Shown here: piece after piece, positions 1 through 51,482 of the stretch | Layout of the letters: every line of letters starts with the position of its first letter | Position numbering within the stretch: position 1 is the stretch's first letter | Assembly: GCA_018650465.1 (NCBI GenBank) | Contig: JABIFY010000028.1 | Location: 1 to 51,482 of the forward strand | Origin: Alphaproteobacteria bacterium | GTDB lineage: Bacteria; Pseudomonadota; Alphaproteobacteria; UBA2966 | Direction: 5' to 3' | Length of the DNA stretch: 51,482 nucleotides | Made by a program: the position numbers and the translations under genes | Notes under the pieces: generated by a model | What the model saw: the letters and a program-made list of their open reading frames with translations, nothing else | The model's database searches: none | Told to the model about the DNA's origin: nothing

Positions 1-396
1 CCAAAGGGGGATGTGCTCTCCTAACGGTGTGGATAAGGCCTTGCCAAGTAATTGCTGCATATTTTGAGACTTTCTTTGGTCGGAGAATCTCAAAGTATGA
101 ATCACTTCAGGGCTTTATCCTATTAAGTCGGGTACTGTGCTATATATCTTTGGAAATTGGCTTCATTGGCCCTATTTGGAGGAATAAATGGTCGGTTTTG
201 CCCACAATCTGCCTGCACACATACCACTGTATGCGTAAAATACTTGTGCATACAATTTTTGGTTTGTGTCCTTTAGTCAATGCCGTGTGTTGATCTGGTA
301 TCTTCCCTGTAAATAATTCGGCAAAGAAATTGGCAAGCTGGGTATGCTGTATCCAATAATTATATTAGCGGCTGTTTTTGTGACAAATCTTTACCA
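1..396. other. AT-rich stretch without a recognisable gene
   Basis: I see no convincing gene here. An 88-codon open frame at 27-293 on the plus strand has no ribosome binding site, an odd composition rich in Cys, Trp and Ile, and no recognisable motif, so I leave it uncalled. The stretch is more AT-rich than the core genes to the right, which fits the interior of an integrated element. It must hold the promoter of the lipoprotein gene that follows, but I cannot place it firmly. Confidence 0.4.
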
Positions 397-414
397 ATGG
401 AAACAACACATAAT

Positions 415-1389
415 ATGCGCCTGACAGCCTTTTTGATCGCGCTCTTACTAGTATCTGGCTGTGCACCGCAATTTTACCCTGGTGGGAAGAGGCTCCATAC
501 ACCGGCGATTTCAGAGCATCTACTCACCACGAGTGATCAAGTTGACTTGCCAGTCCGTGTATGGCCAGCAGAAACTGGCAAGCCCAAGGCAGTCATAATC
601 GCATTACATGGCTTCAACGATTATTCCAGAGCATTTGAGAAACCGGCGATCTGGTGGTCAAAGATGGGGCTTACAATATATGCCTACGATCAGCGCGGGT
701 TTGGTGCGGCACCGCATTCAGGTTATTGGTCCAGCGCAGATACGATGGCCGCAGATTTGGGTGATGCTATCAAAGCGACACATACCCTTCACCCCGGTAT
801 CCCACTGTATATTCTGGGTAGCAGTATGGGCGGGGCTGTCATTCTGACAGCACTGGGTAAACAAGATACTACTTCAAACGAACACGTTAGTGGCGTCATT
901 CTTGTCGGTCCGGCTGTGTGGGGCGGTCATGCAATGAATCCAATTTTGTCATTTTTGCTTTGGTTAGGTGCGCACACTGTTCCAGCCAACCACCTGACTG
1001 ATGAAGGTTTGCGAATAAAGCCATCTGACAATCTTCCGATGTTGCGTGCGCTTGGGCGCGATCCACTGATTATAAAGTCGAGTCGAACTGATACGATTTA
1101 TGGTCTTACTGAGTTGATGGGAGCCGCTCTGAACTCAGCCCCCAATCTGGATCGACCTACTTTGGTACTGGGTGCGGCAAATGATGAACTGGTTCCTAGC
1201 GAAGCGCATCAGTCGCTGCTCCGTTTGCTGGAAACTGAACATAACGCTGTTACCTATCCAAACGGCTGGCACATGTTGTTGAGAGACTTGCAGGCAAAAA
1301 TTGTCTGGCGAGACATTTTGTCGTGGATCAGAAACAGACACGCTCCACTGCCTTCAGGAGACGGGCGAGAGCCAAAAAATTCAAAATGA
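415..1389 (+). CDS. Lipoprotein alpha/beta hydrolase, monoacylglycerol-lipase-like
   Basis: Predicted membrane-anchored serine hydrolase of about 324 residues, probably cleaving a lipid ester or acylglycerol. The ATG at 415 is preferred over the in-frame ATG at 397 because it puts a compact lipoprotein signal directly at the N-terminus: a charged start, a hydrophobic core, then the lipobox LVSGC with Cys16 as the lipidation site. The hydrolase fold follows: an HGF oxyanion segment, the nucleophile elbow GSSMG with Ser137, a late Asp in the ANDELVP segment and a His in NGWHM, giving a complete Ser-Asp-His triad. It lies inside the integrated element, upstream of the integrase and on the opposite strand. 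No partner gene is visible, so the substrate is unknown. Family fit is good; anchoring is inferred from the lipobox. Confidence 0.8.
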   Translation: MRLTAFLIALLLVSGCAPQFYPGGKRLHTPAISEHLLTTSDQVDLPVRVWPAETGKPKAVIIALHGFNDYSRAFEKPAIWWSKMGLTIYAYDQRGFGAAPHSGYWSSADTMAADLGDAIKATHTLHPGIPLYILGSSMGGAVILTALGKQDTTSNEHVSGVILVGPAVWGGHAMNPILSFLLWLGAHTVPANHLTDEGLRIKPSDNLPMLRALGRDPLIIKSSRTDTIYGLTELMGAALNSAPNLDRPTLVLGAANDELVPSEAHQSLLRLLETEHNAVTYPNGWHMLLRDLQAKIVWRDILSWIRNRHAPLPSGDGREPKNSK

Positions 1390-1497
1390 ATCGGAATCAC
1401 GAAATTGTTGGTAACCGATGATATCGTTCAGCGAATCTTGGCGAAATTCTTGTCAAAACTTGCGGTCGAAATCGTACTTCAAAGCTGTTGAAGCTGG

Positions 1498-2709
1498 TCA
1501 TCGCGTATCCGGATCACCCTGTTGAATGCCTTCGCTTTCTTGTTTCCCGACAATCAATTTGGACAGCCGCAGCCCCCATGCCTCCAGGGCCTCACGCTTT
1601 TCGTTGTCATAGCTGTGACGGTCATAAACAGCCGTAACGCCGCTTTCAGCGTGGTTCAAAATTTTGGAAACTGTCAGGCGATTGATACCCATACTGGTCA
1701 TATAGCTGGCCGCTGTCCGCCTCAAATCGTGCGGAGTAACATTTTCCAATTCCAGGTATTCCTTGTTGTTTCTCATGGCATGGTCAACAGCGGGACCTGT
1801 AATCGGTTTGTCACCATGAGGCGACGGGAAAAGCCATCTGGAATCGCCAGCAACACTATTGATTTGTTTCAGCAGTTCAAGGGCAATCTGTGAAAGTGGG
1901 ACCCGGTGCGCCAAACCATTTTTTGCTTTCTCCGGCGGGATCGTCCATATCTGTTCGTCAAAGTCTATCTCTGACCATTCGGCCCCAATCACTTCACCTT
2001 TGCGTTGTGCTGTCGCGAATTGAAGCTTCAAAGCAAAGCGTATGGAGTCTGACATTTTTGCCTGGGCGAGATTGTTCCACAGTATTTCCGTTTCGGCTGG
2101 CGTCAGTACTCGGTCACGCTGTTTCTTCTTGCCAGGGGCTTTCACCATATAGCAGGGGCTTGCCTGGACAATGTCTCGACTAATTGCCCAGTTGTACATT
2201 TTTCGTATCACTGCAAGTGTTTGGTTCGCTTGGATCGGCGCACCACGATCAACAATGCTGTCCAGCAACTTGATCACGTCACGGCGAACAATGTCAGCAG
2301 CCTTCCTGCGGCCCCAGTCTGGCTCAACATCCTTGCGAAGAATTCGCTCATCCTCAACCCAGCTACGTTTGTTCGGCTTTGCCCACTTCTCAATGTAATC
2401 ACTGATCAAGTCAGAAACGGTGTCAGCATCCCTTTCAGCTTTTCTCTGGTCCACCAACGCGGCACCAGGATCAATCCCATGATCAAGTTGTTTTTGTGCG
2501 TCAGCCAATGCAATGCGCGCATCCGCAAGTCCCATGCCTGGGTACTTGCCAAACGTCATACGACGCGGTCTGCCGTCAAAGTGATACAGCCACACCCAGG
2601 ATTTCTGGCCCCGTGGCGTGATGCGGACGCCAAAGCCATTGCCCTCCCAGACTTCGTAACGCTGGGCTTTGGTTTTGAGAGTTTTGATCTTGTTGTCTGT
2701 GAACGCCAT
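1498..2709 (-). CDS. P4-type tyrosine integrase (DUF4102 + phage integrase)
   Basis: Site-specific tyrosine recombinase of 403 residues, the usual length for P4-like island integrases. The first ~90 residues match the DUF4102 arm-binding domain (DNKIKTLK, then GFGVRITPRGQKSW and a FGKYPGM segment). The C-terminal catalytic domain shows the first Arg in ATAQRKGE, the HDLRR box, a later His in LNHAE and a Tyr in VYDRHSY, so all key residues seem present and the enzyme looks intact. It is read towards the element interior and starts about 200 bp from a tRNA-like 3' end at 2904-2948, the usual geometry for an integrase beside its attachment site. A perfect palindrome and direct repeats lie just upstream of the start and may bind the integrase or an excisionase. 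Confidence 0.93.
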   Translation of the reverse strand: MAFTDNKIKTLKTKAQRYEVWEGNGFGVRITPRGQKSWVWLYHFDGRPRRMTFGKYPGMGLADARIALADAQKQLDHGIDPGAALVDQRKAERDADTVSDLISDYIEKWAKPNKRSWVEDERILRKDVEPDWGRRKAADIVRRDVIKLLDSIVDRGAPIQANQTLAVIRKMYNWAISRDIVQASPCYMVKAPGKKKQRDRVLTPAETEILWNNLAQAKMSDSIRFALKLQFATAQRKGEVIGAEWSEIDFDEQIWTIPPEKAKNGLAHRVPLSQIALELLKQINSVAGDSRWLFPSPHGDKPITGPAVDHAMRNNKEYLELENVTPHDLRRTAASYMTSMGINRLTVSKILNHAESGVTAVYDRHSYDNEKREALEAWGLRLSKLIVGKQESEGIQQGDPDTR

Positions 2710-2731
2710 GCCGCCGACTTTCCATTGTCAC

Positions 2732-2774
2732 TTTGCTACCCCAGAATTCTGGGGTAGCAAATGGGGTAGCAAAA
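2732..2774. repeat. 30-bp perfect palindrome plus direct repeat upstream of the integrase
   Basis: Positions 2732-2761 form a perfect palindrome with half-site TTTGCTACCCCAGAA, centred between 2746 and 2747. The motif GGGGTAGCAAA occurs at 2751-2761 and again at 2763-2773, 12 bp apart, with an inverted copy in the left arm. The block lies 23-65 bp upstream of the integrase start codon. Such sites near P4-type integrases are plausible operators or recombinase/excisionase arm sites; that role is inference. Confidence 0.75.
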
Positions 2775-2903
2775 CCATTGATACTGTCTGAAACGGCATG
2801 AGGCAAGATAGGGTATTAAATATATTTAAAACAAGGACTAATGTGCGGTATAGTCTGTTTCGTCAGGTTTCAAGAAGTCGCAGATCGTATAGATATTGTC
2901 TAA

Positions 2904-2948
2904 TTCGTAATCAGTAGGTCGGAGGTTCAATTCCCCCCTGCGGCACCA
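2904..2948 (+). other. tRNA-Thr(CGT)-like 3' end, probable right attachment site
   Basis: These 45 bases read as a tRNA from the anticodon loop to the CCA end: loop TTCGTAA (anticodon CGT, Thr), a 3' anticodon stem, a 5-base variable region AGGTC, the T arm around TTCAATT, an acceptor strand CTGCGGC, then A and CCA, followed by a T-rich tract. No matching 5' half (D arm, TAGCTCAG-like) lies upstream, and the T stem has an A-C mismatch, so this is not a working tRNA. Integrases of this class recombine at tRNA 3' ends. With the tRNA oriented left to right, the element should lie to the left and the intact tRNA beyond the window. Confidence 0.75.
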
Positions 2949-3199
2949 TTTTTCTTCAATAAAATAAATACCTAGTCATCGGCTACCGCTGGCTAAGTAA
3001 TTGTCCCATTCAGCAACCACATAGCAATCAAGCGATATAGTGAGCTCTGATACTTAGAGGGGCTACATGCTACCGACGCAGTGAAAGCCTTCGCCAGTGA
3101 CACAAGATTGGTAATTGCTGTCAGTATCGATTGTGATTTTTACACAAGAGTCATTATCACGGTTGATAAAGGCAGATTCAGTCGACACGATACGCAACC

Positions 3200-5722
3200 A
3201 TGACCAAGCTGCCAATTGATGACATTTTACCGGAACTCTGTGCGAGCCTGGAGAGCGTCTCCAACGCTGTATTACAGGCCGCACCAGGTGCCGGTAAAAC
3301 CACGCGGATTCCACTGGCGCTTTTGGATGCGCCCTGGCGACAGGGTGGCAAGATCATCATGCTTGAACCGCGCCGTCTGGCCGCACGTGCAGCAGCTCGT
3401 CGTATGGCTCAAACTTTGGGCGAGCAGGTCGGTAAAACGGTCGGTTATCGCGTCCAACTGGACAGCAAAACCGGCCCGGACACGATCATCGAGGTCGTCA
3501 CCGAAGGCATTCTGACCCGACGCCTGCAACGTGACCCCGCTTTGGAAGGGGTCGCTGCGGTCATCTTTGATGAGTTTCATGAACGCAACCTGCAGGCCGA
3601 CCTGGGTCTGGCTTTATGTCTGGACTGTCAGGCGGGCCTCCGCGAGGATCTGCGTATTTTGGTGATGTCCGCTACATTGGACGTGGCGCCAGTTGCTGCC
3701 ATGATGGGAGACGTTCCGGTTATCGCAAGTGCGGGCCGCGATTTTCCCATCGAGACACGTTATCTTGGCAAGCCACCCGTTGATCGTTTCAAAGACAGTT
3801 TCTGTCCGGCTGTAGCCTCGGCAGTGAAGCAGTCACTGAAAGAGGATGCGGGAAGCATTTTGGTATTCCTTCCAGGGGAGGGCGAAATTCGGCGGGTTGA
3901 AAACCTGCTCAAGGAAGCCTCTCTCCCTGACAATGTTGACCTGTTGCCCCTATACGGAGCCCTTCACCAGAGCCAGCAAGACCAAGCCATAGCGCCGCCA
4001 CATTCGGGACGCCGGAAGATTGTTCTCGCAACAGCCATCGCGGAGACCAGCCTGACTATCGAGGGCATCCGCGTTGTTGTCGATGGTGGCCAGTCTCGCA
4101 ACCCGAAGTTCGATCCCCAAAGTGGCATGACCCGCCTGGTCACGGAACCAGTTTCACTGGCGGGCGCTACGCAACGACAAGGACGTGCAGGTCGACTGGA
4201 ACCCGGTGTCTGTTATCGACTGTGGGACAAGGCAGGGGAAGGCGCGTTCAGACAGTTCTCTCAACCTGAAATCCTTGAAGCCGATCTGGCGCCTCTGGCT
4301 TTGGACCTTGCGAACTGGGGCATTCACGATCCTCAATCCTTATGCTGGCTCACCCCGCCGCCAAAAGCTCCATTGGCTCAAGCGCAAGACCTGTTGAAAC
4401 TGTTGGAAGCTATAGATGACCAGGGAAGGATCACCGGCCATGGACGCAAGATGGCCAAGCTGCCGATGCATTCTCGTCTGGCCCATATGGTAATCAAGGG
4501 CGCGAGGTTGGGATGGGCAGAAATCGCCTGTTCCGTCGCTGCCCTGCTAACGGACAGGGATATAGCCCAGCGTGATGGTCGCTATCCTGTGCCGGTGGAT
4601 TTAAACCTACGTGTAAGTGCCTTGAAGGGTGAGCAAACAAGCCTGCATATAAACCGCAATGCCCTCAACCGTACCAGGGCACTGGCCAAACAATGGTTGA
4701 GACACGCACCAAGGCAAATCGATCACGCTCTGGACTTGTCGCCGGTGGAACAGGTAGGTGCGATGACTGCCCTTGCCTATCCGGACCGGATTGCACAACG
4801 CCGTCCCGGCGGGGAATCCCGGTATCGTTTGAGCAACGGGAAAGGGGCCATCCAACCTTCAGAAGATGCTTTGCGCGACGCTCCTTATCTGGCGATAGCG
4901 TTGGTTAGCGGTGAAATCCGAGACGCCCACATAAGACTGGCAGCCCCCATTTCTGCCTCGACCATTGAATTCCTGTATCAGAACCAGATATCTGAAGACG
5001 AAACCGCGCTTTGGGATAGCCAAAGCCGGTCGGTTTTGGCCCGCAAGCAAAGACGCCTGAATGCCCTGGTGCTAAGCGATGCACCGGCCAAAAACATTCC
5101 TGCCGACAAAATTGCTGAAGCCCTTGTTGATGGCATACGCGATATTGGACTGCAGTGCCTGCCCTGGAGCAAGGAAGCCACTGAATGGCAGCAACGGGTG
5201 CAATGTTATTATCAAGCCACTGGCAAGGGGCTCGACTTGTCGGATGACACGTTACTTGAGACGGTTGATGAATGGCTACTGCCCTACCTGGTGGGCAAGA
5301 TGCGCCTTGACCATCTGAAGTCACTGGACATGCTGGCAATATTGAAAGCCTTGCTGGATTGGCCCGCTCAGCATGCCGTGGAAAAACAAGCACCCAGCCA
5401 CTTTACAGTTCCCAGCGGGTCAAGTATCCGAATTGATTACACCGACACGGCGGCGCCGGTGCTGCCAGTGAAACTGCAGGAAATGTTTGGGAAAACAGAA
5501 ACACCATGCATCATAGGTGGCAAACTACCGTTGACGATCCATCTCCTGTCACCAGCGGGACGACCATTGCAAATCACTCAGGACCTTCCTGCTTTCTGGA
5601 GCAACGCCTATCCGCAGGTAAAATCCGAGATGAAAGGCCGCTATCCCAAACACCCTTGGCCCGATAATCCCAAGACAGCAACGGCGACGCGGCACACCAA
5701 GAACAAAATGGGTAAAAAATAA
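3200..5722 (+). CDS. hrpB: ATP-dependent RNA helicase HrpB
   Basis: DEAH-box helicase of 840 residues, close to the usual HrpB size. The N-terminal RecA domain shows the Walker A motif GAGKT near residues 30-34, the DEXH box as DEFH near 124, and SATL near 157. The second RecA domain carries a long helicase C region with the arginine-finger motif QRQGRAGR. The C-terminal third matches the HrpB-specific domain (region around LPYLVGKMRLDHL and the terminal FWSNAYPQVKSEMKGRYPKH). HrpB proteins are cytoplasmic and their cellular role is poorly defined. The ATG at 3200 has no strong Shine-Dalgarno sequence, but the helicase domain begins right after it. It stands alone, with no operon partner, just right of the attachment site. 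Confidence 0.95.
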   Translation: MTKLPIDDILPELCASLESVSNAVLQAAPGAGKTTRIPLALLDAPWRQGGKIIMLEPRRLAARAAARRMAQTLGEQVGKTVGYRVQLDSKTGPDTIIEVVTEGILTRRLQRDPALEGVAAVIFDEFHERNLQADLGLALCLDCQAGLREDLRILVMSATLDVAPVAAMMGDVPVIASAGRDFPIETRYLGKPPVDRFKDSFCPAVASAVKQSLKEDAGSILVFLPGEGEIRRVENLLKEASLPDNVDLLPLYGALHQSQQDQAIAPPHSGRRKIVLATAIAETSLTIEGIRVVVDGGQSRNPKFDPQSGMTRLVTEPVSLAGATQRQGRAGRLEPGVCYRLWDKAGEGAFRQFSQPEILEADLAPLALDLANWGIHDPQSLCWLTPPPKAPLAQAQDLLKLLEAIDDQGRITGHGRKMAKLPMHSRLAHMVIKGARLGWAEIACSVAALLTDRDIAQRDGRYPVPVDLNLRVSALKGEQTSLHINRNALNRTRALAKQWLRHAPRQIDHALDLSPVEQVGAMTALAYPDRIAQRRPGGESRYRLSNGKGAIQPSEDALRDAPYLAIALVSGEIRDAHIRLAAPISASTIEFLYQNQISEDETALWDSQSRSVLARKQRRLNALVLSDAPAKNIPADKIAEALVDGIRDIGLQCLPWSKEATEWQQRVQCYYQATGKGLDLSDDTLLETVDEWLLPYLVGKMRLDHLKSLDMLAILKALLDWPAQHAVEKQAPSHFTVPSGSSIRIDYTDTAAPVLPVKLQEMFGKTETPCIIGGKLPLTIHLLSPAGRPLQITQDLPAFWSNAYPQVKSEMKGRYPKHPWPDNPKTATATRHTKNKMGKK

Positions 5723-5797
5723 AATAACAGTGAGGTGCTTCCCACAACTATTTCGGATAATGCCTCAACACTGATTTGAAGCGGAGACTAATTATCC

Positions 5798-6088
5798 GTG
5801 TTGCACAAACACATGGACTGTTTGCTGGGTCCGGAATGTGAAAATTCTGTGCCCATATTTACAGTTATCGACTTTGAAGCCGCCGATTACAAACGTGACA
5901 GCGCACGTGCTGTGGCTTCTGTTGGTATTGTGACGGCGAGTCGTTTCCAGCGTCAAGTTAGTCCGCCAAGCACCCGAAAGCGGGCCCATCTTTGTTGGCA
6001 GGTGAAATACTGCTGTAGATCCAAATCAGACAATCCAAAGTCCATACTATTAACTGAAAACGGGATTTTCGGAGTCCAGCAGGACTGA
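5798..6088 (+). pseudogene. Remnant of a DEDD-type 3'-5' exonuclease
   Basis: The 96-codon frame contains a clear family start: FTVIDFEAADYKRDSA near residues 21-36 resembles the Exo I motif of DnaQ-like exonucleases, with Asp25 and Glu27 as the metal ligands. The following VGIV and a PPSTRKRAHLCW segment still resemble the family, but the reading then turns into unrelated sequence and stops. The Exo II and Exo III motifs expected over the next ~120 residues are missing. I read it as a decayed 5' fragment. No partner gene is near. It is unlikely to make a working enzyme. Confidence 0.5.
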
Positions 6089-6184
6089 TTAAAAATACGC
6101 AAATTTCCAATCCAGGTAACTTGGACCTACTTAACCCCAACCCCGCTTGTTCAAATGACAAAGTCTTTCAGATTTCAAATTTGC

Positions 6185-6235
6185 TTGACAACTTACCAAT
6201 TGATAAGTATTTAATTTACCGAGCGCTTGGTAAGT
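6185..6235 (+). promoter_or_regulatory. tetR promoter with two palindromic operator candidates
   Basis: A -35 box TTGACA (6185-6190) is followed after exactly 17 bp by TATTTA (6208-6213). Two palindromes overlap it. ACTTACCAATTGATAAGT (6191-6208) fills the spacer with one mismatched pair. ACCGAGCGCTTGGT (6218-6231) lies at the expected transcription start and fits the ACCnAGCGCTnGGT form. The outer arms ACTTACCAA (6191-6199) and TTGGTAAGT (6227-6235) are perfect inverted copies. This is the layout expected for autorepression by the TetR protein encoded next. Confidence 0.65.
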
Positions 6236-6263
6236 TAGCGCAAATGAAATTTTGGGGTGCAGG

Positions 6264-6881
6264 ATGGAAGCAGTTGCTCAAAGCAGTGTGCGCAAGAGGC
6301 GGGGTGGACGTCAGGTTATACTCGATGCCGCTCTCGAGATGTTCTATGCGCATGGTTACCAGGCTGCCTCAATCCGCGATATCGGCTCCGAAGCTGGCGT
6401 TTCACAGGCGGCTCTTTACCACCATTTTCCAGGCAAGGAAGACCTTTTATTCACCATTATTGATGAATTTTCCGACCTTATTCTGGAAGTTACGTCGACT
6501 GCATTGAACGAATACGACGATGCAATTGAGAGCCTGACGAACGCGATCCGTTACCATGTCGGTTTTATGAGTACTCATCGCAAGCAACTTCGCATTCTGT
6601 TTGAAGACAAGCGTCACCTCAGCGGTGAATTCGAGAAAATTTCACGGTCCAAGGAGAAAGAAATTTTTGGTCTCTATCGTGACGCCCTGAAAGCGGTTCA
6701 GGAGGTGGGCTATTTGGCGGATGCCGACCTTACATCCGCGACCTTCAGCACGCTTGGAATCATCAACTGGAACTACCACTGGTTCGTTCCCGGCGGCCGG
6801 ATGACGATTGAAGATCTGACAGATCAAATCACCCGTTTCATTTTTCAGGGAATACTCAACGAAGCAGGACGCTCAAGATGA
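6264..6881 (+). CDS. TetR-family transcriptional regulator
   Basis: Repressor of about 205 residues, typical for TetR. The N-terminal helix-turn-helix is plain: AALEMFYAHGYQAASIRDIGS..., then AGVSQAALYHHF and GKEDLLF within the first ~60 residues. The remainder is the helical ligand-binding domain, which is not diagnostic. The ATG at 6264 is preferred over an upstream TTG at 6252 because the family alignment begins close to it and GGGG lies 7-10 bases upstream. It precedes the Liv/CoA catabolic operon by 57 bp on the same strand, so it probably controls that operon. Its ligand is then likely the substrate or a CoA ester. Two palindromes in its own promoter suggest autoregulation. Confidence 0.88.
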   Translation: MEAVAQSSVRKRRGGRQVILDAALEMFYAHGYQAASIRDIGSEAGVSQAALYHHFPGKEDLLFTIIDEFSDLILEVTSTALNEYDDAIESLTNAIRYHVGFMSTHRKQLRILFEDKRHLSGEFEKISRSKEKEIFGLYRDALKAVQEVGYLADADLTSATFSTLGIINWNYHWFVPGGRMTIEDLTDQITRFIFQGILNEAGRSR

Positions 6882-6938
6882 TTGCTGAGCGTTCCGCAAA
6901 TCATAAACGCATCATCATTTAATCAGGGAGACTAAATC

Positions 6939-8078
6939 ATGCGTAAGAAAATTACTCTTTTAACAGCCCTTGTATTTTCAACATCACTGGCAGGTGCAGT
7001 CCATGCAGCCGAGGCAATCAAGATCGGCGCGCCGATCTTGCTGAGCGGTCCGGGTGCCTTTGTCGGCGGCGCACAAAAAAAGACCTTCGAGATGTTATCC
7101 GAAGAAGTAAACAAGGCCGGCGGCATCAATGGACGTAAGCTTGAATTTATCTACTACGATACGGAAGCGAAGCCCGATGTTGCTGTCAGGCTGGTGAAAC
7201 GTCTGATCAAGAAAGATGGCGTTGAAGCCATTTTGGGAATATCAGCCAGCTGGACAGCTCTGCCGGTCTTGCCCATCATCGAAAAGGCGAAGGTGCCGAC
7301 AATTGCTCTCGCATCGGCAAGCAGTATCGTTAACCCTGTCAAGAAATGGGTTTTCAAATCCCCTGCCGGTGATCGTATTGTTGCATCCAAAATGCTGGCA
7401 CACATGAAATCCAAGGGACTGAAAAAACTTGCCCTTGTTTCGTCGCAGGACGGTTTTGGTTCTGGTGGTCATGACGCCGTTGTTTCCCTGGCCAGCGATT
7501 ACGGTATTGAGGTAGTGTTTGACGACCAGTACAAAATGGATGACACCGACATAACGCCGATGCTGAGCCGCATCAAAAAGACCGACGCGGACTCAGTCCT
7601 CAACTGGTCATCGCGCCGTGCACCGGTCGTGATGGCCATGAACTATCGCCAAATGGGTATCAAACTTCCGCTGTTCCACAGCCACGCCAGTTTGTCGCGC
7701 GGGTTTTTGAAGGCTGCGGGCGAAAACGCCAATGGCATTGTTGTCAGCGCGGCAAAATTCTATGGATCGGAAAACCTGCCGCAGAGTGACAGCCAGAAAA
7801 AGGTGATCCAGCAGTATCGCGATAGCTATCAAGCGAAATGGGGAGAGCCTGCAAACCAGTTCGGTGCAGCGGCATTTGACGCCTTCAACGTTCTGGTGGC
7901 TGCAATTCGTAAAGCCGGTACCGACAATGAAAAACTCCGTGCCGCAATTGAAGACACCAAAGGTCATGTGGGCATTGGCGGCAATTACACCTATTCCGCA
8001 ACCGATCATGCTGGTCTGACCCGAAGCTCCCTCGTCATGTACCAGGCTGTCGACGGAAACTGGAAGATGATCAAATAA
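6939..8078 (+). CDS. livK: Branched-chain amino acid-type ABC substrate-binding protein
   Basis: Periplasmic binding protein of 379 residues. A Sec signal peptide (MRKKITLLTALVF..., cleavage near AVHA-AE, residue ~24) precedes a type I periplasmic fold: IKIGAPILLSGPGA, NKAGGINGRKLEFIYYDTEAKPDVAV and VEAILG. These are the standard Peripla_BP_6 landmarks of LivK/BraC-like proteins. GGGAG sits 7 bases before the ATG. It is the first gene after the regulator and would supply the specificity of the transporter. The downstream ligase, SDRs and thiolase suggest the ligand is a carboxylic acid rather than an amino acid; this is inference from context. A stem-loop follows its stop codon. Confidence 0.92.
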   Translation: MRKKITLLTALVFSTSLAGAVHAAEAIKIGAPILLSGPGAFVGGAQKKTFEMLSEEVNKAGGINGRKLEFIYYDTEAKPDVAVRLVKRLIKKDGVEAILGISASWTALPVLPIIEKAKVPTIALASASSIVNPVKKWVFKSPAGDRIVASKMLAHMKSKGLKKLALVSSQDGFGSGGHDAVVSLASDYGIEVVFDDQYKMDDTDITPMLSRIKKTDADSVLNWSSRRAPVVMAMNYRQMGIKLPLFHSHASLSRGFLKAAGENANGIVVSAAKFYGSENLPQSDSQKKVIQQYRDSYQAKWGEPANQFGAAAFDAFNVLVAAIRKAGTDNEKLRAAIEDTKGHVGIGGNYTYSATDHAGLTRSSLVMYQAVDGNWKMIK

Positions 8079-8090
8079 GTGTAAGATCAA

Positions 8091-8119
8091 GGGGGCCGGA
8101 GCACATCCGCCCGGTCCCC
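8091..8119 (+). promoter_or_regulatory. Intercistronic stem-loop after the binding-protein gene
   Basis: GGGGGCCGG (8091-8099) pairs with CCGGTCCCC (8111-8119) across an 11-base loop, with one G-U pair. No T-run follows, so it is a poor terminator. A hairpin here is common after binding-protein genes, where it protects the upstream mRNA and leaves the permeases less expressed. That role is inferred. Confidence 0.5.
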
Positions 8120-8175
8120 AGGTCATCTTTGAAAAACATCAACCATTAACTTCACCAGAAACAGATAACAAATCC

Positions 8176-9078
8176 ATGATCGCCGATTTCACACAAGCCA
8201 CCGTTTCGGCACTTTCCGTGGGCAGCATGTATGCGCTTATTGCGCTCGGCGTCACACTGATTTATGCCACGACCAACATCATCAACTTCGCCCAGGGTGA
8301 GTTTGTGATGCTGGGTGGCATGATCATGGTGACTCTGTATGGAGAGCTGAACTGGCCGCTCTACATGGCGATACCTCTAACCCTTGTGATAACGACCCTG
8401 GTTGGTATGGCCTTGATGAAGGTGGCTTACCAGCCTGGTCGAAGTACTTCATTGATCACCATTTTGATCATCACCATTGGTGCATCAATGGCGATATCCG
8501 GCACTGCACAGCATATTTGGGATGCCGACATCCATCGGTTTCCACCTTTTTCAGGCGATGCGCCAATCAGTTTTCTGGGCGCAGCCATTGTTCCGCAATC
8601 TCTCTGGATTGTCGGATTGACAGTCGTCGTCGTCGGCGCCCTGGTTCTGTTCTTTCAGTTTTCGATCTATGGCAAGGCCATGAAAGCTTGCTCCATTGAT
8701 CGCGGTGCCGCATCCATGCTGGGCATTCGGGTGTCCGCCATGGTTATGGCATCATTCGGCTTGAGCGCTGCCCTCGGATGTGTTGCAGGGATCGTCATGA
8801 CGCCGATGACAATGATTGATTACAGCGGTGGCATGTTGCTGGCGATCAAGGGATTTTCAGCAGCCATGCTCGGCGGTATGGGCAGCTTTGTCGGCGCTGT
8901 GATCGGCGGTCTGTTATTTGCCTTCCTTGAGGCGTTTACCTCAGCTTACATTTCCAGCAGCTACAAGGAATTGGTTACCTTCATCGTGATCATCAATGTT
9001 TTACTCTTTATGCCGCGCGGTCTGATGGGACCACGCACCGTCGAAGGGTTTGATGATGATGAGGTCCTGGGGCAATAA
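8176..9078 (+). CDS. livH: Branched-chain-type ABC transporter permease (LivH-like)
   Basis: Inner-membrane permease of 300 residues with about eight hydrophobic segments. The N-terminal MYALIALGVTLIYATTNIINF followed by AQGEFVMLGG is the family hallmark of LivH. The late segment FSAAMLGGMGSFVGAVIGG is the cytoplasmic coupling region that contacts the ATPases. It would pair with the LivM-like permease at 10469, from which it is separated by an MmgE/PrpD gene. The acidic tail (DDDEVLGQ) runs almost into the next gene, with one base between stop and ATG. Confidence 0.93.
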   Translation: MIADFTQATVSALSVGSMYALIALGVTLIYATTNIINFAQGEFVMLGGMIMVTLYGELNWPLYMAIPLTLVITTLVGMALMKVAYQPGRSTSLITILIITIGASMAISGTAQHIWDADIHRFPPFSGDAPISFLGAAIVPQSLWIVGLTVVVVGALVLFFQFSIYGKAMKACSIDRGAASMLGIRVSAMVMASFGLSAALGCVAGIVMTPMTMIDYSGGMLLAIKGFSAAMLGGMGSFVGAVIGGLLFAFLEAFTSAYISSSYKELVTFIVIINVLLFMPRGLMGPRTVEGFDDDEVLGQ

Positions 9079-9079
9079 T

Positions 9080-10459
9080 ATGAACAACAAGTCAGATCCT
9101 GCACATCGCCTGGCAGCCCATGTTGCTGCGACAAAATTTAGTCACTTGCCGCTGGCAGCCGTTCAATCAGCAAAGCGCAGTACGCTGGATACTCTGGGCG
9201 CGATGCTTGCTGGTACGGCGGCGCCGGGCATTGGAACAATTGTCGCCATGGCACGGGGTTGGGGTGGAAATCCTGAGGCCTCAGTATTCGGGTATGATCT
9301 TAAACTGCCCGGGCCTATGGCGGCCTGGTGCAATGGCAGTATGGCCCGTGCACTTGAAGTCGATGACTGTGTCGACTTCCTTCCCGTTCATCCTTCTGCT
9401 TCCTGCGTTCCGGCCTTGCTTGCCCTGGCGCAAACACTGGGTGGATTATCCGGGCGTGACTTTCTCACCGCTCTCGTTGTCGGTCAGGATGTCATAATTC
9501 GTATGGGGCAGACTGTGCGGCTGAATGCCATGCAAAGTGGCCGCAATAATATGTTCAAGATTTTCGGCCCTGCGGCTGCTATCGCCAACGCCATGGGTCA
9601 GGACGCCGACAAGACGTTGCATACCCTGGGCATTTCATTTTCCCATGCTGTCGGTGACGGGCAATGTGCCATTGACGGTGCACTTTCCTTGCGGCTTCAG
9701 CAAGGGATTGTCGCCCAGGGAGCATTGCTGTCCGGCCTGCTGTCAGAGCAAGAATTTACCGGCGCGAGGGATTTCCTCACAGGTCCTTATGGCTACCTGA
9801 CGGCTTTCGAGCCGGACCCGCGCCTCGAATATCTCGATGACCTTGGCGCCAAATTTATGGGAGAGGAAATCTCCATTAAACCCTACGCGACCTGTCGAGC
9901 GACACATGCCGCTATTGATCTGGCGTTGGACTGGCGCGCCAGCGTGGGTGATGAACATCTCGATTTCGCAAAAATCAAAATCGAAGTATCTCCGGAAGTC
10001 GATAACCTGGTGGGTTCTCCGCGGGACAAACACCTCAGGCCGGCATCACCCGCCGCAGCGCAATTTTCATTGCTCTACTCCGTGGCTGCGGCTCTTGTGC
10101 GTGGTCGGGTTTCCATTGAGGAAATCCAGCCCTCATCCTTTACAGACCAATCTATCCTCGATGTCGCGGAGAGAATTTCGATCACGGGCGATGAAGGGAT
10201 GCGAACAGACAAGGTTGTTGGTTGTACGCGCATACAAATCGAAAGAAGGGATGGAAAGACGGTCACACTTGTAAGTGATGATCCTTCCGGAAGTCCAACC
10301 AAACCGCTTGATTACGACAAATGTGCTGACAAGTTCAGGGCGCTGGCCGCCAATGCGATCAAGCCACTTGAGGCGTGCCAGATTGAAGAAATCGTTGACC
10401 TGGTTTCAAGGCTGGACACGCTCGACGACGTGTCGGTTATCGCTGGCGCGCTCGGCTGA
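9080..10459 (+). CDS. MmgE/PrpD family protein
   Basis: Soluble enzyme of about 459 residues, the normal length for MmgE/PrpD. Family members include 2-methylcitrate dehydratase and cis-aconitate decarboxylase, so a dehydratase, isomerase or decarboxylase acting on a carboxylate is likely. Landmarks: KRSTLDTLGAMLAG near the start, NGSMARALEVDD and HPSASCVPALLA in the middle, and SIKPYATCRATHAAID, the conserved K-P-Y/C-x-x-x-H region. The ATG at 9080 is preferred over an upstream frame start at 9050 that overlaps livH. Its place between two permease genes is unusual and ties its reaction to the imported substrate. The exact reaction is not predictable. Confidence 0.88.
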   Translation: MNNKSDPAHRLAAHVAATKFSHLPLAAVQSAKRSTLDTLGAMLAGTAAPGIGTIVAMARGWGGNPEASVFGYDLKLPGPMAAWCNGSMARALEVDDCVDFLPVHPSASCVPALLALAQTLGGLSGRDFLTALVVGQDVIIRMGQTVRLNAMQSGRNNMFKIFGPAAAIANAMGQDADKTLHTLGISFSHAVGDGQCAIDGALSLRLQQGIVAQGALLSGLLSEQEFTGARDFLTGPYGYLTAFEPDPRLEYLDDLGAKFMGEEISIKPYATCRATHAAIDLALDWRASVGDEHLDFAKIKIEVSPEVDNLVGSPRDKHLRPASPAAAQFSLLYSVAAALVRGRVSIEEIQPSSFTDQSILDVAERISITGDEGMRTDKVVGCTRIQIERRDGKTVTLVSDDPSGSPTKPLDYDKCADKFRALAANAIKPLEACQIEEIVDLVSRLDTLDDVSVIAGALG

Positions 10460-10468
10460 GTTGGCTGG

Positions 10469-11443
10469 ATGTTTGACACGTACATGAAAGACATGAACCG
10501 CCTGGTCTGGCTACCGGTTTCGGCTGGTGTCCTCGCTCTGCCGCTTTTGTTGGGTGACGGCTACTACCTGAACGTTCTCAATTTCATCGCGCTTTATTCG
10601 ATGATCGCGATCGGGCTTTGTTTGCTGATTGGTTATTGTGGTCAACTTTCCATTTCCCATTCAGCCTTTTTCGCGATTGGTGCCTATAGTTCCGCCATTT
10701 TGAGCCTTCGGTTCGGGTTTCATCCCTTTGTGGCCATCTTGATATCCCAGTTAATATCAGCAGTCCTGGCCCTTGGAATCGGTTCTGTTGTCTTGCGTCT
10801 TAAGGGGCACTATCTGGCCATCGCCACGCTTAGTTTCACAATCATTGTCGAGGTCATCATTGTCGAAGCCGCATGGGTGACAGGCGGTTTACAGGGGCTA
10901 AGTGGCATTCCACCACTTTCGCTGGGATCGATGGAACTTGATACTGATCTTGGGGTCTATTACGTGGTTTGGCCGGTGCTGTTACTCTTGTTGCTGTTCG
11001 CCCTGAACCTGATTGATTCGCGCTTTGGGCGGGTCATCAAGGGGATCCGTGAAAACGAAGATGTCATGCGCTTGTTTGGTGTCGGCGTCTACGGCTACAA
11101 AGTGAAGGTTTTCGTTCTTTCCTCAGTCTACGCTTCCATCGCTGGCAGTCTCTACGCCCACTTCATCGGTTTTGTATCACCCTCCGCTGCCTCTCTCAGC
11201 TTTGCCATCGACATCATCATGGTGCTGGCATTTGGCGGGTTTAACTTGATCTGGGGGGCCATGCTCGGTGCCGCAGCGATTACTTACCTGACAGAATACC
11301 TGACAGACTTTGCGGACTTCAAACGCGTGGCGTTTGGTGTTGCCCTTGTAGTTGTCATGATTATCTTTCCCTCAGGTCTGTTGCCGGGTTTGCAGCGCTG
11401 GCTTAAAGCAGGTCGGCGCGCCCCAACGGGAGCTCAAAGGTAA
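10469..11443 (+). CDS. livM: Branched-chain-type ABC transporter permease (LivM-like)
   Basis: Second inner-membrane permease, 324 residues. Landmarks are GYCGQLSISHSAFFAIGAYSS near residues 50-70, LRLKGHYLAIATLSF near 110, and the coupling segment IRENEDVMRLFGVGVYGYKVK near 195. These place it in the LivM branch. It heterodimerises with the LivH-like permease. The stop codon at 11441-11443 overlaps the ATG of livG by one base, so the two are likely translationally coupled. Confidence 0.93.
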   Translation: MFDTYMKDMNRLVWLPVSAGVLALPLLLGDGYYLNVLNFIALYSMIAIGLCLLIGYCGQLSISHSAFFAIGAYSSAILSLRFGFHPFVAILISQLISAVLALGIGSVVLRLKGHYLAIATLSFTIIVEVIIVEAAWVTGGLQGLSGIPPLSLGSMELDTDLGVYYVVWPVLLLLLLFALNLIDSRFGRVIKGIRENEDVMRLFGVGVYGYKVKVFVLSSVYASIAGSLYAHFIGFVSPSAASLSFAIDIIMVLAFGGFNLIWGAMLGAAAITYLTEYLTDFADFKRVAFGVALVVVMIIFPSGLLPGLQRWLKAGRRAPTGAQR

Positions 11444-12207
11444 TGCTCCAGCTTGAAAACGTCAGCAAAGCATTTGCCGGACTGGCCGCCTTGTCTGATG
11501 TTTCCCTTGAGGTGAAGACAGGTGAGATCAAGGCGGTAATCGGCCCTAATGGCGCAGGCAAGACGACTCTATTTAATGTGATTACGGGGCTGTTCCCACC
11601 GACAAGTGGTAATGTGAACATCAAGGGTGAGAAAATCACTGGTCTGGCTGCTGACAAGATTGCCAGAAAGGGGCTTTCTCGAACGTTTCAGCACCCCCAT
11701 CTGTTTGATACGCTCAATCTGCTTGAGAACGTCATGGTGGGTCGTCATTCAAGAACGCGTGCCGAAACCTTTGCCTGCGGCCTGCGCCTTCCCTGGGCCC
11801 GGCGCGAGGAATATCAAATTCAGAAGGATGCAAAGCAATATCTTGATTTTGTAGGCCTGTCGGATAAGTCAGACCGTCTGCCGGGGGAATTGCCGTTGGG
11901 GGAAATGAGGTATCTGGAACTGGCCCGGGCCCTGGCCACGGAACCTGAAATCATCTTACTTGATGAGCCAGCTGCAGGGCTTAACGACAAGGAAACAGAC
12001 GACTTTCGGGATTTGCTTTTCAAGGTTCGGGAAAGCGGCATTACGTTGCTGGTGATCGAACATCACATGAAATTTGTCATGGAAATTTCAGACAGTGTTG
12101 CGGTGCTTAATTTTGGTACCAAGATTGCCGATGGCCTTCCTGTCGATATCCAGAATTCACCGGAAGTAATCGAGGCCTATCTGGGGGTAGATGACGACGA
12201 TGATTGA
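11443..12207 (+). CDS. livG: ABC transporter ATP-binding protein (LivG-like)
   Basis: Cytoplasmic ATPase of 254 residues. Walker A is GPNGAGKTT near residues 32-40, Walker B is IILLDEPAAGL, and the signature is the LivG-type variant LPLGEMRYLELARAL in place of LSGGQ. The phrase SRTFQHPHLFDTLNLLENV is the usual LivG Q-loop region. The H-loop His is in VIEHHM. It ends in an acidic DDDDD tail whose codons overlap the start of livF. It works as a heterodimer with LivF. Confidence 0.94.
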   Translation: MLQLENVSKAFAGLAALSDVSLEVKTGEIKAVIGPNGAGKTTLFNVITGLFPPTSGNVNIKGEKITGLAADKIARKGLSRTFQHPHLFDTLNLLENVMVGRHSRTRAETFACGLRLPWARREEYQIQKDAKQYLDFVGLSDKSDRLPGELPLGEMRYLELARALATEPEIILLDEPAAGLNDKETDDFRDLLFKVRESGITLLVIEHHMKFVMEISDSVAVLNFGTKIADGLPVDIQNSPEVIEAYLGVDDDDD

Positions 12208-12913
12208 GATCAGCAATATCGATGTCGCCTATGGCAAGGTGCCGGTTTTGAGCGATGTCTCTCTTACGGTGGCAAAAGGTGAAATTGTTACCTTGATTGG
12301 TGCCAACGGTGCCGGGAAGACAACATTGTTCCGGGCCCTCACGGGTGTGTTGCCAAAAAGCCGTGGAAGTATTGTGCTTGATGGCAAGGACATAACCCGG
12401 ATGAAGCCCGACAGGGTTGCGCGCGAAGGGCTTGCCGTTGTCCCTGAAGGGCGGCGTTTATTTGGCCCAATGTCTGTTCTGGATAATCTGATGCTTGGTT
12501 CGTTCCTGCGTCTTACAGGGCAGGGAAAGGGGGCGGTCAATGAAGATCTCGACATGGTGTTTGACCTGTTTCCCCGACTGGCGGAACGGCGTGAACAACT
12601 GGCTCGAACGTTGTCCGGTGGTGAGCAACAGATGGTTGCCATCAGTCGTGCCTTGATGGCGCGCCCCAAGGTAATTTTGATGGACGAGCCATCCATAGGG
12701 TTGGCCCCGATCATCGTTCGGGAAGTGTTTGACGTCATCAGAAAACTCAAGGAAAGCGGTATAACAATTTTGCTGATTGAACAAAATGCCCGTATGGCGC
12801 TGAAGGTCGCGGACCGCGCTTACGTCATGGAAATAGGACGAATTACAGCCGAAGGCGATGCCGGAGACCTCAGGCAGTCCGACATTATCCGCAAACTCTA
12901 TCTGGCTGCCTGA
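12191..12913 (+). CDS. livF: ABC transporter ATP-binding protein (LivF-like)
   Basis: Second ATPase, 240 residues from the ATG at 12191 or 237 from the ATG at 12200. A GGGGG at 12183-12187 sits close to the first and rather far from the second, so the start is uncertain. Walker A GANGAGKTT, signature LSGGEQQMVAISRAL and Walker B VILMDEPSIGLAP are all intact, and EGRRLFGPMSVLDNLMLG is the LivF-type Q-loop segment. It overlaps livG by up to 17 bp and completes the transporter. The following SDR starts two bases after its stop. Confidence 0.93.
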   Translation: MTTMIEISNIDVAYGKVPVLSDVSLTVAKGEIVTLIGANGAGKTTLFRALTGVLPKSRGSIVLDGKDITRMKPDRVAREGLAVVPEGRRLFGPMSVLDNLMLGSFLRLTGQGKGAVNEDLDMVFDLFPRLAERREQLARTLSGGEQQMVAISRALMARPKVILMDEPSIGLAPIIVREVFDVIRKLKESGITILLIEQNARMALKVADRAYVMEIGRITAEGDAGDLRQSDIIRKLYLAA

Positions 12914-12915
12914 CC

Positions 12916-13731
12916 ATGGGTACTGAAATAGATCGTGGATTTGCATTGGTGACCGGAAGCGGCTCAGGGATTGGCAGGGCCATCGCCGTTGGCCTGGCGA
13001 GTTCAGGTTTCCCCGTCGTCGTAAACGACATCAATGAAGATACTGGCAATCAGGTTGTCGCAGAAATAACTGCAAACGGTGGCAGGGCACATTTTGTTGC
13101 CGCCGACATCAGTCGCGTCGACCAGGTAAAGGACCTGTTTGACGAGGCAGACAAGGTATTTGGTGTGCCTTCCGTTCTGGTCAACAATGCAGGAACGCCG
13201 GGCAAATTTTCGCTTTTGATGGATATGGAAGACACCGACTGGCAGAAAAATATTTCTGTCCATATTGACGGCACTTTCTATTGTTTGCGAGAAGCCGCGC
13301 GCCGAATGTCCGGCAATGGCGGTCAAATCGTCAACATTGCATCAATTGCAGGCATCGACGGCACGGTTGGCTCCGCGGCTTATGCCGCCGCAAAGGCGGC
13401 TGTCATCAATCTATCAAAAACGGCGGCCAAGGAACTTGGTGCAAACGGCATAACCGTCAATGCAATTGCCCCCGGTATGGTGGCGACACCGATTAATCAA
13501 AAGCTCGCGGATCAAGGCAGCTCGTTTATCACTTCAGCACTGGAAGGGGTCCCCACGGGAAACATGACGGACCCTGGCGAGATTGCCGCTCTTGTTGTGT
13601 TTCTTTGTACGCAGGGGAAATCAATAAATGGACAGGTAATTGCGATGGATGGCGGTGCATCGATCACAGCAAACATCGATCTGTTCATGTTGAGCTATCT
13701 CGGTAAAACCAAAAAAGACGATTTTCGGTAA
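12916..13731 (+). CDS. Short-chain dehydrogenase/reductase (first of two)
   Basis: Classical SDR of 271 residues. The nucleotide-binding TGSGSGIG lies near residues 13-20, NNAGTPG follows the NAG motif, and catalytic Tyr156 and Lys160 are in YAAAK. The family oxidises or reduces a hydroxyl/keto pair with NAD(P). In this operon the natural role is a 3-hydroxyacyl-CoA dehydrogenase-like step before thiolase cleavage; this is inferred from the ligase and thiolase neighbours. The C-terminus, ending in LSYLGKTKKDDFR, is somewhat longer than usual. It is tightly packed behind livF. Confidence 0.9.
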   Translation: MGTEIDRGFALVTGSGSGIGRAIAVGLASSGFPVVVNDINEDTGNQVVAEITANGGRAHFVAADISRVDQVKDLFDEADKVFGVPSVLVNNAGTPGKFSLLMDMEDTDWQKNISVHIDGTFYCLREAARRMSGNGGQIVNIASIAGIDGTVGSAAYAAAKAAVINLSKTAAKELGANGITVNAIAPGMVATPINQKLADQGSSFITSALEGVPTGNMTDPGEIAALVVFLCTQGKSINGQVIAMDGGASITANIDLFMLSYLGKTKKDDFR

Positions 13732-13743
13732 GGACAAATACTA

Positions 13744-15249
13744 ATGCGCACGATGGCAGATATTCCCCGACTTGGTCAGAGCCGGTTCCCGGACAAGATT
13801 GCGATTTCCATGGGAGACGATAGCCTGACCTATGCCGGGTTCAATCAGCAGGTCAATCAGGCTGCCAACAATCTGATTGAGATGGGCGTCAAGCCGGGTG
13901 ACCGTGTTGCCCTGTTTGCCAACAATTCTCTTGAATATCCCGTTGTTGTTTATGCCATCGCCAAGTGTGCGGCCATTGCTGTGCCCATAAACTTTCGCTT
14001 TCAGGTTAAAGAACTGATTTTTGTTCTTAATGATGCGGAACCAATGGTGCTTTATGTTGGCTCTGATCTGGCGGCGTTGGTCAGTGAGGCCCTACCCAAA
14101 CTGAAAGCCCCGCCCAAGGTCGTTGCCCTTGAGAATCTGGCTGAAGGCAACATCACCGAACCTGATGTCGTCGTCGATCCGGATTCAGCTTCGATGCTGA
14201 TGTTCACCAGCGGCACGACCGGGTTCCCCAAAGGCGTTCTGTTTTCCCATAGATCTTATCTGGCGGTCGGCCATTGTTTGATTATTGACGGTGACCTTAA
14301 TCACCATGACAGCGTCATGATCCCACTGCCCCTGTTCCACAATGGTGGACTGAATGCACTGCTGATGCCGTCGCTCATGGTTGGCGCTACGGCTATTGTG
14401 ACAGAGCGTGGCTTTGACCCCGATGAAATCCTCGAGACGATCCAGAATAGCAAAATAAGTCTGACCATGCTGGTGCCGACAATGCTGGCCATGTTGATCA
14501 ATCATGCCGGTGCCGACAAATATAACGTCTCCAGTTTGCGAAAAATCTGGTACGGCTCCTCGCCCATCAGCCCCACAGTTCTGAAGACTTCAATGGGTCT
14601 CTTTGATGCCGGTTTCTATCAGGTATATGGGCAGACTGAGACAGGCATGAATTCCATACTTCGACCCGAGGATCATGTCGATCATTCGCAATGCACAGGA
14701 CGGGAGATGATCAGCGCCGAACTTCGGATCGTTGATGAAAGCGGCCGGGACCTGGCGGTTGGCGAAATCGGTGAAATCATCTCGGCCCAACAACCGTTGG
14801 GTATGATTGAATATTTCAGAAATCAGAAAGCCACCAACGAAACTATTCGGGATGGCTGGATACATACCGGTGATCTCGCCCGTGTTGAAACCGATGGTTT
14901 ATTCACCATTGTTGGTCGCATAAAGGAAATGATTATTAGTGGAGCTGAAAATATTTATCCGAAGGAAATTGAAGATGCTCTCATGATCCACCCAGCTGTT
15001 CGCGAAGCGGCAGTATTTGGAATTCCTGATGATATCTATGGTGAAGCTGTTTGCGCGGCCGTGGTATTGCAACCGGGTGCACAGGCGACGGATCAGGAAG
15101 TTATCGCCCATTGCGAAAAACATATCGCGCGCTACAAACGGCCGAAAAAGGTTGAATTCCATCAGGAATTGCCAAAGAACGCCGCAGGCAAAATCACCAA
15201 AAACGATCTTCGTTCGCCCCATTGGGCCAGCCGGAATAAGGCCATTTAG
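13744..15249 (+). CDS. Acyl-CoA synthetase / AMP-dependent ligase
   Basis: Adenylate-forming enzyme of 501 residues that should activate a carboxylic acid to its CoA ester using ATP. The phosphate-binding loop MFTSGTTGFPKGV lies near residues 153-165, YGQTE near 295, the hinge GWIHTGDLARV near 375, and the C-terminal catalytic Lys is in AAGKITK near 483. The sequence resembles medium/long-chain and FadD3-like ligases, but the substrate cannot be read from it. It follows the first SDR by 12 bp and precedes the second by one base, so it is within the operon. The imported carboxylate is the obvious substrate candidate. Confidence 0.92.
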   Translation: MRTMADIPRLGQSRFPDKIAISMGDDSLTYAGFNQQVNQAANNLIEMGVKPGDRVALFANNSLEYPVVVYAIAKCAAIAVPINFRFQVKELIFVLNDAEPMVLYVGSDLAALVSEALPKLKAPPKVVALENLAEGNITEPDVVVDPDSASMLMFTSGTTGFPKGVLFSHRSYLAVGHCLIIDGDLNHHDSVMIPLPLFHNGGLNALLMPSLMVGATAIVTERGFDPDEILETIQNSKISLTMLVPTMLAMLINHAGADKYNVSSLRKIWYGSSPISPTVLKTSMGLFDAGFYQVYGQTETGMNSILRPEDHVDHSQCTGREMISAELRIVDESGRDLAVGEIGEIISAQQPLGMIEYFRNQKATNETIRDGWIHTGDLARVETDGLFTIVGRIKEMIISGAENIYPKEIEDALMIHPAVREAAVFGIPDDIYGEAVCAAVVLQPGAQATDQEVIAHCEKHIARYKRPKKVEFHQELPKNAAGKITKNDLRSPHWASRNKAI

Positions 15250-15250
15250 T

Positions 15251-16000
15251 ATGAATAATATTGCGCAATATCTAGCGGGAAAAGTTGCTCTGGTAACAGG
15301 TGCTGGTGGTGACCTTGGTAGAGGGATCGCCGTTCGCCTTCATGCAAGCGGCGCCCGGGTCATGATCGCCGATTATAATCGCGACCGTGCCCTGCAAACA
15401 GCTGACCTGCTGGGGGAAGATGAGAGCGTTGTCTTCGACGCAGACATTACCGACAGTAATGCCGTTCAGGAAATGGTCGGCGACATTGCTGACAGGCATG
15501 GCCAAATTGATGTTCTGGTAAACAATGCAGGCGATATCCGCGACGCCTTGCTGCAGGATATGACAGAAGTAGATTGGGACTATGTGATTGATCTCAATCT
15601 CAAGGGGGCCTTTCTTTGCGCGCGGGCCGTGGCAGCCATGATGATAGAAAACAAATCAGGCCGGATCATCAATATTTCTTCAATGGCCTATCAGGGAAAT
15701 ATCGGGCAGGTCAATTATGCCTCTGCCAAGGCGGGTATCGTCGGCATGACCAAAGCGCTTGGACTTGAACTTGCTCGCCACGGAATCGCTGTAAACTGTG
15801 TAGCACCCGGCCTGATCAATACACCAAAAGCCGCAATGCTCCCGGACAAAACAAAGGAACGTCTGGTCAAGCTGACACCTATGCGAAGGATGGGGAACAT
15901 CGAAGATATTGCCAACGCGGTCCATTTTTTCTCTTCTGACCAATCCAGCTACGTAACCCGCCAGGTGATGCATGTGAGCGGTGGAATGGAAGGGTTTTGA
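15251..16000 (+). CDS. Short-chain dehydrogenase/reductase (second of two, FabG-like)
   Basis: SDR of 249 residues from the ATG at 15251; the frame is open further upstream but that part overlaps the ligase and is not coding. The cofactor motif TGAGGDLGRG, NNAG in VLVNNAGDIRD, an NISSMAYQGN serine segment and the YASAK catalytic pair (Tyr156, Lys160) are all present. The sequence resembles FabG-type 3-oxoacyl reductases, here probably acting on a CoA ester in the degradative direction. It is not a recent duplicate of the first SDR: the two differ widely outside the motifs, so they likely act on different intermediates. Confidence 0.9.
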   Translation: MNNIAQYLAGKVALVTGAGGDLGRGIAVRLHASGARVMIADYNRDRALQTADLLGEDESVVFDADITDSNAVQEMVGDIADRHGQIDVLVNNAGDIRDALLQDMTEVDWDYVIDLNLKGAFLCARAVAAMMIENKSGRIINISSMAYQGNIGQVNYASAKAGIVGMTKALGLELARHGIAVNCVAPGLINTPKAAMLPDKTKERLVKLTPMRRMGNIEDIANAVHFFSSDQSSYVTRQVMHVSGGMEGF

Positions 16001-16041
16001 TATGGCTGTAAACACCCTTGCGCGAAAGTGGGTCAATACAA

Positions 16042-16506
16042 ATGCATAAAAAGATTGAAGATGCTGAGCAACAGGCTGACTGGGTTCCTGTCCAGCCGGG
16101 CCTGTTTACCTATCCGGTTCCTGCTGGAAAAAAACCCGCGCTATACGCCAACCAATGCCAGACCTGTTCCGGCATCTATTTTCCCAAACGGGATATTTGC
16201 CCCGTCTGCTTTACAAACGGTGATCTGGTGGACAAGGAAATCAGTGGCTGCGGCACGGTATATACCTCCAGCATCGTCCAAATTCCATCACCTTCCGGTA
16301 TCCGTCCGCCCTACGCCTGTGGCTATGTCGACATGGCCCTGGAAAACGAGGACGAGAGCATCCGCCTGTATGCCCTTTTTACAGATCCGGATCCCGTCAA
16401 AATCGCCTGCGGGCAGACTGTTGAGCTTGTGATTGATGAAGTGCGTCGGGATGACCACGCGCGCGCTGTAATGGCTCATGTTTTTCGGCCGGTAGACAAG
16501 GACTAA
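16042..16506 (+). CDS. DUF35 zinc-ribbon / OB-fold protein
   Basis: Small protein of about 154 residues with an N-terminal zinc ribbon (Cys39, Cys42, Cys53, Cys56 from the ATG at 16042) and a C-terminal OB-fold-like domain (GTVYTSSIVQIPS... to VRRDDHARAVMAHVFRP). DUF35 proteins are known partners of thiolase-like enzymes and bind the acyl-CoA substrate. The gene lies three bases before a thiolase gene, the usual pairing. A TTG at 16018 could extend it by eight residues, but the ATG gives a better family start. It probably has no catalytic role on its own. Confidence 0.9.
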   Translation: MHKKIEDAEQQADWVPVQPGLFTYPVPAGKKPALYANQCQTCSGIYFPKRDICPVCFTNGDLVDKEISGCGTVYTSSIVQIPSPSGIRPPYACGYVDMALENEDESIRLYALFTDPDPVKIACGQTVELVIDEVRRDDHARAVMAHVFRPVDKD

Positions 16507-16509
16507 GCC

Positions 16510-17688
16510 ATGCGTGATGTATTTGTTGTTGGTGTCGGGATGACCGAATTCGGCAAACACCCTGAGCTCAGCCTTCGGGATCTGGGGCGACAGGCCTGTC
16601 GTGCCGCCATAGAAGATGCCGGGGTAAAACCGGATGAAATTGAAGCCGGATATTGCGGCAATGCCCTTGCCTCTGTTCTGCAGCAGACGACGTCGGTCGG
16701 TCAAAGTGTTTTTTGGGAAGTCGGCATTCACAAGATACCTGTTGTAAATATCGAGAACGCCTGTGCTTCTGGATCAACAGCCCTGCACGAGGCCTGGAAG
16801 TCAGTTGCCGGTGGATTTTGCGATGTCGCCATTGTTCTGGGTGTCGAAAAATCTGTCATGCCCAAGGGCACGGCGTTAAACGTCGGCACAGCGAGCCTGG
16901 AAGCCCAGCTTGGAGATATCTTCCCGGGCAACTTTGCCATGATGGCCGCACGACATATGGAAGAGTTTGGCACCACGCGTGAACAGATGGCACAAGTCTC
17001 TGTCAAGAACCATATAAGCGGGGCACTCAACCCGTACGCCCAGTTTCAAAAAATCCTGAGTGTTGAAGAGGTTCTTGCCTCACCCATGATCGCCGATCCC
17101 CTTACCTTGTATTCCTGTTGCCCCAACAGTGATGGTGCCGCGGCGCTGGTCATATGCAGCGCTGATTTTGCCAGCCGTGCAACCAGCAAAGCCATCAAGA
17201 TTGCGGCTTCCGTCCTTACGACCGGGGGCTATGACAACCAAAGGGACCTGACTGGCTGGGAAGCCGAGCGATCAGCCGCCGCACAAGCCTATGAAATTGC
17301 CGGATTGGGGCCCGAAGATATCGATTGTGCAGAAGTCCATGACGCCTTCACCATTTGCGAGATCGTTCACTATGAAGGGCTGGGGTTTTGCCCGCCAGGT
17401 GAGGGCGGCCGTTTGATCGATCAAGGTGTCACAGCGCTGGGTGGCGCGCTGCCCGTTAATCCCAGTGGCGGGCTGTTGTCCAAAGGCCACCCTGTTGGTG
17501 CTTCGGGTGTTGCCCAGATCGTCGAGCTGACCTGGCAATTGCGAAATGAAGCTGGTAAGCGCCAGGTCGCTGATTCTAGGGTCGCCCTGGCCCAGATCAT
17601 GGGCGGAAGTCAGCAAGGAGATGTGTGCGCTTGTACCGTTCATATCCTCGTCAACGAACAAATGCCTGCCGCTAGCTGCCTTTCGTGA
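16510..17688 (+). CDS. SCP2-type thiolase
   Basis: Thiolase of 392 residues, normal for the SCP2/acetyl-CoA acetyltransferase branch. The nucleophile Cys85 is in NIENACASGS, and the catalytic His residues lie in EVHDAF (His277) and SKGHPVGASG (His327). Presence of the nucleophilic Cys argues for true C-C bond thiolysis rather than the Cys-less retro-aldolases that also pair with DUF35 proteins. It is the last gene of the 11-gene run and should release acetyl- or propionyl-CoA from a 3-oxoacyl-CoA. The C-terminal tail (LVNEQMPAASCLS) looks non-conserved. Confidence 0.9.
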   Translation: MRDVFVVGVGMTEFGKHPELSLRDLGRQACRAAIEDAGVKPDEIEAGYCGNALASVLQQTTSVGQSVFWEVGIHKIPVVNIENACASGSTALHEAWKSVAGGFCDVAIVLGVEKSVMPKGTALNVGTASLEAQLGDIFPGNFAMMAARHMEEFGTTREQMAQVSVKNHISGALNPYAQFQKILSVEEVLASPMIADPLTLYSCCPNSDGAAALVICSADFASRATSKAIKIAASVLTTGGYDNQRDLTGWEAERSAAAQAYEIAGLGPEDIDCAEVHDAFTICEIVHYEGLGFCPPGEGGRLIDQGVTALGGALPVNPSGGLLSKGHPVGASGVAQIVELTWQLRNEAGKRQVADSRVALAQIMGGSQQGDVCACTVHILVNEQMPAASCLS

Positions 17689-17762
17689 TGCCAATTGCGA
17701 CTGGTTCTGTCTTCATCGTGAGAGCCAGAATACACGATGCCCGTAGTTCGTTCATGGCTAAT

Positions 17763-17798
17763 AGCGGTCCTGATCTGAAGCAATGTAACCGGACCGCT
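17763..17798 (+). terminator. Weak terminator-like hairpin after the catabolic operon
   Basis: AGCGGTCC (17763-17770) and GGACCGCT (17791-17798) are perfect 8-bp inverted copies with a 20-base loop. Only a short TTT follows, so a classical intrinsic terminator is not well supported. It is the best hairpin after the thiolase stop. Confidence 0.35.
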
Positions 17799-17871
17799 TT
17801 GGAATGGTGAGCAGATATCATCTTGCCGACTCATACGAGGTGTTCGAGCTTTTTGTGATAGCTATAGATGA

Positions 17872-17903
17872 GGTGCCATGGTGCACTGGTGGTGCATTTG
17901 GTG
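17872..17903. repeat. Short TGGTGCA repeats resembling an integrase upstream region
   Basis: TGGTGCA occurs at 17879-17885 and 17890-17896, with GGTGCC just before at 17872-17877 and TTTGGTG just after at 17897-17903. The spacing (11 bp) and form resemble the GGGGTAGCAAA repeats 12 bp apart upstream of the integrase at 1498-2709. No integrase gene is next to this copy. It could be the upstream scar of a lost integrase; this is speculative. Confidence 0.35.
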
Positions 17904-18014
17904 ACGAAAACCGGGGAGACTACACCACACACCAAGACACTCGAATTAAGTTAATTAGCTGATTCTATTGCCACTGTCAGCCCCTGAGTGCCGTGGTCTA
18001 TCATAAAAACATGT

Positions 18015-18059
18015 TTCGTAATCCATAGACAGCAGGTTCAATTCCCCCCGGCAGTACCA
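18015..18059 (+). other. Second, decayed tRNA-Thr(CGT)-like 3' end (attachment-site remnant)
   Basis: These 45 bases match the tRNA 3' end at 2904-2948 at 36 of 45 positions with no gap. Identity is complete over TTCGTAATC at the anticodon loop and TTCAATTCCCCCC in the T arm, and CCA is retained. Its T stem has more mismatches than the first copy, and no 5' half of a tRNA precedes it. It is not a working tRNA. The best reading is an old attachment-site copy left by an earlier integration in the same tRNA gene. Confidence 0.6.
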
Positions 18060-18118
18060 CGGGCGAGCGATAAATGCGGTAGGCCAACTGTTTCCACGCG
18101 AGCAAAGCGGTGAATTTA

Positions 18119-19339
18119 TTAACCGTGGGACGGTGGCCGCAGCCACAGGCACAAAGTGATGGCCAGGACACACAGGGCTGCCGAGATGCCATAAGCCATG
18201 GTGAAATCACCGGTTAATTCAGCCACAATGCCCCCGCCGACAGGTCCGAGAGATTGTCCAATGGCAAACATGAGCGTGATAACAGCCAAACCGCTCGCTG
18301 CGGCTTGGATGCCAAGATAATCACCCGCGGCGGCAGAGATAATGGTTGGAATGCTCCAGGCGGCAAAACCAAACAAGGCAATGGAAATATAGAGACCGGC
18401 CAGACCAAAATTCATCGACACAAGGAAATAGGCAAGGCCCAGAACACCGAATGCGATGATCATGCCATTTCGACGCCCAAGATGATCGGAAAGGAAGCCA
18501 AACAAGGCGCCTGAAAAAATACTGAAAAAGCCAATCCATGCCCAGACTTGCCCCGCATGGTCGCGACTGAAAGTGAAATCCTGTTCCATCGTCGTGACGA
18601 TAAATGTGGCGTAGACCATATAAGTCGCACCGTATATGGCGTATATGGCCCCCATGTGCAGCACAATGGATCGAAACCCCCGCGTATCCGCAGGGCCATC
18701 AGAACCGCTGGCCAAAGGACCGGGTCGACCATAGGGCTCCAGACCCAATTCCGCTGGATTGTTGCGTAGCAGGACGGCCGTGAGCAGCGCCAGAACCAGC
18801 GACAAGCACGAAAATATCAACCACCCGACTTGCCAGTCTGTAAATCCAAACAAAGGCTCCAGTCTTGGCACCACGAAGCCTGAAACAATGATTCCCAGCC
18901 CCGCTCCCGCAAGAAATATTCCCGCTGCCCGGCCTCGGTGAGAAGGATGAAACCAGTGAGAGGCGAGGCTCATCACTGGCACAAATGCGCCGCCACTGCC
19001 GATGCCTGCTATCAGATACAAGATTGTCAGAACCACAAAATCAGAGCTCAGGGAAAATCCTGCAAGCGCCAATGTGATTGTCAGCAACCCGGCGCTAACG
19101 ATCCGCCGTGCGCCCAGACGGGGTGCCAGATAAGGCAAGGTTGCCACAGTCAGCAGATAACCAACGAAATAGCCCGTCCCCAACAGTCCCTGCTGGCTGT
19201 AATCCAGGCCAAGGTCCTGTGCCATGCCCGGCAGCATCATACCAAAGGCAAATCGTGCCAGCCCAAGGCAGCAAAAGACCGCCAGGATAGCAACACCGGA
19301 AATCACCCAGGCATAATGCAAACGCGGAAAAATTCTCAT
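18119..19339 (-). CDS. MFS transporter, YbfB/YjiJ-like
   Basis: Integral membrane transporter of 406 residues with twelve predicted transmembrane segments and the central cytoplasmic loop near residues 200-215 (RPGPLASGSDGPADTRG). The start, YAWVISGVAILAVFCCLG followed by LARFAFGMMLPGM, is the hallmark of the YbfB/YjiJ group. HRGRAAGIFLAGAG near residue 134 fits the MFS loop pattern. Substrate is unknown and the gene sits alone. Its ATG at 19337-19339 lies six bases after the stop of a truncated Rap1a-like gene on the same strand, so the two may be co-transcribed. Confidence 0.9.
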   Translation of the reverse strand: MRIFPRLHYAWVISGVAILAVFCCLGLARFAFGMMLPGMAQDLGLDYSQQGLLGTGYFVGYLLTVATLPYLAPRLGARRIVSAGLLTITLALAGFSLSSDFVVLTILYLIAGIGSGGAFVPVMSLASHWFHPSHRGRAAGIFLAGAGLGIIVSGFVVPRLEPLFGFTDWQVGWLIFSCLSLVLALLTAVLLRNNPAELGLEPYGRPGPLASGSDGPADTRGFRSIVLHMGAIYAIYGATYMVYATFIVTTMEQDFTFSRDHAGQVWAWIGFFSIFSGALFGFLSDHLGRRNGMIIAFGVLGLAYFLVSMNFGLAGLYISIALFGFAAWSIPTIISAAAGDYLGIQAAASGLAVITLMFAIGQSLGPVGGGIVAELTGDFTMAYGISAALCVLAITLCLWLRPPSHG

Positions 19340-19345
19340 GGCTGA

Positions 19346-19555
19346 TCAAATGCCATCTATTTGCGGGCGCGTCCCGGTCAATTCAGGAAAATCCATTTTG
19401 TACCGTACGCCCACGACGTAGCCGGTGCACGCTCCACCCTTCTGTCCTTCTGCCTGGCACCACTCATAGAGTGTGTTGCCGGATAGGTAACCCGCTGCCT
19501 TCACCTGACCACTTAGCCCAAATACGAGCAACATCGCCGCGATGAATATCCGCAT
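19346..19555 (-). pseudogene. Truncated Rap1a/Tai-like secreted small protein
   Basis: A 69-residue frame with a good ribosome binding site (AGGGG about 8 bases before the ATG) and a signal peptide ending near VKA-AG. The mature part YLSGNTLYEWCQAEGQ... GACTGYVVGV resembles the start of Rap1a/Tai-type proteins, which have SGN-LY-C and C-GY-GV landmarks and usually run to 100-120 residues. After GYVVGV the similarity ends and the frame stops within 20 codons, immediately before the MFS gene. I read it as a 3'-truncated gene. A short working secreted protein is possible but less likely. Confidence 0.5.
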
Positions 19556-19922
19556 AGTTCATTCCCCTTTTGTGTGATGCTAACATTGTGGCATTGGGTA
19601 ATACAGCTATTGAGGGGTGTCGTAATGCCCAAAGCGCTTTGACCCTCACCGGATCCAGACATAACTGAAAGATGTGACAATGACGACATTCGTTTTCGTC
19701 GGGCGTCGGAGCTGACAGCTTAACAACACATCATACTCGGGAATCAGCCAGATTGGTTCGCATTGCTCTTCGCAAGTGGAAGTATACTAGACACCGTAAT
19801 TGAGTCTGAAATTAGCCATAACCTGATATTTGAATTTGACTATTCGAAGTGTGCACACCAATTTACTCAGGACAGATCGCAAGGGTAAAACACGAAAATT
19901 CACCCGGACTGGAAAAATTCAC
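19556..19922. other. Divergent intergenic region
   Basis: This 367-base gap separates the leftward Rap1a-like/MFS pair from the rightward MaoC-like gene, so it must hold promoters for both. I see no RNA gene and no strong palindrome. An open extension of the MaoC frame to 19830 (rich in Arg, Lys and Thr) has no family similarity and is treated as non-coding. A TTGACT near 19838 could be a -35 box, but no good -10 box follows. Confidence 0.35.
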
Positions 19923-20363
19923 ATGACCAGCAAACTTTATTTCGAAGATATCCAGGTCGGCGACAAATTTGTCGGCGATACAGTTGTCGCCGAGCGAGAG
20001 AAAATGCTGTCCTTCGCTGCAGAATTTGATGACCAACCGATGCATCTTGATGCAGATGCTGCCCGCGGTATGGGATTAAAAGACATCATCGCGACCGGGT
20101 CCTACATATTTGCCTTGCACGCGAAATCGCAGTTGGCCATATGGAAACGTTTTCATATGCTGCCCAGTGGGCTTGGCATCAATATCAGTTTTTTGTTGCC
20201 GGTGTATGCCGAGGACACACTCACTGGTGAAATGGAGATTTTGGCTGCGCGGCCGAGCAGTAAACCGGGACGTGGCTGGATTGATGCAAAAGTGATTTTC
20301 AAGAACCAAAATGGCGATAATGCCGTCGAGAGCAAAGCAGCTCTACTATTGATTTGCAGGTAG
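19923..20363 (+). CDS. MaoC-like (R)-specific enoyl-CoA hydratase family protein
   Basis: Hot-dog-fold protein of 146 residues from the ATG at 19923, the usual size for single-domain MaoC dehydratases. YFEDIQVGDKF at the start is the standard family opening. The catalytic Asp/His pair is expected in the FDDQPMHLD segment, and the following GLKDIIATGSYIFAL is the conserved region after it. The family adds or removes water across a CoA-ester double bond. It stands alone and converges on the fusion gene to its right, so its substrate is unknown. It could work with the CoA cassette at 6939-17688, but it lies beyond the operon and an intervening leftward pair. Confidence 0.85.
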   Translation: MTSKLYFEDIQVGDKFVGDTVVAEREKMLSFAAEFDDQPMHLDADAARGMGLKDIIATGSYIFALHAKSQLAIWKRFHMLPSGLGINISFLLPVYAEDTLTGEMEILAARPSSKPGRGWIDAKVIFKNQNGDNAVESKAALLLICR

Positions 20364-20456
20364 CGTTTGTAAAAATTTATTTTGGGTCAATATCTACCGT
20401 TTCTACCAATCGTAAATCACATCCGCTCTATGGCCGATTGGGCAATTTCGATCCAT

Positions 20457-22385
20457 TTAATTGCGGTAGCGAAGCGGGACATTCTTCAGGCCAACCATCC
20501 AATAGGCGGCGCTAGGTGCGCCTTGAGCCAAAGCGACATCCTCAACGGATATCGACTGATCGCCATCGTCGCCAATTATCGTCACTTCATCGCCAAGTGC
20601 TGCGTCGGCGACGCCGGAAAGATCGATCACTGTGTATTCGCAACTGACGGCAAGAACCGGGCATCGCTGGCCCCGGCAAAGAACCTGGCCGGTCTGGCCC
20701 GCTGCCGCTGGCATGTAACCGTTGTCCATGCCAAGCAGCACAACGCCCGTTGTCGCGTCGGCATCCAGGCCGTCTGAATTGGTGCCGGCAAGATCATCGC
20801 CTTGCTTGCGGTCACCGATATGGATCAGTCGAGCGCGCAGACCTGTCATCGCTTTCCGGAAATTCTGGCTCGCCGCCAACAGCCCCTCGACCGGTGACAG
20901 ACCATACAGCAGATGGCCAGGCGAAATTGTATTCAGGGAATCGGGAAAATCATGTGACATAACGGAGCTGGCGGCGCCTTGCGCAAAAGGAATGCGAATA
21001 TCGTGTTCTGCTTCTACTTCAGCGACCAGATCGACAAATGCTGAGAGACGCCGTTGCGACCAGTCCGCGCCAGATGGGTCACCAAAGGGGATGTGTGTGT
21101 AAAGGCCTTCAAGTTCCAGACCAGGCAGGCTCAGCAACCGCCGTACAAAGGCCGCCGTCTCGTCCAGGCGCACGCCTAAGCGACCCAGGCCAGCGTCGAC
21201 TTTGACATGAACACTAATCTTGTGATCATGCCGTTCGGCAAGTGCCGCGAGCGCTGTCAAACCTTCATCAGAATAAACGCTGGGTGTCAAATCATGCGCC
21301 AATAAAGTGGCGTTGCCACCCGGTAGCTGCCCGCCATACATCAGGATAGGCAGATTTATACCTGCCTTTCGGATCTGGATCGCATCGTCGATATTTGCCG
21401 TCGCCAAACCGTCGACGCCTGTTTGTTCGAGATGGCGACCGACCTCGACGATGCCGTGACCATAGGCGTTGGCTTTGACCGGTACAATCATCTTGACCGG
21501 ACGCCCCGCTCTGGCCTTCAGGGATTCGAGATTGTGCGTCAGGGCCGAGAGATCGACATCTGCCCACAGTGGTCGGGCCTGTTCGTCAGGATCGCCAGAG
21601 ATCGAGTAAGTCCGCGTTGGGGAGAGAACGTCTGCGGACAATGGCTGCAGTGCTTCGCAGTCCCGGTCGTCGGGCACGATGTGCGCCGGTCGAACGCTCG
21701 GTCGGGTCCCTTTGTTGGACATGGCATTATAAGTGAGCGTTATCAGACGTCTGGGCCAAGGCGACAGATTGGCTGTTGATCCATGCAACAAATTGACGTC
21801 CATGAGAATAGCCGTTCCGGCCTCCCCCGTCGGCGCTGTGATACCAGCGCGTTTCACTTCGGCTTCGATCAAATCCCTGGACGCGTATCGAAAAGTATAG
21901 GACGTGCCCTCGTTGGATGGATCTGTCGCCGCTTCCGTCACCTTGTGGGAGCCCGGCACCAACATTAACGGCCCGCTGAATTCGTTGACGTCATCAAGGT
22001 AAATCAGAACATTGACCATACGGGATTCCGGGATGTGGTCGTCGTGTAAATAGCCGGGGTAATCCTGGTGCCAGAACCAGACGTCGCCGTTCAATGCGGC
22101 CTTGCAATTAACGCCCATTTGCCAGGCATAAACCTGTTCGCCCAGCAAGTCCTCTACGGCAGAGAGCAAATCAGGATGGCGGACGAAGTCAGCAAAAACG
22201 TCGTTCCACAGATGTGGGTTGAGAACGGTCCGCACCGTTTCGCCATCCTTCTCCAGGATCAGTCGCTTTTCATCAAAAGCCTGATCGAGGATGCGGTCTA
22301 CTTCAGCATTCAGGACACTGGTTTCTTCAATCGACAGCAAGCCGGGCTGCAATACAAAGCCCCGTTCAGCATATTCCGCGCGCAT
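20457..22385 (-). CDS. Fusion: PhyH-type Fe(II)/2-oxoglutarate dioxygenase + alanine racemase-like PLP domain
   Basis: A single 642-residue frame with two enzymes. Residues 1 to ~245 are a phytanoyl-CoA/ectoine-hydroxylase-like dioxygenase: iron ligands His106 and Asp108 in FWHQDYPG, His201 in LLHGSTANLSP, and Arg212/213 to bind 2-oxoglutarate. Residues ~272-642 are an alanine-racemase fold: the PLP lysine Lys304 in VKANAYGHG, KVDAGLGRLGVR near 395, SPGHLLYGLSP near 488, and a C-terminal VPLRY. Two key racemase residues appear changed. The Arg that contacts the PLP ring nitrogen is Ser488, and the second-domain catalytic Tyr falls in DDLAGTN (531-536) with no Tyr; MDQ is also CEY near 582-584. 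So the PLP half may not racemise. No stop or frameshift separates the halves. It is divergent from hyuA. Confidence 0.88.
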   Translation of the reverse strand: MRAEYAERGFVLQPGLLSIEETSVLNAEVDRILDQAFDEKRLILEKDGETVRTVLNPHLWNDVFADFVRHPDLLSAVEDLLGEQVYAWQMGVNCKAALNGDVWFWHQDYPGYLHDDHIPESRMVNVLIYLDDVNEFSGPLMLVPGSHKVTEAATDPSNEGTSYTFRYASRDLIEAEVKRAGITAPTGEAGTAILMDVNLLHGSTANLSPWPRRLITLTYNAMSNKGTRPSVRPAHIVPDDRDCEALQPLSADVLSPTRTYSISGDPDEQARPLWADVDLSALTHNLESLKARAGRPVKMIVPVKANAYGHGIVEVGRHLEQTGVDGLATANIDDAIQIRKAGINLPILMYGGQLPGGNATLLAHDLTPSVYSDEGLTALAALAERHDHKISVHVKVDAGLGRLGVRLDETAAFVRRLLSLPGLELEGLYTHIPFGDPSGADWSQRRLSAFVDLVAEVEAEHDIRIPFAQGAASSVMSHDFPDSLNTISPGHLLYGLSPVEGLLAASQNFRKAMTGLRARLIHIGDRKQGDDLAGTNSDGLDADATTGVVLLGMDNGYMPAAAGQTGQVLCRGQRCPVLAVSCEYTVIDLSGVADAALGDEVTIIGDDGDQSISVEDVALAQGAPSAAYWMVGLKNVPLRYRN

Positions 22386-22613
22386 TTTGGTCCTCTCTTG
22401 TGTCCCTGCATGTCACATACTTCCCAAAAAGAAGAAAGGAGGCTCGGGCCATGCCTGTTTGCAAAGACTAGTTCCTGAACATCTGCAATTCAACTCAATA
22501 ACCCCGATCCGTTGGTCGTTTAACAACTGTCGACATCAAGGCCGCCATTGCCCCTGATGCCTATTCTCAACGCATTAAAAGGTGGCTATCATCCCCGCAG
22601 GGAGGCGAAGCCT

Positions 22614-24695
22614 ATGCTTATGATTGGTGTCGACGTTGGCGGTACGTTTACGGATATTATTTTCACGGATACTGAGTCGGGGGAGACGCATACTCACAAA
22701 ACGCCAACGACGCCCGATGATCCGTCACGCGGCGTCATAAATGGCATCCACGAATTGTGTCAACGCAACAACGTTCCGGCCGCGGACATCGATCACGTCT
22801 TGCATGGCACAACCATTGCCACCAACGCCGTTCTTGAGCATGACGGTGCTGTGACCGGTATGATCACGAATGAAGGATTTCGCGACGTCCTCCATATCGG
22901 TCGTCATCAGCGACCTCTGAATTATTCAATCATGCAGGATATTCCATGGCAGCATACGCCACTGATTAAACGACGTCATCGTAAAGTCGTCCGCGAACGC
23001 CGGGTACCGCCTCTGGGTGAAATCATTGAGCCGTTGAATGAAGATGACGTACGGGCGGCGGCGCGTGAACTGCGCGCGGCTGGCGTCGAATCAGTCGCCA
23101 TCTGTTTTTTGTTCTCCTACATTGATTCAAGCCACGAAGATCGAGCCCGCGATATCGTGCTCGAGGAGATACCGGGGGCCTTCGTCACGACATCGGCGTC
23201 AGTGTCACCGCAGTTCCGTGAATTTGAACGCTTCACGACGGCTGCCATGAACGCCTTCATTGGACCCGGGGTGCGATCCTATATCAGCGAGATCGGCGGC
23301 AAACTCGAAGCTGAAGGCATGGCGGCCGATCTCCATATCATGGGATCCCACGGTGGCGTGGCCACGGCGGAAATGGTATCCGAAAAGCCGATCCTGACGC
23401 TTCTATCCGGTCCGGCGGCCGGTGTTCTTGGTGGGCAATGGACGGCGACCGGTGACGTTGAGCGACGCAACCTGATCACGTTCGACATCGGTGGCACCAG
23501 TGCCGATATTGGTCTGATCGTCGACGGCGTCTATTCCGAGGCCACCGCCCGTGATACGTCGATTGGCGGGTTTCCTGTGCTGGTGTCGATGATTGATATC
23601 ACGACGATTGGTGCCGGTGGTGGCTCGATCGCATATGTCGACAGCGGCGGCGCATTCAAGGTTGGTCCGCAAAGTGCCGGTTCTCAACCTGGTCCCGCTG
23701 CCTACGGTCGGGGTGGTGCCGAGCCGACCGTGAGTGACGCCAATGTTGTTCTCGGTCGACTGGATGCGAACAACTTCCTTGGCGGCGAAATGGAGCTGGA
23801 CCTCGACGCTGCGAAGAAGGTCATTTCGAAACTGGCCGGACAACTTGGTATGAGCGATGTGGAAACCGCTGAAGGTGTGCTCACCATCCTCAACAACAAT
23901 ATGGCGAATGCCATTCGGTCACGTACGGTCCAGAAGGGGTTAGACCCTCGGGACTTTTCGCTTGTTGCATTCGGTGGCGCTGGCCCGCTTCATGGTGCCG
24001 ATGTTGCTGATGCTCTGGGTATTCCTGAAGTTGTGATCCCGCCTCACCCAGGCATTACATCGGCAAGTGGTTTGCTCACAACCGACCTGAAATATGATCT
24101 TTTGAAAACCTCGTTTCAGATCAGTGGCGATGTCGACCTGGGCCGCATGAACGCAGATTTCGCTGAACTCGAAGCTATGCTGCTGGCGCAATATACTGCA
24201 GATGGCCTTGACCCAGGGGGCATCGAAATGCAGCGAACCGGCGACCTTCGGTACGTCGGCCAAGGCTATGAACTTCGTGTGACCGTGCCACCTGGCGTTC
24301 TGGACGACAATTCGATGGAAATGGTTTGGCAAGAATTCAGCGCCCGGCACGAGGCGGAATATGGTCACGCCTTTCCGGACAACTCAATTGAAGTCGTCAA
24401 TATTCGTCTGTCCGGCAAGGGTCAGATGCCAAAAATATCTCGTCGGAATGTGACCGGTGGTGGCACAGCCGCCAGTGCCCTTGTCCGGACAGGAAGCTGC
24501 GTATTCCGCGTCGAAGACCGGCTGCAGGAATTTGAAACCGGATACTATCGGCGAGACGAGTTGGCTGAAGGGGCTGTCGTTGATGGCCCTGCTGTGATCC
24601 TGCAGCAAGACACAACAACGGTCGTGCCTCCGACCTGGCGCGCGAAAATTGTGCTCGGCGGCAATATGATCCTGAACAAGGGAGAGCTTTCATGA
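22614..24695 (+). CDS. hyuA: Hydantoinase/oxoprolinase family protein, HyuA-like subunit
   Basis: ATP-dependent amidohydrolase or carboxylase subunit of 693 residues. GVDVGGTFTDIIF at the N-terminus is the ASKHA nucleotide-binding motif, HGTTIATNAVLE follows near residue 65, LSGPAAGVLGG lies near 265, FDIGGTSADIGL near 290, and FGGAGPLHGADVA near 455. The ATG at 22614 has GGAGG 8 bases upstream and is preferred over a TTG at 22548. HyuA works with the HyuB subunit encoded next, overlapping by 4 bp. Known activities are 5-oxoproline or N-methylhydantoin hydrolysis and acetone/acetophenone carboxylation. The sequence does not decide between them. Confidence 0.92.
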   Translation: MLMIGVDVGGTFTDIIFTDTESGETHTHKTPTTPDDPSRGVINGIHELCQRNNVPAADIDHVLHGTTIATNAVLEHDGAVTGMITNEGFRDVLHIGRHQRPLNYSIMQDIPWQHTPLIKRRHRKVVRERRVPPLGEIIEPLNEDDVRAAARELRAAGVESVAICFLFSYIDSSHEDRARDIVLEEIPGAFVTTSASVSPQFREFERFTTAAMNAFIGPGVRSYISEIGGKLEAEGMAADLHIMGSHGGVATAEMVSEKPILTLLSGPAAGVLGGQWTATGDVERRNLITFDIGGTSADIGLIVDGVYSEATARDTSIGGFPVLVSMIDITTIGAGGGSIAYVDSGGAFKVGPQSAGSQPGPAAYGRGGAEPTVSDANVVLGRLDANNFLGGEMELDLDAAKKVISKLAGQLGMSDVETAEGVLTILNNNMANAIRSRTVQKGLDPRDFSLVAFGGAGPLHGADVADALGIPEVVIPPHPGITSASGLLTTDLKYDLLKTSFQISGDVDLGRMNADFAELEAMLLAQYTADGLDPGGIEMQRTGDLRYVGQGYELRVTVPPGVLDDNSMEMVWQEFSARHEAEYGHAFPDNSIEVVNIRLSGKGQMPKISRRNVTGGGTAASALVRTGSCVFRVEDRLQEFETGYYRRDELAEGAVVDGPAVILQQDTTTVVPPTWRAKIVLGGNMILNKGELS

Positions 24696-26473
24696 CCGAA
24701 GTAACTGGAGATCGGACCGGGCAGGCAATTGATGTTGTCACGGCCAGTGTTATTCAAGGGGCACTGGAGAGCATCGCCGTCGAAATGGGCCATAAGCTGA
24801 TGCGGATGTCCTATTCCAGTATTATCCGTGAGTCCGAAGATTTCGGGGCGGCCCTGACTGATGCAGAGGGGCGTCAAATTGCCGAAACGCCGCAAAGCAC
24901 GCCGCTTCAATCGGGACCAATTCCCGGATATGTCAAAGGCATCAAGCAGATATTCGAAGAACGTGGCCACACTTTCGCACCCGGTGATGTTATTATTCAT
25001 AATTCTGCCTATCACGGCGCCAGCCACGGTCCAGACGTTGCCTTTTGCATTCCGGTTTTTTACGCAGACGTGCTTGTTGGTTTTTCCGTCACAACCGCTC
25101 ATCATCTTGACATTGGTGCATTGACGCCCGGCAGCTGCGGTATTGTTGATGCGATTGACGCCTATGCCGAAGGGTTGCAGTTCCTGGCTTTGAAAATTAT
25201 CGATCAGGGCGTACGGAACGAACCTCTCTGGCAGATGCTGCGCAACAATATCCGGGCCTCGGATCTTGTTGTCGGTGACATGGACGCACAGATTGCAGCC
25301 GCCCGTATCGGCGCGGATCGCCTGGTGGAACTGCTGGATCGATATGGACCCGCGACAATATCAGCGGCCGCCGATTTCATGATGGATCATTCGGAACGTA
25401 TGATGCGCCAGGCCATTGCTGAAATGCCCGACGGGGAGTACTCGGCGACGACCCACCTCGACGGGTTTATCGACGCTGAGAATCCGGCGCATCGCGATCT
25501 GCCGATCACCGTATCTCTGACAGTAAAAGGTAGCGATATTACCGTTGATTTCACGGGCACCGCTGATCAGGTTTCCGACCGACCGATCAATATGCCGATG
25601 GAAGGCACAACCGACTGCGCCGTCTGGCTGACGCTGAAGTCGATCCTGCTGGACTCAGCCATCCACGGAGATGTCCCGCAAAATAGTGGAATGACCCGTC
25701 CAATAACGATCATCGCCCCCGAAGGTTCGCTGGTAAACCCGATTTTTCCGGCCCCGACCATCGCGCGTTTCTGTACCGGTAATCAAGCCGCCGATACCGT
25801 CATGAAAGCGCTGGCGCAGGTCGTGCCGGAAAAAGTCAGCGCGGGTGTCGGCAATCTGCATGTGGTGTCTTTCAGCGGATTGCGAGGGGGCGAACATTGG
25901 GTTCATATGGAAATACATGAAGGCTGCTATGGTGGTCGTCTTGGCAAAGACGGTATGGATGCGGTCGATACGCTTTATGCCAATACGCGCAACAATCCGA
26001 TCGAGGATCTTGAGTCCCACCTGCCGTTGCGTGTCCATCGCTACGAGTTGCGCGACGAAGCCTGCCCGCCCGGTCGTTGGCGCGGCGGGATCGGGTCCGT
26101 ACGTGAGGTCGAGTTTCTTGAAGACGGCGGCGTGTCAGTTGAGGGCGAGGGCCACGTCCATGCACCCTGGGGATTTGATGGTGGCAGCAGCGGCGAAACT
26201 GCTCACATGAGTTTTCGCCCTACCCAAGGCAATGAACGCCGCTTGCCGTCCAAGCTGCCCAATTTGTCGACACGGGCGGGGGATCGTATCGAAGTTGTTG
26301 GGCCAAGCGGCGGTGGATACGGCAATCCTTTTGAGCGTGACCCCATCCAGGTTTGTGAGGATGTGATCGATGGATATCTTTCGCCAGAGCGGGCACTGAC
26401 GGATTATGGCGTTGTCATAACCGAAGAACTGACAGTGGATGATGCTGCAACGACCAGGTCGCGTGCCGGGTAG
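24692..26473 (+). CDS. hyuB: Hydantoinase B/oxoprolinase family protein, HyuB-like subunit
   Basis: Partner subunit of 593 residues, normal for HyuB. Landmarks are SIAVEMGHKLMRMSYSSIIRE near residue 30, FGAALTDAEGRQIAETPQS, then VIIHNSAYHGASHGPDVAF and TTAHHLDIGALTPGS, which carry the conserved His/Asp residues expected to bind metal. The C-terminal part has RWRGGIGSVREVEF and GPSGGGYGNPFERDP. The ATG overlaps the hyuA stop (ATGA), so the two subunits are made together. A quinone oxidoreductase-like gene follows after 23 bp. Substrate unknown; the dioxygenase-racemase fusion across the divergent promoter suggests an amino-acid derivative. Confidence 0.92.
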   Translation: MTEVTGDRTGQAIDVVTASVIQGALESIAVEMGHKLMRMSYSSIIRESEDFGAALTDAEGRQIAETPQSTPLQSGPIPGYVKGIKQIFEERGHTFAPGDVIIHNSAYHGASHGPDVAFCIPVFYADVLVGFSVTTAHHLDIGALTPGSCGIVDAIDAYAEGLQFLALKIIDQGVRNEPLWQMLRNNIRASDLVVGDMDAQIAAARIGADRLVELLDRYGPATISAAADFMMDHSERMMRQAIAEMPDGEYSATTHLDGFIDAENPAHRDLPITVSLTVKGSDITVDFTGTADQVSDRPINMPMEGTTDCAVWLTLKSILLDSAIHGDVPQNSGMTRPITIIAPEGSLVNPIFPAPTIARFCTGNQAADTVMKALAQVVPEKVSAGVGNLHVVSFSGLRGGEHWVHMEIHEGCYGGRLGKDGMDAVDTLYANTRNNPIEDLESHLPLRVHRYELRDEACPPGRWRGGIGSVREVEFLEDGGVSVEGEGHVHAPWGFDGGSSGETAHMSFRPTQGNERRLPSKLPNLSTRAGDRIEVVGPSGGGYGNPFERDPIQVCEDVIDGYLSPERALTDYGVVITEELTVDDAATTRSRAG

Positions 26474-26496
26474 AATATTGAAATGGAGTGTATCTG

Positions 26497-27474
26497 ATGA
26501 GAGCAGTCGTCGTGGAGGCACCGGGTGCGATTGAAGCCCTGGTCATTCAAAATGTACCGGACCCGGAACCAGCACCGGGGCAAGTGTTGATCGAGATTTC
26601 CTATGCCGGCTGCAACTGGGCTGATACGCAAGTTCGCAGCGGCATCTACCCCCATCCTGTCGATTTTCCGGTCATCCCCGGATTTGAGATTTCCGGCACG
26701 GTTATCGGTCTCGGCGAAGGCGTGACCTCCGTCAAGCCTGGCGACAGAGTGACGGCGATACCCAGTATGGGCGGATACGCACAAAAGTGTGTCGTCGACG
26801 AGGCGTTGGTGACCAAAATTCCGGATGAGGTCGGTCTGGATGTGGCAGCCGCTTTTCCCATCCAGGCGCTGACCGCTTACCACATGCTCTATACAGTTTG
26901 CAATCTGAAGAAGGACGACGTGGTCCTGGTGCATGCGGCTGGTGGTGGTGTCGGGCTATTGGTCATTCAGATGGCCGTCCATGCGGGCTGTCGTGTTATC
27001 GGGACGGTCGGCACGCCGGGCAAAGAGATCAAGGCCCTGGAATATGGGGCAGAGAGGGTCATCAACCTCAACAAAGAGGACTTTGTCGCGGTTGTGAGAG
27101 ACATGACGGATGGACGTGGCGTTGACCTTGTCATCGATTCCCTTGGTGCCGAGACGTTGGACCGCAGTTTCGACGCTGTCCGGGTATTGGGGCATGTCGT
27201 CAATATCGGCGAAGCGCAGGGCAAACCCTTCGATAATATCCGCGATCGCATACTGCCGACTTCTTCTTCCTTCACACGTTTTTCAATCAGTCACACCATG
27301 CCCGACCCTGCACTCTGGAAAAAGGGCATGGATTTTACCCTGTCCGCTCTGGCTGAAGGCTGGCTCGACATTCCCATCGTCCGGGCTATTCCCTTCGATA
27401 ATGTCCAGGACATGCACCGTCAACTTGAAAGCCGCCAGGTCGCGGGCAAGTTGTTGCTGGCCATGAAGTATTAA
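26497..27474 (+). CDS. NADPH:quinone oxidoreductase-like MDR family protein
   Basis: Medium-chain reductase of 325 residues, zinc-free type: no catalytic Cys/His zinc set is seen. The start MRAVVVEAPG, the YAGCNWADTQVRSGIYP segment, GFEISGTVIGLGEGV and the Rossmann motif HAAGGGVGLLVIQMA (near residue 147) match quinone oxidoreductase-like enzymes, including enoyl reductases. The ATG at 26497 has GGAG 9 bases upstream and is preferred over a GTG at 26488. Third gene of the hyuAB operon; it could reduce an unsaturated ketone or acyl product. Confidence 0.9.
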   Translation: MRAVVVEAPGAIEALVIQNVPDPEPAPGQVLIEISYAGCNWADTQVRSGIYPHPVDFPVIPGFEISGTVIGLGEGVTSVKPGDRVTAIPSMGGYAQKCVVDEALVTKIPDEVGLDVAAAFPIQALTAYHMLYTVCNLKKDDVVLVHAAGGGVGLLVIQMAVHAGCRVIGTVGTPGKEIKALEYGAERVINLNKEDFVAVVRDMTDGRGVDLVIDSLGAETLDRSFDAVRVLGHVVNIGEAQGKPFDNIRDRILPTSSSFTRFSISHTMPDPALWKKGMDFTLSALAEGWLDIPIVRAIPFDNVQDMHRQLESRQVAGKLLLAMKY

Positions 27475-27609
27475 TTCGATAGGCAAGGTTCGCCGGGTCG
27501 GTCACTACAAATGCAATGAGTTGCATGAGGTGGTATCTGCAGCACTATCTATGGCTTTCAGGTCCCCGTCTTTTGGCTCAAGGCCGACCTGTGGTCCTGA
27601 ATATCACCC

Positions 27610-28377
27610 TTAACCCGTTTTTGAAACCTTGACCCAGAGCTTCTGCGACAGGTCCGGTTCGATCCGGCGTAAATCACTTAATCTGTTGATCATGTTCTTG
27701 CTGAGCTTGGTATCCCGGCCGAGAACAATCTTGCCATTTGGTTCGACGTAATCCCTGGAGAGTATTCGGCCGACAGAAATGGGACCCAAGGCCAGTTCTT
27801 CCTCTGTTTTGGTTTCGTCGTCATCGTCAGAAACCTTGGGTCCTTCAATTTCTGGCTCATCCGGCTCTTCGGTAAGGGAGGGCAAGCCCAATCGTTTGAC
27901 GATATTTTGAAGGTCTTTGGAACCTGGTGTCGGAATTCGGCGATAGTCTGCCGCCGGCAGGTATTCCGGTGGCTCGTAGCGCGCATCTTCGAGGGCGGAA
28001 TAGAGCTCACTTTTTGAAACTGGCTTTGGAATAAAGGCGTTGACGTCCAGGGCCATGGCTTTTCCCACCAGGTCAAAGCCCTGCAAGGCCGTGAACATGA
28101 TAACCGGAAGGTCACGGGCAATGCCGGGAAACCCCACCCGGATAGATTTCAGTAACTCCAACCCGTTAACGGGCAACATATTGAGATCAGTTATGACAGC
28201 TTCGATCGTCTTGCCTTCTGTTGTGGCCTCGATCATGGCCTTGATTGCGGCAGCGCCATCTGTGGCGCTGATGATTTCGGCCTTGCGTTTGATCAGCAAG
28301 CGCTCGACGGCAAAGCGGCTGAAATCTTCATCATCCACAACCACAAAATATTTGCCTTCAACGTCAACCGCACACAT
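27610..28377 (-). CDS. Response regulator: receiver + HD-GYP-N-like C-terminal module
   Basis: Receiver domain in residues 8-125 with the acidic pair in VVVDDEDF, phospho-acceptor Asp64 in ITDLNM, Thr in MFTALQG and Lys in IPKPVSK. An acidic linker (EEPDEPEIEGPKVSDDDDETKTEEE) follows. The last ~60 residues (LGPISVGRILSRDYVEPNGKI, then VLGRDTKLSKNMINRLSDL) resemble the short module seen next to HD-GYP domains, of the form V-L-G-VL-D-dG-L-G-L-RL. The same module ends the regulator at 41363-42058. No DNA-binding domain. It lies 5 bp after the Hpt gene on the same strand, so the Hpt protein is its likely phosphodonor. Confidence 0.85.
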   Translation of the reverse strand: MCAVDVEGKYFVVVDDEDFSRFAVERLLIKRKAEIISATDGAAAIKAMIEATTEGKTIEAVITDLNMLPVNGLELLKSIRVGFPGIARDLPVIMFTALQGFDLVGKAMALDVNAFIPKPVSKSELYSALEDARYEPPEYLPAADYRRIPTPGSKDLQNIVKRLGLPSLTEEPDEPEIEGPKVSDDDDETKTEEELALGPISVGRILSRDYVEPNGKIVLGRDTKLSKNMINRLSDLRRIEPDLSQKLWVKVSKTG

Positions 28378-28382
28378 TCAAA

Positions 28383-28745
28383 TCACTCCGCGTTAAAAAA
28401 GTTGGGCACCCAGTTGGACAGCGTTGCCCCTACTTTGTCCAGGGATGACGCTAATTGATTACCTCTGGCGACAATTTCCGGCCAGTTTTGATCGGCCAGC
28501 GCCATTTCGATAGCTGCCAGATGTTCGGCTAATACTTCTGCACCAACACTTTTGGCCGCGCCTTTTGCGGCATGGGCCTGATGTTGAATGTTTTCCAGGT
28601 CACGATTTTCTATGGCGAGCTGCAACTCTACAAGTCGCGGTGCTACGGCCTCCAGAAAAAAACCAACCACTTCCCGAACATCGTCCTCGTCTTCAAGGTC
28701 CATGCGAAGTATCAGGTCGTCGATATCCAGATCTTGTGCAGTCAT
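28383..28745 (-). CDS. Stand-alone Hpt phosphotransfer protein
   Basis: Helical protein of 120 residues. HAAKGAAKSVGAEVLAEHL has the Hpt signature, with His58 as the phospho-acceptor and Lys61-Gly62 after it. No catalytic kinase domain is present. It would carry phosphate between receivers of the hybrid kinases and the single-domain regulators in this block. It is the first gene of a two-gene leftward unit with the receiver protein at 27610-28377. I do not see a strong ribosome binding site before the ATG at 28745. Confidence 0.88.
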   Translation of the reverse strand: MTAQDLDIDDLILRMDLEDEDDVREVVGFFLEAVAPRLVELQLAIENRDLENIQHQAHAAKGAAKSVGAEVLAEHLAAIEMALADQNWPEIVARGNQLASSLDKVGATLSNWVPNFFNAE

Positions 28746-28939
28746 GACATTTGTCCGGGCCCCTCAGACAGGTATTTCCAACCATTGCGAACCGGTACCA
28801 TAGTGACCCGCAATGCCATTGGAAACCCGGATTTGCTGGTCATTGATATGACCCCTTCAGCAAGTTGAACAAACCGTGGATTGAAAATTTCATCTCTGGG
28901 CTTAAAATGTGTCACCGGCAACTTATATCGTTTAATAGA

Positions 28940-29128
28940 TTAAAGCCTTGAAGCCACACCTGCATTAACCTGTTCTGAGTTTTCGCTTGCCCCTTTATCG
29001 CTATGTTCTTCAACGCCTTCGGAATTTGGTTCCCAAAATTGACGCTGATCATCGGCGATGGTATATTTAGACAGTCGAGCGAGCAGCTTTTCCCCCACAG
29101 AAATTTGGATACGATCGGACCCTCTCAT
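28940..29128 (-). CDS. Possible small acidic protein of unknown function
   Basis: A 62-residue frame whose codons look used: MRGSDRIQISVGEKLLARL, then SKYTIADDQRQFWEPNSEG, ending in an acidic, Glu-rich tail. It has no similarity I recognise, no signal peptide and no clear ribosome binding site. Its start codon overlaps that of the receiver-EAL gene on the opposite strand, so one of the two starts may be misplaced. It fills most of a 381-base gap between the Hpt gene and the EAL gene, which is otherwise empty. Confidence 0.3.
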   Translation of the reverse strand: MRGSDRIQISVGEKLLARLSKYTIADDQRQFWEPNSEGVEEHSDKGASENSEQVNAGVASRL

Positions 29129-30350
29129 GCCGTCAGAGATCAACACTGATTTTCATGGTTTCAACTATCTTGTTGTCGACGACGAGGCGTTTATTCGCAC
29201 ACTTATTGTCCGTATCCTCGTTTCTATCGGTGTTGACAAGGAAAAAGTCACAGCCCGTGAGAGCGGTCTGGAAGCGATTGACTTTATGGGAAATGGCGGC
29301 GACGAAATTATCGACATGGTGATTTGTGATCTGAACATGCCGGATATGGACGGTATCGAATTTCTGAGACACCTGGCCCTGAGATCCTTTGCCGGCGGCA
29401 TTGTACTTGTTAGTGGTGAAGATACACGCATCTTGAAGGCAGCCGAGGAACTGGCCCAGGCCCATAGCCTGAAAATTCTCGGTGCCTTGCCCAAGCCCTT
29501 GAAACCAGACCATCTATCGAACCTGCTGTCAGCATTCGATTCGTCGTCCGCTGCTCGCGGTAATCGTTCCACAGCAGAGATCGGGATCAATGATTTGGCC
29601 GCCGCCATATCCGAACGCCAGATTTCAGTGGTTTTTCAGCCCAAACTGTCGACATCCAGTCAGACATTGATCGGTGTTGAAACACTGGCGCGCTGGATTC
29701 ACCCGGAAAAGGGTTTTATTCCGCCGGATATTTTTGTTCACCTTGCGGAAGAAAACAATCTGGTTGATGAGCTAACCAGTTTGATTATTGACCTGGCAAT
29801 TGAACAAGGTGCGTCCTGGCTTAAGCAGGGCCTGGAGATAAAGATTGCCATTAATCTCTCGGTCGATAATCTGAACGATCTTGACCTGACAAAAAAACTC
29901 GAACAGAAAATTGCCGATGCCGGTTTGCAAGCGCGCAATATCATCCTTGAAGTAACCGAGAGCCGCCTGATGGTCGATATCACCAAGCCGCTTGAGATAT
30001 TGACCCGGTTGCGGATGAAGGGTTTCTCCCTGTCGATTGACGATTTTGGTACGGGGCATTCATCGCTCGAACAACTAAAGCGTATTCCCTTCACCGAGCT
30101 CAAAATCGACCGGGCGTTTGTTGATGGCGCTGCACAGGATCCGGCGACAAGGGCAATCCTCGAATCATCTGTCGATCTGGCAAAAAAACTAGAGATGTCG
30201 GTTGTTGCCGAAGGCGTTGAAAGGCGCGAGGATTGGGATCTTGTCGCCAGTCTCGGCTGTGATCTGGTTCAGGGGTATTTTGTCGCCAGACCTATGCCTG
30301 GCGATGACATTCTCGCCTGGAAAGAGGGTTGGAGCGGCATAAGCGATTAA
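29127..30350 (+). CDS. Receiver-EAL protein, c-di-GMP phosphodiesterase
   Basis: A receiver (residues 12-135; YLVVDDEAF, acceptor Asp68 in VICDLNMPDMDG, Lys in LPKPLKP) is followed by an EAL domain (about 150-400). The catalytic set looks intact: ETLARW in place of EAL, NLS, EVTES, DDFGTGHSSL, LKIDRAFV and AEGVE. It should hydrolyse c-di-GMP when phosphorylation allows. The ATG at 29127 is chosen because the receiver begins just after it; the frame is open to 29058. It is the only rightward gene in this part of the signalling block, and its stop lies 7 bases from that of the leftward kinase at 30358. Confidence 0.92.
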   Translation: MPSEINTDFHGFNYLVVDDEAFIRTLIVRILVSIGVDKEKVTARESGLEAIDFMGNGGDEIIDMVICDLNMPDMDGIEFLRHLALRSFAGGIVLVSGEDTRILKAAEELAQAHSLKILGALPKPLKPDHLSNLLSAFDSSSAARGNRSTAEIGINDLAAAISERQISVVFQPKLSTSSQTLIGVETLARWIHPEKGFIPPDIFVHLAEENNLVDELTSLIIDLAIEQGASWLKQGLEIKIAINLSVDNLNDLDLTKKLEQKIADAGLQARNIILEVTESRLMVDITKPLEILTRLRMKGFSLSIDDFGTGHSSLEQLKRIPFTELKIDRAFVDGAAQDPATRAILESSVDLAKKLEMSVVAEGVERREDWDLVASLGCDLVQGYFVARPMPGDDILAWKEGWSGISD

Positions 30351-30357
30351 CGAAGAT

Positions 30358-33300
30358 TTACATCCCGGCAATAAAGTCTGTTACTTCACGTAACCTCGAT
30401 TTTAGTTGCGGTGCCATCGTTCTGACCGGTTTCCAGTCCCCGTTCTTACCAGCTGATTCCAGCTTGTCGCAAATATCCGCAAGTTCTATTGCCCCGACCG
30501 AACGGGCGGCAGATTTTAGTTTGTGCGTACCGGCAACCACACCCTCCAGCGAATCCTCCTGGATGGCGGTTTCAACTTCTTTGCAACAGACCTTTGACGG
30601 GTCGACAAATTCCTTGAGAATTTCAACTATCGTTTCCCGGTCGTCGCCGAAAGTCTCCTCGAGAAAAGATAAATCGAAAGGGCCATTCCCACTGGTTTGC
30701 TCAACGGAAGCACTGTTTTTGCCGCCAGAAGTAACCGGTGTGCCCGACGCGGCCCCCATCCACTTTTTAAGCATGGCATGAAGCTTGGCAATCTCAACTG
30801 GTTTGGGCAGGAACCCGTCCATGCCACAGTCATAACATTGCTGAACTTCTTCCGTCAGAGCGCTGGCGGTGATTGCAACAATAGGCATTCGCCTGGATGC
30901 CCCATTCTGTTCCCGTTTTCTGACTTCGGTGGTCAAACCAAATCCGTCGAGGTTCGGCATATGACAATCCGTCAGCAGAAGGGCAATATCTCTCTCGGCC
31001 AGCATTCTCAACGCGATCTCGCCATCATCGGCGATAATGACTGAGTATCCGAGGCTGTTTAGCTGTCGAATAATAACTTTCTGATTGGTCAGGTTGTCTT
31101 CAGCCAGAAGGATCAACTGCCCTGCGGCTTCGGCATCTTCCGGGCTTAAGGGTTCTACGATATTGGCGAATTGTTCATCGTCCCGGCTATAATCCACATC
31201 CGGGCTGGTCAATCCTGCGGCGGCCGCAATGGCGCGCAGGAAGCTGCTGCGTTTGATCGGATTGAGGACGGTATAGACCGTATCAAGAAGATCTTCCCGT
31301 TCCGTGAGGCGGTGATTGACGGGCAGGACAAATTTTACATTTTTCAGGTTGTCGTTGGACTGGATAGATCGGACGGTGTCAGTTCTGATCCTGAAGCCTT
31401 CATTCTCAATATACACAACGTCAAACGGCGCGCTCGATTGTGCTGTGACAACCTGAGCCTCAATCTCGTCAAACCTGGTCTGGACTGAAACGTGTGCGCC
31501 CCAGTGTTCAAGGTAGGAAAGCAGGAATTCAGTTATTTGCGGATCTTTGGAAGCCATCAAAACGTTGATGCCCTCAAGATCAAAGCCATCAGTCGCAATT
31601 CGGTGATCGGCTGAAACCGGAAAAGTAATTGTCACGGAGAAACATGAGCCTTTTCCAAGTTCACTTTCAACACCAATGCTGCCCTGCATAATATCGACCA
31701 GGCGCTGGGAGATCGTCAGGCCAAGACCGGTGCCGCCGAATTTTCGCGTTGTCGACATCTCGGCTTGTGAAAAGGCGTCAAAAAGGCCTGATCTGGCCTC
31801 TTCCGAAATGCCAATGCCACTATCAATGACCTGAAGTCTTAGTGTGACCTCGTCCTGGTGTTCCGTCTCCATAAGGTCAACCCGGATTACGACTCTGCCC
31901 TCTTCCGTAAATTTGATGGCATTGCCACAGAGATTGAACAGTATTTGGCGGAGTCTCCCCGAATCCCCAAGTACGGCAACCGGGATTTGCGGATCGACAT
32001 AAGAGATCAGTTCAATACCTTTGTTCCGCGCGTTAGGTCCCAATGTCTCCGCGACGCCTTCGACGACGTCGCTGATTGAAGTGGGAATGGATTCAAGCTC
32101 AAGTTTGCCGGCTTCAATTTTTGAGAAATCCAGAATGTCATTTATGATGGTCAACAAGGCGTAGGCAGAGGAGCGAACGGTGTCGACCATTTCGTGCTGA
32201 TCGTTCGTCATTTTGGACTGCTTCAGCAAATCGATCATGCCAATGACGCCGTTCATTGGGGTGCGAATTTCATGACTCATCGCGGCCAGGAACTCTGCCT
32301 TGACCTTTGTCGCCTTTTCAGCTTCGTCGCGTGCCGCTGCCAGTTCACTTGTCCGGTCTTCGACCAGATGCTCCAGATTGGAATGGGTATCCTCAAGCGC
32401 CTTCTCAGCCCTCCGCCTTTCGGCGTTCTCTTGTTCGAGGCTTGTTACTTTGTCGAGAATTGAATCCCGCATTGCCGACAGGGACTTGGCGAGAACACCA
32501 ATTTCGTCATTACGATCAATGGCGATATCCTGACTCAAGTCGCCTTTGCTCATCGCCTCAGCAGAAACCTTAAGTGAAGCGATCGGTCGCGTGATGCTCA
32601 TGCCAATCAAAGCTGCAGCAAAGATCCCAAGTCCAATCACCAACACAGCGGCAAAGATCGAGATAATGATTGAACGGTTCAGGCCCGCCTGAGCTTTCGG
32701 GCCGAGAATATCCTGAGATTCCTTAATCGCCAATTTCAGGCGCTCGATGCGATTGGCAACATCGGGACCGATCCGATCCAGCTCATACCGTATTATCTCG
32801 TTCCGATCGATGATAACCTGATGAACCTTGTCAAAAGACCGGAGATACTCCGCTTGGGTTTTCTTGACTGATTCAGCCAGCTTTTGCCGCTCTGGATTTT
32901 CCAATTCTGATGCCATCTTGGCGAAGTTGAATTCGAGATCACGGAATTCACGAATGGCCCTGGCTCTTGAGGCGCCGTCGTTTTCGATCAGGAATCGATT
33001 TGCATATAGTCGGCCCAGCAACAGACTGCGTAAGGTAATACCTGCCTCATAGGCGGCTCTGGTATCACCATCCTGCAACGCGCTTGTCATGATCGCCGTC
33101 AATTGTTTTTCGATCTCAGGGCCCAGTTTATTAAGTTTGTTGGACACAAGATCATCACGCTCTTGCTGCAGTTCCGTGACTTCTCCGAACTTGTCAACGT
33201 AGCGTTTTAAACTCTCCTCCAGGTCGCTGAGCAATATTGTTCGGCCGGTATCCGAGCCGCCGAGTTCTCTGTTTTCGCGAATAAGCTCGAGAGTTTTTTG

Positions 33301-33555
33301 GGCACGGTTCTGCACGCCAACGATATTTTCCCGGTTGGCATCAATCACAAAGTTTTTGGCAAAAATTCGGGTTGTCAACATGTTGGCCTGAACGCGGCCA
33401 TCAGCATTGGTCTGGCGCGCCAGTTGGCGGTATGTTGCAAAGGTTTCCTCAGCGCTTTTGAGACCAAGCAGGCCGACGCCGGCAACAATCAAAGCCAGCA
33501 ACAGCACGCAACTGAACCCAAGATAAATTTTAGTCGAGATTTTCAGGTTTTTCAT
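30358..33555 (-). CDS. Hybrid histidine kinase: helical periplasmic sensor-HAMP-HisKA-HATPase-pseudoREC-REC-Hpt
   Basis: Sensor kinase of about 1065 residues. TM1 (~11-32) and TM2 (~297-318) flank a ~265-residue all-helical periplasmic domain of the HBM/TorS-like sort. HAMP (~320-372) and a coiled coil lead to HisKA with His429 in SHEIRTPMNG (numbered from the GTG at 33558) and an intact HATPase (N box GNAIKF, DSGIGI, FGGTGLGL). The first receiver (~662-780) lacks its Asp (VVYIENEG). The second (~815-930) has Asp864 in TDCHMPNLDG. The C-terminal Hpt has His1012 in THKLKSAARSVG. The TorS-like sensor suggests partnership with the TorT-like protein at 40082, though 6.5 kb away. GTG at 33558 directly precedes the ATG used here. 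Confidence 0.93.
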   Translation of the reverse strand: MKNLKISTKIYLGFSCVLLLALIVAGVGLLGLKSAEETFATYRQLARQTNADGRVQANMLTTRIFAKNFVIDANRENIVGVQNRAQKTLELIRENRELGGSDTGRTILLSDLEESLKRYVDKFGEVTELQQERDDLVSNKLNKLGPEIEKQLTAIMTSALQDGDTRAAYEAGITLRSLLLGRLYANRFLIENDGASRARAIREFRDLEFNFAKMASELENPERQKLAESVKKTQAEYLRSFDKVHQVIIDRNEIIRYELDRIGPDVANRIERLKLAIKESQDILGPKAQAGLNRSIIISIFAAVLVIGLGIFAAALIGMSITRPIASLKVSAEAMSKGDLSQDIAIDRNDEIGVLAKSLSAMRDSILDKVTSLEQENAERRRAEKALEDTHSNLEHLVEDRTSELAAARDEAEKATKVKAEFLAAMSHEIRTPMNGVIGMIDLLKQSKMTNDQHEMVDTVRSSAYALLTIINDILDFSKIEAGKLELESIPTSISDVVEGVAETLGPNARNKGIELISYVDPQIPVAVLGDSGRLRQILFNLCGNAIKFTEEGRVVIRVDLMETEHQDEVTLRLQVIDSGIGISEEARSGLFDAFSQAEMSTTRKFGGTGLGLTISQRLVDIMQGSIGVESELGKGSCFSVTITFPVSADHRIATDGFDLEGINVLMASKDPQITEFLLSYLEHWGAHVSVQTRFDEIEAQVVTAQSSAPFDVVYIENEGFRIRTDTVRSIQSNDNLKNVKFVLPVNHRLTEREDLLDTVYTVLNPIKRSSFLRAIAAAAGLTSPDVDYSRDDEQFANIVEPLSPEDAEAAGQLILLAEDNLTNQKVIIRQLNSLGYSVIIADDGEIALRMLAERDIALLLTDCHMPNLDGFGLTTEVRKREQNGASRRMPIVAITASALTEEVQQCYDCGMDGFLPKPVEIAKLHAMLKKWMGAASGTPVTSGGKNSASVEQTSGNGPFDLSFLEETFGDDRETIVEILKEFVDPSKVCCKEVETAIQEDSLEGVVAGTHKLKSAARSVGAIELADICDKLESAGKNGDWKPVRTMAPQLKSRLREVTDFIAGM

Positions 33556-33808
33556 CACCAGGAGTATCCGCTATGGTTTCGATTGTCGAATTGCTACGCA
33601 AAAAGTTCAGGCGGAGAATGCAGCTCTACCTTGGCTGTTCGCCAGGGTTTCATCCTTGATACTGACTATTGATGTCAACAACCAAACAATTACTGATGGA
33701 CATAGGTCCCTCTGCACTTTTTAACATATATTTATCCATCAAACGGGAGAATATATGTCAAACGTGGTTCAGGCATTGGCATTTGCCAGAGACTGAATTA
33801 GCTGCTGG

Positions 33809-34855
33809 CTATTGCAACCCGTAACATTCGACGACTTCTATCTGGCCTTTTCCCTTGATTTCGACACGACCAAGAGATCGGCCTTCGCATTCGTCCTGAA
33901 CTTCCAACCACGATTCATAAGTCATCATGACTTTCCCGGGGTCGCCGAGGCCTGTCATGCGGGCGGCGACGTTGACGGTGTCACCCCAGACATCGAATTG
34001 ATATTTTTCTTCGCCGACGATACCGCCGACAACGGAACCAGCGTGAACGCCGACACGCACCTGCCAGCCAATATTCAGCTTCATCGTCGCCTCGATCATT
34101 TCGAGACCGCATTTCACGGCCGAGAGGAGTGGTGTGAAATTTTGCCGGGTCAGTCCGGCGGCGGCCATGAATTCATCTCCGATCGTCTTGATCTTTTCCA
34201 TCTCGTTGCGACTGGTGATTTTCTCGAATTCAACAAACAAAGATTGCAATCCCGAGACCACTTCCTCAGGTGTATGGACGTCGCAATAGTCCGTGAAACT
34301 AACAATGTCACAGAACAGGATCGCCGTGTTGTCATAGCGCCGCGGGACAACTTTCCCTGTGGCCTTCAATTCGCTGGCAATAGAGGCAGGGAGGACGACA
34401 TTCAACAGGCGGTCCGATTTTTTCTTTTCGGTTTTGAGCTGATTGAAATGCAATGACTCCAGATCTTTCAGGCGCTTTTTTTCCAGACCGGCACTGACGC
34501 GGGCTCTCAGCATGACAGGATTGAACGGTTTGCTGAGGTAATCCTCTGCGCCGAGCTCAATACACTTAACGATGCTGTCCATCTCCTCGACACCTGAAAT
34601 CATGATGACCGGAACATCCCGCAATCGCATATCTGATTTCAGGATTTCCAGTAACTCAATGCCACTCATTTCCGGCATCTCAATGTCCATCATCACCAGG
34701 TCGTAACCGGTAAGGCGAATCATCTCCAAAGCCTGCTGCCCATTTTCGGCGACATCTATATTTGGATAGCCTTCTTTGTTCAGCTGCCGGACAAGGAGTT
34801 TTCGGTTGAACTCTTCGTCGTCGACGACCAGCAATGTTGGGTCTGGGCTATCCAC
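33809..34855 (-). CDS. Receiver-class III adenylate cyclase
   Basis: A 348-residue cyclase with an N-terminal receiver (LLVVDDEEF, acceptor Asp57 in MMDIEMPEMSG, Lys in LSKPFNP) and a class III catalytic domain (~160-345). The metal-binding Asp residues are in LFCDIVSFT and TIGDEFM. Lys in EKIKTIGD and Asp in FDVWGDTVNVAARM are the residues that favour ATP over GTP, so cAMP is the likely product. It is cytoplasmic, with phosphorylation controlling activity. It overlaps the receiver gene at 34848-35288 by 8 bp. The cNMP-binding membrane protein at 46471 is a candidate cAMP target. Confidence 0.92.
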   Translation of the reverse strand: MDSPDPTLLVVDDEEFNRKLLVRQLNKEGYPNIDVAENGQQALEMIRLTGYDLVMMDIEMPEMSGIELLEILKSDMRLRDVPVIMISGVEEMDSIVKCIELGAEDYLSKPFNPVMLRARVSAGLEKKRLKDLESLHFNQLKTEKKKSDRLLNVVLPASIASELKATGKVVPRRYDNTAILFCDIVSFTDYCDVHTPEEVVSGLQSLFVEFEKITSRNEMEKIKTIGDEFMAAAGLTRQNFTPLLSAVKCGLEMIEATMKLNIGWQVRVGVHAGSVVGGIVGEEKYQFDVWGDTVNVAARMTGLGDPGKVMMTYESWLEVQDECEGRSLGRVEIKGKGQIEVVECYGLQ

Positions 34856-35288
34856 GATTTAATACCTTCGGGTCAATGGGCGGCGAAGTTACGGCATCTA
34901 TAAGCCTTTTTTCCAGCGTTCCCTTCGATACTGGTTTGGCAAGAAATCCATGGATGCCGAGCTCAACGACCTCTTTGATTTTGCCTTCCATCGAGTGACC
35001 CGTCAGGATCAGGACGGGTGTTCGCGATATTGATACGTTGGCATCACCGCGTAACTGGCGTACGAAATCGATGCCATTCATATTCGGCATTTCCAGGTCG
35101 CAAATAATCGCATCAAAACCGGTTGGCGCCATCTTGACGAACTTCAAGGCTTCAATGCCATCCCTGGCTTCGATCACACCATCTATTTCCAGATCATAAA
35201 GAACCCGGACGATCAATCGCCGGATAAAATCCTCATCGTCTATGACAAGCAGGCGTAAATTTTTGAGAGTAACGTTGGACGCGGTCAT
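34848..35288 (-). CDS. Single-domain response regulator
   Basis: Receiver-only protein of 146 residues from the ATG at 35288, which has AGGAGA about 5 bases upstream; the frame is open to 35315 but without a better start. LLVIDDEDF, acceptor Asp64 in ICDLEMPNMNG, Thr in LTGHS and Lys in LAKPVSK make it complete. With no output domain it probably acts as a phosphate shuttle or protein-binding switch. It is translationally linked to the downstream receiver-cyclase gene. Confidence 0.9.
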   Translation of the reverse strand: MTASNVTLKNLRLLVIDDEDFIRRLIVRVLYDLEIDGVIEARDGIEALKFVKMAPTGFDAIICDLEMPNMNGIDFVRQLRGDANVSISRTPVLILTGHSMEGKIKEVVELGIHGFLAKPVSKGTLEKRLIDAVTSPPIDPKVLNRG

Positions 35289-35442
35289 GTTTTCTCCTCT
35301 ATCCCGACACTTCACAATAAACCAACGCGTTCTCCATCAGCGCGTTTACAACCAACATACTTTGAAGGGTGTCGCGGGAGCCGCTTCGGCAAGGTCTGTG
35401 AACAGCATAGTCGCGGTTAGAAATATTGTGCATGGAAGGGCC

Positions 35443-35847
35443 CTACAGACCTAGTGCTTCGAGGATTCGTTGCTCAAGATCGTCAACCTTTGGTGGTTTG
35501 ACGATGAAGCCGTTAATCTTGTGAATTCGTGCCTTTTCGACATTTGACTCAGTGTCTTGCCCTGTCAACATCAGGATTGGCACAGATTGATATTGAGGCA
35601 CGGCACCGTATCGAATCCGCCGGGCCAGTTCATATCCGTCCATCTCCGGCATTTCGATATCTGAAATAACGATATCTATGACATGTTCATTGCTCTCAAG
35701 TGCCTCTATTGCACCAGCACCATTGACCGCTGTCACAATTGACTCGACGCCAATTTTCTGGAGGATTCGGCTAACGAATCGGGTCGAAAATACTTCATCG
35801 TCAACTACCAATACGGTAACGTTCTTCAGCTCATTTCGGTCGTTCAT
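35443..35847 (-). CDS. Single-domain response regulator
   Basis: Receiver-only protein of 134 residues: VLVVDDEVFS, acceptor Asp63 in ISDIEMPEMDG, Thr in LTGQD and Lys in IVKPPK. No output domain follows. It lies between the CHASE-containing kinase (134 bp upstream) and the next receiver gene (154 bp downstream), all leftward. It is a CheY-like or shuttle protein in the same phosphorelay. It is not a duplicate of the neighbouring receiver: similarity is limited to family motifs. Confidence 0.9.
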   Translation of the reverse strand: MNDRNELKNVTVLVVDDEVFSTRFVSRILQKIGVESIVTAVNGAGAIEALESNEHVIDIVISDIEMPEMDGYELARRIRYGAVPQYQSVPILMLTGQDTESNVEKARIHKINGFIVKPPKVDDLEQRILEALGL

Positions 35848-35981
35848 ATCGCTCCGTCCAGTTGTCCAGACAATCGAAGTGGAAGTTCAAGCAAGCGTAC
35901 CCGTTCAACATTGGTTTGGGAAGCTGACTGCACTTGTCTTTTGGCAGATGAAGCAACATGGCAAACAACTGCAACATGAGG

Positions 35982-38900
35982 TTACAAAGCTTCTATCTCT
36001 GTGGCCACAACCTCAATAAGCGAAGCCAGGCCGGGGTAAAGGCCTTCGATTGATGGCCAGTCATCTGCCTTACCGGCTTTTTCAAGATCGGCACAAAGGT
36101 CAGCCAAGCCTTCGGCACCAACAGATCTAGACGACGATTTCAGTTTATGGGCCGCTGCGCCAATAGCGGACGTATCGCGGGCGGTAAATGCTGCATCTAT
36201 TTCACCGGCTGTGTCTCGTGCCGGTTGGACGAAATCCATCAAAATTTCCTTGATCAGCTCATCGTCGTCGCCAAAGGTATCACGCAGGAACCGGGGTTCT
36301 ACAGCCTTGTTGCTGGCAACAACTGTTTCGACCTCAGCCTCGACTTCCGCCGGCTCTTCAACTTTCTCAGAGGGAGCCGTGTTCATAACTGCGTTCGGCA
36401 TCCATTTTCGTAAAGTCGCTTTCAGATCCTTCATCGCCAGCGGCTTTGAGAGATAGTCATCCATACCTGCGGCAATACAACGCTCGGCTTCTCCTTCCAG
36501 GGCGTTGGCCGTAACGGCAATAATTGGTGACCGCTTGCCCGTGCCTTCCTGATCTTGCCTCACGGATGCTGTGAGCTCGAAGCCGTCCATATTCGGCATA
36601 TGGCAATCAGTTAACAGCAAGGCGTAGTCCTTCTTGCGCCAGGCATCCAGCGCCAACTTTCCGTCGTCCGCCATTTCGCAGGTATAGCCCAGCTTTGTGA
36701 GTTGGCGCCCGATGACCTGTTGGTTCGTCATGTTGTCTTCTGCAAGCAGGATCAATGTGCCTTGCGCCAGTGCTTCGTCAACAGACAAGGCCACAACATT
36801 TTCAACCCCGCCTTCATCGACATCGGGTCGAACCAATGGACTGGCCCGGCCAGCAGCAACGGCGACCGCGTTAATCAACTGCACTTGCCGCACAGGATTT
36901 CCGTCAAGGGTCACACGGTCAGGTCCTTCAATGCGGGCACTTCGTCGCTGTCCGCTTGATAGCAAGATGAAGTTGACACCAGCGTTGGGAAACTGCTTCA
37001 TCGCGGCGCGTTGACGATCTGGGTCCAGACCAAAATCAAGTACGACGACGTCAAAGGGGTTGTTATCCTTTATCGCCAGGTCCAGCTGCGCTGATGCCTC
37101 ACTTTCATCCTTTGCCACGACCACATCGGCCAGCCAGCGCTGAAGATAACGTGTCGCCGACATCCCGAGCGCCTCAACCCCGGTCGCGACAAGGACGCGC
37201 AGGCCTGACAAGTTGATTTCGTCAGTATTTGTCCGGACTTCCCCACTTTTTGCGATTGGCAGTTCAACCGAGAAAGTCGAGCCTGAGCCAATTTTACTTT
37301 CAACAGTAATTTGGCCATGCATCATTTCACACAGATTTTTGCAGATTGCCAAACCCAGACCGGTACCGCCAAAACGTCTTGTCGTCGAACTTTCTGCCTG
37401 AGAAAACGCGCCAAAAAGGTTCTTCTGGGCCTCTTCCGAAATACCAATTCCCTGGTCGATAACCGAAATACGGATACGAAATTCATCCCCTTCTCCGGTA
37501 ACAGCATCGGCGCGCACGACGACTTCACCCTCTTCGGAAAACTTCACCGCGTTTCCCGTCAGGTTGAAGACCATTTGACGCAGGCGAACCGGATCACCAA
37601 GAACAGACTCAGGAATTTCAGGGTCAATATAGGTGACGATCCGAACGCCCTTGTTCAACGCGTTTGGTGCCATTGTCGCAGCGGCACCCTCGACTGTATC
37701 AACAATCGAAAGCGGTACACTTTCGATATCCAGTTTCCCGGCCTCAATTTTTGAGAAATCCAGAATGTCGTTAATAATCGTCAGCAGAGAATTTCCGGAA
37801 TCGCGAACCGTATCCAGCATGACGCGTTGATCTTCATCGAGTTTGGTTTGCGACAATAAATCTGCCATGCCGACAACGCCGTTCATCGGCGTGCGGATTT
37901 CATGGCTCATGGACGCCAGGAATTCTGCCTTGGCTTGTGACGCTGCTTCCGCTTCATATCGCGCGGACTTGAGTTCTCTTTCAACTTCTTTGCGGTCGGT
38001 GATGTCTTCCTTGATGCCAAGGTAATTCGTGATTTCACCTTCTTCATTGATCAGTCGCGACAAGGATATGGATTCCCAATAATCTTCGCCCGACTTTTTT
38101 TTGTTCAGGAATTCGTCATGCCAAATGCCGCCGCTCTCAACGGTTTGCCACAATTTTTCAAGTTGTCCCGGCGCGAGGAAACCTGGTTTCAAAATCCGGA
38201 AGGGAAGGCCAACCACTTCACTGGAACTAAACCCACTGGTTTTTGTGAAAGCGGAATTGACGTATTCAATTGCGCCATCCGGATCGGTAATAATAATTGA
38301 GGCCGAGCTTTGCTCAATAGCGCTCGAGAGTTTTCCGATCTGAGCTTCGGACGCCTTGCGCGCCGTAATATCACGGTATGTCGTAACAATACCGCCACCT
38401 GGAACAGGCTGGCCGCGAATTTCAATCACCGTGCCGTCCGGGCGAATGCGTTCAAAATGGTGGGCTTCAAATTTGCGTGCCAGATCCATTCTGACGCGTA
38501 TCTGCTCTTCCGGGTCGCCTGGGCCGTACTCACCATTCAACGCATTATATCTGAAGCCTTCCTCAATCGACGTGCCAACATTATAGATATCATCCGGCAC
38601 ATCATTCAGTTCGCGAATCTTGGCATTTGAAGCAACAAGCTTTAAGTCAGCGTCATACATTGTGATGCCCTGGTCCATGTTTTCCAGAGTCACACCAAGT
38701 GTTTCTTTTTCCTTTGACAGTGCCTTTTCAATTTCTTTTCGACCCGTGATATCGGAATAGGTGCGCACCATGCCGCCAGAAGCCAGAGGAATGCTGCGCA
38801 CGTCTATTGTCGAGCCGTTTGTCAGGGTTAGCTCGAATCTCATCGCTTCGTTTCGAGCAATCATATCGAGGCGCTCAGTGACCAGCGTTTCAATATCGCC

Positions 38901-40025
38901 CGGGCCATAGTCACCGTTTTGTGCAACAATACGGAACATCCCCTCAAGCGTGAGATTTTCGCGATCAATATCGTGGGGGAAATTCATCAACTCGAAAAAT
39001 TTGTCGTTTGACGCTACCAGATTGGAATGCTCGTCAAACATAGTGATGCCCTGGTCCATGTTTTCGAGTGCCATGTCCGTGATCTGTTGTTCTCGGTTGA
39101 GCTGATCAGTAGCTTCGGCGACGCGTCGTGTAATTATCTGATCGCGCTGCAGCAGCAACCCCAACATCAAGGCGATTGCAATCACACTGGCAATGCCGGC
39201 GAAAAGCGTAAAATCGGCCAGTCGTTGCGAAGGACCGCCGAGGTATCGATTGTCAAAGTGCCAGGTAATTGAAATATCTGCACCTGCGCTCACGGTCTTT
39301 GTCGCGACCGAAGACAATATATTTTCTACCAAATTCTTGCGGATGATTTTTTCGTCACCGAAACCATCGACGTCGGCGAAGTGTGCCGACATTTCCAGAG
39401 AGAGGCCTTCCGGTACGTGAACATCGAAGAGGCCCTTAACCAGCGCATCATAGTTCATCAAACCGACAACGATGCCTTCGCCAGAACGGTCAAATGTGGA
39501 CAGGGCCACTGGCGATATGAATGCGCCACTACTTTCATCCAGAAACGGCTCGCCAATTATGAACTCACCGACCCGTATTTTGGCAATACGCAAGAGGTTC
39601 AATATTCTTTCGCGTCCGACTGTTTTGTTGTCGGATGAAAACAGACCGTCTTGATCTGTTGCAAACTCGACGGTCCATTGTGTTTTGCCGTTGCTGTCTG
39701 ATTCCCGGTAAAAGGCCATCCCGTCGAGGAAAAATGCGGAGGCACGGGATTCAATCCCGTCATAGGCATTGAGAAATTCAGCTTCCGAAACGGTCTCCGA
39801 ATTTTCAAACAAGGCGGCTATGCCTGAAAGTGGTGCGTAGCTTTCATCAAGCCATCCGAGAAGTGTACCTGATAGCCACTGTGCCGATTGATTGGCCTGC
39901 GCCTCCCAACTCTGCCGCGCATCGTCGCGAAAAATCTCGCTGACGACATAGCTCGCCCACAGGCCGGCAATAGCCGCAACCAGCAAAAATAACTGCCGAA
40001 GACCAATCTTTCCCTGGTCAATCAT
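35982..40025 (-). CDS. Hybrid histidine kinase: CHASE-three PAS-HisKA-HATPase-pseudoREC-REC-Hpt
   Basis: Very large sensor kinase, 1347 residues. TM1 (~9-29) and TM2 (~271-292) bound a CHASE-type periplasmic domain. Two near-duplicate PAS_7 modules follow (~315-430 and ~444-560; both contain ENMDQGITM and YGPGD), then a conventional PAS (~565-680). His708 in SHEIRTPMNG is the phosphorylated His; the HATPase boxes GNAVKF, DQGIGI and FGGTGLGL are intact. A first receiver (~940-1058) is divergent, the second (~1091-1207) has Asp1140, and the Hpt has His1293 in AAHKLKSSSRSVG. The TorT-like protein gene lies 56 bp upstream in the same direction, so that protein may present a ligand to this or the other kinase. 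Confidence 0.93.
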   Translation of the reverse strand: MIDQGKIGLRQLFLLVAAIAGLWASYVVSEIFRDDARQSWEAQANQSAQWLSGTLLGWLDESYAPLSGIAALFENSETVSEAEFLNAYDGIESRASAFFLDGMAFYRESDSNGKTQWTVEFATDQDGLFSSDNKTVGRERILNLLRIAKIRVGEFIIGEPFLDESSGAFISPVALSTFDRSGEGIVVGLMNYDALVKGLFDVHVPEGLSLEMSAHFADVDGFGDEKIIRKNLVENILSSVATKTVSAGADISITWHFDNRYLGGPSQRLADFTLFAGIASVIAIALMLGLLLQRDQIITRRVAEATDQLNREQQITDMALENMDQGITMFDEHSNLVASNDKFFELMNFPHDIDRENLTLEGMFRIVAQNGDYGPGDIETLVTERLDMIARNEAMRFELTLTNGSTIDVRSIPLASGGMVRTYSDITGRKEIEKALSKEKETLGVTLENMDQGITMYDADLKLVASNAKIRELNDVPDDIYNVGTSIEEGFRYNALNGEYGPGDPEEQIRVRMDLARKFEAHHFERIRPDGTVIEIRGQPVPGGGIVTTYRDITARKASEAQIGKLSSAIEQSSASIIITDPDGAIEYVNSAFTKTSGFSSSEVVGLPFRILKPGFLAPGQLEKLWQTVESGGIWHDEFLNKKKSGEDYWESISLSRLINEEGEITNYLGIKEDITDRKEVERELKSARYEAEAASQAKAEFLASMSHEIRTPMNGVVGMADLLSQTKLDEDQRVMLDTVRDSGNSLLTIINDILDFSKIEAGKLDIESVPLSIVDTVEGAAATMAPNALNKGVRIVTYIDPEIPESVLGDPVRLRQMVFNLTGNAVKFSEEGEVVVRADAVTGEGDEFRIRISVIDQGIGISEEAQKNLFGAFSQAESSTTRRFGGTGLGLAICKNLCEMMHGQITVESKIGSGSTFSVELPIAKSGEVRTNTDEINLSGLRVLVATGVEALGMSATRYLQRWLADVVVAKDESEASAQLDLAIKDNNPFDVVVLDFGLDPDRQRAAMKQFPNAGVNFILLSSGQRRSARIEGPDRVTLDGNPVRQVQLINAVAVAAGRASPLVRPDVDEGGVENVVALSVDEALAQGTLILLAEDNMTNQQVIGRQLTKLGYTCEMADDGKLALDAWRKKDYALLLTDCHMPNMDGFELTASVRQDQEGTGKRSPIIAVTANALEGEAERCIAAGMDDYLSKPLAMKDLKATLRKWMPNAVMNTAPSEKVEEPAEVEAEVETVVASNKAVEPRFLRDTFGDDDELIKEILMDFVQPARDTAGEIDAAFTARDTSAIGAAAHKLKSSSRSVGAEGLADLCADLEKAGKADDWPSIEGLYPGLASLIEVVATEIEAL

Positions 40026-40081
40026 GTATTGGACGTCATTTCTTCACGGCCCTGTTCTGGTCAATCACTTTGAAATTCATA

Positions 40082-41200
40082 TTACCAGTCGTTGATGCTG
40101 AAAATTGGTCTAAAGCCACGTGGCGGTAAACTTGTGGATTCGTCGAAAGACTTGATATTCCCACGATCTACGACAATGACTTTTGGACCGACATGTTTGA
40201 GGAACGGTCGTCCTTCCAGCGCCCGGACCGCCAGATCAACCGCAATCCGTGCCTGCACTGACTGAAGATCGGTTGGTGCCGCGACGATACTGCCGCGCTT
40301 GATGCCCCGGTGAACACCGGGTCCGTAATAATAGGCCAGCACTTTGACCTTTTTTTGCAGTTTTCGACGGCGTAAAAGATCAATCGCTGCCTCCGCTGTC
40401 ACCGTTGTGCCGGTTATTACGTCAATATCCTTATGCTCATCCAGTGCTTTCTTGACTAACGCACCCTGGGTCGCACGGCCAGTATCACCCTTTGCGGTAA
40501 CGACAATCTTTGCTGTACTGTTCTTCAGGCCTTCATTGAAGCCCCGGTCCCCCTGGTCGACCCAGGTCGGCCCATCGGGGCCAGGGAACCAGGCAACCTT
40601 GACCGGCTTTCCAGAGTTCAATTTCATATTAACAATATGCCGGGCAATCGCGAAACCTGGATCAAAAAAGTTGACGCCGACGCGGGCTGTCATTTTTTTC
40701 GACGACATGCCGTTGATCATGTCAATCACGATTTTTCCCGCAGCCACGTATTTTTCTACCAGATCGTTAACGCCGTCCGCGCTGATACTGCTGACGATCA
40801 AAGCGTCGGCACCGCTGGCCATGCAGGTGATGATTTGTTGCCTCTGGTTGTCGCCGTGGTCATAGCCCCCTGCCTCAACAAGGCGCAGACCAACGCCGAG
40901 GCGTTTGGCTTCGTCGATCAAACCAAAGTTTACAGCGCTCCAGTATGGATCCTTGAGGTGCGGAATAGAGGCGCACAGACGCCACCGTTTTGTGGCTTCC
41001 TCGAGTGCTACATAATTGGAACTCTTGCGTTCAAGGTTGTCGTTGAAAGGTGGCTCCCAGACGTCAACCTTGATCGGATACCATTTGTCTTTTGCCTGGG
41101 CCTCAAATGTCGGCATTGTAAAAATGGCGCTGCCGACAATCAGGGGCAAGGCAAAAGCATAGACCGCCGTCCGGATTTTTTTCTGAATTTTTGTTCGCAT
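40082..41200 (-). CDS. TorT-like periplasmic binding protein
   Basis: Periplasmic protein of 372 residues from the ATG at 41200, which has GGAAGG close upstream and puts a signal peptide (ending near AQA-KD, residue ~36) at the N-terminus; an upstream frame to 41293 has none. The mature part opens with WYPIKVDVWEPPFN and continues with a type I periplasmic fold (ASIPHLKDPYWSAVNFGL, IITCMASGADALIVSS). This is the pattern of TorT, the TMAO-system accessory protein that binds ligand and hands it to the TorS kinase. No TMAO reductase genes are nearby, so the ligand may differ. It precedes the CHASE kinase in the same transcription unit. Confidence 0.85.
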   Translation of the reverse strand: MRTKIQKKIRTAVYAFALPLIVGSAIFTMPTFEAQAKDKWYPIKVDVWEPPFNDNLERKSSNYVALEEATKRWRLCASIPHLKDPYWSAVNFGLIDEAKRLGVGLRLVEAGGYDHGDNQRQQIITCMASGADALIVSSISADGVNDLVEKYVAAGKIVIDMINGMSSKKMTARVGVNFFDPGFAIARHIVNMKLNSGKPVKVAWFPGPDGPTWVDQGDRGFNEGLKNSTAKIVVTAKGDTGRATQGALVKKALDEHKDIDVITGTTVTAEAAIDLLRRRKLQKKVKVLAYYYGPGVHRGIKRGSIVAAPTDLQSVQARIAVDLAVRALEGRPFLKHVGPKVIVVDRGNIKSFDESTSLPPRGFRPIFSINDW

Positions 41201-41362
41201 GCAGCGCCACCTTCCAACGACGTAATGTTCTCTCGCATCGTACTGTTTTTTGGAAATACCGAAAAGACCAAGCAATTTGACCGCAATACTCATTTAACCG
41301 ATGGCTGCCGATGTTTGACTGGCATCAACTCCGAATTCCAATGTTGACCTGGGGCCCCGGCG

Positions 41363-42058
41363 TTATGAAGGCCTGACAAATATCGTATCCAGACCAATAA
41401 TTCCCGACAAGTCCTGTAATCTGGCAACGTCAGCTTCCTGAAGCGTGGTTCCGCCAGCGTACAAAATATAGCCTTCCTCGCTTACCAGGTCGTGATCAAG
41501 TACTGAACCTGGCTGAAGTTCGTAAACAGGCACTTCAACCGGCTTGGAGGATGACAATGATTTGTCGTGGGCAGGCAGGGGCTGGGGTACGGGCATGCCT
41601 GACGTGGGTAATGTCACAGCACCGTAGGCGTCCGTCGCCTTCATGGTCCGTGGGGTAGAGACGACACGAAGAATGCGGTCTCTGATAACATCGTGATCAT
41701 CATCCTTTTTCGCGAAGGCATCACAATCAAGCGCCAGAGCCGTACCCATATGGGCACCATCATCGGAACCCGTTAGTACGATGACAGGCAAGTCTGCGGG
41801 GGCGTCAGTCATCCCGATTCGCAACATTTTCAGAAACTTGAGGCCATTCATTGGTACCATCATAATGTCGAGGACGATGAGATCAGGCTTGAACGTCGCC
41901 AGTTTTGTCACGGCCTGTGCGCCATCCACTGCCTCATCAATCTCTTTGAACCCGATTTTGTCGAGCATGCGCAAAATAAGGCTGCGGTAAAAATCTTCAT
42001 CGTCGACCACCAGCACACGTATTGTCGCCAGGTCTACCAAGTCTGTTTGGCTTGTCAT
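41363..42058 (-). CDS. Response regulator: receiver + HD-GYP-N-like C-terminal module
   Basis: Receiver in residues 13-130 (VLVVDDEDF, acceptor Asp64 in VLDIMMVPMNG, Thr in LTGSD). The usual Lys-Pro is replaced by FAKKDDD, a mild oddity. A Pro-rich linker leads to a ~60-residue end module (VPVYELQPGSVLDHDLVSEEG, then YILYAGGTTLQEADVARLQDL and IGLDTIFV), the same type as in the regulator at 27610-28377. No DNA-binding or enzymatic domain is visible. It lies 22 bp after the solute-binding protein gene. Confidence 0.85.
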   Translation of the reverse strand: MTSQTDLVDLATIRVLVVDDEDFYRSLILRMLDKIGFKEIDEAVDGAQAVTKLATFKPDLIVLDIMMVPMNGLKFLKMLRIGMTDAPADLPVIVLTGSDDGAHMGTALALDCDAFAKKDDDHDVIRDRILRVVSTPRTMKATDAYGAVTLPTSGMPVPQPLPAHDKSLSSSKPVEVPVYELQPGSVLDHDLVSEEGYILYAGGTTLQEADVARLQDLSGIIGLDTIFVRPS

Positions 42059-42080
42059 TAGATGTCCCCCCGAGATTTTC

Positions 42081-42863
42081 TCATCGTTGCTTTGATCGCA
42101 GGTCAGCGATCAACTTCGAGAGACTTCCGTCAGCTTTCATTTGTGCAATGAGATCGTCAAACCTTTTCAGGAATTCGTCCGCCTCTGGTGTCTTTTTCGA
42201 AACAAGCAATGTGAAGGCCATGGAACCGTAGGTATTTGGTAATATCCGCAATTCGTCATCAAGTTCCATTTCACGGATTTTTTGGCTGGAGACCGCTATG
42301 GAACCGATGGTGACATCCATTCTGCCCTTGGAGATCATGTCCAGACAACGGGATGTGTCAGAAGCAGTGTTGTAGCGAATGCTGTTTGTTTTCATGAAAT
42401 TCAGGCCCCAGCCATTGCCAAGAATCTCGCAGACCTTGAAATCGTTGAGAGCCGCCGCATCTGGATTGGCTGACAGAGCTTGATCAGCCTTGCTACCGCG
42501 TTTGACAACCGCACGCATTTCAACCAGATAAACAATGGATTCTGATGATTTCGACCATTCCAGACGCTGCGAAGTTGGCACTGTTACCAAAGCGTCCAGT
42601 TTGCCGGATTTGACAGAGTGCTGCGCCCGTTTCCACGGATAGCCCTTGTGCGTCGCCTCAATTCCCATACGATTGGCAAGCAAATGCTGAAGCAGGTCGG
42701 GCAGAATTCCGTCCACAGAATTCCCGGTGCCGACCGAGAACGGTGGCCAGTCAGAATTGTAAACCATCTTGAAAGGTTCGGCTGAAAGCGACAGTGGCAT
42801 AACAAGCAAAGCTGAAGCGATCATAAATGATAACTGCGCATATTTGAGCAACATTTCTTTCAC
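42081..42863 (-). CDS. Extracellular solute-binding protein family 3
   Basis: Periplasmic protein of 260 residues with a signal peptide (cleavage near SLSA-EP, residue ~28). MVYNSDWPPFSVG and VDGILPDLLQHLLANRMG are the SBP_bac_3 landmarks; the C-terminal FDDLIAQMKADGSLSKLI is the usual family end. No amino-acid ABC permease or ATPase gene is nearby, so a sensory role with one of the three kinases is more likely than transport. It heads the leftward signalling unit and is divergent from the kinase at 43027. Confidence 0.9.
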   Translation of the reverse strand: MKEMLLKYAQLSFMIASALLVMPLSLSAEPFKMVYNSDWPPFSVGTGNSVDGILPDLLQHLLANRMGIEATHKGYPWKRAQHSVKSGKLDALVTVPTSQRLEWSKSSESIVYLVEMRAVVKRGSKADQALSANPDAAALNDFKVCEILGNGWGLNFMKTNSIRYNTASDTSRCLDMISKGRMDVTIGSIAVSSQKIREMELDDELRILPNTYGSMAFTLLVSKKTPEADEFLKRFDDLIAQMKADGSLSKLIADLRSKQR

Positions 42864-43026
42864 CTGTTCGCAATTACTTTGTTAACAGCTATATATAAGT
42901 CAATATCCTGATAAGCAAAAAAATGAATTGTTCAGAAGGTAAATTAGCACTTTAACTGTTGTTGACAACATTTTCCGGTGAAGCGATCTGGCTTCATACC
43001 GCAGAACATGGCAACGAAGGTCCTGT

Positions 43027-46000
43027 ATGGCAGAGGCGATACCCTTTTCGCGAACGATCAGCATTCGATTGTTACGGCTACTGTTGCCACTGGTGTCGCT
43101 CGCCTTGCTGGTCCTGTTTGCCGCGCTTGAAGTACGTTATTATGTTGCCCAACGCGCCGCCCTGGTTGAAGTCATAACCGATCAACTGAGCGTTCAGGAA
43201 GCCGCCTTCTTAAGCGCGATCTGGGAATATGACGACCAGCAGATTATCGCTCTGGTCAGCGATGTAAGCAATCTGCCCTTTATCAGCAGTATTGCTGTTT
43301 ATGATTCCACTGGCGAGCTGATGGCGCACAAGGGTGAATACAAGGCGAAACCGGAATCAGAAGACTTTCGACAGCATGGGGCGATTGTACGGACTGTCGA
43401 TGGGAAGTCAGAACGCGTCGGTGAATTGGTTTTAACCGGCCACACTACTGAAATCTGGTCAGAGATCGGGCGACGCATATTGCTGGATATTTTGATCCTG
43501 CTCGTAATGTCGGCAGCCCTGACTGCTGTCACCTTTTTTGCGACACGAAACGTAATCGGACGACCCTTGGACCGTTTGCGAGACGCCATTGACCGTGTTG
43601 ACGCAGAAAAAGTTTATACCCAGGTTGAGTGGGCAAGTACCGATGAGCTTGGCGCGCTGGTTCAGAACTTTAATCGCATGCAACGGCGGCGGGCTGATGC
43701 CGAGGCAGAGCTCAAGACCTATCAGGATTCGCTCGAACACACAGTGGCGGAGCGAACTGAAGAAGCCACTCTGGCAACAGCCAGGATGCAGGCCGCCCTG
43801 AACGATATGAAAGAAGCCCACAATGATCTGACGGTCAGCCAGTCGCGGCTGAATGGTATTCTGGATTACACGCCAGCACTGGTTTATCTGAAGGGACTGG
43901 ATGGTCGTTATCAGATGGTCAACAAAACCTGGTCATCAATTCTTGGCTTGGGAGATGTCGACGCCGTTGGCAAAACAGATGCAGAGATTTTCTCGCCGGA
44001 CATAGCCGATATGTTGATCGAGAATGACCGGCGTGTCAGAGAAGAAGGTGCCGCTATTGTACTTGAAGAAACAACCGTTTCCGATGGCGTTGAACGGATC
44101 TGGGCCTCCTATAAGTTTCCGATCATGGATGATGCCGATCAAATATTGGCCGTTGGCGGCGTCTCTACCGATATTACAGAAATCAAAAAGACCGAGGCGG
44201 AACTCGTTTTGGCACGGGACGCCGCTGAATCAGCAACGCGTGCAAAATCCTCGTTCCTTGCAGCGATGAGCCATGAAATTCGCACACCAATGAACGGTGT
44301 CATCGGCATGATCGACCTGTTGTGGCAAGACAAGTTGGAAGCCGAACAACGCAAGATGCTCGGCACAATCCGCTCATCCGCATTTTCGCTGTTGCAAATC
44401 ATCAATGACATTCTCGACTTCTCCAAGATCGAAGCAGGCAAGCTGGATCTTGAACTGCTACCCATTTCGATCCGCGATGTCGTTGAGGGCGTTGCCGAGA
44501 CCTTGTTGCCTGAAATTCAGAAAAAACAGCTTCGTCTACGGCTTTATGTGGATCCGGACATTCCGGCCAGGATATCCGCGGATCAGGTCCGGCTGCGCCA
44601 GATATTGTTCAATCTGATGGGTAACGCCATCAAATTTACCAACACCCACGCTGGAAAAACAGGTGAAGTTGTTTTTGGCGTTCACGCCACACCCCCGACG
44701 GGCTCCGAAGCGACAAGGGTAACGTTCTCTATCAAAGACAGCGGCATTGGCATGACAGAGGAAGGCGTGTCCGGTCTTTTCAAACCGTTCGCACAGGCGG
44801 AAGGATCAACGACACGTCGCTTTGGCGGAACCGGGCTGGGTCTTTCAATCTGCAAAAACCTGACTGACATCATGGGCGGCGAGATCGTTGTTGAAAGTGA
44901 GTATGGAAAGGGGTCGACGTTCAATGTCAGCATCCCGTTCTCCGAGGTGTCCAAGGCAGGGCCGGAATCGGATGAATCAGATCTGAAAGGCTTGCGCGTA
45001 CTGACGGTTGTTGACGACCCGGATGCCGGCGGAAATGTTTCCCGGTATCTTTCGTCACGAGATGCCTTGCCGGAAGTAATCTATGACGTCGGCCAAGTGG
45101 CCGGTGACGTGCAGAGCGCCCAGGCCGCAGATCAGGCTTATGACGTCGTCGTCTTCTGTTTGACGGGGAAGTTAGCGCAAGTCTGGCAGGCAATTGAGCA
45201 GACGCGTAAGGTTTCGCAAGGTGATATTCCACGCTACGTCATTCTCGACGACACCCGGACCGAGACCCGGGGACAGAGGCCACCGGACATGGTGATTGTG
45301 GAAGCAGCACCAATGATGCGGTCTTCATTTTTTCGCGGCGTGGCGATGGCAGCCGGTCGAGCAAGCCCGGATATTGATAGCCAGGTTGTTGAAGAAATCA
45401 AGGCTACCCGCAAGGCACCGTCCATCGAAGCCGCAATGGCCAATCGCGAACTCATTCTGATTGCTGAAGATAACCTGACCAACCAGGATGTCATTCGCCG
45501 TCAGCTTAACCTGCTTGGCTATACTGCCGAAATTGTTGACGATGGCGAGTTTGGTTTTGAAGCGTGGCGCACGGGACGCTATGGTCTGATTCTGACCGAT
45601 TGTCATATGCCGAACATGGACGGCTATGAAATGACGGAAGCGATACGTGGGGCGGAAAGCGATACAGAAAATCGAATTCCGATTGTCGCTATTACGGCCA
45701 ATGCCTTGCAGGGAGAAGCGGATCGCTGCCTGGCCTGCGGCATGGACGATTATCTCTCAAAGCCACTTGAGATGATCAAACTGCGTCGCATGCTGGCCAA
45801 ATGGTTGCCCCATGCGGGACAGGCAGAAACGGCGACACCGATTGAAGCAGAAAATCCGGTTCTGCCCGATAGCGAGCCGTCCGATATTGAGTCACCTGTA
45901 AATCCGCGAGCACTGAAAGATGTCTTCGGTGACGACCATGAAACATTTTGCGAAATACTTGCTGATTTTGTTGATCCCGCGACGTCAAATGTAAAAGAGA

Positions 46001-46218
46001 TAACCGATGCCGCCGACGCCGGTGACGCCGAAGCCGTCGGTGCCGCAGCACATAAACTCAAATCCTCTTCGCGCGCAGTTGGCGCCGAGCACCTGGGAAC
46101 ATTGTGTGAATTGATGGAAAAGGCTGGCAAATCTGAAGACACTGAAACGATCAATGAGCTAACACCCAAAGTGTTAGAGGCTCTTGCCGAGGTTCTCGAT
46201 TATATCAAGGACTTGTAA
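43027..46218 (+). CDS. Hybrid histidine kinase: periplasmic sensor-HAMP-PAS-HisKA-HATPase-pseudoREC-REC-Hpt
   Basis: Sensor kinase of 1063 residues. TM1 (~14-35) and TM2 (~151-172) enclose a ~115-residue periplasmic domain. HAMP (~173-225), a coiled coil and one PAS (~272-388) lead to HisKA with His416 in SHEIRTPMNG. The HATPase is intact (GNAIKF, DSGIGM, FGGTGLGL). The first receiver lacks a phospho-acceptor (VVVFCLTG). The second has Asp858 in TDCHMPNMDG, and the Hpt has His1009 in AAHKLKSSSRAVG. It is divergent from the SBP_bac_3 gene across 163 bp, so these two are the best kinase-sensor pair in the block. The ATG at 43027 is the first in frame. Confidence 0.93.
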   Translation: MAEAIPFSRTISIRLLRLLLPLVSLALLVLFAALEVRYYVAQRAALVEVITDQLSVQEAAFLSAIWEYDDQQIIALVSDVSNLPFISSIAVYDSTGELMAHKGEYKAKPESEDFRQHGAIVRTVDGKSERVGELVLTGHTTEIWSEIGRRILLDILILLVMSAALTAVTFFATRNVIGRPLDRLRDAIDRVDAEKVYTQVEWASTDELGALVQNFNRMQRRRADAEAELKTYQDSLEHTVAERTEEATLATARMQAALNDMKEAHNDLTVSQSRLNGILDYTPALVYLKGLDGRYQMVNKTWSSILGLGDVDAVGKTDAEIFSPDIADMLIENDRRVREEGAAIVLEETTVSDGVERIWASYKFPIMDDADQILAVGGVSTDITEIKKTEAELVLARDAAESATRAKSSFLAAMSHEIRTPMNGVIGMIDLLWQDKLEAEQRKMLGTIRSSAFSLLQIINDILDFSKIEAGKLDLELLPISIRDVVEGVAETLLPEIQKKQLRLRLYVDPDIPARISADQVRLRQILFNLMGNAIKFTNTHAGKTGEVVFGVHATPPTGSEATRVTFSIKDSGIGMTEEGVSGLFKPFAQAEGSTTRRFGGTGLGLSICKNLTDIMGGEIVVESEYGKGSTFNVSIPFSEVSKAGPESDESDLKGLRVLTVVDDPDAGGNVSRYLSSRDALPEVIYDVGQVAGDVQSAQAADQAYDVVVFCLTGKLAQVWQAIEQTRKVSQGDIPRYVILDDTRTETRGQRPPDMVIVEAAPMMRSSFFRGVAMAAGRASPDIDSQVVEEIKATRKAPSIEAAMANRELILIAEDNLTNQDVIRRQLNLLGYTAEIVDDGEFGFEAWRTGRYGLILTDCHMPNMDGYEMTEAIRGAESDTENRIPIVAITANALQGEADRCLACGMDDYLSKPLEMIKLRRMLAKWLPHAGQAETATPIEAENPVLPDSEPSDIESPVNPRALKDVFGDDHETFCEILADFVDPATSNVKEITDAADAGDAEAVGAAAHKLKSSSRAVGAEHLGTLCELMEKAGKSEDTETINELTPKVLEALAEVLDYIKDL

Positions 46219-46470
46219 GGAAAGATTCTATGTGGCGTGAGCAGCCTTTTTCAGGAATTCAGATCAAATAGGCCCGATGGTGCACTGACGGAGCCCTTCG
46301 CGGCTTCTCCGGAATTCGACATAATTTGATATTGTTGTCGTTCTTCACTTTATTCTTTCGCTCAATAACCGGATATTGTTGATGCGCTGTGCCAGCTCGC
46401 TCAAACCTGTGCAGCAAGGGCAAGAATCGAACGTGTCCAGTTGTTTGACGTGAGCATTGAAAGGGTTGAT

Positions 46471-47655
46471 GTGACTATTGCTGTTGATTTGCCGGGACAA
46501 ATTCTGAAACTCCCCATGTTTGCGGATTTGGCCCCGGACAAGATAGAGCAGCTTTTGTCCGTTGGCGTGCTTCGCGAGGTTCCGGACGGTGAGACTTTTG
46601 TCCGCGAGGGAGAGCCGGGTGTTGAGGCTTATGTCATTCTGGGCGGTGAAGTTGAAGTTTATAAAACTGCCGTCACTTATGGCCAGGAAAATGAACATAT
46701 TTTGGCCAGGATAGTCGCCCCCAATCTTATTGGAGAATTTACACTCTTTGACTTTGAGCCTCGCTCAAGTTCGGTTCGTGCAGTGGGTCCCGTTAAGGTG
46801 CTGGAATTGAACATCGAAGTTCTGCGCAATCCTGAATATAGCGAACTCTATTCCGAGCTTTTGCGGGTTTGCGGTGGTCATATTGTGCAACGGCTGCGTG
46901 TTACCAATGATGTAACTGTGCATGCCATGGAAGAACGCCTGGAAGAGAGCAAGGCGCGCATCTCTTTGGGCGTATTTTTTGTTTATATAATTTCGGCGCT
47001 GGCGGTCTACACCATGTGTCTGCGGTCCGTTGATATTATCAAACCTTATGTGCCAGGGGGGTCGCGTTCTATCACAGTCATCGTTTTGATTGTTATCGCA
47101 GCGGTCTGCATTCTGGCCATCCGAAAAACACCCTATCCCGCCCGCACATACGGGCTGACGTTTGATAATTGGTGGCCCGCCACTAAAGACGCTGTTCTCT
47201 GGTCGCTGCCGGCCGTTGCGGCGATTACACTGGCCAAGTATCTGGCCTTGCAATATGTCTTGGGCACACCTGAAGTGCCCTTGTTCGACCCCCTGAAACC
47301 GTTCTCCAAAACCGGTACATTCAATCTCTCCTTTTTTATGATTGCTCTGGTATTTTATGTGCTGGCGTCACCGCTTCAGGAACTGGTGGTCCGCGGCAGC
47401 CTGCAATCTTGTCTGGAAAAGTTTTTAAACGGATCACCGACCAGGGTTATGTGGATCAGCATCCTGACATCGAACCTGATTTTCGCCATGGCACATTCGC
47501 ATTTGCGGCTGAGTTTTGCTTTGGCTGCGTTTGTTCCGGGGTTGCTATGGGGCTGGCTTTACTCCCGACACGGTACGCTTGTCGCGCCCTGTGTCAGCCA
47601 CATCATGGTCGGTGTCTACACCCTGTTTGTCATTGGAACGGGTGGACTGATCTAG
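46471..47655 (+). CDS. Cyclic-nucleotide-binding domain fused to a CPBP-family membrane protease domain
   Basis: Two-part protein of about 394 residues. The GTG at 46471 with AAGGG 5 bases upstream is the preferred start; the frame is open to a TTG at 46441. Residues ~8-125 form a cNMP-binding domain (PMFADLAPDKIEQLL, then FVREGEPGVEAYVILGGEVEVY and LIGEFTLFD). Several membrane segments follow from ~165. The C-terminal CPBP/CAAX region has Q303-E304-x3-R308 in place of EExxxR, His342/His344 in FAMAHSHL and His377 in CVSHIMVG. The first Glu is thus Gln, which may weaken proteolysis. With a receiver-adenylate cyclase in the adjoining block, a cAMP-controlled membrane role is plausible. Confidence 0.85.
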   Translation: MTIAVDLPGQILKLPMFADLAPDKIEQLLSVGVLREVPDGETFVREGEPGVEAYVILGGEVEVYKTAVTYGQENEHILARIVAPNLIGEFTLFDFEPRSSSVRAVGPVKVLELNIEVLRNPEYSELYSELLRVCGGHIVQRLRVTNDVTVHAMEERLEESKARISLGVFFVYIISALAVYTMCLRSVDIIKPYVPGGSRSITVIVLIVIAAVCILAIRKTPYPARTYGLTFDNWWPATKDAVLWSLPAVAAITLAKYLALQYVLGTPEVPLFDPLKPFSKTGTFNLSFFMIALVFYVLASPLQELVVRGSLQSCLEKFLNGSPTRVMWISILTSNLIFAMAHSHLRLSFALAAFVPGLLWGWLYSRHGTLVAPCVSHIMVGVYTLFVIGTGGLI

Positions 47656-48504
47656 AGCGTCGCGCAGGTGCCGCAATCCGGCGTCCAGCAATGTCCTTAC
47701 ATCACCTGATCGATGGAAGCGGCGCAAGGACATAAATAGATAAACGACCATGATGGCAAATGCTGTGTTGCGGATCGGGATCATCAATTCCCGCTCGGAC
47801 CAGATATCGGGTTCGGCAAACAGCGGGTCATAAATACCGTGGACCTGCCATATAAAAGTCGCCACGAACAATGTTGTTCCGCGTGCCAGAATAAAGCGGT
47901 CCGGGACCAGTCGAATTAACAGAAGTAGTGCGAGGATTTGGGAAAAGTTGAAAACAATCCAGCGTCCCTGGCCGGTGATTTGCAGCACAAAAGCGAAATT
48001 CCATAAAACGTAAATCAGTATCCAGATCCAGTCGACGGGCAAGGAGACGCGTTGTCGGTTGCCTTCTCTTGCCAGGGACACTCGATTGCTGGTGGGCATC
48101 AGGCTGATCAACAATAGTCCCGTGACCATGTTGATGGTCAGGTCCTTGCGTCCTTCGGCGAGCAGGGCTTCAATAATATTCAGCGCCAGGATACCGATAA
48201 TAAGCCAGGACAAACGGGGAAAAGATGATTTCTGCAGACCGGGCCAAGCCAGAATAAAGGCTGCGCTCAGGGCGACCGTTACGCCTTTGAAAGTCTGGAA
48301 TATGATCCGGGGTTCTGCCCAGGCTGTAATCCCTTCCGGAATGGTTGGATGCCAAAGGTTCAGCGGCACAATTACCAATGCCGCCAACAGACATAGCATC
48401 ACCGACAGACGAGGGGGAATTCGACAAAGCAACCAGCCACCCAAAGCGACACTTGCTACAGCAATGCTTATATGAGAAATAGTTTCCACAAGATTGAATT
48501 GCAT
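47545..48504 (-). CDS. Multi-pass membrane protein of unknown function
   Basis: About 319 residues from the ATG at 48504 (a TTG at 48519 is possible). I count roughly eight hydrophobic segments, with a short charged loop (SNRVSLAREGNRQRVSLP) in the middle and a charged cytoplasmic-type tail (LRRFHRSGDVRTLLDAG...). Segments such as WIWILIYVLWNFAFVLQ look like a conserved family, but I cannot name it with confidence. The 3' end overlaps the end of the cNMP-CPBP gene by 111 bp on the opposite strand. The start is only 54 bp from the divergent kinase-like gene at 48559. Confidence 0.7.
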   Translation of the reverse strand: MQFNLVETISHISIAVASVALGGWLLCRIPPRLSVMLCLLAALVIVPLNLWHPTIPEGITAWAEPRIIFQTFKGVTVALSAAFILAWPGLQKSSFPRLSWLIIGILALNIIEALLAEGRKDLTINMVTGLLLISLMPTSNRVSLAREGNRQRVSLPVDWIWILIYVLWNFAFVLQITGQGRWIVFNFSQILALLLLIRLVPDRFILARGTTLFVATFIWQVHGIYDPLFAEPDIWSERELMIPIRNTAFAIMVVYLFMSLRRFHRSGDVRTLLDAGLRHLRDALDQSTRSNDKQGVDTDHDVADTGRDKRTVSGVKPAP

Positions 48505-48558
48505 GATTTTAACTTGCAATTCAACCCGGAATATTCTGAATCTACGTGAAAGTCGAAT

Positions 48559-49434
48559 ATGTCAGTATCTACAGTCCTCGAGTTCCTGCCAGCGATCCTT
48601 TTTTTCCTGACCTTCAAGTTTTTGGCTGTCCTGATATGCGGGATGGCCAAGGAAAAGGTATTGCGCCGTGTCGGGGTTGGTCCGGATATGCTGGGAGAGA
48701 TACTCTCTGCCCGCAGGCCAAATCTCAATATTCAGAATTTGATTGAAATCATCCCGGAGCGCGGTATCCGCGCCGCTGATGCCATTGGCCGCAAGGGCAT
48801 GCATATCGTGTTCTTTCTGGTATCCATGGTCATCGTGCAAGCTTTCGAACTGGGGCACGATGCGGCAATTCATTCGGGACTGGTCGTTGGCATTGTTACC
48901 ATGTTGGTCATGCTGGTTCTGTATCGCAGTAATGGATGGCTGGGCAGCGTTATTTATCGCCCTTACGCCCGGGTTATGGATGGCAAGAAGGCGCGCCTCA
49001 ACATGATCACCGCGCAGATCACTGGCACTTGCCAGGGGGTGCTGCTGGCGGGGCTTGGCTACGGCGCGTTCTTTGCCACGATGGATGAGCAATTTGCCTA
49101 TGCCATTATGTATGCCATCTATTTGCCTGTTGCTGTTGGCGATACGCTGGGAGAGGTCGTTGGCGCTTTTTGGGGGCGCCAGAAGCTGAAGGTACTTGGT
49201 ATTGGCGATGTGAATCGCAAATCTATTGAAGGCACGGCGGCAGTCTTTCTCGGAACCCTGGTCTCATTGTTGGCAGTCGCTGCTTTTGTGCCATCGCCGG
49301 AAGGTTACGTTGGTCTGGCCTTAATAATTGCCGTTGTGACCACGGTGACAGAACTTGCTGCTCCGCGTTCGACGGACTCGTTTTTTATACCGGTCGTCAA
49401 CGCGGGTGTCGTCTCCTTGTGGCTTGTGCTGTGA
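48559..49434 (+). CDS. Dolichol/phytol kinase-like CTP-transferase family membrane protein
   Basis: Polytopic protein of 291 residues. VGDTLGEVVGAFWGRQKLKV near residue 195 and NRKSIEGTAAVFLG near 217 match the pattern of SEC59/VTE5/DGK1-type lipid kinases, which use CTP to phosphorylate dolichol, phytol or diacylglycerol. An N-terminal region with KGMHIVFF near 83 is also typical. The substrate cannot be told; the next gene is a CDP-alcohol phosphatidyltransferase whose start overlaps this stop by one base, so a lipid substrate such as diacylglycerol is most likely. Confidence 0.75.
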   Translation: MSVSTVLEFLPAILFFLTFKFLAVLICGMAKEKVLRRVGVGPDMLGEILSARRPNLNIQNLIEIIPERGIRAADAIGRKGMHIVFFLVSMVIVQAFELGHDAAIHSGLVVGIVTMLVMLVLYRSNGWLGSVIYRPYARVMDGKKARLNMITAQITGTCQGVLLAGLGYGAFFATMDEQFAYAIMYAIYLPVAVGDTLGEVVGAFWGRQKLKVLGIGDVNRKSIEGTAAVFLGTLVSLLAVAAFVPSPEGYVGLALIIAVVTTVTELAAPRSTDSFFIPVVNAGVVSLWLVL

Positions 49435-50222
49435 TGAGTGGTCGGGAAATGTTCATGACAACTGATATCAATCTGATGGTTGCCCTTGGTCTTGTTCTGG
49501 TTACCCTGGTGGGGATGCCGGGTTTTTACTATTTGCGATTTTTGGGTCGGGAAAAACCGGATTATGAGCGTGTTCGCAAACAAAAGGTGACGAGCCCGAT
49601 TGGTCGTCAACTCATGTTGATTTCGTACTTCTATACAAACATGGTCGGCCAACCTTTGGTGCGATGGGGTGTAACGCCGAACACCGTTTCATTTGTTTCC
49701 ATGATGTTTGGTGCCGCCGCCGGCATCGCGCTTGGATTTTCACAACTCGGTTTCGGTGCCGTATTTTTCTTTTGCTCAGGCTTCCTCGATGTGGTTGACG
49801 GTATTGTCGCCCGGGGGCAGAACACGTCTACACCGGGCGGCGCCATCATTGATTCGACCTTTGATCGTTATGTCGATTTCTTTGTTCTGGCTGGCATCGC
49901 CATCCATTATCGGCATGACTTGTTGATGCTGGTGCTGACGCTATTTGCGATCCTCGGCTCATTCATGATCAGTTATTCCAGCGCCAAAGCTGAAGCCATG
50001 GGCACGGAGCCACCGCGTGGTGGTATGAAAAGAACGGAGCGCGGGCCCTATCTGGTTTTGGGGGCCACGCTTTCCGCCTTTTCAGCGCCGTTGCTCGAAG
50101 TGGACATGGGCCTGACCGGAAATTTTGGGTTGCCACTTGCCGTGTTTGTCGGCTTCATCGCGATTATGGCAAATCTTTCAGCATTCAAGCGCTTTCGGTA
50201 TCTGGTTAAAAACGCCAAATAA
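49434..50222 (+). CDS. CDP-alcohol phosphatidyltransferase
   Basis: Integral membrane enzyme of 262 residues from the ATG at 49434; ATGs at 49452 and 49455 are alternatives. The full family motif is present: Asp119, Asp122-Gly123, Ala126-Arg127, Gly136, Asp140 and Asp144, all in the right spacing. The reaction moves a phosphatidyl group from CDP-diacylglycerol to an alcohol. Because inositol-3-phosphate synthase is encoded next door, inositol or inositol phosphate is a reasonable acceptor, making this a candidate phosphatidylinositol (phosphate) synthase. That is inference; the motif alone does not set acceptor choice. Confidence 0.88.
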   Translation: MSGREMFMTTDINLMVALGLVLVTLVGMPGFYYLRFLGREKPDYERVRKQKVTSPIGRQLMLISYFYTNMVGQPLVRWGVTPNTVSFVSMMFGAAAGIALGFSQLGFGAVFFFCSGFLDVVDGIVARGQNTSTPGGAIIDSTFDRYVDFFVLAGIAIHYRHDLLMLVLTLFAILGSFMISYSSAKAEAMGTEPPRGGMKRTERGPYLVLGATLSAFSAPLLEVDMGLTGNFGLPLAVFVGFIAIMANLSAFKRFRYLVKNAK

Positions 50223-50236
50223 CCGTCCCTGGCAAA

Positions 50237-51334
50237 TTAACCCGCAAGCTCATCTACCAGGGTTTTGCATAACTGAAAGGCTTCAGCGTCGGGGATTTGC
50301 CGGGCGGGGCTTTTCATGTAGTAGGCGCTGGGTTCTTCCAGGGGACCCGCCCAGCCCTGCATGAGACCGGCCTTGGCAAAACGGATGGCATCGATAACGC
50401 TGCCGGCGCTGTTGGGCGAATCTTCAACGGATAGTCGCAGTTCCAGTTCCACCGGACTTTGGCCAAAACCTTGACCCTGCATGCGAATGAAGCAGACCTT
50501 GTTGTCTTTTTGCCAAGCGACATAATCCGACGGCCCGATATGAATGTTATCATCTGTCATTGGCTGGTCGTTGGCTGACTGCACTGATTGGGTTTTCGAA
50601 ATACGCTTGCTCTTCAGGCGATCCTCTGCCCGCATGTTCATGAAGTCGGTATTGCCGCCTGTGTTCAACTGATAGGTCTGTTGCAAATCAACGCCGCGCT
50701 CGTTGAACAGCTGTGTCAGCACCCGGTGCACAATGGTGGCACCCAGTTGGCTTTTAATGTCGTCGCCTATAATTGGTAGTCCGGCGTCGCGAAACTTGTC
50801 GGCCCAGGCGGCGTCTGATGCCAGGAAGACCGGCACGCAATTCACCAGGGCAACACCCGCATCCAGACAGGCCTGAGCATAGTGTTTGACAGCTTCATCC
50901 GAGCCCACAGGGAGATAGCAAACAAGGACTTCGGCCCCACTGTTTTTCAGGCTTTGGGCAATATCAACAGGGGCCGCGTCCGCCTGGCGAAAAGCACGAT
51001 CATCCGGTTGTTCCGCCATGTGTGGTGCAATGCCGTCCAGAACCGGCCCCATCTCGACGGTAATACTTTCACCAGGCATGTCTTCAACGAGGCGCTGGGC
51101 GCAATTTGGTGCGGCAAATATTGCTTCGTTGACCGGTTTGCCAACCTTGCGAATGTCGACGTCGAAAGCGGCGACGACATCGATGTCACCTGCTGTGATG
51201 CCGGCAATCTCGCTATTGATCAAACCTGCGCTCCGCAAGTCGTTAAGGGCGCGATAGTATTCAATGCCCTGGATCAGGGCGGAAGCACAATTTCCGACGC
51301 CTGCGACAGCGATGCGTACTCGGGGTGAAGTCAT
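50237..51334 (-). CDS. ino1: Inositol-3-phosphate synthase
   Basis: NAD-dependent isomerase of 365 residues that converts glucose-6-phosphate to myo-inositol-3-phosphate. The size and sequence fit the compact prokaryotic type found in actinobacteria and archaea rather than the ~500-residue eukaryotic one. Landmarks: VAGVGNCASALIQG at the N-terminus, GIAPHMAEQ, INCVPVFLASD-like VNCVPVFLASD near 195, GDDIKSQLGATIVHR near 213, NTGGNTDFMNM near 243 and RLKSKRISKT near 258. It converges on the phosphatidyltransferase gene with 14 bp between stops. Start ATG at 51332-51334 is followed at once by the dinucleotide-binding motif. Confidence 0.93.
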   Translation of the reverse strand: MTSPRVRIAVAGVGNCASALIQGIEYYRALNDLRSAGLINSEIAGITAGDIDVVAAFDVDIRKVGKPVNEAIFAAPNCAQRLVEDMPGESITVEMGPVLDGIAPHMAEQPDDRAFRQADAAPVDIAQSLKNSGAEVLVCYLPVGSDEAVKHYAQACLDAGVALVNCVPVFLASDAAWADKFRDAGLPIIGDDIKSQLGATIVHRVLTQLFNERGVDLQQTYQLNTGGNTDFMNMRAEDRLKSKRISKTQSVQSANDQPMTDDNIHIGPSDYVAWQKDNKVCFIRMQGQGFGQSPVELELRLSVEDSPNSAGSVIDAIRFAKAGLMQGWAGPLEEPSAYYMKSPARQIPDAEAFQLCKTLVDELAG

Positions 51335-51362
51335 TGTTATTCCTCACAGTACCCGACTCTTT

Positions 51363-51482
51363 TCATAACACCAACTCTATCAACGGTTTCCGAGGAATGT
51401 TTGGTTTGAATAAAGCCATCATATAGTCGCGGATTTCCAATTCAGACATTTTGACCATGGCTTTTCTGAAGGCATTGAGGCC
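51363..51482 (-). CDS. C-terminal end of an unidentified gene, cut by the window edge
   Basis: The minus strand is open from the window edge to a TGA at 51363-51365, reading ...FRKAMVKMSELEIRDYMMALF then KPNIPRKPLIELVL. The composition looks coding and the stop lies only 28 bp before the ino1 start on the same strand, so it is likely the upstream gene of an ino1 operon. I cannot name the family from 39 residues. Confidence 0.4.
   Translation of the reverse strand, partial: GLNAFRKAMVKMSELEIRDYMMALFKPNIPRKPLIELVL

What the first reader, a model, noticed from the sequence alone, without database searches (positions are those of the whole stretch)
20457..22385. Dioxygenase-racemase fusion whose racemase half has lost two catalytic residues
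One uninterrupted frame joins a PhyH/ectoine-hydroxylase-like Fe(II) dioxygenase (His106, Asp108, His201 present) to an alanine-racemase fold (PLP Lys304 present). By eye, the Arg that contacts the PLP ring nitrogen is Ser488 and the opposing catalytic Tyr is absent in the 531-536 segment. In classical alanine racemase both are needed for two-base racemisation. Loss of both, with the fold and PLP lysine kept, points to another PLP reaction (for example decarboxylation, retro-aldol or dehydration) coupled to a hydroxylation in the same polypeptide. I do not know of a described enzyme with this architecture.
Basis: partly seen in the sequence, partly recalled or inferred. Interest (0 to 1): 0.85.

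Follow-up and report, generated by a model that had tools for sequence, protein, structure and literature searches.

The report
Hydroxylase fused to altered racemase
A bacterial gene joins an amino-acid-type hydroxylase to a relative of alanine racemase that lacks two residues racemases need, so it probably carries out a different reaction, perhaps cutting hydroxylated amino acids, but no activity has been shown.

Summary
One 642-codon minus-strand frame (22385 to 20457) joins a PhyH Fe(II)/2-oxoglutarate hydroxylase (His106, Asp108, His201) to an alanine-racemase fold (PLP Lys304); Ser488 stands at Arg219, Gly534 at catalytic Tyr265. An independent MAG (L037, 63% identity) is fused too, so it is no assembly slip; three other close relatives encode the pair in the same order as genes overlapping by 4 nt, and three distant ones hold it adjacent in the opposite order.

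The losses are older than the fusion. They mark a clade: 0 of 15 members compared have Arg219, 0 of 15 Tyr265, 15 of 15 have Glu for Asp313; all 24 ordinary racemases compared have Arg, Tyr, Asp. Lys39, Tyr43, Arg136, His166 and Ser204 are kept in 15 of 15; the other two inner-gate tyrosines are also lost.

Most likely reading (inferred, unproven): a hydroxylase plus a PLP enzyme in which His166, freed of both partners, cleaves a beta-hydroxy amino acid (retro-aldol), as the engineered Tyr265Ala racemase does. Dehydration and a re-built racemase stay live. Seven of 15 members have no hydroxylase on the same contig. NCBIfam's cut-off would name this protein alanine racemase. My searches found one other fused copy and no published description.

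The parts
20457..22385 (-). whole fused gene, 642 codons plus stop
21747..22373 (-). PhyH Fe(II)/2-oxoglutarate hydroxylase domain, residues 5-213
   Evidence: modelled alone it matches GriE, proline hydroxylase H11 and EctD
22062..22070 (-). iron ligands His106 and Asp108 (HxD)
   Evidence: invariant in the 9 rows of alignment A3
21783..21785 (-). third iron ligand His201
21576..21620 (-). linker between the halves, residues 256-270
   Evidence: residues 259-270 have pLDDT under 50; in three relatives this is where one gene stops and the next starts
20892..21557 (-). Ala_racemase_N (PLP barrel), residues 277-498
20517..20840 (-). Ala_racemase_C, residues 516-623
21474..21476 (-). Lys304, PLP lysine (Lys39), kept in 15 of 15
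21093..21095 (-). His431 (His166), kept in 15 of 15; proposed base
   Evidence: role inferred from the engineered Tyr265Ala enzyme
20922..20924 (-). Ser488 at the place of Arg219 on the pyridine nitrogen
20784..20786 (-). Gly534 at the place of catalytic Tyr265
20637..20639 (-). Glu583 at the place of Asp313, Glu in 15 of 15
22614..24695 (+). divergent neighbour, HyuA-like (N-methylhydantoinase/oxoprolinase/caprolactamase alpha type); start chosen by eye, the listed frame opens at 22548
   Evidence: best NCBIfam model caprolactamase alpha, 558 bits, under its cut-off of 1000
24692..26473 (+). HyuB-like neighbour
   Evidence: caprolactamase beta 270 bits, cut-off 1000 not reached

Best explanation
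A two-step enzyme for amino acids in one chain. Shown by sequence: a Fe(II)/2-oxoglutarate domain of the free-amino-acid hydroxylase type is joined to an alanine-racemase-fold PLP domain of a clade that has lost the Arg on the pyridine nitrogen, the opposing catalytic Tyr and the other two inner-gate tyrosines, and keeps the PLP lysine, Arg136, His166 and Ser204. Inferred: the first half puts a hydroxyl on the beta carbon of a free amino acid larger than alanine. The second half binds the product as PLP aldimine; His166, no longer tied to Arg219 and Tyr265, takes the proton from the beta-hydroxyl and the C-alpha to C-beta bond breaks (retro-aldol) into glycine and an aldehyde. The widened gate admits the larger substrate. 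The pair is a self-contained catabolic module, fused in two genomes, overlapping in three and adjacent in three more.
For: Residue pattern over 15 clade members against 24 ordinary racemases: Arg219, Tyr265, Tyr284 and Tyr354 lost together, His166, Lys39, Arg136 and Ser204 kept. Tyr265Ala alone turns G. stearothermophilus racemase into an aldolase for D-beta-hydroxy amino acids, with His166 as proposed base and no metal (passages of PMC4401734, PMC3962088, PMC6411801). Arg219 is tied to His168 (His166), which contacts Tyr265 (PMC3245724 passage), so in this clade His166 has lost both partners. D-threonine aldolase contacts the pyridine nitrogen with a neutral Gln, not Arg. The PhyH half is nearest in fold to GriE, H11 and EctD (Z 32.4, 32.0, 31.0; next family 24.6), and H11 entries include 3-hydroxyproline, hydroxylated next to the alpha carbon. 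Gene linkage in 8 of 15, in two gene orders. Codon-position differences to L037 show purifying selection on both halves.
Against: No chemical step is shown. The engineered aldolase accepts D-configured substrates only, while GriE and H11 were solved with L-leucine and L-proline. The site hydroxylated is unknown; GriE and EctD do not hydroxylate the beta carbon (recalled). Two of 15 members have Ala at the Arg place, which cannot bond the pyridine nitrogen. Seven of 15 have no linked PhyH, and G067 has none genome-wide at E 1e-20. No neighbour gene is shared by the five closest loci. Eight of the ten Cys-type members have a Tyr three or four residues after the Tyr265 column; I read it as the aromatic residue many ordinary racemases have there, but a loop shift is not excluded for them.
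Confidence: 0.35

Rival explanations
1. Re-built racemase or epimerase: Lys304 still works on one face and another group, such as the invariant Glu583, replaces Tyr265 on the other. The hydroxylase then acts on the inverted amino acid, or the racemase on the hydroxylated one.
For: Asp313 has become Glu in 15 of 15 clade members and in the six wider relatives looked at, and in 0 of 24 ordinary racemases. The NCBIfam alanine racemase cut-off is passed. L034 lacks Arg but keeps Tyr, so loss of Arg alone need not end racemisation. Eight of ten Cys-type members have a Tyr near the lost one.
Against: All three inner-gate tyrosines and Met312 are changed in 15 of 15, more than a swap of one base needs; the broad racemases Lyr and Bar lack Tyr354 yet keep Tyr265 and Arg219 (PMC3485190 passage).
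Confidence: 0.25
2. Beta-elimination: the hydroxylated amino acid is dehydrated to a 2-oxo acid and ammonia, like a metal-free D-serine or D-threonine dehydratase.
For: Ser on the pyridine nitrogen is the rule in fold type II enzymes (PMC6411801 passage), among them Ser/Thr dehydratases; rat serine dehydratase has Cys there (recalled). D-serine dehydratases share the racemase fold (PMC4401734 passage).
Against: The metal-site domain of fold III dehydratases (PF14031, recalled) was not among the four families reported for this protein at E up to 1; the engineered precedent with this residue loss is an aldolase.
Confidence: 0.2
3. Other chemistry or no coupling: the PLP half does something else (transamination, decarboxylation, PLP carrier) or the two halves act on unrelated substrates and were fused only because the genes overlapped.
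For: Close relatives hold the pair as 4-nt overlapping genes, from which a fusion arises easily; seven clade members lack a linked hydroxylase.
Against: The pair is linked in two gene orders, in Alphaproteobacteria and in a MAG labelled Actinomycetota, which chance would not easily give. Fold III decarboxylases have an acidic residue on the ring nitrogen (recalled), not Ser or Cys.
Confidence: 0.2

Closest known systems
Alanine racemase (Alr/DadX; PF01168 + PF00842, TIGR00492)
   Same: Fold, PLP lysine, Tyr43, Arg136, His166, Ser204
   Different: Arg219, Tyr265, Tyr284, Tyr354, Met312 and Asp313 all changed; fused to a hydroxylase
Engineered Tyr265Ala alanine racemase (Seebeck and Hilvert 2003, seen as cited in PMC4401734 and PMC3962088)
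   Same: Racemase fold without the catalytic Tyr, His166 kept
   Different: Engineered enzyme keeps Arg219; natural clade lost it too; activity here unknown
D-threonine aldolase and D-serine dehydratase (fold III)
   Same: Barrel of the same superfamily (4v15 hit at E 8e-6 over 264-430); neutral residue on the pyridine nitrogen
   Different: C-terminal part is Ala_racemase_C, no metal-site domain found
GriE, proline 3/4-hydroxylase H11, EctD (PhyH family)
   Same: Whole fold and HxD...H ligands of the first half
   Different: 30-35% identity, single-domain enzymes; substrate of this half unknown
Trimethyllysine hydroxylase plus hydroxytrimethyllysine aldolase of carnitine synthesis (recalled)
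   Same: Fe(II)/2-oxoglutarate beta-hydroxylation followed by PLP retro-aldol cleavage
   Different: Separate enzymes of other folds; analogy of logic only

Membership tests
Alanine racemase | Ala_racemase_N and _C domains, racemase fold | tested here: met
   TIGR00492 222.3 bits against cut-off 168
Alanine racemase | PLP lysine (Lys39) | tested here: met
   Lys304
Alanine racemase | Arg on the pyridine nitrogen (Arg219) | tested here: not met
   Ser488; 0 of 15 clade members, 24 of 24 ordinary racemases
Alanine racemase | catalytic Tyr265 | tested here: not met
   Gly534; 0 of 15 (one has a gap there) against 24 of 24
Alanine racemase | racemises alanine | not testable with these tools
   needs enzyme assay
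D-threonine aldolase / D-serine dehydratase | metal-site C-terminal domain (PF14031, number recalled) | tested here: not met
   Pfam scan to E 1 lists four families, not this one
D-threonine aldolase / D-serine dehydratase | cleaves or dehydrates D-beta-hydroxy amino acids | not testable with these tools
   needs enzyme assay
PhyH free-amino-acid hydroxylases | PhyH fold with HxD...H iron ligands | tested here: met
PhyH free-amino-acid hydroxylases | acts on a free amino acid | not testable with these tools
   nearest solved relatives do
Ectoine hydroxylase EctD (TIGR02408) | curated score cut-off | tested here: not met
   152.1 bits against 336.5
Fold III amino-acid decarboxylases | acidic residue on the pyridine nitrogen (recalled) | tested here: not met
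   Ser488 in the window; three wider relatives (L036, L076, L077) do have Asp there

The most novel reading that the evidence does not exclude
In an old clade of alanine-racemase-fold proteins nature has made the switch that chemists made with Tyr265Ala, went further by dropping Arg219 as well, and tied it to an amino-acid hydroxylase, in one chain or one operon: an oxidative 'hydroxylate, then cut' enzyme that shortens amino acids to glycine and an aldehyde without a metal in the PLP site. Alphaproteobacterial genes of this clade that are called alanine racemase would then be aldolases or lyases.
Probability: 0.3. Interest if true: 0.78.

Novelty: new variant of a known kind. Interest (0 to 1): 0.56.

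Why it matters
If right, it is a natural counterpart of a well-known engineered change of PLP reaction type, gives a one-chain oxidative amino-acid cutting enzyme, and shows that the NCBIfam alanine racemase model (cut-off passed by this protein) can misname proteins whose catalytic residues are gone. It is open to direct test with one purified protein.

Tried and rejected
Sequencing-error fusion: rejected, because L037, from a different assembly, is fused in frame with a different linker.

Housekeeping racemase of this genome: unlikely; the genome has what looks like an ordinary Alr in two pieces at contig ends, an N-terminal match at C6:59605-60252 (contig of 60,337 bases) and a C-terminal match at C14:4-381. 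That the two belong together is inferred. These pieces (L080, L081) gave no blast hit over the limit and were dropped before the residue counts.

Decay of a racemase half: unlikely, given the codon-position differences and the residues kept in 15 of 15.

Wide spread: in 398 genomes sampled over the phylum, 10 matched the clade profile at E 1e-70; the nine besides the window are ordinary racemases with Arg, Tyr and Asp. In 385 genomes of the class, 16 places in 15 genomes matched the racemase half at E 1e-40: 11 of this clade, 1 Asp-type, 1 Asn-type, 3 ordinary; at most five first-look candidates per genome were scored there, so this is a lower bound. Among the matches printed for 96 relatives only the window's own covers both halves, but that list was cut. 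The three genome samples overlap. Plasmids: 313 of 72,556 records matched, none over 80% of the query. Viral contigs gave 14 loci, at most 36% identical in the best segment; their catalytic residues were not looked at and none is counted, five served as rows for the structure job.

Shared neighbourhood: none common to the five closest loci among the genes I named. L037 has an amine oxidase and an L,D-transpeptidase (two further genes without a family), L038 GlmU-like, GlmS-like and MFS genes, L039 HflX-like, aminotransferase class IV and cyclase-like genes, G757 a solute-binding-like protein (by eye). My crude gene caller missed genes, among them the racemase-like gene in L046, so the absence of a linked hydroxylase in seven genomes rests on the genome-wide PhyH search; some of the contigs are short (for example 7.9 and 12.3 kb).

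Literature: (alanine racemase with phytanoyl-CoA dioxygenase and fusion; with racemase fold, retro-aldol, hydroxylase, PLP, non-heme iron; with dioxygenase, fusion protein, pyridoxal, bifunctional; with D-threonine aldolase, fold type III, hydroxylase) listed no description of this architecture; only titles and abstract starts of the listings were seen, and the library holds open-licence papers only. Searches gave nothing on the H11 structures. No solved structure matched by the clade profile at E 1e-10 bears a name other than a racemase or an engineered protein (49 distinct sequences); their residues were not checked one by one.

Full report
Observation. The frame at 20457-22385 is a 642-codon gene on the minus strand. 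Pfam finds PhyH (5-213), Ala_racemase_N (277-498) and Ala_racemase_C (516-623), all over cut-off. NCBIfam's alanine racemase equivalog is passed (222.3 bits against 168), the ectoine hydroxylase model is not (152.1 against 336.5).

The two residues. phmmer against the crystallised G. stearothermophilus racemase aligns Arg219 with Ser488 and, without a gap between, Tyr265 with Gly534 (counted by hand). E. coli Alr gives the same columns in MAFFT alignments. The model of the full chain (16-row alignment, mean pLDDT 84.4) has a second half that matches racemases closely (4y2w, Z 38.3, rmsd 2.6 over 368 residues). No residue pairs are printed by the fold tools, so the calls rest on sequence.

The fusion is real and probably young. 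A scan of genome contigs with the whole protein gave 8 loci that encode a relative. Three hold both halves. L037 is one open frame, as in the window, at 63% identity. L038 and L039 have two frames in which the hydroxylase stop and the racemase-like start overlap by four bases (GTGA and ATGA, starts chosen by me). L040 held a hydroxylase alone, but its genome (G757, a MAG labelled Actinomycetota) has another hydroxylase copy next to a racemase-like gene with the same GTGA overlap. Window and L037 are sisters in the trees of both halves (SH-aLRT 94, just under the usual mark of 95, and 98), so one fusion event is the simplest reading. Both halves are under purifying selection: differences between window and L037 at codon positions 1, 2, 3 are 0.24, 0.19, 0.58 in the hydroxylase and 0.27, 0.23, 0.60 in the racemase half.

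The residue losses are older than the fusion. I compared 15 proteins of the clade (window, L037, L038, L039, L129, L022 to L031) with 24 ordinary racemases from the same searches, E. coli included. At the Arg219 place the 15 have Cys (10), Ser (3) or Ala (2); at the Tyr265 place none has Tyr (one has a gap); at the Asp313 place all have Glu. The 24 all have Arg, Tyr and Asp. The other two inner-gate tyrosines are gone in 15 of 15: Tyr284 (Met, Leu, Ala, Ile, Thr; 24 of 24 ordinary ones have Tyr) and Tyr354 (Ala, Leu, Ile, Arg; 21 of 24 ordinary ones have Tyr). Lys39, Tyr43, Arg136, His166 and Ser204 are kept in 15 of 15. Equating E. coli with G. stearothermophilus numbers is mine. Against this reading: 8 of the 10 Cys-type members have a Tyr three or four residues after the Tyr265 column; the window and its four closest relatives have none there. 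The 15 form one branch (SH-aLRT 98), beside an Asp-type group (L036, L076, L077) and one Asn-type protein that keeps the Tyr (L034). Two plasmid proteins of Sinorhizobium and Phyllobacterium, annotated alanine racemase, have Ala at the Arg place, Glu at the Asp place, and Tyr or Val at the Tyr place; they were not put in the tree.

Link to the hydroxylase. In 8 of the 15 the PhyH gene is fused (2), overlaps (3) or is adjacent in the opposite order (3: G229, G318, G127). In the other seven no PhyH match lies on the same contig, and G067 has none at E 1e-20. A PhyH tree of 24 rows (21 of the 31 places, the window, and two duplicates) puts the six nearest the window in one clade (100). The adjacent-gene PhyHs of G229, G318 and G127 group with a second G229 copy and a G081 copy (support 81 only), apart from the remaining 12 rows (99). 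The G081 copy is on a 4-kb contig, so its link to that genome's racemase-like gene is open.

What the hydroxylase half resembles. Modelled alone (pLDDT 88.8) it matches GriE (Z 32.4), proline 3/4-hydroxylase H11 (32.0) and EctD (31.0), well above the next family at 24.6. These act on free amino acids or ectoine. H11 was solved with 3-hydroxyproline among others, so hydroxylation next to the alpha carbon has a precedent nearby; proline itself, a secondary amine, would not suit a PLP partner. The substrate here is unknown.

How it may work. From passages of papers: Arg219 holds the pyridine nitrogen, is tied to His200 and His168 (His166), and the latter contacts Tyr265; Arg219 is proposed to favour racemisation over other PLP reactions (PMC3245724). 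Changing Tyr265 to Ala turns the enzyme into an aldolase for D-beta-hydroxy amino acids with His166 as proposed base and no metal (PMC4401734, PMC3962088, PMC6411801). D-threonine aldolase bonds the nitrogen with Gln. In the clade described here both partners of His166 are gone and His166 is invariant. From this I infer retro-aldol cleavage of a beta-hydroxy amino acid fed by the hydroxylase. No chemical step is shown. Dehydration, and a racemase with a new base such as Glu583, are the main rivals; the invariant Asp-to-Glu change is the strongest point for the latter.

Points against. The engineered aldolase takes D-configured substrates only, while the nearest hydroxylases were solved with L-amino acids. 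The Arg place tolerates Ala. Seven of 15 do without a linked hydroxylase. No neighbour gene that I named is shared by the five closest loci. In the window the gene faces HyuA/HyuB-like genes; G081 has HyuA/HyuB homologues directly behind its racemase-like gene; G200 has an M20 peptidase before it and a solute-binding protein of family 5 nearby; G318 a proline-racemase-family gene and two FAD oxidoreductases. This suits amino-acid catabolism in general, not one pathway.

Verdict. I rate it a new variant of a known kind.

Noticed in passing
L036 (G067:C67), L076 (G070:C48), L077 (G025:C54); L034 (G243:C258): Racemase-like proteins with Asp (three) or Asn (one) at the Arg219 place; the Asp-type also lacks Tyr265. 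Asp there would be expected to protonate the pyridine nitrogen as in fold type I enzymes.
   Followed up: partly
L149:7971-9134 and L150:7938-9110: Plasmid genes of Sinorhizobium meliloti and Phyllobacterium annotated alanine racemase have Ala at Arg219 and Glu at Asp313 and sit beside ABC importer and phosphodiesterase genes.
   Followed up: partly
G000:C6:59605-60252 and G000:C14:4-381: The genome's ordinary-looking alanine racemase seems broken over two contig ends.
   Followed up: partly
22548-26473: HyuA-like and HyuB-like genes, overlapping by 4 nt, run divergently from the fused gene; homologues lie behind the racemase-like gene of G081.
   Followed up: partly
L040:7801-8553 and L129:5999-7207: Two close PhyH copies in one MAG labelled Actinomycetota (G757), one of them paired with the racemase-like gene; transfer or contamination of the MAG is possible.
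   Followed up: no
27610-33558: Frames that look like response regulators, an Hpt-like protein, an EAL-type protein and a large hybrid histidine kinase stand together (by eye).
   Followed up: no
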